Positions 1-64,000 of a stretch of DNA of 64,000 nucleotides are shown here, piece after piece. The position numbers and the translations under genes were made by a program. The stretch comes from Calothrix rhizosoleniae SC01. GTDB lineage: Bacteria > Cyanobacteriota > Cyanobacteriia > Cyanobacteriales > Nostocaceae. The stretch's first letter is position 1, and each line of letters opens with the position of its first letter. The stretch lies in NCBI RefSeq assembly GCF_900185595.1, contig NZ_FYBH01000114.1, positions 1-64,000 on the forward strand. Direction: 5' to 3'. The notes beneath the pieces are model-generated. The model saw only the letters and a program-made list of their open reading frames with translations. It was not told the origin of the DNA and did not search any database.

Positions 1-180
1 GTATCTAGGTGAGAAACTGCACCCTTGTAATGAATAGAGCAAATATATACAAAATAGTTTGATATTTAACAAGTATTGTTAATACAATAAAAGCTCGGTA
101 CTAATAAGTTTATCGAGTTTTGTTGTATTATTTTTTTATCAAAATTATCAAAGCCATTATGGTCAATGAATGTACATAAT

Positions 181-271
181 CATAGGACTATCAAAGTACG
201 TTAGGACATTTTTGAATGCTGAAACCTATGAATAGTAAACTTATTACTTATTATTTGTGCGTAGCGCTATA
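181..271. repeat. TATAGC-family palindromic element, copy 1 (degenerate left end)
   Basis: This stretch carries the shared core GTTAGGACATTTTTGAATGC, then a TTATTACTTATTA run, and ends in GTAGCGCTATA. The same order of blocks recurs at 24110-24214 and 53735-53836. Its left end, CATAGGACTATC, is a decayed form of TATAGCACTACC. It lies in the 304 bp before mutT, where I see no coding sequence; the rest of that gap is AT-rich. Confidence 0.75.
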
Positions 272-304
272 TGACTCAGAACAATTAATCTAATCTAGAG
301 AAAC

Positions 305-733
305 ATGAATCTTCAGAATGTACAACCACCCCATAAGTTTATTGGTGTTGCAGTTATTTGGAACCAACAGGGACAAATTTTAATTGATCGTCGCCTTCCA
401 CAAGGAGCAATGGGAGGTTTATGGGAGTTTCCAGGAGGCAAAATTGAACCAGGAGAAACTGTTGAGGAATGTATTCAAAGGGAGATTTGGGAAGAGTTGG
501 GAATTAAGATTGAAGTGGGAGAACACTTACTGACAATTGATCATACTTATACCCATCTCCGTGTCAGTTTAAATGTACATCACTGCCGCCATGTTGAAGG
601 TATTCCTCAACCACTAGAATGTGATCAAGTGCGGTGGGTAAATTTGGATGAACTAGATCAGTTTACTTTTCCCCAAGCGAATACTCAAATTATTGATGTA
701 ATTCAGAGCAATGGTGTCTGGGACAAAATTTGA
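305..733 (+). CDS. mutT: MutT-type NUDIX hydrolase (8-oxo-dGTP diphosphatase)
   Basis: A 142-residue single-domain NUDIX protein, the normal length for MutT. A complete Nudix box lies at residues 45-67: GGKIEPGE, then REIWEELG, matching Gx5Ex7REUxEExGU. Family knowledge says MutT hydrolyses 8-oxo-dGTP to the monophosphate and so cleans the nucleotide pool of oxidised guanine; the motif alone cannot separate this from other small NUDIX pyrophosphatases. The ATG is preceded by a GAGA element (tctagagaaac), which supports this start. It converges on sasA, whose stop lies 20 bp downstream. Confidence 0.85.
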   Translation: MNLQNVQPPHKFIGVAVIWNQQGQILIDRRLPQGAMGGLWEFPGGKIEPGETVEECIQREIWEELGIKIEVGEHLLTIDHTYTHLRVSLNVHHCRHVEGIPQPLECDQVRWVNLDELDQFTFPQANTQIIDVIQSNGVWDKI

Positions 734-753
734 TAATTCTAAATTATTAATTC

Positions 754-1968
754 TTAATTTGGATAAACTGGTAAAGTAAAATGAAATAATGCCCCTCCAT
801 TAGGAGCATTTTCTACCCAAATTTGACCATAATGTGTTTGAATAATCCGTTGACATAAAGATAGTCCAATACCATATCCGTCTTTTTTTTTATCCCTTTC
901 TAAGCGAAAGCGATTTTCAAAAATTCGCTCGCGGTTATCTTCAGGAATCCCAGGACCAGTATCACCAATACTGCATTGAATTTTTTGGGTAGTCCGGTGT
1001 AATATACTAATTTTAATAGTTCCGCCTTCAGGGGTATACTTGACGGCATTATCTACAAGATTGATCAGAACTTGGCGAATACGTTCCGTATCCGCATAAA
1101 CAGATGGTAAATCCTCAGGAATATCTTTTTCCACGGTGAGGAGTTTACTTGTACAGCGATCGCTAAATTCTCCAAGTATATCTAAACAGAGTTTACCGAT
1201 TTCCAACTTTTGCGGTTGGATGGTAAGCTGGCGATCTTTACTACGTCCCACCTGTAACAGATCAGCAATCATACTATTCATTGTCTGCGTCTGATTGTGT
1301 GACTGCTTAAATAAGTGCATCACCATTTTTGGTGCTAAACGATGAAATACACCTTTTTCAGAATTGTAGTTGGACTTTAAAGTATCTATAGCAATAGCAA
1401 CAGCAGTTAAAGGATTACGTAGATCGTGAGCTAACATGGCAATTACCCGATCCTTAAATTGTAATTCCTCTTCCAGTTTTTCTTTCTCCTGTTTTAAGCG
1501 AAAAATTTCATCCGATAGACGTATCAGCTCTGTGGAAACAGCTACCGAACGAATTGATGAGGATTTGGATTTTGGTAATACAATAGCCTCTGCGCAACTG
1601 TCCTCTTCAGTGCTTTGCAAGTTAGTATGTGATTTTAAATACGATTCTACCGCCGTTTGCCAACGAGGCCACCATATTTTTAATTGGGTGACAATGTTAC
1701 TACCAGCCAGAATTTGTCTTGGTTCTGGCTGAATTTTAATTAAAGCAGGGGTGGCTACTAACTTAAAGTGTTCTGCCAGATATGGTTGTTGTCCAACATC
1801 AATAATTTGTAGTTCAAAGTCGTATGTGGCTTGCAATTCCTTTAAGTAACCACGAATTCGCTGTATCTGTTGTCGAGACTTTGGTCGTCCATCAATAAAT
1901 AGTAACAGCTGTAGTGGAGCCTCAGAATAAATAGTGGTATCCTGGGAAACTTGCATCTGATCTTGCAT
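754..1968 (-). CDS. sasA: Circadian clock sensor histidine kinase SasA
   Basis: 404 residues with the SasA layout. Residues about 18-103 form a KaiB-like thioredoxin-fold sensor domain ([25 protein letters not shown]). A coiled-coil linker follows at about 148-172. The H-box is AHDLRNPL with the phospho-acceptor His at 181, and the ATPase domain has an N-box ([12 protein letters not shown]) and G-boxes ([15 protein letters not shown]). In cyanobacteria SasA binds KaiC, autophosphorylates and passes phosphate to RpaA, giving time-of-day output. No kai gene is nearby. It is transcribed towards mutT and divergently from the secreted protein at 2122. Cytoplasmic, no TM segment. Confidence 0.93.
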
Positions 1969-2121
1969 GAGAACTAGTAATTAACCCACGACACCTGACA
2001 GCTACAGTGAGTAAAATAGACTAGCTGTGGTCGATCGCATGGTCGTCCTTATATTTTATTTGTGAATTTAATATCTATTTTAGATTTTTCACACTCCTAT
2101 CCAACAAAAGCTTTTAATCAT

Positions 2122-3636
2122 ATGCGATATTTACTTACTTGTTTTGTCCTCCCTTTGGGTTTGTTGACTATTCTCGAAAATCCGGTTAATGCTGAATCTC
2201 AGTGGTCATCTTCCTGGAATCGCCATCTTTCGTCAAGGGCAGATGCAAATTTTTATACTACGGCTAGCCAACTAGTACAGAGGCAAATCAATTTGCTTGC
2301 TCGTATCGAAACGGCTCTTGTAGAACCGGATCCCAATCCTATGAGAGTTGTCCGGGGACATTTACTTCTCCAAACCAAGGCGGTAGAGAGGTTTCTCAAA
2401 GATGATTATATGCACCAAAAACCTATATGTGAGCACACAGCCAGGATTACTAGTGGTACTTCATCTACATCAAGTCAGTTGACTCGAAAACAAAGACAAA
2501 TATACTGCTCTTTGTCTACTTCTAATGGGGAATTAATAAAATTAACTCCAATCATAGATAGACTCTTATCTCGTCGTGGTGAGTTAGGGTGGGTGAGAGA
2601 TTTACCATTGGTGAGTGGAGAGCGACAATCCCATCCAGTGCTTTCCGTTGCGCCGATAAAGCGCCCTCATTTAGGTGAATCAGCAGTTCCTTTTTCCATT
2701 AAACCACCTAATGCTGCTTCAAGTACCCAATTTGCCATCGGTGGGAAGAGGAAAAAGGCCATAGCTAATTATATAATGCCTATGGCTCCTGCGATCGCTC
2801 CACCTCCAGAGGTCTTGAAAATTTTACAATCTGCTCGAACTGTGTTAATAGCGGCAAAGCCTGCATTCCCTGTAGGAACTAAATTTATCGATCCTCGCCA
2901 AAATCGGGCTTTTATTGATCGACGTGCTTTTGGCGTTGATGTCAAGGAGAAGAGAATTTATGCTCAATTTTTAGCAAAACCGAATACAGGAATTTTTCGG
3001 GTGTTACCACTTCAACAAGGTAATGGTTTGAGAAATCGCTTACAAGCTGGTGTGAGAAAACGTTATCCCTTTCCATCCCTAGGAAGAAAGCATAATGGTT
3101 TTACTCCTAATTTAGCACTTGAGGTTGTGGATGGTAAATTTGCGATGTTAAGCCAGGGTGTTGACTATAGTTTGATGATGGATTTGGGGGATATCCCAAT
3201 GGAAAAATTGGATGTTCACTTGCAAAAAGTCACACATCCACAGCAGGATTTATTATTCAATTACCAGCCACCTAAACAGTTAGAACAGCTACAAATTGAG
3301 CGTCGGCGTTTTTTGACTGGTAAACTGCAAAAGTGGCACCAAGGAGAGGGTATCCTAGCTCAGATGCCAGCAAAAATCAACCACACTTATTTATTGCGAT
3401 CGTTCCAGTTCCAATTACCTGAGATTATTAAAGGTGGTCAACCAGTTGCTTTGGGCGATCGGCTTTATCTTGATCAGTTACTAGAAATGCAAAGTAGTGA
3501 TGTGATTGTAGCATTTCGACCAGTAAGCCGCCGTGCTGATGGTAGTTATACAATCCTCTGGCGAGTTTTAAAACAGTTACCTGCTCCACAAATTCAAGAT
3601 TTAGAAGATTATTTGCAGTTTACAACAAAAAATTAG
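2122..3636 (+). CDS. Unrecognised secreted/periplasmic protein
   Basis: I do not recognise this protein. I chose the ATG at 2122 because it opens directly on a signal peptide (MRYLLTCFVLPLGLLTILEN, predicted cleavage after VNAES); an in-frame GTG at 2062 would add 20 unlikely residues ahead of it. The mature part, about 480 residues, is basic with no TM segment or obvious catalytic motif. It has a central proline-rich, low-complexity stretch (about residues 180-260) and a more ordered C-terminal half. It stands alone between the divergent sasA and the convergent dndD, 89 bp away, so context gives no function. Export to the periplasm or outside is inference from the N-terminus. Confidence 0.6.
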   Translation: MRYLLTCFVLPLGLLTILENPVNAESQWSSSWNRHLSSRADANFYTTASQLVQRQINLLARIETALVEPDPNPMRVVRGHLLLQTKAVERFLKDDYMHQKPICEHTARITSGTSSTSSQLTRKQRQIYCSLSTSNGELIKLTPIIDRLLSRRGELGWVRDLPLVSGERQSHPVLSVAPIKRPHLGESAVPFSIKPPNAASSTQFAIGGKRKKAIANYIMPMAPAIAPPPEVLKILQSARTVLIAAKPAFPVGTKFIDPRQNRAFIDRRAFGVDVKEKRIYAQFLAKPNTGIFRVLPLQQGNGLRNRLQAGVRKRYPFPSLGRKHNGFTPNLALEVVDGKFAMLSQGVDYSLMMDLGDIPMEKLDVHLQKVTHPQQDLLFNYQPPKQLEQLQIERRRFLTGKLQKWHQGEGILAQMPAKINHTYLLRSFQFQLPEIIKGGQPVALGDRLYLDQLLEMQSSDVIVAFRPVSRRADGSYTILWRVLKQLPAPQIQDLEDYLQFTTKN

Positions 3637-3725
3637 CTGGCAGAGATGAAAAAGTTCCACTAATAGTTGATTCTGCCTGCCGACTTCTGCTGACTTCAAT
3701 CCATAGAGTTAATTTTTGTTAACAA

Positions 3726-5726
3726 TTACCAAAAGTAACCGGGTTTGATGGTGGTTTGACGGGCAGAAGAGTCATATTCGAGGAGATACTCACGAGCGAT
3801 CGCTTCATTTTTTCTCAAATTCTGGACTTCTTTTTTACCAATTTCTGTATCCGTAGATAGGAGAATTACTTGGTGGCTGGCGGAGGGAAAGTAACGTTCT
3901 ACCAGGTTATTGCGGTGGGATGAGTCAAGTCTACCTAAGGGTGTATCAATGGCGACTGGTAAGTGGTGTCCGGAGATTCTGGCTAGTCCCCAGAGGAAGG
4001 CTATGGCTAGTAGCTGTTTTTCTCCTGCGGATAGGCGATGTTTGGGGACTGTTTTACCTTGTAAGTCGTAGAGAGAAAGGCTAAAGGTGTGAGTATCAAT
4101 GGCGATGCGGTGAACTAAGTCGGATTTATGGAGGAGATAACGGAAGCATTCAGTAACTTCGATTTCTAGTTTATTGAGTTTACGTAGGGTTAATTTTTCC
4201 CGGAAAATCTTGATGGTTTCTTGGACTCTAGCTGCTGATGAGATGATATGTTCTCTATCTTTACGTTGAATGTTTGCCGTTGTGTATGCTTGTAAATCTT
4301 TTTTTATTTCTTTGATTTCTAGTTCTAATTCGTGAGATCGATGTTGAGCTATTTCAAGTTCTGTTTTAATGTTTATAACTTTATTTTGTGTATTTTTCAG
4401 TGCATCAGCAAGTTTTTGGTAGTCTTCTGGTGAGGCTGCTGTTTGTAATTGTCTTTCTAATGTTTCAATTTCTATTTCTTTATTTGCGAGTATTTCTATT
4501 TGTTGTTTGGCAACATTTTGAAAATTTTGGAGATAGTAAAGCAGATTACCTAATTGACTGAGGCTGTCAGCATCTGCTAGTAACCAAGATTCCTCAGGCT
4601 GGAGAAAATTAGCCCGTAATGTTTCTTCATCTTGCGCTAAAAATTGTTTAATTTTCTCTTGTTGTTCTATAACAAATCCCGCTTCACTCATCCAATTGAG
4701 TAAACGTTTATCTCTCTCAACTAAAATATCTCTAGCTGCTTGGGCTTGTTGGACGCGAAATTCTTTTTCGGCTTGGATTTGAGCTTGGTTCAGTAAGTGT
4801 TCAATTAAAGATAAAGGTAATACATTAGCTGCTAAGTCACACATCCCTTGACGAGCTTGTTCTACTTCATCTATTTTTTGTTTTTTTTGAGCTGACAATT
4901 GTTTATATTCAGCAGCGATTTTACCGCCTTCAGATGTGAATGTATCAAAAGCCTCTTGTTCTTGTTTCTCTGCTAATTCTAAGTCTTGTTGTAATATTTC
5001 TATTTGATGATTAATACTAGTATATTCAGTTTGCTTTGTTTGTAATTGTTTTTCTATTGCTTCTAAATTAGCTAAATCTGTATCGTTAGCTAATTCCTTA
5101 CGCTTGCGATTGGCTAAAATTTCGATATCGACAGCTAAACGTTCTGCTAATTCTAAACCGAGAAGGGAACGAATTGCTTCAAAAACAACTGTTGGTGGTG
5201 TTTCTTGCTCCGCCAGTTCTTTTACCTGTTCGCCGTCAAATAAAAATAAATTAGAAATCCCTAAAGGTAAAAGATTTTCAATATAATCATCCCAGGTATT
5301 GACTAATTCTTCTCTCAACCAATCATCATTTTTACCAGTAGTTAATTCTAAAATTCCCAAATGATCTTTTCCATCTTGAGGATTTTTATCCCAGGTGCGT
5401 ACTATGCGGTATTTGATTGGTTGATCATTTTCTATATGTTCAAATAATAACTCAACCCTGGTTTTTTCTCCTGAGTTATCTTGATGATTAACGCATTGGC
5501 TAAGAAAATCACTATAACTTAAATTTCCTCTAGTAGAACAGTCAGCACGATGTCCATAAAGTGCAAGACGAATCGCATCCATTAAGGTGGTTTTGCCGCC
5601 GCCATTCATTCCTCCTAGGAGAATAATCGGGTGAGAGTTTTCCGAGTCAATATTTGTATCGAAGTTAATGATTTGTTTTCCAGCATAGGGCCCAAAGTTT
5701 TGCAGAACAAGTTCAATAAATTTCAT
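3726..5726 (-). CDS. dndD: DNA phosphorothioation ATPase DndD (SMC/Rad50-like)
   Basis: 666 residues with Rad50/SMC architecture. Walker A is at 38-47 (GGMNGGGKTT) and a long coiled coil spans about 210-500. The ABC signature LSAGEKQ starts at 565 and Walker B follows at about 587-601 (HHLPVAIDTPLGRLD). DndD is the ATPase partner of DndC in placing sulfur in the DNA backbone, and is thought to nick or open DNA. It lies downstream of dndC on the same strand with an 87-bp gap, consistent with co-transcription. In typical clusters dndE follows dndD; here the next gene is convergent and only 89 bp away, so no dndE fits. Confidence 0.9.
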   Translation of the reverse strand: MKFIELVLQNFGPYAGKQIINFDTNIDSENSHPIILLGGMNGGGKTTLMDAIRLALYGHRADCSTRGNLSYSDFLSQCVNHQDNSGEKTRVELLFEHIENDQPIKYRIVRTWDKNPQDGKDHLGILELTTGKNDDWLREELVNTWDDYIENLLPLGISNLFLFDGEQVKELAEQETPPTVVFEAIRSLLGLELAERLAVDIEILANRKRKELANDTDLANLEAIEKQLQTKQTEYTSINHQIEILQQDLELAEKQEQEAFDTFTSEGGKIAAEYKQLSAQKKQKIDEVEQARQGMCDLAANVLPLSLIEHLLNQAQIQAEKEFRVQQAQAARDILVERDKRLLNWMSEAGFVIEQQEKIKQFLAQDEETLRANFLQPEESWLLADADSLSQLGNLLYYLQNFQNVAKQQIEILANKEIEIETLERQLQTAASPEDYQKLADALKNTQNKVINIKTELEIAQHRSHELELEIKEIKKDLQAYTTANIQRKDREHIISSAARVQETIKIFREKLTLRKLNKLEIEVTECFRYLLHKSDLVHRIAIDTHTFSLSLYDLQGKTVPKHRLSAGEKQLLAIAFLWGLARISGHHLPVAIDTPLGRLDSSHRNNLVERYFPSASHQVILLSTDTEIGKKEVQNLRKNEAIAREYLLEYDSSARQTTIKPGYFW

Positions 5727-5813
5727 GTTTAAGTATATTATTTATATCTCATACTCTGGTTACTCTAGACGCAGAAATTTAGGGATTTTTCTTGATGCCA
5801 AATAGTGAAGTAA

Positions 5814-7469
5814 TTAATTTTTCTGTTTAAATTTTGTATTTGCCCAATTTTTTGCTTTGGCAGTAGGTTCACCAGGAGAATCTGTTACTGACTCCTCATC
5901 TTTATCCTCCGTTACATCCACATCACCTAATGTGAGTTGTTTGACTTTTGCAATATCTCCTTTATCTACTGCTTCTTTTAAATCCCGTTTCAGGTAAGCA
6001 TTTTTAATTGCATCTGCTTGGGAGTGAGAACTAGTTTTAAAACATTGTTCTAATGCATCATAAATTCCTACCCGTCGTGCCTTTTTGCGAAATTGACGCT
6101 CTGTATCTAAGAGTTTAGCCATCAGTTCTAAATGCATGGCATCATCTGCACAAATTTCTTCTAATACCATCCATTCATCGCTACCTAAAAGACTGTTACC
6201 AGCACCAGGACGAGGATCTATAAATTCTTCACCAGTCACTTCTTTATATATACGAGGTAAACTATCATCAAATTCGTTTTTTTGCTCTAGCCAAATACGG
6301 CGAATTTCGCTTAATTCCTCTGTCGTAATCAGGGTAATTTCGCGCATATTTTCTGGTGCCGTATGCCGGATTTGTGTTTGTGCTGTCAACACTCTGGTTA
6401 ACCAATGTTCCCGCCAATATTTAGTATAAGGGCCAGGGATTGGTTCGACAGATATTTCACCATCTTTATTACGTTCAAATAGTTGAACATTACCCCAAAT
6501 ACGTCTAAAGTCTCTTTTATCTCGATCATCTTTTATATCTAGTTCATTGCGAATATCCAATAGAGGTTGCATCCATTCTTTTTCTTCATCATTCTGAATC
6601 ATTGCCTCCATTGATTTATCCTGATTCACCATAGTGCAAACCCAACACCCAAAACGAGAATCACCACAACTGGGAGTAGTGGTATCAATCACCAAGGGGC
6701 ATTCATTATCAGCAGTTGCACCACGATATAAATTGAAAAGTTCTTTATTATTCTGTCCCCAAGGATTATCACATTGGTTGAGAAAAATCCAAACATCGTT
6801 GTTACTCCAATCTTCTATGGGAGTATAAATTAAGGAATTGGGCAGACTAGCATTGGGACTGAGGTGTTCACGTAGTCTACCTGCTTGATGCTTTTTCATT
6901 GTTGCGGCTCTTTTTGAGCTTTCTGCTTTGCGAGTACCTAAAACAACAATGGTTTCACCGTTAGCACGAACCATCTCACGAATGAATTGGTTGGCTGGAG
7001 TAATTTTCAAACGCTGGGTACACCAACGAAACTGATGACGAGGTGCAGGATAACCCTTACCGATGAGATTTACCCAAAATGTATCTTGAACCACTGGTTG
7101 CAGTAAATGTGGTTCTATTGGTAATTGTTCTTTTTTTGCCGCTAATTTGAGAGTTTGTAAAGATTTACGAACCCAGGCAGAAACAATGGGATTTTCTACT
7201 AATGTGTCTGTGGTAATGACGTGTATGGTCTTAGTGCGTTTTTCTGGTGGTAGTGCTGCGATCGCATTCCATACTAGTTGTAATACAGTACTAGAATCCT
7301 TACCCCAAGAAACTCCTATAATCCAAGGTATTTCATCGCGGCAGTATAATTCTTGTATTTCTCTGGTAATTGCTTGGATATCTTCTACTAAATCTTCTAC
7401 AGTTCTTTGTAGCGGTGTTGTTGGTTGCTCACCCTGAGCTTTATTTGGTGGCTTTTTGGTTGTGGTCAT
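5814..7469 (-). CDS. dndC: DNA phosphorothioation sulfurtransferase DndC
   Basis: 551 residues of the PAPS-reductase/PP-loop ATPase fold. The PP-loop is GVSWGKDSS at residues 52-60. Four cysteines suited to an Fe-S cluster are visible: C150 (FRWCTQR) and C268, C275 and C278 (SCGDSRFGCWVC). In the Dnd system DndC activates backbone oxygen and receives sulfur from a cysteine desulfurase, replacing a non-bridging phosphate oxygen with sulfur. The C-terminal 60 residues are acidic and low-complexity. It is divergent from dndB across about 217 bp and is probably the first gene of a dndC-dndD transcript. Confidence 0.92.
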   Translation of the reverse strand: MTTTKKPPNKAQGEQPTTPLQRTVEDLVEDIQAITREIQELYCRDEIPWIIGVSWGKDSSTVLQLVWNAIAALPPEKRTKTIHVITTDTLVENPIVSAWVRKSLQTLKLAAKKEQLPIEPHLLQPVVQDTFWVNLIGKGYPAPRHQFRWCTQRLKITPANQFIREMVRANGETIVVLGTRKAESSKRAATMKKHQAGRLREHLSPNASLPNSLIYTPIEDWSNNDVWIFLNQCDNPWGQNNKELFNLYRGATADNECPLVIDTTTPSCGDSRFGCWVCTMVNQDKSMEAMIQNDEEKEWMQPLLDIRNELDIKDDRDKRDFRRIWGNVQLFERNKDGEISVEPIPGPYTKYWREHWLTRVLTAQTQIRHTAPENMREITLITTEELSEIRRIWLEQKNEFDDSLPRIYKEVTGEEFIDPRPGAGNSLLGSDEWMVLEEICADDAMHLELMAKLLDTERQFRKKARRVGIYDALEQCFKTSSHSQADAIKNAYLKRDLKEAVDKGDIAKVKQLTLGDVDVTEDKDEESVTDSPGEPTAKAKNWANTKFKQKN

Positions 7470-7686
7470 TTATCTGTATGTTTTCTAAACAGCACCCTTT
7501 GGTTTATTGACCCTCCACCTTTGATGCACATCAGGGTAGACAAGTTGAAATTTGAGATAAATACAAGGGCAAATTATAGTATTACATAAAAATGTACAGA
7601 TAATAGTTTTTAAAAACTTAATAGACCCATACATTATGCTGTATTTATTTATATTATGCTGAGATTGTAATTTTTTGAGAATTAAA
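7470..7686. promoter_or_regulatory. Divergent dndC/dndB promoter region
   Basis: AT-rich spacer between two divergent genes of the same system. It contains a repeated ATTATGCTG-like motif (cattatgctgta, atattatgctga at about 7632-7663). DndB homologues are known to repress dnd operons by binding such intergenic DNA, so an operator here is plausible but unproven. No clear -35/-10 pair was assigned. Confidence 0.4.
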
Positions 7687-9285
7687 ATGACCGATACCTT
7701 ACCTGATCCTATAGCCGAGATTTATAGCCAGAATATCGAGCCGGAATATCGGGATAAAAAGTTACTTACTCTACTATTAAATAAATATCTTGGTAAAAAC
7801 GAACAGATTCTGGTGCAGAGAACAGAGATGGGTAATAACCATGCTTATATCGGTTCTGTGACCTTAGAATGGTTCGCGGATCGGGTAAATTTTGCCTCTG
7901 CTTTACCTCTGTTGCATCATAAGTATAATCCCAAAACTGATAATATTGAAATTGATGCTGATAGTATTGATGAAATTAAACAACGTCCCCTAGATTGGTC
8001 ACGTCAAGCAGCATTGGTACAGTATTTAGCAGTGCGGGAAAATCATAAATTCCCCCCGGTGTTGGTAGTTATTAACCAACCTTGGGTAGATAATCACAAA
8101 GCTCAGGAGTGGGATAAAAAGGGACAAGCAAAAAAAACTGCTGCGGAATTTACCCCTGTGGATGAAGCAGGTAAATTTGGTCTGCTGAATATTACTGAAA
8201 AAAATGTAACTATTTATGCATTAGATGGTCAACATCGGCTGATGGGGGTAAAGGGTTTAATGGAGTTGTTGAAAACTGGAAGTCTCCAACGCTACAGAAA
8301 GGATAAATCCCCCTATGGGAGTTCTTTAAGTATTGATGATTTAGTGGAGCAGTATGGGGTATCCCCTGCTCACTTACAAAGCTTACCCCAGGAAAAGATT
8401 GGCATTGAGTTTATTTCCGCAGTTGCGGTGGGAGAAACTAGGGAGCAAGCAAGGCGGCGGGTAAGATCGATTTTTGTTCATGTTAACCTCATGGCTGTTC
8501 CTTTAAGTAAAGGTCAATTAGCACAGTTAAATGAGGATGATGGCTTTTCAATTGTGGCGAGAAAAATTGCTGTTATTCATCCACTTTTAGAGCAAAGAGA
8601 GGATAGAAACCATCGTGTCAATTGGGATAGTGCAACCGTTGCAACAAAGTCAACAGTTTTGACAACTTTGCAAGCTTTAAAAGAAATGTCAGAACGATAT
8701 TTAGGACATAAATATCCGCACTGGAAACCATTAGATAAAGGTTTAATTCCCATACGTCCAGAGGATGAAGAATTAGAGTCCGGTATTCAGCATTTTCAAG
8801 ATTTGTTTGATAATTTAGCAGCTCTACCCAGTTACAAATTACTGGAGTATGAGGACACACCACAGTTGCGAAGATTTAATTTTGAAAAGGACGGTGGTGA
8901 AGGTAATATGCTGTTTCGTCCTGTTGGTCAAGTTGCTTTAGCTCAAGCTTTGGGAATTGCTATTTTCAAGAAAGGTTTATCACTCAAGCAGATATTTAAG
9001 AAGCTGAATCAGTTTGATAGACAAGGTGGTTTTAGTGGTATTGAGTATCCCCAATCTCTCTGGTATGGCGTTTTATATGACCCCAATAAAAAGCGCATAC
9101 AGGTGGCTGGAAAAGATTTAGCTGTGAGGTTGTTGGTTTATATTTTGGGTGGCGTTGAAGATTCAATGGAACGGGCAAAACTGCGTACAGATTTAGCAAA
9201 AGCCAGAACTACGGAAAATCAAACAATTGGTTTTGATGGGAAGTTTGTTGAACCTAAAGAAGTAGGGTTGCCAAAGGTGCTGTAA
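7687..9285 (+). CDS. dndB: DNA sulfur modification protein DndB (DGQHR family)
   Basis: 532 residues from the ATG at 7687. I prefer this ATG to an in-frame TTG at 7675 because GAGAA lies six bases upstream of it. The family motif DGQHR is at about residues 180-184 (YALDGQHRLMG). DndB is not needed for phosphorothioation itself; in studied bacteria it is a transcriptional repressor that tunes dnd expression and so modification frequency. It is divergent from dndC-dndD and is followed, 106 bp downstream, by a second DGQHR protein. At about 530 residues it is longer than the Streptomyces DndB I know of, with the extra length spread over the C-terminal half. Confidence 0.85.
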   Translation: MTDTLPDPIAEIYSQNIEPEYRDKKLLTLLLNKYLGKNEQILVQRTEMGNNHAYIGSVTLEWFADRVNFASALPLLHHKYNPKTDNIEIDADSIDEIKQRPLDWSRQAALVQYLAVRENHKFPPVLVVINQPWVDNHKAQEWDKKGQAKKTAAEFTPVDEAGKFGLLNITEKNVTIYALDGQHRLMGVKGLMELLKTGSLQRYRKDKSPYGSSLSIDDLVEQYGVSPAHLQSLPQEKIGIEFISAVAVGETREQARRRVRSIFVHVNLMAVPLSKGQLAQLNEDDGFSIVARKIAVIHPLLEQREDRNHRVNWDSATVATKSTVLTTLQALKEMSERYLGHKYPHWKPLDKGLIPIRPEDEELESGIQHFQDLFDNLAALPSYKLLEYEDTPQLRRFNFEKDGGEGNMLFRPVGQVALAQALGIAIFKKGLSLKQIFKKLNQFDRQGGFSGIEYPQSLWYGVLYDPNKKRIQVAGKDLAVRLLVYILGGVEDSMERAKLRTDLAKARTTENQTIGFDGKFVEPKEVGLPKVL

Positions 9286-9391
9286 TTATAAAGATTATAA
9301 GTAGTTTGATAATGTGGTTTTTACTAATGTCAAAGTTTTATAGCAGAGAATAATATATTTAGTAAATTACACAATTTTTATCAATATTCTT

Positions 9392-10585
9392 ATGCATTCC
9401 ATAAATCAGGATAGTGCTGATACCATTTCATCTGAAATAAAAGCTAAATTTAGCAGCTTTATTGAATCTTTCTTTTCCAAACATTACCGAGAACGATGCT
9501 ATCTAGGGCTGGTGTTTTGGCAGGGAAAGCGTAGGATGCTACAAATAAATGTACCTGCTGGTGATTTTTCTGGACTTCTCCAAGCAAAACCATCTAGTGG
9601 TAACGATCCAGATTCTGGTAAGAATCGTCCAGAAGTTAAAGGTCATGCTGAGGATATTAAACAATATATCATTGGTTGCGCCAACAAAGATAAACCATGG
9701 ATTGTAGGAACATTAACAGCAAATGTCGATCCAGACGATATAGAAATTCATGAATTTGCTAGAGGTATGTGCTTAGTTGTTATTCCTCGCGGCGTAAAGT
9801 TGGATATTACAGATGGGCAACATAGAAAACGGGCGATTCATGAATTGATAGAAGGAATTGATAGCAAACTCATTGCAAATGATGATTTTCCAATTACCCT
9901 AATTCTGGAGGGTGACAAACGCCAGTGTCAAATAGATTTTAGAGATATGGCTCAGACAAAACAGCTTGATAAATCTTTGTTAGTATCTTTCGGTGAATAT
10001 GAGGGTCATATTGGTATTACTAAAGAATTAATAGATAGAGTATCAATGTTTCAGGATAAAACTGAAAAAGTTAAAGCATCTCCCTCAGTCAAACATAAAT
10101 TAATTTATACTACAAATTATATAGCTAGATTTGTAAGTTGTACTTTTACTAATAATACAGAAAATGAACTTAAAGATTATAACGTTGAACAGACATCAGA
10201 ATCTCTAGCCTATTGCCTTAATAAATTTTTTATGAAATGTGAAAATACTCGTTATATTTCTCAAAAACCAATTAATGAATTAACAGTTGATGATATCAAA
10301 GAATTTAAAGAAAATGGTGTACTTGGTGTAAGCGTTGGTTTAGAGATTTTGGGTCGTTTATTGTATTCCACATATTCTCCAGAATATTATAAATTTGATG
10401 AAGAAAAAGTTAATCAACTAGCGCAATTAGACTGGTCAAGAAAAAATGATTTGTGGGCAAACAATATTGTTAGAAGAGATCCAAACCCGAAAAATCCAAA
10501 CAATCCTTATAAAATATCATTTAGTGCGGGCGCGATCGCAACAGCAGTTGACATTATAAAAATAAAATTGGGATGGATGTCATAA
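9392..10585 (+). CDS. Second DGQHR-domain protein (DndB-like)
   Basis: 397 residues with DGQHR at 141-145 (LDITDGQHRKRAIHEL), the hallmark of the DndB/DpdB-like superfamily. Outside that motif it shows little visible similarity to the DndB next door, so it is not a recent tandem duplicate. The N-terminal part (residues 30-60) resembles the beta-rich opening of DGQHR proteins. It follows dndB on the same strand after 106 bp. The base composition is more AT-rich than dndB, particularly in the second half. A role in regulation or sensing of modified DNA is inferred from context only. Confidence 0.7.
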   Translation: MHSINQDSADTISSEIKAKFSSFIESFFSKHYRERCYLGLVFWQGKRRMLQINVPAGDFSGLLQAKPSSGNDPDSGKNRPEVKGHAEDIKQYIIGCANKDKPWIVGTLTANVDPDDIEIHEFARGMCLVVIPRGVKLDITDGQHRKRAIHELIEGIDSKLIANDDFPITLILEGDKRQCQIDFRDMAQTKQLDKSLLVSFGEYEGHIGITKELIDRVSMFQDKTEKVKASPSVKHKLIYTTNYIARFVSCTFTNNTENELKDYNVEQTSESLAYCLNKFFMKCENTRYISQKPINELTVDDIKEFKENGVLGVSVGLEILGRLLYSTYSPEYYKFDEEKVNQLAQLDWSRKNDLWANNIVRRDPNPKNPNNPYKISFSAGAIATAVDIIKIKLGWMS

Positions 10586-10974
10586 TTATTTAAATCCAAG
10601 GGAGAAATTTACTTAGATAGATTCCTCCTCCAACTAATTACTTTATAATGTTTTCCAACTACCGATAGCATGCTTTTCAAGGATATGATCGCGTTCGGTT
10701 TTATACTCTTCATCATTTAGCGATCGCAATTTAACATCCTACCCGTACATACATATTGTTATATACAATTCCTGATGTTGACTTAAACTTATTATTAAGT
10801 ATTCAATTAGTCTCATATCTTCATAAAAATACATCATAAAATCAACTTCTATTAACTACAGCCCATCATTCCCAGCAATTTTGCGAAAATCAAAAGCAAT
10901 AACAAAAATAAACGCATTTATAGTCCAACTTTTATCGGACATCATTCACTGCTAGGAATAGGGAGAACCTTTAC
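10586..10974. other. Intergenic region before chlB with a possible gene remnant
   Basis: 389 bp with no complete gene. On the minus strand 10643-10729 reads as 28 codons starting at TTG and ending at TAA, containing RSLNDEEYKTERDHIL. This looks like the short charged C-terminal helix of a larger protein, but there is a stop just upstream, so it may be a remnant. Two GATCGC-type HIP1 sites are present. The last 60 bp form the AT-rich chlB leader. Confidence 0.4.
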
Positions 10975-12501
10975 ATGAAATTAGCTTACTGGATGTACGC
11001 TGGTCCAGCTCACATAGGTACTTTACGAGTCGCCAGTTCTTTTAAAAATGTCCATGCGATTATGCACGCTCCCTTAGGGGATGATTATTTTAATGTCATG
11101 CGCTCAATGTTGGAGCGGGAGCGCAATTTTACCCCTGTAACAACCAGTGTAGTTGATCGCCATGTTTTGGCGCGGGGTTCCCAAGAAAAGGTTGTGGATA
11201 ACATCACTCGCAAGGACACGGAAGAAGCACCGGATTTAATTGTCTTAACCCCTACTTGTACATCCAGCATTTTACAAGAAGACCTGGAAAACTTTGTGGA
11301 ACGGGCACAAATGGAGTGTAAAGGGGATGTGCTGCTGGCTGATGTCAACCACTACCGAGTGAATGAATTAGAAGCAGGCGATCGCACTTTAGATCAGATT
11401 GTCCAATACTACATCAATAAAGCCCGGAAAAAAGGAGAACTCCCGGAAGGGAAAACAGCCAAGCCTTCTGTCAATATTATTGGCGTTTCTACCTTGGGTT
11501 TCCACAATCAACATGACGCTACAGAGTTGAAGAAACTCATGGATGATTTGGGAATTGAAGTTAATTTATTACTTCCAGAAAGTGCATCTGTTCATGAGTT
11601 GAAGAATTTACCACGGGCTTGGTTTAACCTTTGTCCCTACCGGGAATTGGGCTTGATGACTGCTAAATACTTAGAAGCAGAGTTTGGTATGCCCTACGTA
11701 GATATTACCCCTATGGGTGTTGTGGAAACTGCTCGCTGTATCCGCAAAATTCAGCAGGTAATTAACGCCCAAGGTGCAAATGTAGACTATGAAAATTTCA
11801 TTGAAGAACAAACCCTACATGTATCCCAAGCAGCTTGGTTTTCCCGTTCCATCGACTGTCAAAACTTAACTGGTAAGAAAGCCGTGGTATTTGGTGACAA
11901 TACCCATGCGGCGGCAATGACTAAAATTTTAGCCCGAGAAATGGGTATTCACGTAGTTTGGGCGGGAACCTACTGTAAATATGATGCTGATTGGTTCCGG
12001 GAACAGGTAAGTGAGTACTGTGATGAGGTAATTATAACCGACGATCATGGGGCAATTGGAGATGCGATCGCTCGTGTGGAACCAGCGGCGATTTTCGGTA
12101 CTCAAATGGAGCGTCACGTTGGCAAGCGCCTGAATATTCCCTGCGGTGTAATTGCTGCACCCATCCACATCCAAGACTTCCCTATGGGTTACAAACCATT
12201 CATGGGTTATGAAGGGACAAACCAATTAGTCGATTTGGTATACAATTCCTTTACCTTGGGTATGGAAGACCATTTATTAGAAATATTTGGCGGACATGAT
12301 ACCAAGGAAGTAATTACCAAAGGGATTTCCGCTACATCCGACTTAAATTGGACGAAGGATGGTTTAGCTGAGTTGAACAAGATTCCCGGTTTTGTTCGCG
12401 GTAAAGTTAAGCGCAATACTGAGAAATTTGCTAGGGAAAGGGAAATTAAGGATATTAACGTTGAAGTATTATATGCAGCCAAGGAAGCGGTAGGAGCTTA
12501 A
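10975..12501 (+). CDS. chlB: Light-independent protochlorophyllide reductase subunit B
   Basis: 508 residues, full length for ChlB. The N-terminus [20 protein letters not shown] is diagnostic. Asp36 (HAPLGD) is in place; this residue is the unusual fourth ligand of the [4Fe-4S] NB cluster shared with ChlN. The [10 protein letters not shown] segment near residue 291 carries a conserved aspartate. ChlB and ChlN form the nitrogenase-like catalytic component that, with the ChlL reductase, converts protochlorophyllide to chlorophyllide in the dark. Neither chlN nor chlL is in this window. The ATG has a GGGAGAA ribosome site. Confidence 0.97.
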
Positions 12502-12623
12502 ATCAGTTAACAGTTATCAGTTATCAGGCGTTGCTGGTTTACTAGTAACGCTTGAAGGTTAGGACGAATTGAGAAGCTACAATGTAGATGTAGCAATATT
12601 TTTATCTCCTGAATTGAAAATGA

Positions 12624-12653
12624 GGAGTCGGGAATCGGGAATCGGGAGTCGGA
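12624..12653 (+). repeat. Short heptamer tandem repeat (GGGAATC type)
   Basis: Four imperfect copies of CGGGAATC/CGGGAGTC in the 261-bp gap between chlB and the aldo/keto reductase. Short tandem heptamers of this kind are common between genes in filamentous cyanobacteria. Confidence 0.7.
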
Positions 12654-12762
12654 AAGAGGTATTTTTATCCTTGGTGGTGAAATTGTTTCATCGGGGCTGC
12701 TTCCTGCAATAAAACTGATAACTGATTATTTGCCTTATTCGGTAATTTTCTCTGGGATAAAT

Positions 12763-13743
12763 ATGCAGACTAGCCAAAAACTTTCCCTACCAGTTATGGG
12801 TTGCGGAACTTGGGCATGGGGGAATCGACTGCTGTGGGGATATGATCAAAGTATGGATGACCAATTGCAGGGGGTGTTTAACCTCTGTGTCAGCAATGGC
12901 GTTACCCTATTTGATACGGGAGATTCCTACGGTACAGGTAAATTAAACGGACGTAGCGAGCAACTTTTGGGACGCTTCACCAAAGCATATCAAGGGACAA
13001 ACCAAGAAAATATTTGCATTGCTACCAAATTGGCTGCCTATCCCTGGAGATTAACCCGTCAATCTATGGTTAATGCTAGTAAATCTTCTGCCCAAAGGTT
13101 AGGGAGAAATATAGATTTGGTGCAAATGCATTGGTCTACAGCTAATTATGCACCTTGGCAGGAAGGAGCACTTTTAGATGGTTTGGCTGACCTTTACGAA
13201 CAGGGATTAGTTAGGGGTGTCGGATTATCGAATTATGGACCCAAAAGATTGCAATGGGTACACACAAGATTTAAGGAACGAGGTGTTCCTATTACAACTC
13301 TCCAAGTCCAATATTCATTGCTGTCTACCTATCCTGTGACTGAATTGGGTTTAAAACAAGTATGCGATGATTTGGGGATAAAATTGATTGCCTATAGTCC
13401 TTTAGGATTGGGTATTTTAACGGGGAAGTATGCTGATAAAAGTAAGTATCCTTCAGGTATTCGGAGTTTTCTGTTTCAGCAGTTAATACCCAAGGCTCAA
13501 CCGCTTTTATCCTGTTTGCAGAAGATAGCAGAATCTAGGCATAAAACGATGTCCCAGGTGGCTATTAACTGGTGTATTTGCAAAGGTACTATTCCTATTC
13601 CTGGAGCAAAAAATATAGAACAGGCACAGCAGAATATCGGTGCTTTGGGCTGGCAATTGGATAGTGGTGAGGTTGAGGAATTAGATCGAGTTGCGGCGAG
13701 TTTGGAGAAAAAAATGGTGCAGAATATCTTTCAAACAAAATAA
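12763..13743 (+). CDS. Aldo/keto reductase
   Basis: 326 residues from the ATG at 12763; an in-frame TTG at 12730 would add 11 residues but lacks support. The AKR (alpha/beta)8 barrel signatures are visible: FDTGDSYG with the catalytic Asp and Tyr, the catalytic Lys in IATKLAAYPW, the His in QMHWS, and a cofactor-binding end (PIPGAKNIEQAQQNIGALGW). Such enzymes reduce aldehydes or ketones with NADPH. The substrate cannot be told from sequence. Plant and cyanobacterial relatives include pyridoxal reductase-like AKRs. It stands alone downstream of chlB, with a 261-bp repeat-bearing spacer. Confidence 0.85.
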   Translation: MQTSQKLSLPVMGCGTWAWGNRLLWGYDQSMDDQLQGVFNLCVSNGVTLFDTGDSYGTGKLNGRSEQLLGRFTKAYQGTNQENICIATKLAAYPWRLTRQSMVNASKSSAQRLGRNIDLVQMHWSTANYAPWQEGALLDGLADLYEQGLVRGVGLSNYGPKRLQWVHTRFKERGVPITTLQVQYSLLSTYPVTELGLKQVCDDLGIKLIAYSPLGLGILTGKYADKSKYPSGIRSFLFQQLIPKAQPLLSCLQKIAESRHKTMSQVAINWCICKGTIPIPGAKNIEQAQQNIGALGWQLDSGEVEELDRVAASLEKKMVQNIFQTK

Positions 13744-14105
13744 TCTGATTTTGGATTATCTAACATCTAGGGGAACTCTTTATCATCTTTCATGCAATTA
13801 GTCAATTTATAGATAAACTTCAATTTATCTATAAATAGGGCTTGCTGAAAAAAGAGAGAAAGTAGTTATTGTGGGAATATCAGACCAGAGAAATATATTC
13901 AGATGCAAGAATATAGGGGAAGGTAGATTCTTTTTTCCTCCCTTATCTACTTTCCCTATCCCTCTTGAGGGATTATGGGGGGTTGTCATCCAAGTCTTAC
14001 CAACAAACACCCAATTGTAAAAAGCCTACCCCTGCCCCCTGCTCCCTGCTCCCTACTCCGTGCTCCCTGCTCCCTACTCCCTACTCCCTACTCCCTACTC
14101 CCTGC
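13744..14105. repeat. Repeat-bearing gap with CTCCCTA heptamer array
   Basis: 362 bp without a convincing gene. At 13837-13847 it has AGGGCTTGCTG, the same end sequence that bounds the MITE-like element at 59313-59536, but I found no partner end here. From about 14034 to 14108 there is a tandem array of CTCCCTA/CTCCCTG heptamers. A minus-strand ORF at 13825-14010 reads through these repeats and is not credited as a gene. Confidence 0.65.
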
Positions 14106-14612
14106 TCACTGGGGTAGGCGATAATGTTGAGCAATATAGTAAAAAAATCGGTAGTAGTCGTTAAATTCGGAGCTAGGGGCTTTTCCCTGCCAATAATATT
14201 TCACGCCTCCTTGATTAAATTTGATGGCAACTATACTTTCGGTTGTTCCTATTTCCACTGTCATTACCCCAGCAATTCCTTGAATGTTTTTAAAGTTGGG
14301 ATTAATAGATTTTTTTCTATTGCTGCTTGTATTAGTATTTGTGAGCAGCTGATTACCTGCCCAACCGCGAATTTCTACAGATTTTTTTTGTGGTGATATA
14401 AAAACAATGCCATCATCATTATCTGGTTTCACCTCTTCCCAGTTACTAGGATAGGGAAATTCAAATCCATAACGGGAATTTTTGTATGTTTTCCAAGAAT
14501 TTCTCTCCCCTTGGAAACTTGGTACACCACATGCGGATAAAGCCAATGAGAGAATGAGTGGGTAAATCCTCCAATCAAAGTTCCAAGCAATAGCTTTTGT
14601 ACTGATAATCAT
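14106..14612 (-). CDS. Putative lipoprotein, function unknown
   Basis: 168 residues. The N-terminal hydrophobic segment ends in a lipobox (ALSLAL then SACG), so Cys28 is probably lipidated and the protein anchored to a membrane facing the periplasm or thylakoid lumen. The mature part starts with WKTYKNSRYGFEFPYPSNWE, a pattern shared with PsbP-like and other small surface lipoproteins, but I would not assign it to PsbP. Its 3' end abuts the CTCCCTA array. It is a single gene, divergent from the 14984 gene across 371 bp. Confidence 0.6.
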   Translation of the reverse strand: MIISTKAIAWNFDWRIYPLILSLALSACGVPSFQGERNSWKTYKNSRYGFEFPYPSNWEEVKPDNDDGIVFISPQKKSVEIRGWAGNQLLTNTNTSSNRKKSINPNFKNIQGIAGVMTVEIGTTESIVAIKFNQGGVKYYWQGKAPSSEFNDYYRFFYYIAQHYRLPQ

Positions 14613-14930
14613 AAAAAATATTAATTAATTTGTAAATTTATTGAAATTGTGGATATATGCCAACAATAATACTGAATCAGATTAGTTTATTAAATTTTTT
14701 ACTATTTTCATCTCCAATCCATCACCTCGGCCAAAAATTTTGTTGTCTAAGAAACAAACTGAAATACATTATGTTTTTCTCGCCTTCTTAATTTCTAAAT
14801 TATCTAAAAATTAGGCACTCCCTAGGAAAAATCAGGGGTTTGGCATTGTTTCGCAGAGGCAACAATAACTGTATTCAAAAATCAAACGTAAATAAATGTA
14901 ACGAAATAGCCGTCAAAACGTTTTGCAGTC

Positions 14931-14959
14931 TTGACAACTAATGTGGGAGCAGATAACGT
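14931..14959 (+). promoter_or_regulatory. Sigma70-type promoter of the 14984 gene
   Basis: TTGACA at 14931-14936, a 17-bp spacer, then TAACGT at 14954-14959, 25 bp before the ATG. This is the only strong consensus -35 in the 371-bp gap 14613-14983, which otherwise holds AT-rich sequence and a small palindrome CAAAACGTTTTG. The short distance to the start implies a very short leader. Confidence 0.5.
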
Positions 14960-14983
14960 AAGATACATACCCGGGTAAGACCA

Positions 14984-15355
14984 ATGAAAAGTTATATGCA
15001 AACTAAGCAAAAGGTCACTTTGTATTTATCACCAGAACTGCACAAAAGACTAAAAGTTCGTTCAGCAGTAGATTCCGAGCCGATGTCAGATTTAGCAGAG
15101 CGTGCGCTTGGCTTTTATTTGGCAAATTCGGAATTAGTGGATGAGAGTCAAGTTAGCTATGGCGGAACTCATAGAGTATATTCTTGTCCTACTTGTGATA
15201 GTCCTTTACTCATCCGTGATCATGAGTTGGTTGCTTTAGGAAATCAACCAGGTGTAGTTCCTTCCGAACCAATATCTTCTATTGAAGAAACTATTGAAGA
15301 AAAACAAGAGAGCGAAGTTTGTCCTCAGAACGAAGAAGAACTGGTTCCTTGCTAG
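14984..15355 (+). CDS. Small protein with ribbon-helix-helix-like N-terminus and CxxC motif
   Basis: 123 residues. Residues 7-47 (KVTLYLSPELHKRLKVRSAV, then MSDLAERALGFYL) read as a ribbon-helix-helix DNA-binding fold of the CopG type. A CPTC knuckle follows (YSCPTCDSPLL) and the tail is acidic with a final CPQNEEELVPC. Only one classical CxxC pair is present, so a zinc site would have to use the tail cysteines. An alternative ATG four codons in (14996) is possible. It precedes ycf46 by 98 bp on the same strand and could be co-transcribed or regulate it; that is inference. Confidence 0.6.
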   Translation: MKSYMQTKQKVTLYLSPELHKRLKVRSAVDSEPMSDLAERALGFYLANSELVDESQVSYGGTHRVYSCPTCDSPLLIRDHELVALGNQPGVVPSEPISSIEETIEEKQESEVCPQNEEELVPC

Positions 15356-15453
15356 ATGGAAATTGTGAATTATTAATTCATAAATTCTTAAGTTTTAAAC
15401 AAACTGATAACGATGTCTGTACTGTCTTTATTAGGTCTCAAGTAGGTTGATGT

Positions 15454-16965
15454 ATGAAAGAAGAGCTCAACATTCTCATTCAAGCTCAATACCCTTTAAT
15501 CTACCTTGTAACCTCGGAGGAAGAGCGGGCTGAGCAGGCAATTTCTAACATTGCCCAAGCATCGAAACCACAAAGAAGAGTCTATGTCTGGACGGTTACT
15601 CATGGCATCGTAGAGTATGGTCAACCCCGGAATGTCACTCAGCATAATACTGTTTCCCCAGAAGCGGCGATTGAGTGGATTATCCGACAAAGGGAACCAG
15701 GTATATTTATTCTCAAAGATTTGCATCCATTTATTGATGCTCCGGCGACCACAAGGTCTTTGCGTGATGCGATCGCAGGCTTCAAGAATACGCAAAAGAA
15801 TATTATATTAATGTCGCCCATGCAGCAAGTTCCCATAGAGCTGGAAAAGGAAGTAGTGGTTCTAGATTTTCCTTTACCAGATATGGGAGAATTAAATAAA
15901 GTTTTAACTAATCATCTTCATAGTAACCGTGGACGCAAGTTGGAAACAGATGCGCGAGAAAGGCTTCTCAGGGCAGCTTTAGGTTTAACAAAAGATGAAG
16001 CGGAAAAAGTCTACCGTAAGGCACAGGTAACTTCTGGAAGATTGACGGAAGATGAGGTAGATATAGTCTTATCGGAGAAAAAACAATTAATCCGCCGCAA
16101 TGGCATATTAGAGTACATCGAAGAAGATGCAACCATTGATGCTGTTGGGGGCTTAGAAGAACTGAAAAACTGGTTAAAGCAACGCTCCAATGCTTTTACA
16201 GAAAGAGCTAGGGAATATGGATTGCCCCAGCCAAAAGGTATGCTAATTTTAGGAGTCCCTGGGTGTGGTAAATCTCTGATAGCAAAAACAACTTCCCGAT
16301 TGTGGGGTTTACCAATATTACGTTTAGATATGGGGCGAGTATATGATGGTTCTATGGTGGGGCGTAGTGAAGCGAATCTACGTAACGCCTTAAAAACAGC
16401 CGAATCCATATCTCCAGCCATCCTATTTATAGACGAATTAGATAAATCTTTTGCTGGTAGTGCTGGTTCCGGCGATTCTGATGGCGGTACTTCCAGTCGA
16501 ATATTTGGCTCTTTCCTTACCTGGATGCAGGAGAAAAAATCCCCAGTATTCGTGATGGCAACTGCAAACCGAGTTGAACGTTTGCCAGGGGAATTTTTAA
16601 GGAAGGGTCGCTTTGATGAAATTTTCTTTGTGGATCTGCCCACTCCTGAAGAACGGCAAGACATTTTCACTATTCACTTGAGTCAGCGTCGGGAAAATAT
16701 TGACCGGTTTGACTTGGAACAACTATCAAAAATGTCCGACGGCTTCTCTGGTGCAGAAATTGAACAGGCGATTATTGCGGCAATGTACGAAGCTTTTGCC
16801 CAAGATCGAGAGTTCACCCAATTAGATATTATTGCTGCGATTAAAGCTACATTGCCACTGTCTCGAACGATGCAAGAACAGGTAACAGCCTTAAGAGACT
16901 GGGCAAGACAACGGGCAAGACCCGCCGCAGCCTCTGTCGCTGAGTATCAGCGCATGGAGTTCTAA
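15454..16965 (+). CDS. ycf46: Ycf46-like AAA+ ATPase
   Basis: 503 residues. An N-terminal domain of about 210 residues, typical of cyanobacterial and plastid Ycf46, is followed by one AAA+ module. That module has Walker A GVPGCGKS at 267-274, Walker B AILFIDELDK near 328, and an arginine-finger region (FLRKGRFDEIFFVDLP). Ycf46 is conserved in cyanobacteria and many algal plastids; work in Synechocystis links it to CO2 and inorganic-carbon utilisation, but the substrate is unknown. It lies between the RHH-like protein and the ycf35 homologue, all on the plus strand. Confidence 0.85.
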   Translation: MKEELNILIQAQYPLIYLVTSEEERAEQAISNIAQASKPQRRVYVWTVTHGIVEYGQPRNVTQHNTVSPEAAIEWIIRQREPGIFILKDLHPFIDAPATTRSLRDAIAGFKNTQKNIILMSPMQQVPIELEKEVVVLDFPLPDMGELNKVLTNHLHSNRGRKLETDARERLLRAALGLTKDEAEKVYRKAQVTSGRLTEDEVDIVLSEKKQLIRRNGILEYIEEDATIDAVGGLEELKNWLKQRSNAFTERAREYGLPQPKGMLILGVPGCGKSLIAKTTSRLWGLPILRLDMGRVYDGSMVGRSEANLRNALKTAESISPAILFIDELDKSFAGSAGSGDSDGGTSSRIFGSFLTWMQEKKSPVFVMATANRVERLPGEFLRKGRFDEIFFVDLPTPEERQDIFTIHLSQRRENIDRFDLEQLSKMSDGFSGAEIEQAIIAAMYEAFAQDREFTQLDIIAAIKATLPLSRTMQEQVTALRDWARQRARPAAASVAEYQRMEF

Positions 16966-16968
16966 AAG

Positions 16969-16995
16969 CTTTCCTCTGCTACCACAGAGGGAAAG
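16969..16995 (+). other. Hairpin between ycf46 and ycf35
   Basis: CTTTCCTCTG, a six-base loop, then CAGAGGGAAAG, forming a stem with one bulge. There is no U-run after it, so it is more likely an mRNA processing or attenuating element than a full terminator. Confidence 0.5.
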
Positions 16996-17104
16996 GTTAG
17001 CTATTATAGCTAGCAATTCTCAAAAATACCGCGTTGAATTGGCGTGGTGTTACCCAAAAAACGTTGTCCTTTTTCTCAATCTTCTTCTTTAGGAGGAAAC
17101 CCAA

Positions 17105-17455
17105 ATGTCACATTTTAGCACTCTGCGTACCAAAATCACTGAATCTGAAATCCTAACTTCTTCCTTGCGCGACCTTGGTATTTCTGTGAAGACTGATGCA
17201 GATGTCCGTGGTTACAATGGTCAACGCGTTCGTGCCGACATCGTTGCTGTTTTAGAAGGCGAATATGACTTAGGTTGGTCTCGCAACAGTGATGGTTCTT
17301 TTGACCTGATTGCGGATCTTTGGGGTGTTGCTAAGAAGCATAACCAAACCGAGTTAATTAACTCCATTAATCAGAAGTACGCTGTTAACAAGACTTTAAA
17401 TGAAGTGAAGCAGCGTGGCTTACAAAATGCCAACGTGAAATTGGTATTGCAATAA
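17105..17455 (+). CDS. ycf35: Ycf35-like DUF1257 protein
   Basis: 116 residues matching the DUF1257/Ycf35 family: MSHFSTLRTKI at the start, a central DVRGYNGQ, then LGWSRNSDGSFDLIADLWG. The family is conserved in cyanobacteria and red-lineage plastids, with unknown biochemical role. The start is fixed by a near-perfect Shine-Dalgarno (taggaggaaa) about 7 bases upstream, the strongest in the window, suggesting high translation. In several cyanobacteria this gene sits beside a DUF2997 gene and a ferredoxin; neither is here. A terminator follows at 17485. Confidence 0.85.
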   Translation: MSHFSTLRTKITESEILTSSLRDLGISVKTDADVRGYNGQRVRADIVAVLEGEYDLGWSRNSDGSFDLIADLWGVAKKHNQTELINSINQKYAVNKTLNEVKQRGLQNANVKLVLQ

Positions 17456-17484
17456 TATTTCTGTTGCGCGTTCCCAAAACAGCA

Positions 17485-17523
17485 CGGGTTTAACTATTCA
17501 CATAGTAGTTAGCCCGGTTTTTT
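17485..17523 (+). terminator. Rho-independent terminator after ycf35
   Basis: CGGGTTTAACTA and TAGTTAGCCCG form a stem with one internal mismatch around a nine-base loop, followed directly by GTTTTTTC. It ends the ycf35 transcript. Confidence 0.8.
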
Positions 17524-18104
17524 CTCAGGACTAGAAATAATCTAGTCCCTTTTTATATATGTAAATTATGCGAGTTCGGATTGAAATTACTAGGGTTGGA
17601 GAAGTAAAACCTACAATGAAATAATCTTTGAGCGCATCTCCTATGGAAATTTTCGAGTGGCTGAAATTTTTGGCAGCATCTTGAATTTATTATTATATTT
17701 TTCCTTAAAATGAAACCCGAAAAATGATTGATAATGTTGGGTTCTGTTCCTCAACTTACTTTTTTATGCAAAACATCCCCATTTTATATTCACCCATCAT
17801 GCTATAAATTGGTATAAAAAGTCAACCAAAAAAACCTTAATTCTTCGTTCTGCAAACTGTATATTTGACTACAGTTTACTCCAATTTTTCTTTTTTTAGT
17901 AACATTTTCGTTATAAAAAAATCAATTAAATTGAGTAAATTAAATAATTATTGCAAAATAGTAATAAATTATCCGTATAAAGTTGTTACAGTAACCAAAA
18001 AAGTTCTAAGCACTTATTTCTGAATTTACTGGTGAATTCCAAGATTTTGAGTAAATCAATCAATTACATGGGATGCTGGTTGATTGATTAGTGAATATTC
18101 GCAT
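17524..18104. other. AT-rich gap before thrB
   Basis: About 580 bp, strongly AT-rich, with no ORF that looks real on either strand. It has a short GTTGGGTTCTGTTCCTCAAC inverted motif near 17734, of the kind found in cyanobacterial intergenic repeats. I see no RNA gene or recognisable riboswitch. Confidence 0.5.
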
Positions 18105-19025
18105 ATGTCCGTTGTTTCTTGTGTAAATCTTTCTATCCCCGCCACAACAGCTAACTTGGGGCCTGGTTTTGATTGTATTGGTGCTGCTCTAACTCTGAGT
18201 AATGAATTCAAGTTTACTCGTCTCGATCGCGGAGAATTTAGTATTACTGTTACTGGTATAGAAGCTCCAGGGCTGAAAACCGATAGTAGCAATCTGGTAT
18301 ATCAAGCTTTTGTCAAACTATATCAATATATAGAGCAAACACCACCATCAGTAAATATAGAAATCAAACTTGGGGTTCCCTTAGCTAGAGGTTTGGGTAG
18401 TTCGGCGACAGCCATTGTTGGTGGTTTGGTGGGTGCAAATCAATTAGCTGGGGAACCATTAAGTCAGTCCCAGTTAATGGAATTAGCGATCGCAATGGAA
18501 GGACATCCTGATAATGTAGTACCAGCTCTCCTTGGTGGATGTCGTCTTGCAGCTACTAGTAAAGCTGGTTGGGAAATTTGTGATATTCCTTGGCATGGGG
18601 ATATCATACCTGTAGTTGCTATTCCTGACTTTGAACTATCTACAGAAGAAGCACGGCGAGTTTTACCCACACAAGTCAGTCGTGCAGACGCAATTTTCAA
18701 TACAGCACATTTGGGTTTATTATTACGGGGATTGGCAACTGGTAGGGGTGATTGGTTAACATCCGCTTTACAAGATAAGTTACACCAACCCTATCGCCAA
18801 CAATTAATTAATGGTTACGATGCTGTCAACTCTGCCGCTACAAAAGCAGGAGCCTATGGCATGGTAATTAGTGGCGCTGGCCCTACCCTATTAGCTTTAA
18901 CAGATCAAGCCCATTCTACAGATGTGGTGGCAGCAATGGCAACAGCTTGGCAGCAAAAAGGAATTAAAGCCTCTGTGCGATCGCTATCTATAGATAATCA
19001 AGGGGCAAAGATCATTTTTCATTAG
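18105..19025 (+). CDS. thrB: Homoserine kinase
   Basis: 306 residues from the ATG at 18105; an upstream in-frame TTG at 18084 would add seven residues of no likely meaning. GHMP-kinase features: the N-terminal [18 protein letters not shown] and the ATP-binding [16 protein letters not shown] glycine/serine loop, with a third GHMP motif at [17 protein letters not shown]. It phosphorylates homoserine to O-phosphohomoserine for threonine synthesis. It is a single gene; no thrC or hom is adjacent. An internal HIP1 site (gcgatcgc) lies at about 18486. Confidence 0.93.
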
Positions 19026-19177
19026 GGGATGAGGGGAAGATAAGTAAATCATCATTCCTCTTTATTCTCAGCTTACTACCCGCCCCTTTCCTTATCCCGA
19101 ACTCAGGTTAATTAGACAATTAAGGGAATTGATTTTCGGTAAAATAACTACGTTTGCTACAGTTGTATGGCATTTAC

Positions 19178-20248
19178 ATGAAGAGAACACAAGCAAATCC
19201 ACTAACAACAGTCAACTACGATCAAGTCGAGCAACAATTCATCAGAATCCTGGAAATAGAAGAGCTAGACAAGAAAGTAGCTGTAGATCCAGATATGGTT
19301 AGGGACTTTGAAGAGGCGATCTCCTCCGCTATATTGGCTGCTTACCAATACGGTGATGATGCAGCACATTTTTTTTTGCAGCGGGTGCTTTATCGCATAA
19401 ATCGCTTGAAGTTCTTTTGGTACGATGATTTGCAGCACTACACCAACGAGCACTCGCTTTACTTGCAGAAGATACTACAGAGGATTGAGGCTGTTTGGGA
19501 GGAATGGGAACTAGCACAAATCGATGTGGTGGCGTTGCAAGCAGAGTATGTCCGGCAGGGGTTAATCACTCGGACAGCAGCGGATGTAGCTCCTCCAATT
19601 TCTGCTGATGGCAAGTTTTTTCGAGAGCAGATGACGGAAGCGGGGTATCGCCAACTGGTGGCCATCGCCTCTGTGGATGGTTTAGTCGAAGCCAGCCAGA
19701 TGTCCAGAACTTTGGGAGGTGTAGCTAATGAGGTGCATTCAGTGCTGACGCAGTTACTGCTGGAAGAGTATGGCGGTGGTCGTCTTGCTCGTAAGCACTC
19801 TTCCTATTTTGCAACTATGCTTGCCGAACTAGATATGAATCTTAAGCCAGAGGCATATTTGGATTTAGTGCCTTGGGAATCCTTAGCATCTATCAACTAT
19901 GGCTTCATAGTTAGCGAACGCAAGCGCTATTTCCTACGTTACATCGGTGGATTGCTCTACTCCGAGACTTCTGTGCCAGCAGGTTTTAGCAACTACCAAG
20001 CTGCTGGTGTTAGGTTGAGACTTTCTCCGGATGCAATGGCTTACTGGAATTTGCACATTAAGGTCGATGAACTGCACGGACGCTGGATGTTAAATAATGT
20101 GGCTCTGCCCCTTGTGGACCAGTACCCTGCTAATGCCTGGGAGCTACTGCTTGGGTACGACCAGCAGCGGCTAATTAGCTCTCGTGCCAGTGCATCCGTA
20201 GCACGCTCAGTAGGCGAAGCCGAGCTCGGTACCAAATCCAATGGTTAA
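19178..20248 (+). CDS. Iron-containing redox enzyme, heme-oxygenase-like diiron fold
   Basis: 356 residues from the ATG at 19178 (the longer TTG start at 19154 is less likely). Two motifs of the heme-oxygenase-like diiron oxidase superfamily are visible: EEYGGGRLARKHSSYF (Glu and His ligands) and IKVDELHGRWML (Asp/Glu and His ligands). Members oxidise small substrates using a diiron centre and O2; the substrate here is unknown. The gene is visibly more GC-rich than its neighbours, which may indicate transfer. Its last 17 codons (SASVARSVGEAELGTKSNG) are encoded by sequence like an interspersed repeat, so the tail may have been replaced. Confidence 0.7.
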   Translation: MKRTQANPLTTVNYDQVEQQFIRILEIEELDKKVAVDPDMVRDFEEAISSAILAAYQYGDDAAHFFLQRVLYRINRLKFFWYDDLQHYTNEHSLYLQKILQRIEAVWEEWELAQIDVVALQAEYVRQGLITRTAADVAPPISADGKFFREQMTEAGYRQLVAIASVDGLVEASQMSRTLGGVANEVHSVLTQLLLEEYGGGRLARKHSSYFATMLAELDMNLKPEAYLDLVPWESLASINYGFIVSERKRYFLRYIGGLLYSETSVPAGFSNYQAAGVRLRLSPDAMAYWNLHIKVDELHGRWMLNNVALPLVDQYPANAWELLLGYDQQRLISSRASASVARSVGEAELGTKSNG

Positions 20249-20372
20249 GGACATTGCACGAAATATGACGAGTTACAGATTTTTTGCTAGCTAGTCTAGC
20301 TTAGTGTACTCAGCATATCCGGTAAATTCCCTCTGAGACTGTGCCGACAGGATAAGCCCTTACCGGGTAAGT

Positions 20373-20432
20373 TCACTGCGTTGCGTGGGTAACCCACGTC
20401 GAAGCAAGTGGCGTATCCGAAGGGCTAAACTT
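20373..20432 (+). repeat. Palindromic intergenic repeat (GTGGGTAACCCAC)
   Basis: Contains the perfect 13-bp palindrome GTGGGTAACCCAC followed by GAAGCAAGTGGCG and CCGAAGGG. The same order of blocks, in inverse orientation and diverged, is present within 27830-27895 (cgccacttgc between acgggt-type arms). It is the likely reason for the GC-rich patch between the diiron protein and prmC. Confidence 0.6.
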
Positions 20433-20475
20433 ATCATCAGGCAGTTAATTAGGCTAGTTATAACCACAGGTAAGA

Positions 20476-21375
20476 ATGACTGCACGATATATTATTGACG
20501 GAGCCCAACTGGCTTTGTGGCGACGAGAGGCAATAGGACAGGCGAACAGGGCAGGTGTAGAACCAGCAGCGATAGACCAGTTACTAGATGAATTCACTGG
20601 TCTGGACGAATTGAGTCTCCGCCTGGAGTTATTTAAGGATAAAGCTGAAATTCAGCTTTATATTGATTTTGCCAAACTCAAGAGGCTATGGCGACAAAGG
20701 CTCGATGGTAGAATGCCGGTCCAGTACCTGACGGGTGTAACCCATTGGCGTAATTTTTCCTTGATTGTTTCTCCTGATGTGCTGATTCCTCGACCACAGA
20801 CAAAGTGCTTGATAGATTTGGCGATCGCTTCTGTGAAGTCTAAAAGCGAGTTTATATCGGGAGATTGGGCAGATTTGGGTACTGGTAGTGGGGCAATTGC
20901 CCTTGGTTTAGCCGAAGCTTTCCCATCGGGGACAATTCATGCTGTAGATTATAGCCCCAAAGCCTTGAAAATTGCCGAAAAGAATGCTGCCAAAGAAGGC
21001 TTAAGAAACAGAATTAGATTTTATCAAGGTAATTGGTTCGATCCTCTAGGGGATTTAAAAGGTCAGTTAAGCGGGATGGTAGCCAATCCCCCCTATATGC
21101 CCAGTAAAACGATACCAGAGCTCCAACCAGAAATGAGGTTACACGAACCGAACCTAGCCTATGACGGGGGTGAGGATGGATTAAATTTTATCAGGGAATT
21201 GGTGGAGATCGCACCAGACTATCTTTGTCTTGGAGGAGTCTGGTTAGTAGAGATGTTGGCCGGACAAGCACCAGCAGTGAGGGAAATGTTGGAAAATCAG
21301 GGGAGTTATGAGGAAGTTCAGATATTTTCTGATTTAGCAGGTGTTGCAGACGTTGTCCTGGCTTGTAAAAGATGA
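20476..21375 (+). CDS. prmC: Release factor glutamine methyltransferase (HemK family)
   Basis: 299 residues. An N-terminal helical domain (1-100) precedes a Rossmann methyltransferase. SAM motif I is DLGTGSGAIALGLAEAFP, and the catalytic NPPYMPSK loop is the N5-glutamine methyltransferase signature. VLIPRPQTKCLID, just before motif I, is also typical of PrmC. It methylates the GGQ glutamine of peptide-chain release factors RF1 and RF2. It is isolated, with no prfA nearby; the upstream gap holds a repeat and the downstream 542 bp hold a MITE-like element. Confidence 0.88.
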   Translation: MTARYIIDGAQLALWRREAIGQANRAGVEPAAIDQLLDEFTGLDELSLRLELFKDKAEIQLYIDFAKLKRLWRQRLDGRMPVQYLTGVTHWRNFSLIVSPDVLIPRPQTKCLIDLAIASVKSKSEFISGDWADLGTGSGAIALGLAEAFPSGTIHAVDYSPKALKIAEKNAAKEGLRNRIRFYQGNWFDPLGDLKGQLSGMVANPPYMPSKTIPELQPEMRLHEPNLAYDGGEDGLNFIRELVEIAPDYLCLGGVWLVEMLAGQAPAVREMLENQGSYEEVQIFSDLAGVADVVLACKR

Positions 21376-21450
21376 TGTAGGATTAAGCGTAATTAAAAGT
21401 AGTAAACTATCAACTCAAGTCTTATTCGGCGTAAAAGTTGGGATATGAGT

Positions 21451-21644
21451 CGAATGGCACGAAGTTAAGACAAAACCTAGTCAGGGCAGGGTATTGGGGG
21501 GGGTAGGGTGTAGTGTTGATAGATATTCAATTTTAGTGCTTAAAAAAAATTCTCTTCTTCTTTATTTCCTACACCCCATACCCCACACTCTACACCCCAA
21601 AGCTAGTAATATTAGGGGTTTACGTTGAACAAGAGTGCCATTCG
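21451..21644. repeat. MITE-like element with CGAATGGCAC ends
   Basis: Bounded by exact 10-bp inverted ends, CGAATGGCAC at 21451-21460 and GTGCCATTCG at 21635-21644. Inside is a G-rich run (GGG at 21484, 21489, 21496-21503 and 21506) able to form a G-quadruplex, and a complementary C-rich ACACCCC run about 80 bp later. It lies in the 542-bp gap before ndhD, in which I see no gene. Confidence 0.6.
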
Positions 21645-21917
21645 GATATGAATCATTGTACTTTGCGTCCTAATTTGGCTGGCTATAGCCATATCTCGAA
21701 ATTCAAATTATGTAAATATAAGTTAAGTTAGGCTAAAGTAAGGACTTGGTTGACTTAATAAAACTTTATCAATAAGATAGATTATCGCCAAAATTAATAA
21801 GTATTTATTCTTGTTTATGGTGATTATGTCTAAATTTAGGGATAAATTACGTTTACAAAACTAATTATTGCTTAATATAATGTAATAAAAGATGAAAATT
21901 CAAAATAATTTTCAATC

Positions 21918-23531
21918 ATGAACTCTTTCGATTTTCCTTGGCTAACAGCCATAATTCTTTTCCCCTTAGTGGCTGCTTTAGCCGTTCCCCTCGTACCAGA
22001 TAAGGATGGTAAAACCATTCGTTGGTATGGCCTAGGGGTAGCACTAACAGACTTTGCTTTAATGGTTTACACCTTTTGGCATAGTTACGATTTCCACAAC
22101 TCAAGTTTCCAGTTAATGGAAAAATATGCTTGGGTACCTCAAATTGGCATGAATTGGTCTGTAGCGGTTGACGGCTTATCCATGCCCTTGGTACTGCTTA
22201 CAGGTTTAATTAACACCCTAGCAATATTCGCGGCTTGGAAAGTTACCAACAAGCCGCGTTTATTTTATGCATTAATGCTGGCAATGTATAGCGCCCAGCT
22301 TGGTGTATTCATGGCTCAGGATTTACTATTATTCTTCCTGATGTGGGAAATTGAGTTGGTTCCCGTATACCTGCTAATTTCTATCTGGGGTGGACCAAAA
22401 CGCCGTTATGCTGCGACTAAGTTCATTCTCTACACTGCTGCTGCTTCTATCTTTATCTTAGTTGCAGGTTTTGCCATAGCATTCTCTGGAGATACGGTCA
22501 CCTTCGATATGATGGCTCTGGGAATGAAGCAGTATCCCCAAGCTTTAGAGCTGTTAGCTTATGCCGGTTTCTTAATCGCCTTTGGTGTCAAGCTGCCAAT
22601 TTTCCCTCTTCACACTTGGTTACCTGATGCCCACGGTGAAGCTTCTGCTCCTGGTTCCATGATTCTAGCTGGTGTGTTATTGAAGATGGGTGGCTATGCT
22701 CTAATCCGCTTCAACATGGAAATGTTACCTGACGCTCACGTTTATTTTGCTCCTGTATTAATAATTTTAGGTGTAGTTAATATAGTTTATGGCGCTTGTT
22801 GTGCCTTTGCTCAAACTAATCTCAAACGGCGCTTGGCTTATTCTTCCATCGCTCACATGGGATTTGTATTAGTAGGTATTGGTTCTTATACAGAATTGGG
22901 TATCAGTGGTGCAGTATTGCAAATGGTGTCCCACGGTTTAATTGCAGCAGCTTTATTCTTCCTCTCTGGTGTCACCTATGAACGTACCCACACCTTAATG
23001 ATGGACAAGATGGGTGGTATGGCAAAGGTTATGCCTAAAACATTCGCTGTGTTCACCACTGGTGCAATGGCTTCCCTCGCATTACCTGGAATGAGTGGGT
23101 TTGTGGGTGAGTTAATGGTATTCCTCGGTATTACCAGCAGTGATGTTTACAGCTCCAGCTTTAAGGTTGTGGTTGTCATGCTGAGTGCAGTGGGTGTAAT
23201 TTTAACTCCTATTTACCTATTGTCCATGCTCCGTGAAGTATTCTACGGTCAACAAAACGAAGAGTTACATCTTGATAAAATTGTTCCCGACCTGAGACCC
23301 CGGGAACTATTTATCACAGCTTGTTTATTGCTTCCCATTATTGGCATTGGCTTCTATCCCAAATTAGCAACCCAGGCTTATGATGTGAAGACAGTAGAAG
23401 TTGCGACCCATGCTCGTCAAGCCTTACCAGTAGTTGCCCGCCAAGATTCTTCTAGCCTCTATTCTAGTGTTTTTAGTGCCCCTAAATTAGCTAACTCTCA
23501 GGTGGCAAGCTTAGTTAATATTGATGAATAA
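21918..23531 (+). CDS. ndhD: NAD(P)H-quinone oxidoreductase subunit 4 (NdhD)
   Basis: 537 residues, about 14 TM segments, NuoM/NdhD family of the antiporter-like proton-pumping subunits of photosynthetic complex I (NDH-1). Diagnostic segments are [18 protein letters not shown] with the conserved Glu, [14 protein letters not shown] with the pump-channel residues, and [16 protein letters not shown]. It acts in the thylakoid membrane in respiration and cyclic electron flow. NdhD1 (respiratory) and NdhD2-D4 variants exist; the sequence looks NdhD1-like, but I cannot be certain. Often ndhF is next to ndhD; here it is not. Confidence 0.95.
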
Positions 23532-23583
23532 ATATTTATCTTCCAAGGGTTGGTGCGATTAAAACCTAATAATTTCTCAGTCA

Positions 23584-23605
23584 GGGGCGATTTTGCGATC
23601 GCCCC
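23584..23605 (+). terminator. Hairpin after ndhD built on a HIP1 site
   Basis: GGGGCGAT and ATCGCCCC pair perfectly around a TTTGCG loop, followed by TTGTGCTTG. The stem uses the GCGATCGC octamer. It is a strong stem with a weak T-tract. Confidence 0.65.
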
Positions 23606-23644
23606 TTGTGCTTGTTATTTGTTAAACTAAAATTTTTAACAAAT

Positions 23645-24085
23645 ATGTTAGAGATTGCGGCTCTTTATTCTTCATTATTAATTTCTCAAATCAAGGGTGT
23701 GCCCCAACAATTTTTAGACTTAAAAAATCAATTAGAAAAATATGGGTTTGAGGTCATAATTGAACTACCACCAAAGCGAGGAGCTTATGGTCTATTAAAA
23801 ATAAAAGAAAAGAAAATTTGGATTAATCCAGTAGTTTTTGATTTACAAATTGCGACTCCAACTTTAATCCATGAATCTGTCCATGCAGCACAAGTGTGTG
23901 CGGGAAAAGGGAGAATCAAGACTTTAGGCTTAGAACTTCAACCCATACCGGCTGCTCGGCGACTTTTTCTCCGCTATACCAATATTCATAGACAAGATAT
24001 AGAGAGAGAAGCATATGCGGTACAAACTCAACCCAATAGTTTGCAATTAGCTACAAGTCTTCTACAAAAATATTGTCAAAAGTAA
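23645..24085 (+). CDS. Small protein with HExxH motif, function unknown
   Basis: 146 residues from the ATG at 23645; a longer GTG start at 23606 would begin in the ndhD terminator, so I reject it. The motif HESVHAAQ is a zincin-type HExxH and might bind zinc, but the protein is small and the third ligand is not obvious (candidates are the Glu residues in DIEREAYAVQ about 45 residues on). Similar small proteins occur widely in cyanobacteria without assigned function. It is a single gene, followed 24 bp later by a TATAGC-family repeat. Confidence 0.6.
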   Translation: MLEIAALYSSLLISQIKGVPQQFLDLKNQLEKYGFEVIIELPPKRGAYGLLKIKEKKIWINPVVFDLQIATPTLIHESVHAAQVCAGKGRIKTLGLELQPIPAARRLFLRYTNIHRQDIEREAYAVQTQPNSLQLATSLLQKYCQK

Positions 24086-24109
24086 GATAATACCTTTGTT
24101 TTTTATAAA

Positions 24110-24214
24110 TATAGCACTACTAAAGCACGTTAGGACATTTTTGAATGCTGAAACCCATGAGCAGTAAACTTATTACTTCTTACTTATTACTTCTTACTTG
24201 CGCGTAGCGCTATA
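24110..24214 (+). repeat. TATAGC-family palindromic element, copy 2 (reference copy)
   Basis: 105 bp with intact ends TATAGCACTAC (24110-24120) and GTAGCGCTATA (24204-24214). The core GTTAGGACATTTTTGAATGC is identical to that of the 181-271 copy. It is followed by AGTAAACTTATTACTTCTTA and a variable number of TTACTTATTA units. No coding capacity. Confidence 0.85.
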
Positions 24215-24357
24215 TTTGATACCCTTGGCGCTGAAATTGTCACTTAGTTGCTAGAATACCGCTTATTTCGATATTGTGTTTATTGTAGCCATTCTCATAA
24301 CAATGGTATTTCTATTTGTTTGGGACTTGATGACAATTATTGGGGGAATTGTGGCAT

Positions 24358-24576
24358 ATGTCTAATAATTATGAAGAAAAATTGGTTGCGGCTGCTAAAG
24401 AGAAAGCACAAAAGGAATATAACTGCAAAGAAGAAGATATAAAATTACTCGAGGCTCGTTACGATCATGAGCTAAATGAGTGGTTTGTCACCTTCCGCAT
24501 CTTAGAAAAACTTAGCAGTGAGTGGCTTGTATACGATTACGAGGGGATAATTTATTGCGATTTAATCGAGAATTAG
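24358..24576 (+). CDS. Small acidic hypothetical protein
   Basis: 72 residues from the ATG at 24358 (a TTG at 24340 is the longer option). It opens with an amphipathic, charged helix (LVAAAKEKAQKEYNCKEED) followed by an aromatic-rich beta-like part (HELNEWFVTFRILE). I do not recognise the family. It lies 144 bp after a palindromic repeat and converges on the membrane protein at 24608. Codon use is ordinary for the window, which supports its being real. Confidence 0.5.
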   Translation: MSNNYEEKLVAAAKEKAQKEYNCKEEDIKLLEARYDHELNEWFVTFRILEKLSSEWLVYDYEGIIYCDLIEN

Positions 24577-24607
24577 AAATCATTCGCAGCAATTTTCTGA
24601 ATTTGGT

Positions 24608-24853
24608 TCACTGATCACTGGAAAATTTGCGCCCAACCCAGCTAATTAGACCACTGAGAATGGCACCACCCATGAGAATACCAATGGCAGGGTTAAATAG
24701 GGGTTGCCACAGAGTATGCCATAAATCCAAGCCTAGAGGTACTCCTATGGTTTTACCTATTGCTGCGATCGCTAACCAGGCAAACCCGAAAATAACTAGA
24801 AACACATCTGCAACTAAAACCAGGTTAAGCCAGTTGATAATTTTTTCTTTCAT
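24608..24853 (-). CDS. Small two-TM membrane protein, cyanobacterial
   Basis: 81 residues with two hydrophobic segments, at about 10-33 (VLVADVFLVIFGFAWLAIAA) and 52-70 (NPAIGILMGGAILSGLISWV), and a basic-to-polar tail. Such short proteins are conserved among cyanobacteria without known role. It is followed upstream on the same strand by a TPR protein and an IscA-type gene, with gaps of about 80-90 bp, so a loose minus-strand unit 25803 to 24608 is possible. Confidence 0.6.
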   Translation of the reverse strand: MKEKIINWLNLVLVADVFLVIFGFAWLAIAAIGKTIGVPLGLDLWHTLWQPLFNPAIGILMGGAILSGLISWVGRKFSSDQ

Positions 24854-24932
24854 TAATTCTTGATTTGTTCCACTTGCACCAAAATTTAAGGATGGTAACA
24901 GGTAAAAATAATTACCAGTTACCGATCCCTAG

Positions 24933-25358
24933 TTATGATTCTTCAAAAATCCATTTTTTGACTTTGGTTAAACTCTGCCAATCAGGCTTTCTGCTGAACC
25001 CATCCTCTATACTTTTTTTAATTTCCTCTTCCCATTCCGAGTTAACAAATATTAACTGTTGGGCAAGTTCTACATGTTGTCGTAAGCCTTTTTGCTTGGT
25101 TTCTAGCATAGCAATGGCGAGGTTAACCCTAGCTTGGGGGTCTTGAGGATTGAGCTTTGTAGCCTTTAGGGCTGCTTTGTAAGCCAGGTTATATTTATTT
25201 TCCAATAAATATAACCATGCCAAACAAGTCCAAGCGGCACTACTTTTGGGAGCGCGATCGCAAACTTCCTTAAATACAGGAATCAATTCAGATGCGGCTT
25301 CTCCAGCCTTATATCTTTCTAAACCCTTATCAAATAGGGATTCAACAGTTTCAGTCAT
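24933..25358 (-). CDS. TPR-repeat protein
   Basis: 141 residues made mainly of tetratricopeptide-type helices: SSAAWTCLAWLYLLENKYNL, then AYKAALKATKLNPQDPQARVN. At least two full TPR units span residues 35-105. It probably acts as a soluble scaffold, partner unknown. Conserved cyanobacterial proteins of this length sit next to Fe-S or photosystem assembly genes. Here it is 88 bp downstream of the IscA-type gene on the same strand. Confidence 0.7.
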   Translation of the reverse strand: MTETVESLFDKGLERYKAGEAASELIPVFKEVCDRAPKSSAAWTCLAWLYLLENKYNLAYKAALKATKLNPQDPQARVNLAIAMLETKQKGLRQHVELAQQLIFVNSEWEEEIKKSIEDGFSRKPDWQSLTKVKKWIFEES

Positions 25359-25446
25359 TAGTCATGGGTAATTGTCATGAGCCATTTATAATTTGTCCTA
25401 GGTCAGTAGTTGGCTACAAAGGACGAAGGACAAACAACAGACAATA

Positions 25447-25803
25447 TTACACTCCAAAGGACTTACCGCAACCACAAGTTTGACTGGCATTGGGGTTGGT
25501 AAACTGGAAACCACCACCAATCATGGCATTACTATAATCCAGCATCAAACCATAGAGATATAAAAGACTCTTACGATCGCAAACAATTTTAAAGCCATCA
25601 TAATCAAAGACTTCATCTTCAGGGGAAATCTGACTGATTTGTTCAAAATCCATCATGTAGGACATCCCAGAACAGCCACCTTGACGGACTCCTACCCTGA
25701 GGCACAGGTCTGAGCCTTGCTGATCCCGTAATAGTTTTACCTGTTGCAATGCGGCTTCACTCAACAAAATGCCCTTTTGTTGGGGCTGAGTTGCTTGTGT
25801 CAT
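25447..25803 (-). CDS. A-type iron-sulfur cluster carrier (IscA/SufA family)
   Basis: 118 residues. The three ligand cysteines of A-type carriers are present: Cys44 in RQGGCSGM and Cys110/Cys112 in QTCGCGKSF. The protein binds Fe or [2Fe-2S]/[4Fe-4S] clusters and passes them to apo-proteins. Family members in cyanobacteria are called IscA or SufA; I leave the symbol blank because subtype is not decidable here. No sufBCD or nif genes are nearby. The upstream gap 25804-26107 is AT-rich and empty. Confidence 0.9.
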
Positions 25804-26107
25804 TTGTTATTTTAACTCCTAGTAGTGTCTCTAACTATCACCTAATATTGAATATATTGAGGATTAATAGCTCAATAGTTTTTGTATTTATTCTAGCGAC
25901 ATTCCAGCTAGAAATTATCAATTTATCAATACTTATTTCATAGCACCCAGAGATTTTTATTCTAAAATTGAGAAACTCGGTGTTTTCAAAGATTCGGTAT
26001 TTTTGCTGCTTTATGCTTTTAGTAAACACCAGTCAGGTTTTGGATCTAAAACTCATCGTGATTCGATCGATTACCGTCCCTATTGCTGCTTCTAGTTAAA
26101 TTACTCT
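25804..26107. other. Empty AT-rich divergent gap
   Basis: 304 bp between the divergent IscA-type gene and the 26108 gene. I see no gene, repeat or clear operator. Short ORFs on both strands here have no start site or composition support. Confidence 0.5.
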
Positions 26108-27730
26108 ATGACCACCTTTAATCGCTCTACCAGTCGCAGACTGAAGAAATTAAATCAAATTCCTTCTATATGGGAGGGCGATCGCCGTCCATTGTCATCA
26201 TCACCATCTACCCATTATGACTCGGAGGCAAAAGGTGAATGTATTCTTTGGGTTGATGGTTCTCAAGGTATTGTCCGAGGCATGGATGTAGTCTCAAAAG
26301 ATACTGGCCCAGAAGCTATTGTCCGTACATTAATGAAGGCAATGGAAAATCCCCATAGCCCAGCTAAACCAGCTCGTCCCCAAAGAATAGTTGTCAAAGA
26401 CAGAGAAATTCAATTTTACTTGCGGGGGGTATTGCAAGATTTAAATATAAATATTGAGTATGCTCCGGAATTACCTTTAATTGATCAACTATTTCGGGGA
26501 TTTACCGAAGTTCTCGATAATCAAATTCCTGATTTACCACCAGAGTATGCTCAAACCCTCAGGGAGAAAGCTTTTGCTATTTGGCAAGCAGCACCTTGGG
26601 AATTTCTGGAAGAACAGCAAATCATATCCCTGGAAATTAATAAGTGGGATGTGGGCACCCTCTATGTTTCCATCATGGGAATGTTGGGTATGGAGTATGG
26701 GATTTTATTATATCGTTCCCAAGAGTCCCTGAAGCAATTTCGCACCACAGTCTTAAGGAGTGAGGAATCTCAAGCAGATTTGGAAGAAGCTTTTCTTAAA
26801 CAAGATTGCCTGTTCTTAACCTTTGAGACAATTGCAGAGGACAATCAGGAATTGGCAGATTTAGCCAGTTTACCTTTATCAGCCATCGAACCAACTTTTG
26901 GTAATATCCATCCTTTAGAAGGATTACGTTCTGTATTGTATGAAGAAGAAGCATTAGTAGTCGCAGTGGCACTGGAGGCATTACAACGGTTTTTCCGGGA
27001 TAAACGCACTCAATTAAGCGGCAATGCCTTTCCCGAGATCAGTCGTCGTTATCGTATTTCTTTACCTCACGGTAATGAATCGGTAAAATCAGTCAATATC
27101 TCCCTGGCTACCATGCCTAAATTAGCCGGGGAATTGGAAACAATGGCAGATTTAGCTGCTGATGACGAATTAGACATTTCCAACTTCCCCATATTCAACT
27201 CTTTACGAGATGATTTAATTCCAGAAGATTCATTTCTCAGTTTGGGTGTGGTTTCTTGGGAAATGTTGGAGTACCTACATCAGCGAGTAAAGTGCCAAAA
27301 AGTCAAGCAAATTAAACCAATAGGTGATGGGCTGCCTGTAATTTTAATTCAAACCTCCCGTCCCAAAGCAAAAAAGATTATTGAAAGTATTGAACAAGCT
27401 GGAGGACTCAAGGCAGTTTGCTTTAATCCAGGTGTTAACTCCATAGATGGGGAATCTTACGATTTAGGTTTATTGCAAACTGCCAATAATGAGTTATTTT
27501 TATTTGGTGAATTTTTACAAGCAGATCCAATACATGCAGAAGCCCGCCAAAAATGGAATCAACGCTGTCAAAAGACTCAAGGCTACTGCGGTTTGATTCT
27601 TGCTAGAGGATTAACAGGTGCTTCCCGTGGTAATCCCCAATTACGGGATATGATGGCTCTATTTGAAGTGCCATCCCTATCTCCAGAAGATTTAAATTTA
27701 GGTACTCTTCACCTCATGCCGGAAGTTTAG
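26108..27730 (+). CDS. Large conserved cyanobacterial protein of unknown function (possibly DUF6930)
   Basis: 540 residues with no TM segment or signal peptide. The start, MTTFNRSTSRRLKKLNQIPSI, and the following WEGDRRPL are typical of a cyanobacterial family I recall as DUF6930-containing, without firm proof. An early segment (ILWVDGSQGIVRGMDVVSKD) suggests an alpha/beta domain; the middle is helical and acidic, and the end is a further alpha/beta stretch. No catalytic motif stands out. It is isolated, with a repeat mosaic starting 13 bp after its stop. A HIP1 site lies at about codon 24. Confidence 0.6.
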   Translation: MTTFNRSTSRRLKKLNQIPSIWEGDRRPLSSSPSTHYDSEAKGECILWVDGSQGIVRGMDVVSKDTGPEAIVRTLMKAMENPHSPAKPARPQRIVVKDREIQFYLRGVLQDLNINIEYAPELPLIDQLFRGFTEVLDNQIPDLPPEYAQTLREKAFAIWQAAPWEFLEEQQIISLEINKWDVGTLYVSIMGMLGMEYGILLYRSQESLKQFRTTVLRSEESQADLEEAFLKQDCLFLTFETIAEDNQELADLASLPLSAIEPTFGNIHPLEGLRSVLYEEEALVVAVALEALQRFFRDKRTQLSGNAFPEISRRYRISLPHGNESVKSVNISLATMPKLAGELETMADLAADDELDISNFPIFNSLRDDLIPEDSFLSLGVVSWEMLEYLHQRVKCQKVKQIKPIGDGLPVILIQTSRPKAKKIIESIEQAGGLKAVCFNPGVNSIDGESYDLGLLQTANNELFLFGEFLQADPIHAEARQKWNQRCQKTQGYCGLILARGLTGASRGNPQLRDMMALFEVPSLSPEDLNLGTLHLMPEV

Positions 27731-27742
27731 GTTGAAAACAGT

Positions 27743-28095
27743 TATAGCGCTTCGCGCAAGTAATAAGAAATAAGTAATAATTCCTTTCTTGATGCAGTCG
27801 CTCATGGGGGAGACCAACGCTAGTCGTCTGCGACGGGAAATCCCTACGGGTTGCGCCACTTGCTTTATGCCGGGAAACCCGTCCACCGCAATGGCTTACC
27901 GTCTACAACGCTGGATCCCCCAAGATCGCGCTGCATCGCTATTTCAAGCTCCCAGATTCATATAAGTAATCAAACAAAAATATTTACCATTATTACAAAC
28001 TACGCGAAATAATCATAACCCTTGCGATTGCTTCGTTTCACTCCGTTACGCTCGCAATGACATTGTGTAATTAATTATGTTTAACTACTTATGAG
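27743..28095 (+). repeat. Mosaic repeat: TATAGC-family end plus two nested modules
   Basis: Starts TATAGCGCTTCGCGCAAG, the family's inverted right end. Next comes a module (27777-27815) shared in inverse orientation with 32403-32448. A GC-rich palindromic block (about 27816-27915, related to 20373-20432) interrupts it. The flank GCGCTGCATCGCTATTTCAAG is again shared with 32362-32396. From 27962 to 28092 a 131-bp module repeats, inverted, at 61738-61869. The whole 442-bp gap 27731-28172 is filled by repeats; a CTCCCTA run ends it near 28130. Confidence 0.75.
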
Positions 28096-28172
28096 GTTTT
28101 GTTTTTCCTCTGCTCCCTACTCCCTGCTCCCTTGCAGTCCTAATGATAAGTATTTAACCAGACATGATATTA

Positions 28173-29231
28173 CTATCCAAGACCGTGAGGAAATACCCTT
28201 AATTTATCAGTTGCGATCGCTAAATTAACTTTTGTTCCCACAGGTAATAAGGTATCCAACATTGTCCGGGCGTGCAATTCTTTGCCTGAGGGTGTTTGTA
28301 AACAATATTGGTATTCTCGCCCTAGGAACCGCCGGGTACGAATTACCAGCGCAGCGTCATCAGCAGGCTGTAATATCACATCTTCTTGGCGAATCATTAA
28401 TTCAGCACTGTCATGGTTGTTTGCGGTAGACTTACCTGCAAATTGAAAACAACCAACTTCTGTTGACCACATACTACCTTGGCGGTGGGCAGGCAAAAAA
28501 TTAGCTTGGGTAACAAATTCTGCCACAAAACGGGATGCAGGGTGGGTATAAATTTCCTCTGGTGTACCCAATTGTTCTAAATGTCCTTGGTACATTACTC
28601 CTACAGTATCAGACATGACTAAGGCTTCTTCTTGGTCATGGGTGACAAAAATGGCTGAGGTTCCTGCTGCTTTGAGAATATCTCGGATCTCTTCTCGCAG
28701 TTGTAATCGGACTTGAATATCAAGATTACTCAAAGGTTCATCCAGTAGCATCAGTTGTGGTTGTGGTGCTAGAGCCCGAGCCAGGGCAACTCGTTGTTGT
28801 TGCCCCCCTGATAGTTCATAGGGATAGCGTTTTTCTAACCCCTGTAACTGGACTAAAGCCAATACTTCAGATACTCGTTGTTCTACTACCTGTTTTGGTT
28901 GTTTTTTTAACCCGAAAGCAACGTTACCCACTACTGTCAAATGAGGAAATAAGGCATAATCCTGAAACACAATACCAATATCCCGTTGCTCTGCAGGAGT
29001 AAAAAGTTCGGGTGAATAAACCAATTTTTCGGCAATTTCTATTGTTCCTGTTTGTGGTTGTTCAAAACCAGCAATTATTCTCAATAGGGTTGTTTTGCCA
29101 CAACCAGAGGGCCCTAGTAGCCCCAAAATATCACCCTTGTGTAATTTTAAGCAGACATTATCAACTGCGTTCGAGGAATTACCTACAAACTTCTTAGCAA
29201 TGTTTTGTAAGTTTAAAATTACTGGTTTCAT
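28173..29231 (-). CDS. futC: Ferric iron ABC transporter ATPase FutC
   Basis: 352 residues. Walker A is GPSGCGKTTLLRIIAG, the signature LSGGQQQRVALARAL, Walker B LMLLDEPLSNLD and the H-loop FVTHDQEEAL. The C-terminal 120 residues carry the TOBE-type regulatory domain found in FbpC/FutC and PotA-like importers. It powers uptake of Fe(III) across the plasma membrane. It is the third gene of futA-futB-futC, 29 bp after futB. The assignment to iron rather than another ion rests on operon context and the partner FutA. Confidence 0.88.
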   Translation of the reverse strand: MKPVILNLQNIAKKFVGNSSNAVDNVCLKLHKGDILGLLGPSGCGKTTLLRIIAGFEQPQTGTIEIAEKLVYSPELFTPAEQRDIGIVFQDYALFPHLTVVGNVAFGLKKQPKQVVEQRVSEVLALVQLQGLEKRYPYELSGGQQQRVALARALAPQPQLMLLDEPLSNLDIQVRLQLREEIRDILKAAGTSAIFVTHDQEEALVMSDTVGVMYQGHLEQLGTPEEIYTHPASRFVAEFVTQANFLPAHRQGSMWSTEVGCFQFAGKSTANNHDSAELMIRQEDVILQPADDAALVIRTRRFLGREYQYCLQTPSGKELHARTMLDTLLPVGTKVNLAIATDKLRVFPHGLG

Positions 29232-29260
29232 AGTTAATTTACGTATAAAAATCTAGTTAT

Positions 29261-30844
29261 TTATGTTTTATTTTGAACTTGTTCCTGGGAAAGAATCAGT
29301 AAGGTTGAACCCATAGAAACCAAGAGCATGGTTAGGGAAGCTGCTGCTGCATCGGCAAAATCCACATTTTCTGTGGCTTGCCAGATTTCCACTGCTAAAG
29401 TACTAAAACCAATGGGAGATAGCAACATGGTGGCGGGTAGTTCTTTAATGGTGGTCAGAAATACAAGCACTGCTCCACTTAAAATCCCTGGTCTGACTAA
29501 GGGTAGGGTTACCTCTTTGACGGTTTGCCAAGGGGATCTGCCTAAACTGCGGGCTGACTCTTCCAGTTGGGGATTAACTTGTAAGAGGGAACTACGGACG
29601 CTACCTAGGGATTGAGGTAAAAATAAAACCAAGTATGCAAACATGAGCATGGGCAAAGTTTGATACAGGAACGGTAAGTAATTAGCTCCAAAAAAAACTA
29701 AGGAGAGGGCAATTACAATTCCCGGTACTCCAAACCCAATGTAGGAACAACGCTCAATGATAGCGGTAATTTTATGAGGAAATCTGACTGCAAGGATGGC
29801 AATTGGTAAAGCAAATACCGTGGCTACTATGGCTGCTAATGCTGCTACTCCCACGGAATTGAAGATTATTGGTAATAAATTCGGGAAGGAGTAGCCTGTA
29901 CTCAAACCACGCATTAACCAAAATATGGTAATACCAACGGGTAGAAAGACGCTGAAGATAGCGATGAGCAAACAAAAACTAAAAGCCAACCACTTCCATT
30001 TTCCCAACTTGATTACTGGGATGGGACGTTGAGATGCGGAACCCCGACTGTAGTATGCAGCCCGCGATCGCACTCGGTATTCTAGCCATAAAATAACTAA
30101 TACTAGGGAAACTAGCATTAAAGCTAATGCGGCGGCAGAATTACGGTTAAAACTAGCTGTATATTGGATAAAAATCGCCCTAGTAAAAGCATCAAACTGC
30201 ATCAGAGAAGGGGTGCCAAAATCTCTTAGGGAGTATAGAGCGACTAACAAACCCCCGGCGATCGCTGAAGGTCTTAATTGGGGTAAGATTACCTTAAAAA
30301 AGGTTTCCCTTTTGCTACAACCCAAACTTCTAGCAGCTTCTTCTAGTGATGGGTCAATACCTTGCAAACCAGAACGGACACTTAGCAACATGTAGGGATA
30401 GGTAAACAAGGTGATTGCTAACACAGCCCCCGGTAAACCATAGATGGATGGTAACTCCTCCACTCCCAAGGGTGCTAGTAATATCTGCAAAAAACTACCC
30501 CTAGGCGCTAAGGTAGCAATGAGGGTGAAGCTACCTACATAGCTGGGAACTGCCAAGGGTAATGTGGTTACTATTAACCAAAACCGCCGTGCGGGTAAAT
30601 CTGTGCGTACAGTTAAAAATGCTAGGGGTACGGCGATCAGGGTAGAAAATACAGTTACTAGTACCGCCATCACCGCACTATTAACTAAAATAGAGAGATT
30701 GCGGGAACTAGAAATTAATGCCCACAAATCCTCATAACCCATACCTGCTGTACGGATAACTAAATACACCAAAGGAAGGGCAATGGCAATTGCTACCACC
30801 ACCCCTGCTAGAGTGAGAAACAATGGAGGGCGAACCGCTTTCAA
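29261..30844 (-). CDS. futB: Ferric iron ABC transporter permease FutB
   Basis: 527 residues, about 12 TM helices, two fused permease halves each with an EAA loop (EEAARSLGCSKRETFFKVIL and EESARSLGRSPWQTVKEVTL), as in FbpB/FutB. It forms the membrane channel of the iron importer. The start codon is TTG, three bases after the futA stop; the next Met is at position 35, inside the first loop, so TTG is needed to keep TM helix 1. An AGGAG site lies 11 bases upstream inside the end of futA, consistent with translational coupling. Confidence 0.88.
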   Translation of the reverse strand: MKAVRPPLFLTLAGVVVAIAIALPLVYLVIRTAGMGYEDLWALISSSRNLSILVNSAVMAVLVTVFSTLIAVPLAFLTVRTDLPARRFWLIVTTLPLAVPSYVGSFTLIATLAPRGSFLQILLAPLGVEELPSIYGLPGAVLAITLFTYPYMLLSVRSGLQGIDPSLEEAARSLGCSKRETFFKVILPQLRPSAIAGGLLVALYSLRDFGTPSLMQFDAFTRAIFIQYTASFNRNSAAALALMLVSLVLVILWLEYRVRSRAAYYSRGSASQRPIPVIKLGKWKWLAFSFCLLIAIFSVFLPVGITIFWLMRGLSTGYSFPNLLPIIFNSVGVAALAAIVATVFALPIAILAVRFPHKITAIIERCSYIGFGVPGIVIALSLVFFGANYLPFLYQTLPMLMFAYLVLFLPQSLGSVRSSLLQVNPQLEESARSLGRSPWQTVKEVTLPLVRPGILSGAVLVFLTTIKELPATMLLSPIGFSTLAVEIWQATENVDFADAAAASLTMLLVSMGSTLLILSQEQVQNKT

Positions 30845-30847
30845 TGA

Positions 30848-31858
30848 CTACAATGCTCCTGATTTTTGTAGTAATTCCAAAGTTTTTTCTAAATCAGATA
30901 AGTTACTGAGGTTAATGTTAGGTGGGTTAAGTTCTTTCAATGGAATTTGCTTGGTAGATGCGCTGACTCCTGCTGCCAAAGGATACTCACGAGTGTTTTG
31001 AGCAAAATAATTTTGTGATACAGGTTTAAGTAGATAATTAATCAATGCTTCCACATCTTTTTTTTGATCGGTGGTCTTCATAATTGCCACCCCTGCCACA
31101 TTTATCATAGCGCCTGGATCTTTGCGCGTATAGTGGTGTGCTACCGGAAAATTGGGATTATCTTTTTTGAAGCGTTGTAAATAATAGTGGTTTACTAGTC
31201 CCAAATGAATTTCGCCCCTTCCTAAAGCTGCCACAATTGGAGTATTTTTGGGATATGATTTCACTCCATTAGCCTTCATAGCACGCAACCATTGTAAGGT
31301 TTTTTGCTCCCCTGACAAAACTCGCATAGCTGTAACAAAGGATTGAAATGAGCCATTGGTAGGAGCCCAACCTACTTTGCCTCGCCATTTGGGTTTGGTT
31401 AAGTCCCAAATTGATTCTGGTAAATCGCTTTTGTTTACTAGTTTGGTATTATAATCAACTGTCCGTGCCCTTGCAGAAATGCCTAACCAATGACCTTGTG
31501 GAGAACGGAAACGGTTATCAACCTGATTTAATAGTGGTGATGGAATTTTCAGAGTGAGTTGTTTTTGTTCCACTGCTCCCAAGGCTCCAGCATCTTGGGC
31601 AAAAAATAGATCGGCACGACTATTTCTACCTTCTTCCAACAGTGCGATCGCTAATTGAGCAGTCTTACCATAGCGCACTTGAATATTAAACCCTAAATCC
31701 TTTTTGGCTTTTTCAATCAAGGGTCCAATTAGCTTTTTACTCCTACCTGAATAAATAATTAGGGTTTGAGCTTGGGCACTATTTGCTAAACCCATGCCCA
31801 TACTGATAACAACAGCCAATGCTCCAGCTGAGATTTTCATCAACGACGCTTGTCTCAC
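30848..31858 (-). CDS. futA: Ferric iron-binding periplasmic protein FutA
   Basis: 336 residues. A signal peptide (ISAGALAVVISMGMGLANSA, cleavage near AQA) precedes a class II periplasmic-binding fold. The tyrosine pair in GLVNHYYLQRF fits the Fe(III)-binding tyrosines of FutA/FbpA, and TLIIYSGRSKKL is the usual opening of the mature protein. The GTG at 31858 has GGAGAG upstream; an ATG six codons in (31840) is an alternative. It captures Fe(III) and delivers it to FutBC. It is the first gene of the operon. Some cyanobacterial FutA paralogues instead protect photosystem II intracellularly. Confidence 0.88.
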   Translation of the reverse strand: MRQASLMKISAGALAVVISMGMGLANSAQAQTLIIYSGRSKKLIGPLIEKAKKDLGFNIQVRYGKTAQLAIALLEEGRNSRADLFFAQDAGALGAVEQKQLTLKIPSPLLNQVDNRFRSPQGHWLGISARARTVDYNTKLVNKSDLPESIWDLTKPKWRGKVGWAPTNGSFQSFVTAMRVLSGEQKTLQWLRAMKANGVKSYPKNTPIVAALGRGEIHLGLVNHYYLQRFKKDNPNFPVAHHYTRKDPGAMINVAGVAIMKTTDQKKDVEALINYLLKPVSQNYFAQNTREYPLAAGVSASTKQIPLKELNPPNINLSNLSDLEKTLELLQKSGAL

Positions 31859-31895
31859 CCTTCTACTCTCCGTAATTATTAAAGGGAACTTTTTG

Positions 31896-31920
31896 CAATA
31901 AATTAATTATTCTCAACTCA
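31896..31920 (-). promoter_or_regulatory. Possible Fur box upstream of futA
   Basis: Reading the minus strand, the segment TGAGAATAATTAATTTATTG about 40-60 bp before futA resembles the AT-rich Fur consensus of GATAAT hexamers, but only loosely. Iron-starvation control by Fur is well known for fut operons; the site itself is weak. Confidence 0.3.
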
Positions 31921-32058
31921 TATCATTAATTCATTAAATTAATCAAGAATATTTCTCAAAAAAAATATATTTAATCTTAGTTGACAATTTAGGCTACAAT
32001 AAAATACAATTTGTATTATAAGTTTGGTATTGGATTAAAATTTAAGGAAGTCACTACC

Positions 32059-32376
32059 ATGCGATTAAAAAGATGGGAGTCTCCCCGCAAGCAAGGGAGA
32101 AATAATAAAGGTAAGGGTGGTTCTGCTAGAAAGCGACAACTGAAAAAGCAACAGCAGATGCTAAGAAAAAAGCTCAAAGGGAACGACAATTTAGATAATC
32201 AATCTCAGAACAATCGAACAAGAAGACAGGGGGAAGAAACATTAATCTTCCCCTTATTTTTTGCTTCCATGCTGAATAGTTATAGCACTAGGCAATTAGG
32301 GTGCGGACATTGTTGGAGCAGGGAGCAGGGAGCAGGGAGCAGGGGAGAAACCCGATACATGAATCTGAGGGCTTGA
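32059..32376 (+). CDS. Very basic small protein, uncertain extent
   Basis: From the ATG at 32059, which has AAGGAAG about 9 bases upstream, the frame gives a strongly basic, low-complexity N-terminus of some 60 residues (MRLKRWESPRKQGRNNKGKG, then KKQQQMLRKKLKG). That part has gene-like composition. After about residue 58 the frame runs through a terminator-like hairpin at 32230-32262 and then into a TATAGC-family repeat, so the last 45 residues are suspect. A one-base shift near 32229 would end the protein at the TAA in the hairpin loop. The function is unknown; RNA binding would be a guess. Confidence 0.4.
   Translation: MRLKRWESPRKQGRNNKGKGGSARKRQLKKQQQMLRKKLKGNDNLDNQSQNNRTRRQGEETLIFPLFFASMLNSYSTRQLGCGHCWSREQGAGSRGETRYMNLRA
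32230..32262 (+). terminator. Terminator-like hairpin inside the 32059 frame
   Basis: GGGGAAG and CTTCCCC form a perfect 7-bp stem around AAACATTAAT, followed by TTATTTTTTG. It looks like a normal rho-independent terminator, which argues that the gene at 32059 ends near here. Confidence 0.65.
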
Positions 32377-32502
32377 AATAGCGATGCAGCGCGGTCTTGA
32401 GGGTCTCTCCCATGAGCGACTGCATCAAGAAAGGAATTATTACTTATTACTTATTACTTATTACTTATTACTTAGTACTTAGTACTTAGTACTTATTTTC
32501 AA
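32281..32502 (-). repeat. TATAGC-family element, copy 7, with nested modules
   Basis: Begins TATAGCACTAG and ends in a run of TTACTTA/TACTTAG units just at the panB stop. It includes GAGCAGG heptamers (32318-32345) and two blocks shared in inverse orientation with the 27743 mosaic (32362-32396 and 32403-32448). Unlike that copy it lacks the 100-bp GC-rich insert between them. Confidence 0.75.
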
Positions 32503-33281
32503 GATTCTGGAAACTTACCTTCCCTAACTTCCATCCCGTAATCTTCCACAGCTTTAGTAATTGTCTGTCGCAGATTTGTATAAACTTTAGCAAATGGTGG
32601 TTGTCTTGCTGAAAGCCCCAACACATCAGAAGTAACTAGAATTTGACCATCACAATCTTTACCTGCACCAATTCCAATAGTAGGAATACTGAGTTTTTGA
32701 GTAATCTGTAATGCTAAATCTGCGGGAATATGCTCCAAGACTAGAGAAAATACCCCCGCTTGTTCCAGAGCGATCGCTTCTTGTAAAATCCTCTGGGCAT
32801 CTGTGTCGGTTTTTCCTTGTTGACGCAAACCCAATTGATGCACGGACTGGGGTGTTAAACCCACATGACCCATCACCGGAATTCCCGCTTGCACCAATCG
32901 GGCAATAATTTCCAGCATTTGTGGATAACCACCCTCTAATTTTACTGCCTGTGCCCCAGTTTCCTTGAGTACTCGTCCTGCTGAGTGCATTGCTTGCTGA
33001 ATACTTTCTTGATACGTCAAGAATGGTAAATCTACTACCATCAATGCTCTAGAAACACCACGACGAACTGCTTTAGCGTGATGAATTATTTCTTCTAAAG
33101 TTACTGGTAGTGTATTTTCGTACCCCAAGACTACCGCCATAGAATCACCCACCAAAATTAAATCCACCCCAGCAGAATCAAGGAGTTGAGCGATCGCATA
33201 ATCCCAGGCTGTTAAAGCTACTATGGTTCGTCCTTCCTGCTTCCATTGGATTAATTTGTGGGTAGTAATTGGCATTGGCAA
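32499..33281 (-). CDS. panB: 3-methyl-2-oxobutanoate hydroxymethyltransferase
   Basis: 260 residues, standard PanB length. [20 protein letters not shown] contains the metal-binding Asp; further typical segments are [25 protein letters not shown] and [20 protein letters not shown]. The enzyme transfers a hydroxymethyl group from methylene-tetrahydrofolate to ketoisovalerate, the first step of pantothenate (CoA) synthesis. It is a single gene; panC is not next to it. The stop codon lies at the edge of a TACTTAG repeat run, and a second repeat begins 3 bp upstream of the start. Confidence 0.95.
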
Positions 33282-33283
33282 TT

Positions 33284-33370
33284 TGGGATTTTAGATTTTG
33301 CGGAAAGTTGCGGTGCGGGGGTTCCCTCCGTTGAACAAACTTTTCAAGACGGATTTTAGATTTTAGATTG
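33284..33370 (-). repeat. Intergenic repeat GATTTTGCGGAAAG family, copy A
   Basis: Between ATTTTAGATT-type flanks it carries TTTTGCGGAAAGTTGCGGTG, then GGGGGTTCCCTCCGTTGA and ACTTTTCAAGACGGATT. Read in inverse it matches 47106-47210, which holds 19 extra bases in the middle. Confidence 0.75.
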
Positions 33371-33437
33371 GGAACTGAGAGTTGGAAACTGTGAAGAAAT
33401 CGAGATTAATTCCTTCACTCCTTCCCTCCTTCTCTCT

Positions 33438-34571
33438 TCATTTAACTGCGCGAGTAAAACCAAAATGGGGTCTTGCCTGTTTCATATTAGGCATTAACCA
33501 AGCTAAACCTTCAGTCGTACCAATCCATAATTTATTACCCACATCAGGAGCGATCGCTAAAACTCGACTAGAAGGAAGACCAGGTACTTTTTGATCTAAT
33601 ACAGCACCAGTATGTGGATTTAATCGTAGTAAACCATTACTAGTACCAACCCACACACTACCATCTTTGGCAAACTTAATTGATTTTACATTACGTCCCC
33701 TTAAAGGTGTGACAGACCTTAAGATAGCACCGGTTTGAGGGTTTATGACTAATAAGTTATTTGGCATCCCTGCCCAAATCAATCCTTCTGGGCTAGTTGC
33801 CAGGGCTTGTACAGTTCCTCCTGGTAAGCGATCAATTTGCTTGATGACAAAGGCTTTAGCGGTGTCTACCCGCACCAAGCGATCGAGGGTTCCTACCCAT
33901 AGTTGGCCTTCTGCATCCAAGGTCAAAGCATTAGCACTCACACCAGGCAGTTTTTGTAAGGTGGTCATCAACAATCCTTGGTCAGGACTAATTAATGCTA
34001 AACCATTATCGGTTCCTACCCACAAATAACCTCTTTTGTCAATCAATAAAGATAATACTCTTTTAGAAGGCAAAAATAAATTCTGGGCTGTAATTTCACT
34101 ACTACGAGGGTCGATCCTTTTCAGTCCTCCATAGGTTCCCACCCATAAACGACCGACTTTATCTTGGGTGATATCTCCAATGGTTAAGTTGGGCAACCTC
34201 ACCCGAGCCAATATTTTACCTGTGTTCGGGTCAATCCGTGTTAACCCCCGCCAAGAACCAACCCAAAGATTACCGGTATAGTCTGCTTGTAATGCACCAA
34301 TCCGATAATTAACTTCTCCAACGTTTTCCTGCCGTTGACGCTCATCGGGCAAGGGATTAACTTTTTGTGGTGGAGCCTTAGCAGGGTAAGTAGGGGTTAG
34401 CTCCGATGGATTTACTTGGAGAATTTTGTCTGGTTTTTTGCTAGGTTGATTTTTCTGCGCTAACACCTGATTCCTGATGCCCTGGAAACCTAGGGTTGAT
34501 AGTACTACACATCCCAGTAGGACGGGAATAAATAGTGGGTTAGTCTGGTTGCGAAACAATAACACGGTCAC
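33438..34571 (-). CDS. Membrane-anchored or exported beta-propeller protein
   Basis: About 377 residues. Starts are ambiguous: there is no ATG, the longest frame begins at a TTG (34601), and I prefer a GTG at 34571 or 34565, just after GAGG. An N-terminal hydrophobic segment (FIPVLLGCVVLSTLGFQGIR) is a signal or anchor, followed by a proline/lysine-rich linker. From about residue 90 there are seven or so repeats of the form LWVGTxxGLxRIDPxTG, the two-component-regulator-type propeller. No kinase domain follows, so it is a stand-alone propeller, probably a periplasmic binding platform. Isolated from the divergent rbcL by about 670 bp. Confidence 0.7.
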   Translation of the reverse strand: MTVLLFRNQTNPLFIPVLLGCVVLSTLGFQGIRNQVLAQKNQPSKKPDKILQVNPSELTPTYPAKAPPQKVNPLPDERQRQENVGEVNYRIGALQADYTGNLWVGSWRGLTRIDPNTGKILARVRLPNLTIGDITQDKVGRLWVGTYGGLKRIDPRSSEITAQNLFLPSKRVLSLLIDKRGYLWVGTDNGLALISPDQGLLMTTLQKLPGVSANALTLDAEGQLWVGTLDRLVRVDTAKAFVIKQIDRLPGGTVQALATSPEGLIWAGMPNNLLVINPQTGAILRSVTPLRGRNVKSIKFAKDGSVWVGTSNGLLRLNPHTGAVLDQKVPGLPSSRVLAIAPDVGNKLWIGTTEGLAWLMPNMKQARPHFGFTRAVK

Positions 34572-34848
34572 ACATCCTCGTAGATACAGCACCCATAGCA
34601 ATCAATACAACTGGCTGTGGGTTAATCTCAGTGTTCCCCTACTTGGTATTTTTTTTACAGTCTGCCGTGATTTTTCTGATGGCGTTGCTCTGAGAACATG
34701 TAGTTATTTCTCCAATATTCTCGACATACAACGAAACATGTGGTTTTGTTACTTATCGTTAACAAAAAGTAAAAAAAATGTTTAATAATGAATTTAAATA
34801 ACAAAGTTAAGCAGATTGAAAGAAAAACTTATCGGATTCTTGATATAT

Positions 34849-34864
34849 TGTGAGACTAGATACA
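34849..34864 (+). promoter_or_regulatory. NtcA/BifA-type site in the rbcL leader
   Basis: TGT, ten bases, ACA (TGTGAGACTAGATACA), about 407 bp before the rbcL ATG. TGT-N9/10-ACA is the site described for NtcA (BifA) in Anabaena, including in front of rbcL, where a promoter far upstream of the gene is known. The rest of 34572-35270 is a long leader without a believable gene; the 71-codon frame 34816-35031 overlaps this site and is rejected. Confidence 0.6.
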
Positions 34865-35270
34865 AATTACGTGGAGTGCGATTTTTGTCTTTCACTCGTC
34901 ATCTCCCTCAAACTCCATCAACAACAGTTGATACTTTGAGTGGTGGTTCAGGGGAACAAATAAAAATTATTTTTGATTCCTGGGAAAATGGAGAAAGGGC
35001 AAGTGCGCTGTCTAGCGTGCTGATTATGTAAGGGTCCTGGGAAAAAGTATTCTCAAGGCGTGGGAGAGCGAAAGCAATCAAGAAGTGAATATTGTTGGAT
35101 ATTCATTCAGTACCCCGTCTCAGAAAAAGAACTAGACCTCACTACAGACAATCCCTAACAGAATAATGTTCCCAACCAATTCTCTAGTGAACAGAGGATA
35201 GGTAATGATGATGATAAACAGCACCTAGCGAAATTTGTCGTTCAACAGAGTGACTCCTTGGAAGGTAAAT

Positions 35271-36695
35271 ATGTCTTACACGAAGACTCAGGCAAAAGCA
35301 GGGTATGAAGCAGGGGTAAAGGATTACCGATTAACTTATTACACCCCAGACTACACACCAAAAGATACAGATTTATTAGCGGCGTTCCGCATGACACCCC
35401 AGCCGGGAGTTCCTCCAGAAGAAGCTGGCGCTGCTGTAGCTGCTGAGTCTTCCACTGGTACTTGGACAACCGTGTGGACAGACTTGCTCACCGACCTAGA
35501 TCGCTACAAAGGTCGTTGCTACGATATTGAGCCAGTTGCTGGTGAAGATAACCAATATATTTGCTACGTAGCTTATCCTTTGGATTTGTTTGAAGAAGGT
35601 TCTGTAACTAATGTGTTGACCTCCATTGTAGGTAACGTATTTGGTTTTAAAGCTCTGCGAGCACTACGTTTGGAAGACTTACGGATTCCCGTTGCTTACC
35701 TGAAAACATTCCAAGGCCCTCCCCACGGTATCCAAGTTGAACGTGACAAATTAAATAAGTATGGTCGTCCTTTGTTGGGTTGTACCATTAAGCCTAAGTT
35801 AGGTTTGTCTGCGAAGAACTACGGTCGTGCTGTGTATGAATGTTTGCGCGGTGGTTTGGACTTCACCAAGGACGACGAAAACATCAACTCTGCTCCCTTC
35901 CAACGGTGGCGCGATCGCTTCTTGTTTGTGGCTGATGCTATTCACAAAGCACAAGCAGAGACTGGTGAAATCAAGGGTCACTATTTGAACGTAACCGCTC
36001 CTACCTGCGAGCAAATGTTACAACGGGCTGAGTACGCTAAAGAGCTGAATATGCCCATCGTTATGCATGACTACCTGACCGCAGGTTTCACTGCTAACAC
36101 CACCTTGGCTCGTTGGTGTCGTGACAATGGTCTATTACTACACATCCACAGAGCGATGCACGCGGTTATTGACCGTCAGAAGAACCACGGTATTCACTTC
36201 CGGGTATTGGCTAAGTGTTTGCGGATGTCTGGTGGTGACCATATTCACACCGGAACCGTTGTTGGTAAATTGGAAGGTGAGCGTGGTATCACCATGGGCT
36301 TCGTTGACTTGCTACGTGAAAACTATGTTGAGCAAGACAAGTCTCGCGGTATTTACTTTACCCAAGATTGGGCTTCTATGCCTGGTGTAATGGCTGTAGC
36401 TTCCGGTGGTATCCACGTATGGCACATGCCCGCATTGGTAGAAATCTTTGGTGATGATTCCGTACTACAATTTGGTGGTGGTACTTTGGGTCACCCCTGG
36501 GGTAATGCTCCTGGCGCAACCGCTAACCGTGTAGCCTTAGAAGCTTGTGTTCAAGCTCGTAACGAAGGACGTAGCATGGCTCGTGAAGGTGGCGACATCA
36601 TCCGTGAAGCTGCTAGATGGTCCCCAGAATTAGCTGCTGCTTGCGAACTGTGGAAGGAAATTAAGTTCGAGTTCGAGGCAATGGATACCGTCTAA
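35271..36695 (+). CDS. rbcL: RuBisCO large subunit (form IB)
   Basis: 474 residues from the ATG at 35271 ([20 protein letters not shown]); the longer frame start at 35235 adds 12 residues not found in the family. Active-site residues are present: Lys174 (TIKPKLGLS) and the carbamylated Lys200 ([13 protein letters not shown]), plus the loop 6 and C-terminal elements. It fixes CO2 on ribulose bisphosphate in the carboxysome. It is the first gene of rbcL-rbcX-rbcS. A GGAAGG site precedes the start. Form IB is inferred from cyanobacterial context and sequence. Confidence 0.98.
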
Positions 36696-36713
36696 TTCTT
36701 AGGTACAAGGTAA

Positions 36714-36762
36714 AAGTTAAAAAGTAAAAGAATATATTTTTTCTTCTTTTGACTTTTAACTT
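36714..36762 (+). other. Long hairpin between rbcL and rbcX
   Basis: AAGTTAAAAAGTAAAAGAA and TTCTTTTGACTTTTAACTT can pair over about 18 bases with one or two bulges. An AU-rich stem directly after rbcL could set the rbcL:rbcS mRNA ratio by processing or partial termination; that role is inference. Confidence 0.5.
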
Positions 36763-36783
36763 AACTAAAGGCTGGGGTCAAGC

Positions 36784-37191
36784 ATGAATTTGAAGCAAAT
36801 TGCGAAAGACACAGCTAAGACACTGCAACGTTACCTGACTTACCAGGCAATTAAAACTGTGTTAGCTCAACTTAGTCAAACAAATCCTCCACTATGGCGC
36901 TGGCTAAATAACTTTTCCGCCGACAAAATTCAGGATGGGGAAGCTCTGATAGAGCAGCTTTTCCAAGAAAAACCAGAATTGGCTTTGCGGATTATGTCTG
37001 TCAGAGAAAATATTGCAGAGGAAGTAGCTGAGTTTTTACCAGAAATGCTTTGCACTGGTATTCAGCAAGCTAATATGCAGCATCGTCGTCAGCATCTTGA
37101 GCGTATTACGCAGTTGAATTTATCTAACCCCAGCCTAGAGACGGAGCAAAAAACCAATCCAGATCCTAATTTAGATATTCCATCTGATTAG
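36784..37191 (+). CDS. rbcX: RuBisCO assembly chaperone RbcX
   Basis: 135 residues, all-helical (MNLKQIAKDTAKTLQRYLTY). In the family RbcX works as a dimer that clamps the C-terminal tail of RbcL and helps assemble the L8 core. The central helix region and the surface with Gln/Leu residues look intact, and the polar C-terminal tail (NPSLETEQKTNPDPNLDIPS) is as expected. It lies between rbcL and rbcS, the usual Nostocales order, 88 bp after rbcL and 46 bp before rbcS. Confidence 0.94.
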   Translation: MNLKQIAKDTAKTLQRYLTYQAIKTVLAQLSQTNPPLWRWLNNFSADKIQDGEALIEQLFQEKPELALRIMSVRENIAEEVAEFLPEMLCTGIQQANMQHRRQHLERITQLNLSNPSLETEQKTNPDPNLDIPSD

Positions 37192-37237
37192 ATTCTGCTT
37201 ACCGTAGTTCAAATATCGCCAACTATCATCAAAAACT

Positions 37238-37567
37238 ATGCAAACTTTACCAAAAGAGCGTCGTTACGAAACCCTTTCTTACCTTCCTCCTCTGAGTGAC
37301 GCTCAAATCGCCAAGCAAATTCAGTACGTTTTGGATCAAGGTTACTTCCCAGCAATTGAGTTCAACGAAGATTCTGAACCTACCCAGTATTACTGGACAA
37401 TGTGGAAATTGCCTTTGTTCAACGCTACCAGCACCCAAGATGTATTGAGAGAAGTACAAGAATGTCGTTCTCAATACTCTAATTGCTTTATCCGCGTTGT
37501 TGGTTTTGATAATATTAAGCAGTGTCAAATCCTCAGCTTCATTGTTCACAAACCCAACAGATACTAA
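37238..37567 (+). CDS. rbcS: RuBisCO small subunit
   Basis: 109 residues, normal for cyanobacterial RbcS. It opens [20 protein letters not shown] and has the conserved [20 protein letters not shown] and the [10 protein letters not shown] segments. Four copies cap each end of the L8 core and are needed for high activity. It is the last gene of the operon; a terminator follows at 37615. Confidence 0.97.
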
Positions 37568-37614
37568 GATTGATTCGCTATTAATAATTAGCGACAACTC
37601 GGTATTTTAAAATT

Positions 37615-37657
37615 AAGAGGGGTGGAAATATCTACCTCTCTTCTTTTTATTTTTTTA
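37615..37657 (+). terminator. Terminator of the rbcLXS operon
   Basis: AAGAGGGGTGG and CTACCTCTCTT pair with two mismatches around AAATAT, then CTTTTTATTTTTTT. A second small palindrome, CGCTATTAATAATTAGCG, lies just upstream at 37577-37594. Confidence 0.75.
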
Positions 37658-37686
37658 GCATCAAATGGCTGAATGCAAATCGTGTC

Positions 37687-38130
37687 ATGGTTATAGAAGA
37701 GTTAAACCTGAAAAATTTTGATGTTGCTTTAGAGCTGTTACAAAAATACCAAGAATTCTATCAAGTAAATGCGATTGATACAGAAAAAAATCGTCAACAC
37801 TTGAATAGAATCATGAATAATGAAGAATTGGGAAAATTATTTCTCTTGCAAGATAAGGAAATACATCTTGGTTTCGCAACAATTTATTATTCATTTTCTA
37901 GTACCATTGCCGAACAAATTGCCATTCTCAATGATTTATATATATTAGAAAATCATCGTAGGCAAGGATATGGCAAAAAGTTGGTTGACTACTGCATCAA
38001 TTATCTTCAGTCCCGTGGTATGAGTACAGTTAGATGGTCAACTACTAAAGATAATGCGATCGCACAACAGCTATATCAAAAATATGGAAGTGGAAGTGAG
38101 TGGCTAATCTACTCTTATAAAATTAATTAA
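37687..38130 (+). CDS. GNAT-family N-acetyltransferase
   Basis: 147 residues. The acetyl-CoA binding segment RRQGYGKKLVDY (RxxGxG) is at about residues 97-108, preceded by the beta-strand NDLYILENH. The substrate is unknown; the family acetylates small amines or protein N-termini. The next gene starts 2 bp after its stop, so it is co-transcribed with the SGNH hydrolase. Both lie between rbcS and rca. Confidence 0.82.
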   Translation: MVIEELNLKNFDVALELLQKYQEFYQVNAIDTEKNRQHLNRIMNNEELGKLFLLQDKEIHLGFATIYYSFSSTIAEQIAILNDLYILENHRRQGYGKKLVDYCINYLQSRGMSTVRWSTTKDNAIAQQLYQKYGSGSEWLIYSYKIN

Positions 38131-38132
38131 TT

Positions 38133-38744
38133 ATGTCAGGAACTAAGCCTTCAGAAGTGAGAATTTGCTTTCTAGGAGAATCATTTGTGAATGGAACTGG
38201 CGACCCCCAATGCCTTGGTTGGACAGGTAGAATATGTGTAAATGCCAATCAAAAAGGTTACGATATAACGTACTATAATTTAGGTGTAAGAAGAGAAACT
38301 AGCACTGAGCTAAAAAATCGTTGGTTAACAGAAGTTTCCTATCGCTTACCAAAAGAATATGATGGTAGGGTTGTGTTTTCCTTTGGTGTAAATGACATAA
38401 CAATAGAAAATGGGAAAACCCGCGTACCAATAAATCAATCAATTGAAAATCTCTCCAGTATTTTAAGTGCAGCTAAACAGTTATACCCTGTGTTAATGGT
38501 TAGTCCAGCACCATGTGGAGATAGGGAACAAAATCAGAGAATTGCTAATTTATCTCAAGAGTTTGGTTTAGTTTGCCAACAATTGAATATACCTTATTTA
38601 AATGTTTTTCCTATTTTAAAAAAATCTTCTGTGTGGATAGATGAAGCTAAAAATAATGATGGTGCTCATCCCAGAGCAGGAGGTTATCAAGTATTTGCAC
38701 AAATTGTAGATAATTGGGATGGTTGGTTAAGTTGGTTTCGGTGA
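38133..38744 (+). CDS. SGNH/GDSL-type esterase or lipase
   Basis: 203 residues. Block I reads CFLGESFVNGTGD, with GES instead of GDS, so the nucleophile Ser is kept; block III has FSFGVND with the Asn; block V is NNDGAHPRAGGY with the catalytic Asp and His. No signal peptide is visible, so it is probably cytoplasmic. It removes acyl groups from an unknown substrate. It is coupled to the GNAT gene (2-bp gap); an acetylase-deacetylase pair is possible but unproven. Confidence 0.75.
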   Translation: MSGTKPSEVRICFLGESFVNGTGDPQCLGWTGRICVNANQKGYDITYYNLGVRRETSTELKNRWLTEVSYRLPKEYDGRVVFSFGVNDITIENGKTRVPINQSIENLSSILSAAKQLYPVLMVSPAPCGDREQNQRIANLSQEFGLVCQQLNIPYLNVFPILKKSSVWIDEAKNNDGAHPRAGGYQVFAQIVDNWDGWLSWFR

Positions 38745-38780
38745 AGTATGTAAGTATATTATTAAATAGTATTTAATAAT

Positions 38781-39347
38781 TTAATTCTCTTGAAGCCATT
38801 GTATAACAATAGCAGCATTTTTATTTGGTGGAAACACTGGATAAAACACATGTTCAACGAAACCTTGATATAAAATCAGCGTCAGTCGTTTAATTAAAGT
38901 CATATCATCAACAGAAAATGTTGGTAACTGTAAAGCTTTTGCAAGTAACAACTGCTCATCACTTAATATAGGAAAAGGCAGATGTAGCCTTGTTACCATT
39001 TCTTGTTGGTAGTCGGTTGATTGTGTACTTAGCCCATAAACAGAGGCACCAAGGGTTTTGATTTCAGTATGATGATCCCGAAAAGCACAAGACTGAGGTG
39101 TACAGCCCCGGGCACCTGGGATCATATCCCAATCTTCTGGTAAGGGCTTATCAGGCTGCCCTGTCATGGGATAGCAGTATATTACAACACGCTGCTGATG
39201 GCTTTCTGCACATATATCAACGGATTGTCCGGTTGTTGCGGAAAGCTTTATAGTTGGTACAGGGAATCCTGGTAAATGGCGACAGGTGCCATCATCTTTT
39301 GGAATTGGAAGATCCTCAGGGAGTTGATTGAGTCTGCTCATATGCAT
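38781..39347 (-). CDS. Peroxiredoxin, PrxQ/BCP-like redoxin
   Basis: 188 residues. The motif GCTPQSCAFRDHH (Cys82 and Cys87) matches the atypical 2-Cys PrxQ pattern CTxxxC, and GASVYGLSTQSTDYQQEM follows the family template. It is likely a thiol peroxidase reduced by thioredoxin. There are two close starts (MHM at 39347 and 39341). It converges on the SGNH hydrolase and is divergent from rca, with a 316-bp AT-rich gap (39348-39663) in which I see no gene; minor frames there are low-complexity shadows. Confidence 0.75.
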   Translation of the reverse strand: MHMSRLNQLPEDLPIPKDDGTCRHLPGFPVPTIKLSATTGQSVDICAESHQQRVVIYCYPMTGQPDKPLPEDWDMIPGARGCTPQSCAFRDHHTEIKTLGASVYGLSTQSTDYQQEMVTRLHLPFPILSDEQLLLAKALQLPTFSVDDMTLIKRLTLILYQGFVEHVFYPVFPPNKNAAIVIQWLQEN

Positions 39348-39663
39348 ATAGTCTTTCTATACTTCATCGTTCGTTAGTCTTATATAGGCTCTAAATGCTA
39401 CACCTTTATCTTAATGGACTACAAAGTAATTGAGTAGTTCATCCCATGAATAAAAACTGTTTCAGAAATATCTATAATCCAAGCATTTACCCAAGTCAAA
39501 TATATCATGGTGGTAAATATAAAGGAATTTATATAAGGATTTAAGAAATTTTTATTAGTATATAAAGTACGCTGATAAAATTTTACATTTTGCATCATAA
39601 TATTATTGAAAGCCAAGTTGTAACTAACCACTGCTAACAATCAATCAAAAATCCAAAATTAAT

Positions 39664-40914
39664 ATGAGTTATTATATCTCCCCCCATTTTGAAGAGAAAC
39701 TTGCCATTTTTATCACCAAAAACTATCTTAATATCCCCAATATGCGAGTTCCTTTAATATTAGGAATTCATGGACGTAAAGGTGAAGGTAAATCATTTCA
39801 ATGCGATTTAGTACTGGAAAAAATGGGTGTGGAAGTAACTCATATCTCCGGGGGAGAATTGGAAAGTCCTGATGCTGGAGATCCCGCCCGTTTATTGCGT
39901 CTGCGTTACCGGGAAACCGCCGAATTAATCAAAGTGCGGGGTCAAATGTGTGTAATTCTGATCAACGATTTAGATGCAGGTGCGGGACGCTTTGATGAAG
40001 GTACTCAGTATACGGTGAATACCCAATTGGTAAATGCCACACTGATGAATATTGCCGATAATCCTACCAATGTCCAACTTCCAGGAAGTTACGATGCTAC
40101 ACCTTTACATCGTGTCCCCATTATCGCTACTGGAAATGATTTTTCTACCCTCTATGCTCCATTAATTCGGGATGGACGCATGGAAAAATATTATTGGCAA
40201 CCAGATAAGGATGACAAGCTGGGTATTGTTGGTGGTATTTTTAGTGAAGATGGGCTGTCATCCCAGGAAGTAGAGCAATTAATTGATAAGTTTCCCAACC
40301 AGGCTATTGACTTTTTTAGCGCCTTGCGATCGCGTATTTATGATCAACAAATTAGTGACTTTATTTATGAGGTTGGTTTAGAACGTATATCTCAACGGGT
40401 GGTTAAAAGTTTAGCTGGATTACCAGAATTTAAACGACCTGATTTTAGCTTATCTCACCTCACAGACATAGGTAACTTAATCGTTACAGAACAGCAGCAA
40501 GTGGATAATCACCGTTTGGTTGCTGAGTATAATCGCGTCTTAAATTTCCGCAAGTATAATCAATCTGCTGAAAGTAACCATGCGGATACAGAAATACCAA
40601 TTAGCCAGTCATCAACCAATGGCTCCCAAAAACATCACCTCAATAATTCCCATCTCACCCTGGAAACTCAAGCACAGGTTCGAGATTTACTGGCTTATGG
40701 TTACAAAATAGGTGTTGAGCACGTAGATGAGCGCCGTTTTCGTACTGGTTCTTGGCAAAGTTGTAATGTGGGCACAATTGATGCAGAATCAGATGCCATA
40801 TCAACCTTGAAACAATGCTTGACAGAATATAGTGATGAGTATGTAAGGTTAGTCGGAATAGATCCCAAGGCAAAGCGGCGAGTTGTAGAGCAGATTATTC
40901 AACGACCAAATTGA
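39664..40914 (+). CDS. rca: RuBisCO activase with small-subunit-like tail
   Basis: 416 residues. An AAA+ module with Walker A GIHGRKGEGKSFQ (34-46) and the aspartates of VILINDLDAGAGRFD (Walker B) is followed by the activase-specific RDGRMEKYYWQPDK and a helical domain. A linker of about 35 residues leads to a C-terminal RbcS-like (SSUL) domain at about 331-416. In cyanobacteria this form remodels inhibited RuBisCO, and the SSUL domain recruits it into carboxysomes, as in CcmM. It lies about 2 kb from rbcS. No clear Shine-Dalgarno. Confidence 0.93.
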   Translation: MSYYISPHFEEKLAIFITKNYLNIPNMRVPLILGIHGRKGEGKSFQCDLVLEKMGVEVTHISGGELESPDAGDPARLLRLRYRETAELIKVRGQMCVILINDLDAGAGRFDEGTQYTVNTQLVNATLMNIADNPTNVQLPGSYDATPLHRVPIIATGNDFSTLYAPLIRDGRMEKYYWQPDKDDKLGIVGGIFSEDGLSSQEVEQLIDKFPNQAIDFFSALRSRIYDQQISDFIYEVGLERISQRVVKSLAGLPEFKRPDFSLSHLTDIGNLIVTEQQQVDNHRLVAEYNRVLNFRKYNQSAESNHADTEIPISQSSTNGSQKHHLNNSHLTLETQAQVRDLLAYGYKIGVEHVDERRFRTGSWQSCNVGTIDAESDAISTLKQCLTEYSDEYVRLVGIDPKAKRRVVEQIIQRPN

Positions 40915-41068
40915 TTCAATTTACCCTTCTCGCTGAGGATAAGGATATTTGAGCATTAAAACCTATAACTTTTTGTTGCAAACTGCTAAACACCCATTAA
41001 ACAACAGGCGTTTTATGTCATGATTGCAAAGTGAAATAACCATGCTTTAACAAAATAGGGAATCTTTC

Positions 41069-41707
41069 ATGGCTCTCCGTCTAGGTGATACAGTACCCAA
41101 CTTTACCCAAGCCTCTAGCACAGGCGACATTAATTTTTATGATTGGGCAGGTGACAGCTGGGTAGTGCTGTTCTCCCACCCTGCAGACTATACACCTGTT
41201 TGCACAACAGAATTAGGTACTGTTGCTAAATTAAAACCAGAATTTGATAAACGTAACGTTAAATGCGTTGCTCTCAGTGTTGATGATGTAGATTCCCACA
41301 TGGGATGGATTGGTGATATTGAGGAAACCCAAAGTACAAAACTCAACTATCCAATTCTGGCAGATGCAGATCGTACAGTTTCCGATTTGTACGATATGAT
41401 TCATCCCAATGCTAATGCTAAGGTAACGGTAAGGACAGTTTTCATTATCGATCCGAACAAAAAATTACGTCTGACTTTAACCTATCCTCCCAGCACCGGA
41501 CGTAACTTTGATGAAATTTTGCGGGTAATTGACTCCCTACAGTTAACTGATGACTATAGTGTGGCTACACCAGCAGATTGGCAAGATGGTGATGATTGCG
41601 TAATTGTCCCCACCATTAAAGATCCCGAGGAACTGAAACAGAAATTTCCTAAAGGCTTTGAAGTGGTTAAGCCTTACTTAAGAATGACTCCTCAACCCAA
41701 TAAGTGA
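41069..41707 (+). CDS. 1-Cys peroxiredoxin (Prx6 type)
   Basis: 212 residues. The peroxidatic Cys45 is in FSHPADYTPVCTTELG, and the C-terminal domain (DSLQLTDDYSVATPADWQ, DDCVIVP, PYLRMTPQP) is that of the Prx6/1-Cys group. It reduces hydrogen peroxide and organic peroxides; the group typically relies on a non-thioredoxin reductant. It stands alone with an efficient terminator at 41730. It starts 155 bp after rca and shares its strand but not an obvious operon. Confidence 0.9.
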   Translation: MALRLGDTVPNFTQASSTGDINFYDWAGDSWVVLFSHPADYTPVCTTELGTVAKLKPEFDKRNVKCVALSVDDVDSHMGWIGDIEETQSTKLNYPILADADRTVSDLYDMIHPNANAKVTVRTVFIIDPNKKLRLTLTYPPSTGRNFDEILRVIDSLQLTDDYSVATPADWQDGDDCVIVPTIKDPEELKQKFPKGFEVVKPYLRMTPQPNK

Positions 41708-41729
41708 TTCCTCCGATGATTGTAATTGA

Positions 41730-41752
41730 GGGTGGGTAATTCCCACCCTTTT
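41730..41752 (+). terminator. Rho-independent terminator after the 1-Cys peroxiredoxin
   Basis: A perfect 7-bp stem, GGGTGGG and CCCACCC, with loop TAATT, then TTTTAT. It is the clearest terminator in the window. Confidence 0.85.
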
Positions 41753-41771
41753 ATATCCGAAAATTGCCAAT

Positions 41772-41884
41772 TATAGTGCTACGGGCAAGTAATAAGTAAT
41801 AAGTAATAAGTAATAAGTAATAAGTTTACTGTTAATAGCTTTGGTGCTTCAACAATGTACGCGCCCTAATCGCATAGTACTATA
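41772..41884 (-). repeat. TATAGC-family palindromic element, copy 4 (inverted)
   Basis: Starts TATAGTGCTACGGGCAAG, then five or so AATAAGT units and TTTACTG, and ends in GTACTATA. The order of blocks is the reverse of the 24110 copy, so it is inserted in the opposite orientation. The core GTTAGGACAT part is replaced. Confidence 0.7.
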
Positions 41885-41935
41885 AGATTAAATTAGTAAA
41901 TTGCCAATTAACAAAATTTATTGTTGGCATAACAG

Positions 41936-44215
41936 TTATTGTTGGGATAAAAGCGAGTAAGCTTCATTAACTAATCGCATATTTTTCTCAGCCTTTTGTT
42001 TCATTTCCGGTTTATCTATATATAAATCTGGATGCCATTTCCTAACCAATTTTTTGTAAGTATTTTTAATCTCAACTATAGATACTCCTGGCTGTAGTCC
42101 TAATATTTTGTAAGCTCGATTAATTTGTTGTTGATCTACTTTAGCTTGAGACTTATTGTTACTCTTGTTATCTTTGTTTGTTTGATTTTGTTGGTTATTA
42201 TTTTTTTTACTACGATTAAATCCAGACTTACCCATATTTGCTTTCATTTGGGCAATTTCTTGATCAATTTCCCAAGCACTGAATTTTGCTTCTAAATCAT
42301 GTGCTGGTGGGGGAGGGGAAGATGGAGGTGATTTTTTTGTGGTTGTTTGGTTTGTTTGCTGATTTTGTTGTTGCTGTGGTGCTTTTCGGGGAATTACAAC
42401 TTCTTCTTTCACACCTTTCCCAGAGAAACTATACACTGAGGATTTAGTTTGGGTTTGTGGAGGTTTTATTTCTGGAGAATTGAAAGTCTTTGCTTCAATT
42501 TTAAATTCATCAGTAATAGGAATGTCCAGACTTTTTTGTAGCTGTTGATTTAACTCGGATAAACTATTTTGCCATTTCTGTAATTCAATTTGTTTTTGTT
42601 GAATTTCTAATGGTAGTTCACTACGATTAAATTGAATAATAATTTCTAATTGTTGCTGATATTTATCTATAATTGATAATCCTTGACGATTCACTTGCAT
42701 TAAATAATCATCAACAGCATCAAGACAAATTTTTGCGACTTGTTGATGATAGGATTCATTAGATGTTTTTGTCTCTGTTTTTTGCAGATTTTTATTCACC
42801 ATATAGGTGATACTTCCGACCACAGCAGCACCTACGGGGCCACCTAATAACCAAACAATACCGCCACCAACCGCTAAGGAACTGGGATCGCTAATCCCAT
42901 CATCAATTCCTGGCTTATGGGGTAGGGTAACTTGTGGTGTATTGGGTAAGTTAATGAATAAATCTTCTGGTCTTGTAGTTTGGAAGATTTCATTAGCTTG
43001 ATACAGCCATTTACTCACTTCTAATTGTAGTTGTTTTAAATCTTGTTTGAGATGATCTATTTCCCATGATTTAAACTCATTTTGAGCCAAAGCAACAGCA
43101 GCATCTGCTTGATATTTATCTCGCAAGTTGGTTATGTTTAAAAAATCTTTTAATTCATTAATACTCTGATGAAAACCTTGTTTAATTAACTCGGCAGCAC
43201 GTTTTTTAATATTGTATTTTGCCTGATTTTTGTCTGAAAATTGAGCGATTTCAACTTCTAAAGGTGTAATTTTTATTTTTAGCGATCGCTGGATTTTTGC
43301 AGCTATTTTTTCTACCCTTGGCTTTCTTACTACTTGGGTATCTTTTTGCAGAATCCTCACCAAGTTTTGTAATGCGGTTTCAAACTCGATTAAACCACTA
43401 GTATTAGCAGCTGCAACATCTCCTTTTAATCTAGCTCTTAAAGCAGGTAAAGCATCAACTCGATACAAATTACTAAAGCCGGAAGGTAATTCAGCGCGGA
43501 AACTTTCAGCTACAAAACGTAGGCGATGTTGCACTTGTTTTTGTTCGTCAGGCTCTAACAAATTCAAAAAGTTCGCCACAAAAATAACTGTTTTAATTCC
43601 CCGTTCCCACAGCCAATCCCGTAAATTTTCCCGTTCCTCCAAAGTCATCAACTTCCGCGCATCTAGTAATTGCACGACTAAATCCGCACCTAGGAGTTGT
43701 TGACGTACCAAATTATCTTGTGCTTCCCTGTCATTAGTTCCGGGTAAATCAAGGAACTCCACCCCCGTTTCTAGCAAAGGGTGGGGACAAAACACCTCCA
43801 CAGATGCAACATCTCCCCGCATCCGTCTCTCACCATCAAGAACGGCAAACTTTTTTAAAATATCCGTACCAGGGCGGTAAATCTCCGTACCATCAACTAA
43901 AACAATGCGAGTCCGTAAGTCAGTCCCATACTTAACTATAATCGCTGCACCAGTGGTAGGAATCAAATCAATGGGTAAAGTTTTATTCCCCAACATGGCA
44001 TTAATTAAGGTAGACTTGCCATGATTAAAAGGTGCAAATACAGCAATACGCAAGTTGGGATTAGTCAGATGATGACAAATAGCGATCGCATCTGTATAAA
44101 GTGCTGATTTTGGATCTAAATCTAGCAATTTAGACGCAGATTTAATTGCTGTTGCTAGTTGTTGATAGTTTTGAAGTACCTGTTGCATTGGTTGACGGTT
44201 GACAATTATTTCCAA
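41936..44215 (-). CDS. Dynamin-like GTPase with C-terminal DnaJ domain
   Basis: 759 residues. The GTPase domain starts near residue 50: G1 FAPFNHGKSTL (60-70) and G3 DLPGTNDREAQ. A helical stalk region follows, then a glycine-rich hydrophobic stretch (AVGGGIVWLLGGPVGAAVVG) that may insert in membranes. Next come a second coiled coil and a Gln/Asn/Pro-rich linker (about 620-690). The last 62 residues (698-759) form a J-domain with the HPD triad in RKWHPDLY, expected to stimulate a DnaK-type Hsp70. It lies next to a BDLP orthologue on the same strand. The fusion is unusual; I know no characterised member. Confidence 0.85.
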   Translation of the reverse strand: MEIIVNRQPMQQVLQNYQQLATAIKSASKLLDLDPKSALYTDAIAICHHLTNPNLRIAVFAPFNHGKSTLINAMLGNKTLPIDLIPTTGAAIIVKYGTDLRTRIVLVDGTEIYRPGTDILKKFAVLDGERRMRGDVASVEVFCPHPLLETGVEFLDLPGTNDREAQDNLVRQQLLGADLVVQLLDARKLMTLEERENLRDWLWERGIKTVIFVANFLNLLEPDEQKQVQHRLRFVAESFRAELPSGFSNLYRVDALPALRARLKGDVAAANTSGLIEFETALQNLVRILQKDTQVVRKPRVEKIAAKIQRSLKIKITPLEVEIAQFSDKNQAKYNIKKRAAELIKQGFHQSINELKDFLNITNLRDKYQADAAVALAQNEFKSWEIDHLKQDLKQLQLEVSKWLYQANEIFQTTRPEDLFINLPNTPQVTLPHKPGIDDGISDPSSLAVGGGIVWLLGGPVGAAVVGSITYMVNKNLQKTETKTSNESYHQQVAKICLDAVDDYLMQVNRQGLSIIDKYQQQLEIIIQFNRSELPLEIQQKQIELQKWQNSLSELNQQLQKSLDIPITDEFKIEAKTFNSPEIKPPQTQTKSSVYSFSGKGVKEEVVIPRKAPQQQQNQQTNQTTTKKSPPSSPPPPAHDLEAKFSAWEIDQEIAQMKANMGKSGFNRSKKNNNQQNQTNKDNKSNNKSQAKVDQQQINRAYKILGLQPGVSIVEIKNTYKKLVRKWHPDLYIDKPEMKQKAEKNMRLVNEAYSLLSQQ

Positions 44216-44577
44216 AATCTAGTCTCTAAAATCCCTAACTCTTCGCCTGGAGCGCCTCTGCTTAACGAGGGAGTAGGGAGTAGGGGCGTGGGAGTAGGGA
44301 TGTCCCATACTTAAAAGTAGGGGATTTAATGTTGACGTTTTGTCTGTCACCGCTTGCGCCTCTCCACCCAAATTTTCTTAACTTTCCAGGGATAAATCCG
44401 GGGGCTATGTCCTACCGGACACGCTATCTCCTTTCAGGAGACACTTCGCGCTTCGCTAACAAACAATCCTGGAGTAGGGTATTTTTCCTCTTCCCCTACT
44501 CCCTACTCTCTACTCCCTACTCCCTACTCCCTATTTTGGTGAGCCAAATTCACATTCTGAATCAGCAACGCCAAAAA
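44216..44577. repeat. Repeat-filled gap between the two dynamins
   Basis: 362 bp. It holds GGGAGTAGG heptamers near 44265-44300, a GC-rich palindromic patch (ATGTCCTACCGGACACG, then AGACACTTCGCG) at about 44407-44455 and a CTCCCTA array at about 44492-44534. An 89-codon plus-strand frame across it is a repeat artefact. Because of it, co-transcription of the two dynamin genes cannot be assumed. Confidence 0.65.
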
Positions 44578-46659
44578 TTAACTGTAATCAGCAATTAAAT
44601 TACTATAAGCTAACTCTACCTTTTCTACCTGTACAGTCACATCCTCCCTAAGATTACTTAACCGTTTTAATTCTGTATCACGGTCAATTTCACGGGTTTG
44701 TTTCTGCTTGAGTAAGTTATCTAATTCTGACTTACGAGCTGTAATATCATCATTGATGCGGTTATTCACTTCTTGCTCATAGGAATCAAAACACTCCTTC
44801 ACCCCACTGTAAACAGTATGATATTGCTCATTGGCTACCTGGGGTAAATATTTCATCAACTCTTTCTTAGCAGTTTTTAGCAATTCCTTTCTGGCTTGAT
44901 CCGCTTGTAAAAAACCCACACCCAAACCTAACAATGCAAAGCCAATGGGACCGAGGAAAACCCCCGTAACCGCCGTAATTATGCCACCAATACCAATTAC
45001 AGTGAAGTAGTTTAACAGAATATTTTTCCAATCAAAACCCGCACCAGCCATCGCGAAACCAGCCAAATTTCCCCGAGCCAGAGAAAACAATCCCATTGCC
45101 CATTTTGCCCACGCCGGTGAGTTATCATCTTCACCAGAGACACTACTGTTCAATCTGACTGGTTCGCCGGTGAGTTTTTCTGTAATTCTATCTGTGACTT
45201 GATTATAGGACATGCCATACTTAGCCGCACTGCGGGAAAGTTGTCTAAAGGCTGCACCCATATCTTTTTCAGCAGTTAAACTCCAAGCCGCAAATTTATC
45301 GGCGATGTACTGCTCAAAAGCTGTTTGTAATGCAGTATTAAAAGCTTCCCGTTTCCCACTGCTGAGGAAATCAAGCAAATTTAACTCTGGTTGATAGCGG
45401 AGAAAATCATTCTCAAAAGTATTACCTAAACTTAAAACATAACTCTTGAAAGAATCAGCAATAGACTTGGCTTGGGTATCCCTAGTACGAATAATCTCTT
45501 GCTGAAACTCATCCCGAATACCCCTGAGCTTGTTAAATTCCGGTTCTACAGAAGTAATCCGTTCCTTGAGTTGATTCACATCTCGATCCAGAAGAGGAAT
45601 ACGTCTATCGATCGCTTCTTGAGTATTTGCACTAGCTTGACGAGCTAAGATTTTTACCTGTCGCAATTCTGCGATCGCTCTTTCCCTAGTTAAAAAGGTA
45701 TTTAATGCTTCCATAAACCGAGGGAAACCAGTTCCTGACAATGAAGCTTGAGGATTTTTTAATCGACGACGTAATGCTTGCAGAGAAGAGACTTCAAACA
45801 CCCGTTCATCATAGATATTTTGTCCATCAACAATACAGTAATCAGCTAAATTTGCCTGAAAAACTTGTCGCAAACGACCTTCTGCTTCTTGTAATTCCTC
45901 CTCATCATCGGGATCTATCAATGACTCTTTGACTTGATCCCATGCATTTAGTAAGAAGAAAACCGCAAGTCCCCTACCTTTAATATAATTCTCTAAATAG
46001 CGCCGTTCTCCTAAAGTACAAGGTTGGGAAGCTCGCATAACAAATAAAATTGCATGGCAATTATTCACATAACCCAAGGATAATTCATTCCGTGCTTCCG
46101 TATCATTTAATCCTGGACTATCAACAATTTCAATCCCTTTTTCTAACAATGGTAAGGGATACTCAACCACAGCATGACTAACATCAGGAAATGCTTCCTG
46201 CTTCTGTTGCTCTAACCTTTTTGCCTCTGCCGGATCAATAGTATACTTATGTTTAAAGGTATCAAAATCTAACTTTTGTGGACTCTTTCCATCATTAAAA
46301 TGTACAGTTACTTGTTTCTCTGCACCATAGCGCAAAACAGTCAACACCGCCGTACAAGGATTAACATTACTGGGTAACAAATTTTCCCCAATCAATGCAT
46401 TTAGAAACGTACTCTTACCCCGTTTCATATCTCCCAACACCAACAGACGGAATACACCTTGGCGGAGATTTTTACTCGCTACCTTAATATCTTCAATATC
46501 CCGTTCTAAACTGAGTTTTCCGGAAGCAGTATCCCCATCAATTTCTGCCCTATCGATAGTCTCAGCAAGTTTATCTAAAGCAATGGAAACCTCAGAACGG
46601 ACTCGAACAAATCGCTCTAAATCGTGAATAAACCGATCAGTAGGTATTTGATAACTCAT
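44578..46659 (-). CDS. Bacterial dynamin-like protein (BDLP type)
   Basis: 693 residues, the same length as Nostoc punctiforme BDLP, whose structure is known. G1 is GDMKRGKST with Lys82 at the position mutated (K82A) in published work. G3 is DSPGLNDTEA and G4 is LNAWD. The paddle region (LLNYFTVIGIGGIITAVTGV) and the trunk helices follow. BDLP binds GTP, tubulates and coats lipid membranes. It is followed in 5 bp spacing by the small TM protein upstream (46665), so the two are likely co-transcribed. Confidence 0.9.
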   Translation of the reverse strand: MSYQIPTDRFIHDLERFVRVRSEVSIALDKLAETIDRAEIDGDTASGKLSLERDIEDIKVASKNLRQGVFRLLVLGDMKRGKSTFLNALIGENLLPSNVNPCTAVLTVLRYGAEKQVTVHFNDGKSPQKLDFDTFKHKYTIDPAEAKRLEQQKQEAFPDVSHAVVEYPLPLLEKGIEIVDSPGLNDTEARNELSLGYVNNCHAILFVMRASQPCTLGERRYLENYIKGRGLAVFFLLNAWDQVKESLIDPDDEEELQEAEGRLRQVFQANLADYCIVDGQNIYDERVFEVSSLQALRRRLKNPQASLSGTGFPRFMEALNTFLTRERAIAELRQVKILARQASANTQEAIDRRIPLLDRDVNQLKERITSVEPEFNKLRGIRDEFQQEIIRTRDTQAKSIADSFKSYVLSLGNTFENDFLRYQPELNLLDFLSSGKREAFNTALQTAFEQYIADKFAAWSLTAEKDMGAAFRQLSRSAAKYGMSYNQVTDRITEKLTGEPVRLNSSVSGEDDNSPAWAKWAMGLFSLARGNLAGFAMAGAGFDWKNILLNYFTVIGIGGIITAVTGVFLGPIGFALLGLGVGFLQADQARKELLKTAKKELMKYLPQVANEQYHTVYSGVKECFDSYEQEVNNRINDDITARKSELDNLLKQKQTREIDRDTELKRLSNLREDVTVQVEKVELAYSNLIADYS

Positions 46660-46664
46660 AATCT

Positions 46665-46985
46665 TTAGTTTTGAGGATGGAAAAATAATTTATAAGCCGC
46701 AAACATTAAAATTCCAATAATAACTACTCCTGCAACTACAGCAGCTAAACGGACAGCCACCAGTGCTACAACTCCCAAACCGAATAACTTTAGTCCCAAG
46801 ACAGTTTTTTTCCGCCAAGCAGGTTTTTCAGTCTTTTTTGATTCATGCTTCACCGTTCGATAGAACTTAGCATCCTGCTCAGAAATTTCAGTTTCCAATT
46901 CCCGAAGTCGTAGTTCTGCTTCCTTTTCCCTTAATTTACGTTCTCTATGTTGTAATTCTTGTTCGTAATTTTCTGGAGAATTCAT
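46665..46985 (-). CDS. Small coiled-coil/TM protein upstream of BDLP
   Basis: 106 residues. The first 48 residues are a strongly charged coiled coil (LQHRERKLREKEAELRLREL). A basic patch (KKTEKPAWRKKT) precedes a hydrophobic segment at about 70-98 (VALVAVRLAAVVAGVVIIGI). It thus looks like a membrane-anchored helix. Its stop is 5 bp before the BDLP start, the tightest link in this cluster, so it is a candidate BDLP adaptor. I recognise no family. Confidence 0.65.
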   Translation of the reverse strand: MNSPENYEQELQHRERKLREKEAELRLRELETEISEQDAKFYRTVKHESKKTEKPAWRKKTVLGLKLFGLGVVALVAVRLAAVVAGVVIIGILMFAAYKLFFHPQN

Positions 46986-47105
46986 TCCAGTTTACCCCTG
47001 GACAGCTAAATAAATATGCATCAATAAATTAGCGGAACTAATTTGTAAATTAGCTCACAAAATAAAAAAGATACATCAGTTTAATCACTGAAGGACATGG
47101 AGTTA

Positions 47106-47210
47106 ATCCAAAATCCACAATCCGTCTTGAAAAGTTTGCTCAACGGGAGGAAACCCCCAAGACCATACTACACTCACCGCACCGCAACTTTCCGCAAAAT
47201 CCAAAATTGT
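47106..47210 (+). repeat. Intergenic repeat GATTTTGCGGAAAG family, copy B
   Basis: Contains AATCCGTCTTGAAAAGTTTG, GGAGGAAACCCCC and GCACCGCAACTTTCCGCAAA, inverse to 33284-33370, with 19 extra bases (about 47160-47178). It sits in the 604-bp gap 46986-47589, which also holds a CTCCCTG run near 47347-47376 and no gene that I can see; the last 150 bp are the AT-rich leader of the polysaccharide cluster. Confidence 0.75.
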
Positions 47211-47589
47211 TTGTCGATTGAGATTTTCATAAGCATTCTGGGTAAACTAGTCTATATAGGAATAGTACTAAATTAATCAAATAAGTAAGTCGGCACAATA
47301 AAACCAAACTATGTGAAGAATAGTAAATAAGCCTAAAACCCTTGTTCCCCCTGCTCCCTGCTCCCTGCCCCCTGCCTTATCCAAACGATAATTTTTTACG
47401 CCAACCTACTTAGTATCTAGTTCCTGTTAAGTGTAAAGGCAGAGATTCAGGTATTTAAGTTTTCAGCTTCAGCCTGGGAAATAGTTAATACAAAGATGCT
47501 AAATGATGTTAATGCCAAACATCTATAGAACATACTTTCAATAACCTCATAATCTTCCTTAAAGATATATTTATTTATCAACTGAAGCA

Positions 47590-48918
47590 GTGATGCATAA
47601 GCTAATTCTGTCATTAGAAAAGATATTTGTTATTTTCGCTTTATTTCTTTCTACTTCTGCATTAATCCCCGTCCTCCTAGAAAAAGAGGATTCCAATGGC
47701 TTTTCTCAAGACCCATTCAGCCCTATTTTGTTTCTGGGGATTTATGTAATTACTGCTATCTTAATCCTGGAATATCGCCAAATTTTTCTGCAATTTACTC
47801 GCAGTGTGGCATGGAAAAATATCTGGATTTGGTTACTAGCAGGAATGGCGATAGCTTCAGTATTGTGGACAATAGAACCTGATATTACTCTGCGTCGTAG
47901 CATTCTCCTTTTAGGAACAACTGTATTCGGAGCTTATATTGCTGTTCGTTATAATTTACGCGAACAATTAGAGTTATTAAGCTGGGTATTTGGTAGTATT
48001 ATTATCCTCAGTTTTGTATTTGCTATCGCCCTACCAAATACTGGGATCATGACTTTTCAGGAAGGGGGAGCTCATGCTGGTGCTTGGCGAGGAGTCATGA
48101 CTCATAAAAACCTGTTAGGTAGGATTATGGTTCTCAGTAGCATGGTATTTTTATTACGAGGAATTTCTTTGTCGCCAACAAAACAAAAATATCATTGGAT
48201 TCCCTGGCTAGGCTATGGATTGTCAATTCTTTTAATCTTACTGTGTACTTCCAAAACAGCCTTAATTGTTTCTCTCACCTTGACAACAATAATACCTTTA
48301 TATAGAACTTGGCGACGTAATTATACCCAAGTAATGCCTTTTATGATTGCTGTTATCCTTGTAGTTGGTAGTACAGCAATATTAATTTTCGACCAATTGG
48401 ATGTAATTGCAACTACTTTGGGAAGAGATTTAACTCTCACAGGACGGACAAATATTTGGATAGCCATGTGGGATATCATCCAAGAACGTCCATTACTAGG
48501 TTACGGATTAAACGCCGTATGGCAAAACTGGAATAATGAAGCTACGGCTTACCTGTGGAAACAACTAGAGTGGGAATGTCCCTATGGTCACAATGGCTTT
48601 ATGGATTTATTGGCAGAATTAGGTTTTTCCGGATTAGGGTTATTTTTGTTTGGCTATATAATTACTTATGTGAAAGGTATAAAATGGTTAAGAATTACTA
48701 ATAATGTCGAAGGTATCTGGCCATTATTATATCTAGCTTTTTTAGCACTTTATAACATTAGTGAAAGTACTTTACTCGCTAATAATAGTATTTTTTGGAT
48801 ATTATTTGTTTCTATTAGTTTTTCCATTGTCATAGAGTACGAACAGGTAAAAATATGCCATCATCTAGAACAAAAATCATGGAATTATCTAGAAATATCT
48901 CCACATCATAAACAATGA
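47590..48918 (+). CDS. O-antigen ligase/polymerase-type membrane protein (Wzy)
   Basis: 442 residues with about 10-11 TM helices and a large periplasmic loop (LTGRTNIWIAMWDIIQERPL, then GYGLNAVW), the typical Wzy_C/O-antigen-ligase signature. A first motif, LWTIEPDITLRRSILLLGTT, is shared with exopolysaccharide polymerases. It joins repeat units of an exported polysaccharide at the periplasmic face. It is the first gene of the cluster and overlaps the flippase by 4 bp (ATGA), so the two are translationally coupled. Confidence 0.82.
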   Translation: MMHKLILSLEKIFVIFALFLSTSALIPVLLEKEDSNGFSQDPFSPILFLGIYVITAILILEYRQIFLQFTRSVAWKNIWIWLLAGMAIASVLWTIEPDITLRRSILLLGTTVFGAYIAVRYNLREQLELLSWVFGSIIILSFVFAIALPNTGIMTFQEGGAHAGAWRGVMTHKNLLGRIMVLSSMVFLLRGISLSPTKQKYHWIPWLGYGLSILLILLCTSKTALIVSLTLTTIIPLYRTWRRNYTQVMPFMIAVILVVGSTAILIFDQLDVIATTLGRDLTLTGRTNIWIAMWDIIQERPLLGYGLNAVWQNWNNEATAYLWKQLEWECPYGHNGFMDLLAELGFSGLGLFLFGYIITYVKGIKWLRITNNVEGIWPLLYLAFLALYNISESTLLANNSIFWILFVSISFSIVIEYEQVKICHHLEQKSWNYLEISPHHKQ

Positions 48919-50195
48919 AATTTCTCGGATTAAAATTTAGTTTTTCCCAAATACTGCAAAATTCCTTGTTACGCAACACCTTATGGATGTTGTTCTCCAA
49001 TGGGCTGAAATTAGGTGTCCAAGCTGCTTACTTTATTATGCTGGCTCGCTTTCTGGGAGCTGACAATTATGGGGCTTTTGTCGGTATTACTGCACTGGCT
49101 GGATTACTCAGACCATTTGCTACTTTGGGTACTGGCGATCTATTAATTAAAAATGTATCTAGAAATAGTAATGTTTTTAGTGAATATTGGGGAAATTCTG
49201 TATTGATAATTGTCGTTAGTGGATTGATATTAACTAGCATATTATTATTAACTAGTAGTTATATATTTCCTCCCCAAATATCTATATTGGTGATATTTTT
49301 AGTTGGGATAGCAGACCTAATATTTACTTTAATAATTGACAGTGCTATTAAAGCTTTTCTCGCTGTGAATAAAGTTAGTATTACAGCTCAGCTAAGTCTT
49401 TTATTAAGTCTGAAAAACCTAGGTGCTATTTGTATTTTTTTATTATGTTTTCAGAATCATGATTTAATCACCTGGAGCTTTCTGTATTGTGTTTTTACAT
49501 TTGCAGCAGCATTAATTAGTTTTTTACTTGTTAATAAAAATATTGCAGCTCCTAAATTAGATTTATCAAAATTCAAATCTGAGTGCCAGGAAGGATTTTA
49601 TTTTGCTGTTGGCTTATCTGCTGAAACTGTGAATCATAATGTAGATAAAACTATGTTGGCACGCTTTTCTACATTAGATGCAACAGGAATTTATGGTGCC
49701 GCTTATCGTCTAATTGATATTGCTGGCATCCCGATACAATCTCTCATGGGTGCAGCTTATACTAAGTTTTTTCAGAAAGGAATAGCAGGTGTTAGTGGTA
49801 GTATTAATTTTGCAACTCGTCTATCTGGGATTTCAGGCTTATATGGAATAATTGCAGGCTTGGGAATATATTTTCTAGCTCCAGTTGTTCCTTATATATT
49901 AGGTAATCAATATGTAAATGTAGTAGAAGCTTTACGTTGGCTGGCACCTTTACCATTTTTAATGGGTTTACAGCACTTTGCAGCAGATACCTTAACTGGA
50001 GCCGGATTTCAAGGGGTGCGGAGTGCAGTACAAGTTACTACTGCTCTGTTTAATTTTTTGCTAAATCTTTGGCTCATACCTCTTTACTCGTGGAAAGGTG
50101 CAGCTTGGTCTAGTTTAGCTTCAGATGGTTTAAAAATGCTCATTTTATGGTCAGTAGTTTTTTACTTCTATAACCAAGAAATAAGAAATAATTAG
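48915..50195 (+). CDS. Polysaccharide flippase (Wzx/MATE-like)
   Basis: 426 residues, about 12 TM helices, with an N-terminal GLKLGVQAAYFIMLARFLGA and the motif NVDKTMLARFSTLDATGIYG typical of oligosaccharide flippases. It flips lipid-linked sugar units across the plasma membrane for the neighbouring polymerase. The start overlaps the polymerase stop. A 200-bp gap with no repeat precedes the next gene, so transcription may read on. Confidence 0.85.
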   Translation: MKFLGLKFSFSQILQNSLLRNTLWMLFSNGLKLGVQAAYFIMLARFLGADNYGAFVGITALAGLLRPFATLGTGDLLIKNVSRNSNVFSEYWGNSVLIIVVSGLILTSILLLTSSYIFPPQISILVIFLVGIADLIFTLIIDSAIKAFLAVNKVSITAQLSLLLSLKNLGAICIFLLCFQNHDLITWSFLYCVFTFAAALISFLLVNKNIAAPKLDLSKFKSECQEGFYFAVGLSAETVNHNVDKTMLARFSTLDATGIYGAAYRLIDIAGIPIQSLMGAAYTKFFQKGIAGVSGSINFATRLSGISGLYGIIAGLGIYFLAPVVPYILGNQYVNVVEALRWLAPLPFLMGLQHFAADTLTGAGFQGVRSAVQVTTALFNFLLNLWLIPLYSWKGAAWSSLASDGLKMLILWSVVFYFYNQEIRNN

Positions 50196-50395
50196 AATTG
50201 AATGTATTGATATTAAATATCATACTGTTACTTAACCAAGAATTTTGGGAACTCTAAAAATAGAATATTTGTTTCTTCAGTATCTGGGATCATGATTTTG
50301 TCATCAAACATGATGCCTATACTTGTTTATCATACAAACTACTGAATGGCCGAATATTTTATAGATTTATATTAATCTCAATAAATAACAATTAT

Positions 50396-51688
50396 ATGCG
50401 TGTTTTATTGCTAGCTTTTGAATGTAATCCAGAATGGTACTCTCTACCTGCATGGGCATATCGCTATGCAGAAACTTTAGTAGATCATGTTGATGATTTA
50501 GTCGTCGTTACTCAGATCCAGAATCGGGAAAACATTGAGAAACATGGTGGCATTAAAGGTGCTAAAGTCATTTTTTTAGACGTTGAATTGGTAGTCAGAC
50601 CGTTAGAAAAATTGGCTGCTTTTCTAATGGGAGGACATAAAAAAAATATTGGTTGGACAATCTATCGTGCTTTGATCTATCCAGCCTATTTGTATTTTGA
50701 GTGGGCTGTATGGAGACAATTTAAAACTGAATTGAAACAGGGTAAATTTGATGTGGTTCATCGACTCACCCCCATGACACCTACTCTTCCCAGCCCAATG
50801 GCTGCTTGGAGTCCAGTTCCTTTTGTGTTAGGGCCATTGAATGGTGGATTAAGATGGCCTAAGCAGTTTGCTGTAGAACAAAGTCGTGAACGAGAATGGC
50901 TCAGTAACTTCCGTGACTTCTACAAAGTTCTCCCATACCAACAATCAACTTATAGAAAGGCTAATGCAATTCTGGCTGCATTTGATCACACAATTGCTGA
51001 CTTGCCATCTTCCTCTCAAGAACAAATCATCAACTTCCCAGAAGTTGGTATTGATCCCACTTTATTCAATTTACCAGTACGGGAGCTGAAAGAAAAAGTC
51101 ACAGTTCTCTACGTAGGGCGTTTAGTGCCTTACAAAATGCCGGAGGTAGTAATTCAAGCCTTTGCTAGTAGTAAAATACTCCAGCAGCATCAACTTCTCA
51201 TGGCGGGAGATGGGGCTGAACGTGAACGTTTAGAAGCTCTGGTGCAACAGGAAGATTTAGGGGACTGCATACAACTATTGGGAAATGTCCCCCACGAAAA
51301 AGTCAGTCAATTGATGCGTGAGGCTGATATCTTCGCATTTCCCTCTATTCGAGAGCTGGGGGCTGGGGTCGTGATTGAGGCTATGGCTTGTGGTTTGGCT
51401 TGTGTCGTCATGGATTATGGTGGATGCGGTGCATTAGTAGACGCGGATCGTGGAGTCAAGATACCTATGGGCGACAAAGCACATATGGTCAAGTCTTTTA
51501 CAAAAGCTTTAGAAGAATTAGTGCAAGATCCCGGATGCCGGGCAAAATTAGGACAAGCAGCCTATGAACATGCTATTGGTCATTATTCTTGGGATATCAA
51601 AGCTCAAAAAAATGTAGAAATTTATCACTGGGTTTTAGGTAAGGAAGATCAAAAGCCTAATTTTTGGAAGACCCTAAGGGTTGATTAA
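50396..51688 (+). CDS. Family 4 glycosyltransferase
   Basis: 430 residues, GT-B fold. The C-terminal half has VTVLYVGRLVPYKMPEVVI and the donor-binding ADIFAFPSIRELGAGVVIEA, in which the EX7E-type motif is partly kept (Glu in RELGAG and in VIEAMACG). The N-terminal half recognises the acceptor. It adds a sugar during assembly of the repeat unit; donor and linkage are unknown. Followed 41 bp later by the GH9 gene. Confidence 0.85.
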   Translation: MRVLLLAFECNPEWYSLPAWAYRYAETLVDHVDDLVVVTQIQNRENIEKHGGIKGAKVIFLDVELVVRPLEKLAAFLMGGHKKNIGWTIYRALIYPAYLYFEWAVWRQFKTELKQGKFDVVHRLTPMTPTLPSPMAAWSPVPFVLGPLNGGLRWPKQFAVEQSREREWLSNFRDFYKVLPYQQSTYRKANAILAAFDHTIADLPSSSQEQIINFPEVGIDPTLFNLPVRELKEKVTVLYVGRLVPYKMPEVVIQAFASSKILQQHQLLMAGDGAERERLEALVQQEDLGDCIQLLGNVPHEKVSQLMREADIFAFPSIRELGAGVVIEAMACGLACVVMDYGGCGALVDADRGVKIPMGDKAHMVKSFTKALEELVQDPGCRAKLGQAAYEHAIGHYSWDIKAQKNVEIYHWVLGKEDQKPNFWKTLRVD

Positions 51689-51729
51689 TCTCAAGGATAA
51701 CGGGCATATCACAAGTAACCGATTTATTT

Positions 51730-53628
51730 ATGAATAAGAAAAATCTATTCGTGATTCTAGTCATGCTCGGACTATCCTTGCTATCTATTTTTTCTATCAG
51801 TGTAAATGCTTTTAATAATCAACAAACTGAACAAATAATTATCGATCAATTTGGTTGGCGATCGCCAACTGAAAAAGTGGCGATATTTGCTAATCCTGTC
51901 AAAGGTCAAAATTCCCAAGTTTCTTATTTACCAGGTGGAAAGTTTGAAATTCGTCGGGAAGATAATAACAAAACTGTATATACTGGTTCAGTTGTACCTT
52001 GGAAAGATGAAAAAATAGATAGTAGTTCTGGAGACCAAATTTGGTGGGGAAATTTCAGCGATTTGAAAAAGAAAGGTACTTACTATATTTACGATTCAGT
52101 TAATAAAGTACGTTCCTATAGTTTTGCAATTCGGGATGATATCTATAATCCTGTAATCAAAGCAGCAATGAGAGCTTTCTATTATCAGCGTTGTGGTACC
52201 GAAATATCTGCCAAGTACGGAGGAAAATGGACTCATGCTGCTTGCCATCTGGGAACACATCAAGATTTAGCAGCACAAAGTTATACTAAAAAAGCTCCAT
52301 CCAAAGACGTTCATGGTGGTTGGCATGATGCTGGTGATATGAATAAATATGTTTCCTTCACCAGTAAACCTCTGTGGAATTTAATTAATGCCTACGAAAT
52401 AAATCCTGGCATATTTGCCGATAATTACAATATTCCTGAAAGTGGTAACGGTGTCCCCGATATTTTAGATGAAATTAAGTGGGAATTAGATTGGATATTG
52501 CGAATGCAAATGGCAGATGGTTCTGTAGCGAATCGTGTTGCTAGTAGTAAGGGTGGATGTTTTACTGGTACACCTCACACAGATAAGGAGAGGCGATATT
52601 ATACAGAACCAACCACTTGGGCAACTTCCAGCTTAATTATTGGTAGTGCCAATGCATCTCGCGTACTTAGAAGATTCGAGAAAATCTACCCTGGTTATAC
52701 CAAACAACTAATTAGTGCCTCCGAAAAGGCTTGGAAATACCTAGAGCGCACTCCCAATAAATTACCTGAAAATGGTCATGATTATGGGAGTAAAGGAAAA
52801 TTAAGTTGTGCAGCCCAAGGTGATGAAGAAGGTAAAGATAAAATGTTACGACTGTGGGCTGCTGCGGAACTTTATCGAGCTACATATAAAGCTGAATATA
52901 AACTATATTTTGATCGCCACTATACACCCTTGAAAGATGGTTGGTTCGATCCTATGGGGGATAAGAAACATCCTTGGGCACAACAACTTGCATATATCAC
53001 CTATGCTCAAACTCCAGGTGCAGATTCAGCCAAGGTAACTGAGATTAAAAACGCTCTCAAAACCACAACTTCCTGGTTTAATAATCTGGAGGTGAATCAA
53101 AAAGATCCTTATCGCGCCATTATCTGGGACTATTTCTGGGGTTCTAATCAGGTGAAGGCAAACTGGGGAATGACATTTCTCTTCGCCAAATTATTAGCTG
53201 TTGATGAATCACGCAATCAATTCTATGAGCAAAACGCTGAAGAGTATTTACATTATATCCACGGTCGTAATCCCCTTTCATGGGTATACCTAAGCAATAT
53301 GGGAGCCAAAGGCGCTAATGCAGGGGCGGAAAAGAGCGTCATGGAAATATTCCACAACTGGTTCCATGATGGCAGTGTCTATGATGGTATCAATTCTAAA
53401 TATGGCCCAGTTCCAGGGTTGCTGGCTGGTGGAGCTAATAAATACTACAAAGTAAAACAAGTGGCTCCTCCTTTTGGTGAACCACCCCAGAAGGCATATA
53501 AAGACTGGAATAGTAGCTGGAATTTTTGGGGAGGTTTTTCCGAAGATTCTTGGAGTATTACGGAACCAGCAATTTATTATCAGGCTGCTTATGTAAATTT
53601 ATTGGCTTATTTTTGTCAATCTCAGTGA
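51730..53628 (+). CDS. Secreted GH9 endoglucanase-type glycoside hydrolase
   Basis: 632 residues: signal peptide 1-27, CelD_N Ig-like domain at about 35-135, and a (alpha/alpha)6 GH9 catalytic domain at about 140-628. Catalytic motifs are complete: HGGWHDAGDMNKYV with Asp200 and Asp203, YIHGRNPLSWVY with the conserved His, and the C-terminal acid Glu612 in SWSITEPAIYY. The family cleaves beta-1,4-glucans. Placed inside a polysaccharide export cluster, it may trim or release the polymer it is made with, as BcsZ does for cellulose (there a GH8); that is inference. No carbohydrate-binding module is visible. Confidence 0.88.
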   Translation: MNKKNLFVILVMLGLSLLSIFSISVNAFNNQQTEQIIIDQFGWRSPTEKVAIFANPVKGQNSQVSYLPGGKFEIRREDNNKTVYTGSVVPWKDEKIDSSSGDQIWWGNFSDLKKKGTYYIYDSVNKVRSYSFAIRDDIYNPVIKAAMRAFYYQRCGTEISAKYGGKWTHAACHLGTHQDLAAQSYTKKAPSKDVHGGWHDAGDMNKYVSFTSKPLWNLINAYEINPGIFADNYNIPESGNGVPDILDEIKWELDWILRMQMADGSVANRVASSKGGCFTGTPHTDKERRYYTEPTTWATSSLIIGSANASRVLRRFEKIYPGYTKQLISASEKAWKYLERTPNKLPENGHDYGSKGKLSCAAQGDEEGKDKMLRLWAAAELYRATYKAEYKLYFDRHYTPLKDGWFDPMGDKKHPWAQQLAYITYAQTPGADSAKVTEIKNALKTTTSWFNNLEVNQKDPYRAIIWDYFWGSNQVKANWGMTFLFAKLLAVDESRNQFYEQNAEEYLHYIHGRNPLSWVYLSNMGAKGANAGAEKSVMEIFHNWFHDGSVYDGINSKYGPVPGLLAGGANKYYKVKQVAPPFGEPPQKAYKDWNSSWNFWGGFSEDSWSITEPAIYYQAAYVNLLAYFCQSQ

Positions 53629-53734
53629 AATTTATGATATTGACCATAAGTTATAGCAACAGACATACAGGTTAGGACATTAGGTTACTTATCAATGTTG
53701 CAGATTTTTTTAAGACTTCTAAAAGAATTGTATT

Positions 53735-53836
53735 TATAGCATTACCAAAGTACGTTAGGAAATTTTTAAATGATGAAACCTATGAGCAGTAAACTTATTA
53801 ATTATTAATTAATAATTACTTGCGCGTAGTGCTATA
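53735..53836 (+). repeat. TATAGC-family palindromic element, copy 3
   Basis: 102 bp, ends TATAGCATTAC and GTAGTGCTATA, with a core GTTAGGAAATTTTTAAATGA close to that of copies 1 and 2. It lies in the 575-bp gap after the GH9 gene. The rest of that gap (53837-54203) is very AT-rich, with no gene that I can support. Confidence 0.8.
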
Positions 53837-54203
53837 TGTATATTTTTTAAGTAATTGTACGATTAACAATATTTACTTATCTCTAATAATATAGATATGT
53901 TCTTATACTATTTGGATGAATATATTATTAGTATTAAAAAAACAACAAGTAATACTAAATAAAAATGCTTGCAATAGACTAAATTATAGAGGACGGAATA
54001 CTTGTTTAAAAAAATTACAATGTATCCCATCATTTTTTATGACCGGCATAAAATATTATATTCTAATTTTTATAAGATATTTTATATTGTCCTATAACGG
54101 TTAATTTTATGTGTAGACACATAAAGAGATTAAAGCCCTAATGATTTGGTTACAAAGTCATTAAAAATATTCTTGCTCACAATCATCATAAATACTACTA
54201 TTT

Positions 54204-55745
54204 ATGTTACAGATATCTCAAAATGATAAAAATATTAATTGTTACTCAGAGGAAGCAGCAATTAATTTAGTAGAGAATGTACCAGGGGGTACTCCAATTA
54301 TTGTCGATTTTGACGAAACTCTTTTATTACGCAACTCCACAGAAGAATACCTTAATAGCTTACAACCTCGTATTATTGGAAAATTTGTATTAACATTATT
54401 GAACTTTCTGAAACCGTGGAATTGGTTACCAGATGCAATTAAAGGTGATTTTTCCAGAGATTGGATGCGAGTATTAATAGCAACTATATTTCTCCCTTGG
54501 ACTTTGATAATATGGCAGTGGAAAGCTAAAACATTAGCTCATAATTATGAAAATAAAGCTCTGATTAAGGCATTAGAAAATAGAAAAGATTGCCCAATTA
54601 TTATTGGTACATTAGGCTTTGATTTAATAGTTTACCCTATTATTAAACATTTATCATTAGAAATAAATCGAGTCATTTCCTGTAGATTTTGGCAAGGTGG
54701 AATAGACAGAGTTAAAGGTAAATTGCAAATGGTAACAGATTCTTTAGATAAAGATGCTGTTACTAATTCTCTGGTAATTACAGATTCTAATGATGATGAA
54801 ACTCTGCTATTATCTGCTTCTCATCCCTGTCTGCTTGTATGGCACGAAGCACAATATATACCTGCTATGTCTGATATTTATATACCCTTAGTATATACAG
54901 AAAAAGTTAAAAAACCTGGCGATCAATATTTATTTAAAACAATTATCAAAGATGATTTACTAATGTTAGTAATGGCATCTACTTGGTTAAGTCATCAACC
55001 TCTTTTACATTTTGCCAGTATGACATTATTAATGTTCTCCTTCTGGTGTATTTACGAAATTGGTTATATGGAGAACGATTTAATTGCAGAAAAATTTGAA
55101 AAATCGCCTCAACTAACAGCAAACTATCAAAAATATAAACCAATTATTAATCTCTGGCAACCTTGGATCTGGTCATCAATATTAGCAATCCCTGGTATTG
55201 TATTACTTGAGTTAACAACAATCATTCACAATGATGACTTTATTTTTGGATTTAATCAACTGGATTTGAGTAAAATATTAACTAAGATTGGATTATGGTT
55301 TGGTTTACTTTTACTCTTAAGAGCTACTTACTGGGTTTACAATCGTGTAGATAAACAAACGAGAGTTTGGCTATTTCCATGTTTACAAGTTTATAAGTGC
55401 TTTGGTTTTCTGGTAATAACAACAACAAATATTGTTGGATCAATGCTGTTTGCAGCACAAGTACTATCTCGCTGGCTTCCTTATATTATTTATCGATATG
55501 CGAAGGTTGGTAATTGGACTGCAAATGTAGGACACTTATTCACTAACTTATTTCGATGTGTAATCTTTACTTTCTTACTTATAGCTGCATCTCTGGGAAA
55601 TCAAGATACTTCTTTATTAATTAGTTGGCAAAGTTTATGTATTTTCGTCTATTGCGCTTGGCGGGGACGCAAACAATTCAGAGAAATTATTCATCAAGCA
55701 CATCCAATTAAACAAGATGATTGGCAGGCACATCAAATATCTTAG
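54204..55745 (+). CDS. HAD-like domain fused to a polytopic membrane domain
   Basis: 513 residues. Residues 1-230 form a HAD-type phosphatase-like domain: motif I is IVDFDETLLLRNS (DxDxT/E) and the late acidic motif is LVITDSNDDETLLL. Two hydrophobic segments interrupt it (about residues 55-70 and 90-106). From about 255 on there are seven or so TM helices, with a polar motif GYMENDLIAEKFE reminiscent of, but not identical to, UbiA Asp-rich motifs. HAD-UbiA fusions exist in cyanobacteria and act on prenyl-linked substrates, so a role in lipid-carrier metabolism of the polysaccharide is possible. I cannot name the reaction. Confidence 0.6.
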   Translation: MLQISQNDKNINCYSEEAAINLVENVPGGTPIIVDFDETLLLRNSTEEYLNSLQPRIIGKFVLTLLNFLKPWNWLPDAIKGDFSRDWMRVLIATIFLPWTLIIWQWKAKTLAHNYENKALIKALENRKDCPIIIGTLGFDLIVYPIIKHLSLEINRVISCRFWQGGIDRVKGKLQMVTDSLDKDAVTNSLVITDSNDDETLLLSASHPCLLVWHEAQYIPAMSDIYIPLVYTEKVKKPGDQYLFKTIIKDDLLMLVMASTWLSHQPLLHFASMTLLMFSFWCIYEIGYMENDLIAEKFEKSPQLTANYQKYKPIINLWQPWIWSSILAIPGIVLLELTTIIHNDDFIFGFNQLDLSKILTKIGLWFGLLLLLRATYWVYNRVDKQTRVWLFPCLQVYKCFGFLVITTTNIVGSMLFAAQVLSRWLPYIIYRYAKVGNWTANVGHLFTNLFRCVIFTFLLIAASLGNQDTSLLISWQSLCIFVYCAWRGRKQFREIIHQAHPIKQDDWQAHQIS

Positions 55746-55944
55746 TTGTGATACGAACAATCAATAATTAGGATAAAAAGACTATAGTTAAAAATTCTGA
55801 ATAATCCATGTATTCTTCATATTAATTGGTTTATTTAACCGCCATATACTATATCAATTGTTCTATCTAAATCAGATTTTATCTGTTTTAAAATTGGATT
55901 TTTATAAACACAATAAGTTTACTCATTATATGAGGTAACAGCTT

Positions 55945-56862
55945 ATGACTGTAAAGGTATCTATATGTATTGCAACATATAAACGTCCTCATGGTCTCGA
56001 AAGATTAATGGAGGGGATTAATCGCTTAAAGTTCAATAAAATTACCTTGCCAGATATAGAAGTGATTGTAGTTGATAATGATGCTTCTGGATCTGCACAA
56101 AATTTATGCGATCGCATAAAAACAGAGTTTAAATGGCCATTAAAATATGATATTGAACCAACCCAAGGAGTCACTTTTGCTCGTAATCGTGCGATAAAAA
56201 ATTCTTCGAAACAATCTAATTTTATTGTCATGATTGATGATGATGAGGTGCCTCGTTCTAATTGGCTAGAAGAGTTTTTACTAACACAGCAAAAGTATGA
56301 TGCGGATATAGTTACAGGACCAGTATTTCCTTGTTTTGAAGAGCAAGATTTGCCTGAATGGATTTGTAATGGTAATTTCTTTATTCCTAGACTTCATCAA
56401 ACAGGAACTCTACTAGAAACAGCTTTTACAAATAATGTGTTGGTTCGAGCTGAGAGATTAAAAAAACTAAACGTAATTTTTGATCAAAGGTTTGCTATTA
56501 AAGGAGCAGAAGATACTCATCTGTTTATGCGTTTGCATTCTCAAGGATATAAAATAGTATGGGCAAATGAAGCAATTGTTGATGAATGGATTCCACCATC
56601 ACGTACTAATTTAAAGTGGATATTACAACGCGGTTACTGGGGTTGGAGTTCTTACAGCTTTATTGAAACAGATATATATTCTTCATCAAAATATTGGTTA
56701 ATGCGCTTTTTAAAAGGTGCTGTTTTGATTGGATTAGGAGTAGTATCTTTTGTCCCAGCCATAATTCAAGGTAAACATAAATTAGTTTCTGCTCTGTTGA
56801 GTATTTATCGAGGATTAGGAACTATTTCAGGTCTATTTGGACTTCAAGGTCAATGGAAATAA
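55945..56862 (+). CDS. Family 2 glycosyltransferase
   Basis: 305 residues, GT-A fold. It opens VKVSICIATYKRPHGLERLM and has the metal-binding acidic motif FIVMIDDDEVPRSNWLEE at about residues 92-109 and the acceptor-side FAIKGAEDTHLFMRLHSQG. The C-terminal 50 residues carry one hydrophobic stretch (FLKGAVLIGLGVVSFVPAII) that may anchor it to the membrane. It adds a sugar, identity unknown, to the growing unit. A MITE follows 31 bp after the stop. Confidence 0.85.
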   Translation: MTVKVSICIATYKRPHGLERLMEGINRLKFNKITLPDIEVIVVDNDASGSAQNLCDRIKTEFKWPLKYDIEPTQGVTFARNRAIKNSSKQSNFIVMIDDDEVPRSNWLEEFLLTQQKYDADIVTGPVFPCFEEQDLPEWICNGNFFIPRLHQTGTLLETAFTNNVLVRAERLKKLNVIFDQRFAIKGAEDTHLFMRLHSQGYKIVWANEAIVDEWIPPSRTNLKWILQRGYWGWSSYSFIETDIYSSSKYWLMRFLKGAVLIGLGVVSFVPAIIQGKHKLVSALLSIYRGLGTISGLFGLQGQWK

Positions 56863-56893
56863 AATAAAATTTTTCGATCGCACTTTTTAAACT

Positions 56894-57045
56894 AGGACTT
56901 ACGCAAAAGTAACGTTACTGCGTCATTACGTTTGCGTAGCATGTCCGGAACGGACGAACGACAGCGACGTAATCGCAAAAATCCTGGGATTGCTTCCCTA
57001 CACTTCGTTTCGGTCGCAATGACAAATCTTCGTTGCGTAAGTCCT
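56894..57045. mobile_element. 152-bp MITE with perfect 13-bp inverted ends
   Basis: Left end AGGACTTACGCAA (56894-56906) and right end TTGCGTAAGTCCT (57033-57045), an exact inverted match. The interior is non-coding and contains further palindromes (GTCCGGAACGGAC) and TCGCAATGACA, a motif also seen in the 27962 module. TAAAC flanks both sides (GTAAAC right, TTAAAC left), a possible target duplication. AGGACTTACGCA ends are known from cyanobacterial transposons, so a non-autonomous derivative is likely. Confidence 0.8.
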
Positions 57046-57078
57046 GTAAACATCAGAATCAAATCAGGAGTTTAGTTT

Positions 57079-58089
57079 GTGAAGCTATTGATTACTGGAG
57101 CATCAGGATTTTTGGGACAATATGTGGTTGTTAATGCTCTGCGTCGTGGATATGAAGTCAGGGCTGTTGTACGTCCCCATCAGGATATATCTTTGTTAAC
57201 CTGGTCTAACCACGATGCTGTTGAAATTGTCAAAGCAGATCTTGCTGTTGCTCCTGAGCTTGTTTCTACTGTCTCAGGAGTGGATTGTGTTATCCACTTG
57301 GTAGCATCCAAAAGTAGCGATTTTGTAAAAGCCTGTAAAGGAACTGTATTAACGACGCAAAATCTACTGAAAGCGATGGAATGTGCCCAGGTTATGAGGC
57401 TAATCTCTATTAGTAGCTTCTCCGTATATGACTATTCTCAAGTCTCAGATGGGAATACTCTGGATGAGTCATGTCCAATAGAGACTTCTCCTAGCACACG
57501 TGATGCTTATGCTCAAACAAAATTAATGCAAGAACAGCTTGTTCGTGAATTTGCATCTCTCCCCCATAGTGCTGTGACAATTCTGCGACCGGGAATGATT
57601 TATGGGCGAGAAGTACTCTGGAATGCTTGTCATGGGGCTGGGTTTGGCCCGCTTTGGTTATTGATTGGAGCTTCGGGAATAATGCCAGTCACCTATGTGG
57701 AAAATTGTGCTGATGCTATTGTCACAGCAGTGGAGGCGAAAGCAGCAGTGGATACAACCCTGAATATTGTGGATGATGAGCTTCCTACTCGCAAAAATTA
57801 TACTGACATACTAGTAAAGCATTCTCCAAATCCTCCCCAGATAGTACCAGTCAACTGGTTATTGCTGCGAGGGATTGCCCAAGTCTTCTGGTTTGTCAAT
57901 CAAAGAGTCTTGGGTGGAATGTTAAAGTTACCTGGTTTACTGATTCCACCTCGCCTTGATGCACGACTAAAACCCATGACTTATTCTAATCAAAAAGCCA
58001 AGGAAATTCTGAATTGGCATCCCCCCTATTCCTGGCAAGATACTCTGGAACGCATCTGGAATCACGAGATGGAATTAATCTCTGTTTGA
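57079..58089 (+). CDS. NAD-dependent epimerase/dehydratase (extended SDR)
   Basis: 336 residues. The Rossmann motif is GASGFLGQYVV (GxxGxxG) and the catalytic YxxxK is AYAQTKLMQE, with the Ser in ISISSFSVYDY. The C-terminal part has RPGMIYGRE. It belongs to the extended SDR group that modifies nucleotide sugars, or a related cholesterol-type subgroup. Start GTG at 57079, preceded by CAGGAG. It is one of two sugar-modifying enzymes at the end of the cluster. Confidence 0.8.
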   Translation: MKLLITGASGFLGQYVVVNALRRGYEVRAVVRPHQDISLLTWSNHDAVEIVKADLAVAPELVSTVSGVDCVIHLVASKSSDFVKACKGTVLTTQNLLKAMECAQVMRLISISSFSVYDYSQVSDGNTLDESCPIETSPSTRDAYAQTKLMQEQLVREFASLPHSAVTILRPGMIYGREVLWNACHGAGFGPLWLLIGASGIMPVTYVENCADAIVTAVEAKAAVDTTLNIVDDELPTRKNYTDILVKHSPNPPQIVPVNWLLLRGIAQVFWFVNQRVLGGMLKLPGLLIPPRLDARLKPMTYSNQKAKEILNWHPPYSWQDTLERIWNHEMELISV

Positions 58090-58183
58090 ACTGATAAAGA
58101 TCCTGACTATTTAAATTTATCTACCTCAATTCTCTTTTAATGACTGTACTAAATTTTTGATATCTATATTGACAATAATTTAT

Positions 58184-59314
58184 ATGAAAATTGCTATCGT
58201 TGGTTGTGGTTTTGTTGCTGACTATTACATGAGTACATTGCCACTTTATCCCCAATTAGAGTTGGTTGGAGTCACAGATAAAAATAAAGACCGTCAACAT
58301 CAGTTTGCTACATATTATTCAATTCCGACTTATGATTCTCTGGAAGAACTGTTGGCGGATTCCCAAGTGAAGATTGTTGTCAATTTGACTGATCCTAGAA
58401 GTCATTATCAGGTGTCAAAGTCTTGCTTGGAGGCTGGTAAACATGTGTATTCTGAAAAGCCTTTAGCTATGACGATTCCTGAAGCAAAGGATTTAGTTCA
58501 GATAGCTGAAAATCGAGGGCTACAAATCTCATCTGCTCCTTGCAGCCTGCTGGGAGAAACGGCACAGACTGTGTGGAAGGCCCTGAGAGAAAATATGGTG
58601 GGTCCAGTACGCCTAGTGTATGCCGAAATGGATGATGGTATGGTTCATCAAATGCCTTATCAGAAATGGGTGAGTAAGTCAGGTAAGCCTTGGCCTTACG
58701 CAGACGAGTTTGAAGTAGGCTGTACAATCGAACATGCGGGCTACTACGTTAACTGGCTAACTGCATTTTTTGGTCCTGCCGAGACGGTGACATCATTTTC
58801 ATCCTGTCTGATTCCTAATAAGGAAACGGATGTTGAGTTAACACCTGCCGATACCCCTGATTTTTCTGTGGCTTGTATTAAATTTCAATCAGGGGTGGTG
58901 GCTCGTTTGACCTGTAGTATTGTGGCTCCCCATGATCACAAACTGAGCATTATTGGAGATAAAGGGATTTTAAGTATCCATGATTGCTGGGATTACAGTG
59001 ATTCAGTCTATATTCAACGACTAACGCGGATTGGTCGTAAGGTGTTTATGAACCCAATTAAGCAAAAATATCCACTAGTACGAAAGCCGCTCACATCTAA
59101 ATATACTCGCGGAGCCCAAAATATGGACTTTAGCCGAGGAATCGCAGAAATGGCTGCTGCAATCTTTGAGAATCGGCGTAGTCGGATGGCGGCTGATGTT
59201 TCATTACATAATAATGAGTTAGCGATCGCTATCCATAATGCATTCGAAGGAGGATGCTTTTATAAGCTGACAACCTCATTTGACGCTATTTTCCCTATGT
59301 ATTGGGCTAAGTAG
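58184..59314 (+). CDS. Gfo/Idh/MocA-family oxidoreductase
   Basis: 376 residues from the ATG at 58184 (the frame start at 58157 adds 9 residues with no support). The N-terminal Rossmann fold starts MKIAIVGCGFVADYYM; the family EKP motif is VYSEKPLAM. The beta-sheet C-domain has SVACIKFQSGVVARLTCSI. It oxidises or reduces a sugar or nucleotide-sugar with NAD(P). The last codons and TAG are at the start of a MITE-like element, so the C-terminus could have been altered by its insertion; the domain looks complete all the same. Confidence 0.85.
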   Translation: MKIAIVGCGFVADYYMSTLPLYPQLELVGVTDKNKDRQHQFATYYSIPTYDSLEELLADSQVKIVVNLTDPRSHYQVSKSCLEAGKHVYSEKPLAMTIPEAKDLVQIAENRGLQISSAPCSLLGETAQTVWKALRENMVGPVRLVYAEMDDGMVHQMPYQKWVSKSGKPWPYADEFEVGCTIEHAGYYVNWLTAFFGPAETVTSFSSCLIPNKETDVELTPADTPDFSVACIKFQSGVVARLTCSIVAPHDHKLSIIGDKGILSIHDCWDYSDSVYIQRLTRIGRKVFMNPIKQKYPLVRKPLTSKYTRGAQNMDFSRGIAEMAAAIFENRRSRMAADVSLHNNELAIAIHNAFEGGCFYKLTTSFDAIFPMYWAK

Positions 59315-59536
59315 GGTCTGCTGAATAACTGAAAAATATTGATTTATCAATGCTTTGAGGCTATTTTATTGGGAAATAAGTGCAAGGAAATTAGGATTTT
59401 AGGTTTAAAATCCTTGCATCTGTTATTTTTTCTGGCAAAAAGAATAGAAATAAAGAGGCACCGAACTACTCCCTACTCCCTACCCTCACCAAAGGACTTT
59501 TATGCCTAACGGCACGCTCCGCGAACAGCAAGCCCT
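59313..59536. mobile_element. MITE-like element with AGGGCTTGCTG ends
   Basis: Left end AGGGTCTGCTG (59313-59323) and right end CAGCAAGCCCT (59526-59536) match inverted at 9 of 11 positions. The element overlaps the TAG of the preceding gene. The interior has no gene; it carries a CTCCCTA repeat and ACGGCACGCTCCGCGAACAGC. The same end occurs, unpaired, at 13837-13847. Confidence 0.65.
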
Positions 59537-59605
59537 AAGTAATACATTTGTTGGTAACAGAAATATGAGAATCTCTGTTGGGATAATAAGCGATCGCTAC
59601 TATTT

Positions 59606-59983
59606 TCAAGACATAGACAAAGCGATCGCAAAACAGATAAATAATAAGCCTAACAGCAACAATAAAGTCTGATTGTGTCGTACCCAATTACGAAAAGTGA
59701 TACTAAAATTCTTGGCTTGAGTTAGTTGTTGTAATTCCAACTCATGTTCTGCAAAATTTTCATAGAGAGTACATTCCTGAGCATAGGGACGCTGAGGAAA
59801 ATTACAGCTATCATCATTGTGGTATGTACAGCTATCGCACAGATAGTCTACTCCATTGGCACGATGCAAAGGTATACCCGGATGTCCATATGCTTTTAAC
59901 TGGGTACCACAATAAGGACAGGTAACTGCCTGGGAATTTACGGGTTGATGACAGCGAGGACAGGTTGCAGTCTTCAAAGCCAC
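59606..59983 (-). CDS. Zinc-ribbon protein with C-terminal membrane anchor
   Basis: 125 residues. An N-terminal zinc ribbon, CPRC (8-11) and CPYC (22-25), is followed by a second cysteine group ([16 protein letters not shown], then QECTLY). A linker then leads to a single C-terminal TM helix ([18 protein letters not shown]). The tail-anchored form suggests a membrane-bound adaptor. Similar proteins occur in cyanobacteria without known role. It reads towards the MITE-like element. Next to the start on the other side there is the AGAAGGC array. Confidence 0.7.
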
Positions 59984-60019
59984 TATGCTGATAAATGAAT
60001 GAATATAGCAATATTATCA

Positions 60020-60111
60020 CAGAAGGCAGAAGGCAGAAGGCAGAAGGCAGAAGGCAGAAGGCAGAAGGCAGAAGGCAGAAGGCAGAAGGCAGAAGGCAGG
60101 AGGCAGGAGAC
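60020..60111 (+). repeat. Heptamer tandem array CAGAAGG
   Basis: About 11 exact copies of CAGAAGG from 60020 to about 60098, then variants with GGAGGCAGGAGACAG. A 100-codon frame over it is only the repeat translated. The gap 59984-60355 holds this array, a CCCTGCTCC run at about 60165-60192 and no other feature. Confidence 0.9.
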
Positions 60112-60355
60112 AGTCCCGATGAAAAAAATTTTCACCATCAATTATCTAAGTAGAATTTTTCCTTCCCCCTGCTCCCTGCCCCCTGCTCCCCTGCTTAGAA
60201 GTCAGGAGGCAGGAGGAATGCCCTCTGTCTCTTGCAAAGCTGCCTGCTTCAACATTTATTCCCAGTTATTTATACCCTCTGTTGTAATACTACTAATATA
60301 AAACCGGTCATAACGGGTCAAAGATAAGGATAAAATATGAACTGAGGTCGATAAT

Positions 60356-60511
60356 TTATTGAAAATGCTTCATTTCGGCTTCTAATTGCCTAATTAGACC
60401 CATATCGCCTTTATCCCTTGCTACTTGCAACCGATGTTCGAGATTTTTTTGAATGTTCTGCTTATGAACCTCTCGCATATTGTTAACCACTTTTCCTCTT
60501 TTGGTATGCAT
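60356..60511 (-). CDS. 51-residue basic helical protein
   Basis: A short gene: ATG at 60511, TAA at 60356-60358, 51 codons. It starts MHTKRGKVVNNMREVHKQN and ends RQLEAEMKHFQ. The sequence is highly helical and charged, with an amphipathic heptad pattern in QVARDKGDMGLIRQLEAEM. The high quality of the frame, with no low-complexity and a charged pattern, supports a real small protein; short cyanobacterial proteins of this type are common and uncharacterised. It is divergent from the 60739 gene. Confidence 0.6.
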   Translation of the reverse strand: MHTKRGKVVNNMREVHKQNIQKNLEHRLQVARDKGDMGLIRQLEAEMKHFQ

Positions 60512-60738
60512 AATTGAAACCTTTAATATTTCGATTTATTTTCTGTATTTCCAAATTTATCGAATTTTTGTTACACAGGCTACAGTAAACATATAAACTT
60601 AATGTTATGCAATAAGCTAATTTATTTCTGTTCAATCAGGATTAGGTAAAGTGTGTTACAACCTCAAAGTATTCTGAAATGCCGGTAGGTAGCACCTGAT
60701 TGCGTAGTGCGATATTTGAGATTTTTTGGGTGATAAAT

Positions 60739-61527
60739 ATGGAACAGCAGCCAACACTAATAACTCTGCTGAGTGATTTTGGTAATAGTGATGAATATGT
60801 GGGTGTAATGAAAGGAATAATTGCCCAAATAAACGCCAGTACTAGGGTTATAGACATAAACCACCGAATCCCACCACAAAACATTGCTGCTGGACGATTT
60901 TGCTTAATGAATGCCTACCCTTATTTTCCCCCAGGAACCGTGCATGTGGCGGTGGTAGATCCGGGAGTGGGGGGAAAGCGGCGAGCGATCGCTGTAGAAT
61001 TAACATCGGGATTTTTGGTTGCACCAGATAATGGTTTATTAAGTGGAGTGCTGTCCCGTTATGATGCAATCACCGCAGTGGAACTGACAAATCATAAATA
61101 TTGGCATACTTCTACCCCTAGTAGTACTTTCCATGGTCGAGATATATTTGCACCAGTGGCAGCCCATCTTGCCAATGGGGTTGGAATTCAAGAATTAGGG
61201 ACAATAATTAATCCCGCAACATTGATGAGGTTAGAGTTAGTTGAATGTACTTACCAGTCTGACAGTATATTCGGATGCATCCAGTATATTGATCACTTTG
61301 GTAATTTAGTCACCAATATTCCTGGGAGTTCCCTAGTAGATAAAAATTGGTATGTGCAACTAGGTGATTGGAAGATTAGTAATTATAAAACCTATGCAGA
61401 TGGGAGGATTGGGGAAGCGATCGCTTTAATTGGTAGCCATAATTGGGTGGAAATTGCTGTCAACAGTGGTAATGCACAATTGCAATTGCAGATGAAAGTA
61501 GGAAGCGAGATTACAGTTCAATGGTGA
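60739..61527 (+). CDS. SAM hydroxide adenosyltransferase (DUF62 family)
   Basis: 262 residues from the ATG at 60739; the 13 residues in front in the longer frame are unlike the family. Motifs: ITLLSDFGNSDEYVGVMKG, VVDPGVGGKRRAIAV, FHGRDIFAPVAAHLA and YIDHFGNLVTNIP, all diagnostic of the fluorinase/chlorinase superfamily (DUF62). Most members are hydrolases that convert S-adenosylmethionine plus water to adenosine and methionine. Halogenase activity is unlikely but not excluded. Single gene. Confidence 0.9.
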   Translation: MEQQPTLITLLSDFGNSDEYVGVMKGIIAQINASTRVIDINHRIPPQNIAAGRFCLMNAYPYFPPGTVHVAVVDPGVGGKRRAIAVELTSGFLVAPDNGLLSGVLSRYDAITAVELTNHKYWHTSTPSSTFHGRDIFAPVAAHLANGVGIQELGTIINPATLMRLELVECTYQSDSIFGCIQYIDHFGNLVTNIPGSSLVDKNWYVQLGDWKISNYKTYADGRIGEAIALIGSHNWVEIAVNSGNAQLQLQMKVGSEITVQW

Positions 61528-61711
61528 CTAGCTTGAAAATAGGGGTTAGGTGTTAAGGGTTGGGGGACAGGGAAGAGGTATTTTCATCTTTGGTTGTGAG
61601 TAAAATTGCCCATGAAAGATTGTCTTGAAAATAGTTAGGAACTAGGAAACATACCATTTCTTTATCAAGATGCGCCAAATTCTGTAAACCAAATTATTGG
61701 TGTTGCACATA

Positions 61712-61944
61712 TATAGCACTACGCTTTTAGGTTAGGACATAAGTAGTTAAACATAATTAATTACACAATGTCATTGCGAGTGTAACGGAGTGAAACGAAG
61801 CAATCACAAGGGTTAGGATAACTTCGCGTAGTTCGTAATAATGATAAATATTTTTGTTTGATTACTTATTTTCAGACTAAAAGCTTTATTTTTCATGGAT
61901 TCTCGAAATTCAAGAATGTTCTAACGTGCTTTGGTAGTGCTATA
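61712..61944 (-). repeat. TATAGC-family element, copy 5, carrying the 131-bp module
   Basis: 233 bp, ends TATAGCACTAC (61712-61722) and GTAGTGCTATA (61934-61944). GTTCTAACGTGCTTTGGTAG at the right end is the inverse of the left part of copy 2. The middle (61738-61869) is the inverted copy of the module at 27962-28092, with about 90% identity by eye. It fills part of the 894-bp gap 61528-62421. Confidence 0.8.
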
Positions 61945-62037
61945 GAAGTATTCTTGAAGTATTTCTGGGAATACTAAAACTATCTTTCTAGATGAAGAAC
62001 AACCCCGATTTTGTGGGACAAAGATAGAGAAAGTAGT

Positions 62038-62170
62038 ATGAAACTCCAGCATAATCAACCTCTATGGCGTATTTTGCTATAGCTCTTGGTCTTCTAATGG
62101 TTCTGACTCTGGAAGTTTTGGTGGTAGTGATTTTGGTGGTGGTGACAGTGGCGGGGGTGATAGCTGGTAA
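62038..62170 (+). pseudogene. Possible remnant of a Gly/Ser-rich-tailed secreted protein
   Basis: An ATG at 62038 opens MKLQHNQPLWRILL and stops. In the second frame the next 40 codons read SSNGSDSGSFGGSDFGGG, then DSGGGDSW and TAA. Such Gly/Ser/Asp tails ending in SW are the typical C-terminus of TPM-type membrane proteins. The two pieces, out of frame and with no body between them, look like a gene from which the middle was lost. The 85-codon frame over the same bases is a shadow. Confidence 0.35.
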
Positions 62171-62421
62171 TCACACCTCAAATTTTGTCAAAGACGTTTC
62201 ATCATTACACTCAAATACAAAATCATGGGTTATGAATAAAAGAATTTATGAATATAAATTAAGTAATTACTCGTACTATATACAGTCTACATTGCTCCAT
62301 AATTGTAGTAATGGTCAGTAACAGTCAGGTTGCAAATTTAATAAATAAAGTTACCTAGCTAATAAAGTCCTTTTCACTCCCAAATCTTTGAGATATAACA
62401 ACATAATTTAATTAATATTTT

Positions 62422-63366
62422 ATGAGTAATTCTGTGACTGAAATTAATAATATTCATACTCAAATGATGAGAATGGCGAAATCTAAGAAACCAAAAATTT
62501 TGGTAGTTGATGATGAAATAGATAACCTCGATCTGTTGTATCGCACTTTTCGCCGAGAGTTCCACGTTTTAAAAGCTCATAGTGGGATGGAAGCTCTGGA
62601 GATTTTGGCAGAAGAAGGGGAAGTTGCTGTGATTATCTCCGATCAAAGAATGCCGGAAATGAAAGGAACAGAGTTTCTTCGCAAGACTTTACCTCAATTC
62701 CCCAATACTGTGAGAATTATTCTTACGGGTTTCACTGATATTGAAGACCTTGTAGATGCCATTAATGCAGGGCAAGTTTACAAATATATCACCAAGCCCT
62801 GGGATCCAGATGAATTAAAGCTGCTGGTAGATAGAGCAGTGGAAACTTATGATTTGCTCAAACAACGTACTGAAGAGCTAGAACGAGCTCATGCACAAAT
62901 GGCGTTGTTAGCTGTATTAGTACAGGTAGCTCAACAAAATGAAGATATACAAACTACCTTGAATCAGATTGCTACAGCATTCAGGCAAAATTTCACTGCT
63001 GATAAATGTATTTTACAAATGCTAGAAAATGGCGCTCTAATTGCTCAACAGGGTACTTGTAGTAATGAAGGAAATATAGAAAACTGGTTAGCTCAAGATC
63101 CTCTCGCCCAAAACGCAATCGCCACTGGGCAAATTCAAGTATCAGCAAATGTATCCAAAGACAAAAACTTAGCAAGTGTCTCTCACTATGCTGATACTGG
63201 TATAAAAGCACATTTAGTTACCCCCATTACTTATGCTGGTAAAGCGATCGCTATTCTTTCTTTACAATGGAAGCATACCCATGATTTACCAGAAGATGAA
63301 TTGAAGCTAATTCATCTATCAGCCCAATTAGTGGCTATTGCTCTCACTTGTAGCTGTAAGTTTTGA
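62422..63366 (+). CDS. Response regulator with C-terminal GAF-like domain
   Basis: 314 residues. The receiver (24-145) has the acidic pair Asp30-Asp31, the phospho-acceptor Asp74 in VIISDQRMPEMKG and the Lys in YITKPWDPDEL. A coiled coil (EELERAHAQMALLAVLVQVA) links it to a GAF-like domain at about 165-310. There is no DNA-binding or catalytic output domain, so it probably acts by protein contact or by ligand sensing. Receivers of this kind (RpfG-like opening DEIDNLDLLYRTFRREF) are common in cyanobacteria. No cognate kinase is adjacent. The menG/ubiE gene follows 86 bp later. Confidence 0.85.
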   Translation: MSNSVTEINNIHTQMMRMAKSKKPKILVVDDEIDNLDLLYRTFRREFHVLKAHSGMEALEILAEEGEVAVIISDQRMPEMKGTEFLRKTLPQFPNTVRIILTGFTDIEDLVDAINAGQVYKYITKPWDPDELKLLVDRAVETYDLLKQRTEELERAHAQMALLAVLVQVAQQNEDIQTTLNQIATAFRQNFTADKCILQMLENGALIAQQGTCSNEGNIENWLAQDPLAQNAIATGQIQVSANVSKDKNLASVSHYADTGIKAHLVTPITYAGKAIAILSLQWKHTHDLPEDELKLIHLSAQLVAIALTCSCKF

Positions 63367-63452
63367 GGTTAGAGTCTAATAGTCATTAATGCTTGACTCT
63401 TTGAGACAATCCCTTGAGGATAAAATAATGACTAATCACTTACTCACAGCTA

Positions 63453-64000
63453 ATGTCTGACGAAATACGCGCTATTTTTGACCAAATTGCTCCCATTTAC
63501 GATCGCTTAAATGATTGGTTAAGTTTGGGACAACACCGGATTTGGAAGGAAATGACGGTGAAATGGAGTGGTGCTAAACTAGGGGGTATCTGCCTCGATT
63601 TGTGTTGTGGAAGCGGCGATTTAGCATTCCAATTAGCACAAAGGGTAGGGGAAACAGGACAAGTTTATGGAGTTGATTTTTCTTCTGCACAGTTAGCCAT
63701 CGCTAAACAACGTTCCCTAGACAAGTATCCTACTCCTCCCATTACTTGGATTGAAGCCGATGTCCTCCAGTTACCTTTTGATGACAATCGCTTCCATGCA
63801 GCCACTATGGGCTATGGATTAAGGAATGTTACTGATATTCCTCAAAGCATAAAAGAAATTCATCGCGTCCTCAAACCAGGAGCAAAAGCTGCTATCTTAG
63901 ATTTCCATCGTCCCCAAAATTCCCTAGCAATCGACTTTCAAAATTGGTACCTCAACAATCTTGTAGTTTCTATAGGTGATTGGATGGGAGCTCGGGAAGA
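63453..64000 (+). CDS. ubiE: Demethylmenaquinone/demethylphylloquinone methyltransferase, 5' part
   Basis: 182 codons from ATG 63453, cut off by the window end. It starts MSDEIRAIFDQIAPIYDRLN; SAM motif I is CLDLCCGSGDLAFQL; the UbiE signatures YGVDFSSAQLAIAK and ATMGYGLRNVTDIP are present. In cyanobacteria this enzyme (MenG) makes the last methylation of phylloquinone, the photosystem I electron carrier. About 50 residues are missing at the 3' side, judging from the normal 230. UbiE and MenG names are both used. Confidence 0.92.
   Translation, partial: MSDEIRAIFDQIAPIYDRLNDWLSLGQHRIWKEMTVKWSGAKLGGICLDLCCGSGDLAFQLAQRVGETGQVYGVDFSSAQLAIAKQRSLDKYPTPPITWIEADVLQLPFDDNRFHAATMGYGLRNVTDIPQSIKEIHRVLKPGAKAAILDFHRPQNSLAIDFQNWYLNNLVVSIGDWMGARE

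Follow-up and report, generated by a model that had tools for sequence, protein, structure and literature searches.

What turns over the assemblies of bacterial dynamins, and what the partner of BDLP1, the best-studied of them, does are open questions, and a gene of Calothrix rhizosoleniae SC01 raises both in an unusual form. In the window analysed here (the whole 64,000-nucleotide stretch, positions 1 to 64,000 of contig NZ_FYBH01000114.1), a dynamin-like protein (DLP) with a C-terminal J-domain, here called DLP2-J, is encoded next to a BDLP1 ortholog. Bacterial genomes usually encode DLPs in pairs, with a 2:2 complex known in Campylobacter (PMC6104087), and in the same paper Liu, Noel and Low (2018) remark that B2IZD2, a dynamin-like protein encoded beside BDLP1, has a DnaJ-like domain, which they suggested might bind DnaK and/or dimerise with BDLP1. 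The window protein, like B2IZD2, is a DLP with a C-terminal DnaJ-like domain beside BDLP1, and is very probably its ortholog, B2IZD2 being compared by its description. A literature search, whose coverage excluded most subscription journals, found no experimental or functional study of the fused protein; given the mention by Liu et al., we therefore regard the architecture as known but uncharacterised, which agrees with the statement of the earlier note that no member has been characterised. In that paper the proposal is a one-sentence hypothesis in which we found no description of distribution, fusion origin, a separate J gene, a G4 change or a shared helix, and the fusion history, split J gene, co-loss cases, G4 change and shared helix reported below appear to be new.

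Three successive genes occupy the minus strand of the window: a 106-aa small protein (46665–46985), a 693-aa dynamin-like protein (44578–46659) and DLP2-J. The reading frame of the last is open without interruption from 41936 to 44215 (759 aa counted from a TTG at 44215), although translation more probably starts from the ATG at 44188 (750 aa), since relatives begin at a conserved MQQ; the gene is accordingly placed at 41936–44188. The 693-aa protein encoded just upstream is orthologous to Nostoc punctiforme BDLP1: it aligns with PDB 2j68 over residues 3–693 (phmmer, 1261 bits) and matches the BDLP helical-domain model PF21808 at E 1.3e-181. This neighbourhood is constant, as DLP2-J lies directly beside a BDLP1 ortholog in the window and at 40/40 fused loci, always on the same strand with BDLP1 upstream and, in 39, less than 700 bp away. 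The spacer is about 390 bp in the window and near zero at some loci, and from this spacing we infer that the two genes are co-transcribed. The first gene of the cluster encodes a charged N-terminal part followed by a hydrophobic segment, with a weak DUF3040 match; a small membrane-protein gene of this kind opens the BDLP1 cluster in several families and is present at 34 of the 40 fused loci and at several unfused ones. Some genomes have two BDLP1-like genes ahead of DLP2 (L128, L142, L190), and in one (G348; L094 5803–7896) two in-frame stops split BDLP1 while DLP2-J is intact, reflecting either sequencing error or decay.

Is the GTPase itself sound? The earlier note had called it complete, and most of it is. 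A Dynamin_N G domain (residues 57–215; 43571–44047, minus strand; Pfam E 1.5e-22, PF00350 genome search) and a DnaJ domain (E 1.3e-12) occur in the same chain, both far above the Pfam curated cut-offs. G1 (APFNHGKST, residues 61–69; 44009–44035) has P62, F63, N64 and G66–T69 invariant, G3 (DLPG, residues 156–159; 43739–43750) is invariant, and across 24 aligned members GKST and DLPG are retained together with the threonine region of G2 (PTTGAA, fully or almost invariant). The canonical set fails at G4, where NFLN (residues 215–218; 43562–43573) aligns to the NAWD of BDLP1 and replaces NxxD. By a simple pattern search, all 66 scored DLP2 members read NF(L/I/T/V/M)N, without the Asp, whereas BDLP1-type proteins keep NAWD or NGWD in 63/63. 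We retain the label ‘dynamin-like’ for DLP2 because it rests on the whole G domain. In known GTPases the G4 Asp confers guanine specificity, and its change to Asn moves specificity towards xanthine nucleotides in some of them; since this Asp is changed, DLP2 may bind nucleotide in an unusual way or may act as a regulatory subunit.

Over about 250 residues the G domain resembles that of BDLP1 (PDB 2j68, 2j69, 2w6d; hhalign 99.7%, 31% identity), and a profile match to 2j68 stands at 2.8e-32; DLP2 differs from BDLP1 in its NFxN G4, in carrying the J tail and in having no match to PF21808 in the Pfam search. After the G domain the chain has a predicted helical part. The hydrophobic stretch previously described as paddle-like (residues 446–474; 42794–42880, minus strand) is real and well conserved (mean majority-residue conservation 0.88 over residues 441–475 of 40 fused proteins). 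Its identity as a paddle is plausible, although the alignment with the GP-I/V-G region of BDLP1 is very weak and non-significant (second domain, i-Evalue 23).

The tail that follows has three parts, all on the minus strand. A variable Q/N/P-rich linker with no confident structure (residues 563–638; 42302–42529) leads to a conserved short helix-like motif, DLEAKFSAWEIDQEIAQMKANMGK (42224–42301), common to stand-alone J-proteins and to the C-termini of TIGR04376 proteins (see below), and then to the J-domain (residues 695–758; 41942–42133; Pfam DnaJ match at 701–758) with its HPD tripeptide at residues 728–730 (42026–42034). In an AlphaFold2 model built from only two sequences, the window protein and its Calothrix MO_192.B10 relative, residues 693–759 alone are confident, forming J-like helices at pLDDT about 80, and the remainder is unusable. 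The C-terminal J-domain with HPD that had been read from the open frame is thus borne out. DnaJ models match the chain in its J part only, leaving it with neither the zinc finger nor the C-terminal substrate domains of DnaJ, as in a class C type J-protein. Among the 40 fused proteins, majority-residue conservation is 0.90 in the G domain and 0.77 in the J-domain but falls to 0.42 in the linker (residues 563–655). HPD is kept in 39/40, the exception (G462; L104) reading HHD. When the window gene is compared with that of Calothrix MO_192.B10, dN/dS comes to 0.26 in the J-domain, 0.13 in the G domain and 0.23–0.26 in the linkers; purifying selection thus acts on the J-domain, though in this single comparison no more tightly than on the linkers. 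Given the retained HPD and this dN/dS, the J-domain is unlikely to be a vestigial passenger.

The distribution of the fusion removes the concern, raised at the outset, that it might be an assembly artefact, because it recurs in 40/40 intact Nostocaceae loci from many genera, some of them on single-contig chromosomes. A dynamin core at E<1e-60 is present in 129 of 218 genomes of the same family, where frames are nearly all about 700–795 aa; in the rest of the family the gene is missing or a broken copy. In 112 genomes outside the family (391-genome order sample) the frames are about 550–600 aa; the DLP2 ortholog there (~560 aa) lacks a J-domain, ending where the linker of the fused protein begins. 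We read 40 fused and 34 unfused orthologous loci directly. In the suggested phylogeny of the GTPase, a tree built on the dynamin part, the fused proteins group in a single clade (SH-aLRT 100), whose sister group f55 lacks a J-domain, and this topology points to a fusion that happened once, close to the base of the sampled Nostocaceae. The fusion is widespread and conserved in this family, well beyond the one Nostoc protein noted before. A related-locus search of a contig collection returned a single relative, that of Calothrix MO_192.B10; on plasmids the matches were all weak, confined to the G domain and to other DLPs. A few Nostocaceae also encode more distant DLP2-like paralogs (about 40% identity, without a J-domain; L149, L150, L151) adjoining other DLP genes.

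These patterns bear on the second function offered for B2IZD2. The J-like domain might serve chiefly in assembly, pairing DLP2 with BDLP1 much as the assembly domain of Campylobacter jejuni Cj-DLP1 brings Cj-DLP1 and Cj-DLP2 together, with Hsp70 recruitment secondary or absent; Liu et al. put the pairing role forward beside DnaK binding (PMC6104087). The constant adjacency to BDLP1 is what such a module would lead one to expect. But BDLP1/DLP2 gene pairs occur without any J-domain, so that there, at least, it is not needed for pairing, and HPD, the tripeptide kept in 39 of 40 members, serves Hsp70 activation, not packing. We consider a primarily structural module very unlikely. The Campylobacter pair (PDB 5owv) is instructive in another respect, as it too consists of two different DLPs encoded side by side and shows G-domain similarity to DLP2-J; no J-domain is described for it, and the partners meet via the assembly domain of Cj-DLP1 itself.

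If the J-domain is not a pairing device, is its attachment to DLP2 more than an accident of one fusion? Outside the family the same unit is found as a separate gene. In four unfused loci (L122, L124, L131, L135) the next gene downstream of DLP2 encodes a stand-alone HPD J-protein of at most 118–149 aa that can be aligned end to end with the fused tail, the helix-like motif before the J-domain included (LEAKFSAWEIDQEIAQMKANM in the window, LEAKFQAWEMDAELAKLKQ in a stand-alone example). When a helix-plus-J profile derived partly from these same four loci was run against 34 genomes with an unfused DLP2, whole-length matches were confined to the four with the adjacent gene (E below 1e-37), the others being weaker than 1e-23 and essentially J-domain only. 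Across the order, the unit occurs at E<1e-26 in 55 of 391 genomes, comprising 40 fused Nostocaceae, one Nostocaceae remnant and 14 others, and in 12 of these 14 it immediately follows DLP2 on the same strand (by coordinates, with several read directly); the remaining two are G499 and G062, described below. Taken together, fusion and adjacency are two arrangements of the same partners, and the J-protein is therefore tied to the DLP2 dynamin. The 12 genomes span at least four lineages, and the four stand-alone J lineages are scattered on the tree of the dynamin part, so that either the J-protein neighboured the dynamin pair before the Nostocaceae fusion or it was placed there more than once; an ancestral gene later lost and several gains are both compatible with the tree. 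Some nine tenths of the genomes with an unfused DLP2 (100/112) have no such J gene beside it, and since f55 also lacks one, the chaperone link is not essential to the BDLP1/DLP2 pair.

A J gene in this position could alternatively act in the making of the dynamins, the J-domain recruiting DnaK so that DLP2 or BDLP1, large and hydrophobic as they are, can be helped to fold or held until they reach the membrane. Help in cis of this kind fits the adjacent J gene, which in G624 (L189) overlaps DLP2 by the four bases ATGA, and E. coli DnaK has been found bound to VIPP1 on expression (PMC6882379). Yet most orthologs manage without a J gene, and a C-terminal J-domain would emerge last, after the dynamin part has been made; we find a biogenesis chaperone distinctly improbable.

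The loci where the dynamins have been lost speak to a further possibility, namely that the dynamin part is a targeting device and DnaK the effector, acting on membrane-protein clients at damaged or curved membranes, so that the coat itself would not be the substrate. In G153 (L112 4884–5690) both dynamins are gone from the site and one open frame of 268 aa combines the small membrane protein with the J tail, which is to say that J persists with a membrane anchor but no coat. The long variable linker that carries the J-domain and the co-localisation of DnaK2 and DnaK3 with Vipp1 at thylakoid regions in high light (PMC6882379) point the same way. However, the J unit is bound to one DLP subfamily, and in G499 (L186 6922–7311), where no dynamin genes are found at the site, a stop inside the J-domain cuts the J gene short. 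On balance client delivery seems unlikely to us, though less so than either of the two preceding explanations. One further genome, G062, has an intact orphan helix-plus-J gene.

The reading we prefer, in line with the idea of the earlier note that DnaK might act on the dynamin coat, is that DLP2-J recruits DnaK to the dynamin pair. J-domains act through stimulation of Hsp70, and recruitment is probable, supported indirectly as it is by a single conserved fusion, by HPD in nearly all members, by purifying selection, by the stand-alone neighbour J gene and by the unbroken adjacency to BDLP1. Against it we count the G153 remnant with its J tail but no GTPases, the fused member with HHD, the other J-domain proteins of the genome, the gap of ~390 bp, and a J-domain dN/dS that is not below that of the linkers. 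The genome encodes three full-length DnaK proteins (PF00012 search) and contains 12 J-domain matches, so that other J-domain proteins could serve. The fuller proposal, in which the J-domain is a co-chaperone dedicated to the BDLP1/DLP2 pair and brings DnaK to its membrane assemblies for remodelling, we hold to have about an even chance of being right. BDLP1 and DLP2 would form a heterotypic membrane assembly, as has been demonstrated for Cj-DLP1/2 (PMC6104087), and the J-domain, on its flexible linker, would be free to swing out and stimulate DnaK there. Most likely this would serve ATP-driven remodelling of the polymer, subunits being released after membrane work or kept from assembling wrongly. 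That disassembly in particular is the purpose of recruitment is a more tentative idea, drawn from analogy and somewhat less likely to be true than not to be, though it is our first choice; a role in promoting assembly is another candidate. A conserved Hsp70 co-chaperone built into the dynamin would give the questions with which we began an answer open to test, in which DnaK remodels a dynamin polymer. As nature offers fused, split and J-less versions, deleting the J-domain or mutating its HPD, for example in Nostoc punctiforme, would be a simple way to learn what it does.

Two systems provide the analogy. Auxilin and GAK, together with Hsc70, uncoat clathrin. They resemble DLP2-J in placing a C-terminal J-domain on a protein of a membrane-shaping assembly (the coat role of the DLP part being presumed), but auxilin binds the coat of another protein whereas the J-domain of DLP2-J belongs to one of the presumed polymer's own subunits. 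Clathrin binding does not apply in bacteria, and the comparison is one of analogy only. The CDJ2-HSP70B-CGE1 system of Chlamydomonas likewise has a J-protein serving a membrane-remodelling polymer: HSP70, CDJ2 and CGE1 with ATP disassemble VIPP1 rods, E. coli DnaK can substitute for the algal HSP70, and Hsp70 drives ATP-dependent VIPP1 assembly as well as disassembly (PMC6882379). The differences are that CDJ2 is a protein in its own right and that the polymer it serves is ESCRT-III-like, not a dynamin. A genetic link between DLPs and the Hsp70 system has also been noted by Jilly et al. (2018), whose cyanobacterial DLP clades include a tandem pair holding BDLP1 and a ‘chaperone clade’ with a downstream DnaK gene (PMC5827413). 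There it is Hsp70 itself that is linked, as opposed to the J co-chaperone of DLP2-J; since the PF00012 search of the genome placed no Hsp70 gene on the contig of the window, we reject membership in that clade. DLP2-J might correspond to ‘Tandem A’ of the same authors, but that gene is placed upstream of BDLP1 (PMC5827413), whereas DLP2-J lies downstream, and the genomes with two BDLP1-like genes ahead of DLP2 make the comparison harder.

The short helix between linker and J-domain may connect the two kinds of polymer more directly. The TIGR04376 model matches the DLP2-J chain at E 2.2e-4, and a helix profile made from DLP/J tails only, with no TIGR04376 row, in turn matches the C-termini of TIGR04376 proteins at 3.5e-4 to 1.9e-8 in four genomes. 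In 4/4 genomes searched (L167, L176, L178, L180) the helix forms the extreme C-terminus of a 198–208 aa TIGR04376 protein. These proteins show a weak resemblance to PspA/IM30 (Pfam PspA_IM30 7e-6, short of the cut-off), and the C-termini of PspA and Vipp1 match the helix profile weakly (E 0.01–1). This suggests a docking helix common to the dynamin tail and ESCRT-III-like proteins, while convergence between short helices could also account for the likeness. Taken further, the tail, as a short helix plus a J-domain, might be a portable adaptor between the dynamin pair and the ESCRT-III-like Vipp1/PspA system; we regard this as a long shot, but, were it true, dynamin and ESCRT-III assemblies of cyanobacteria would share a docking site and the same DnaK machinery would turn both over.

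Two further features of the locus are recorded here. Short tandem repeats flank DLP2-J in both spacers (44240–44545 and 41780–41850; GGAGTAG..., ATTACTT...). Near the dynamin cluster, at 35235–40914 of the window, are rbcL, rbcX, an rbcS-like gene and a gene for RuBisCO activase, which has a small-subunit-like C-terminal domain.
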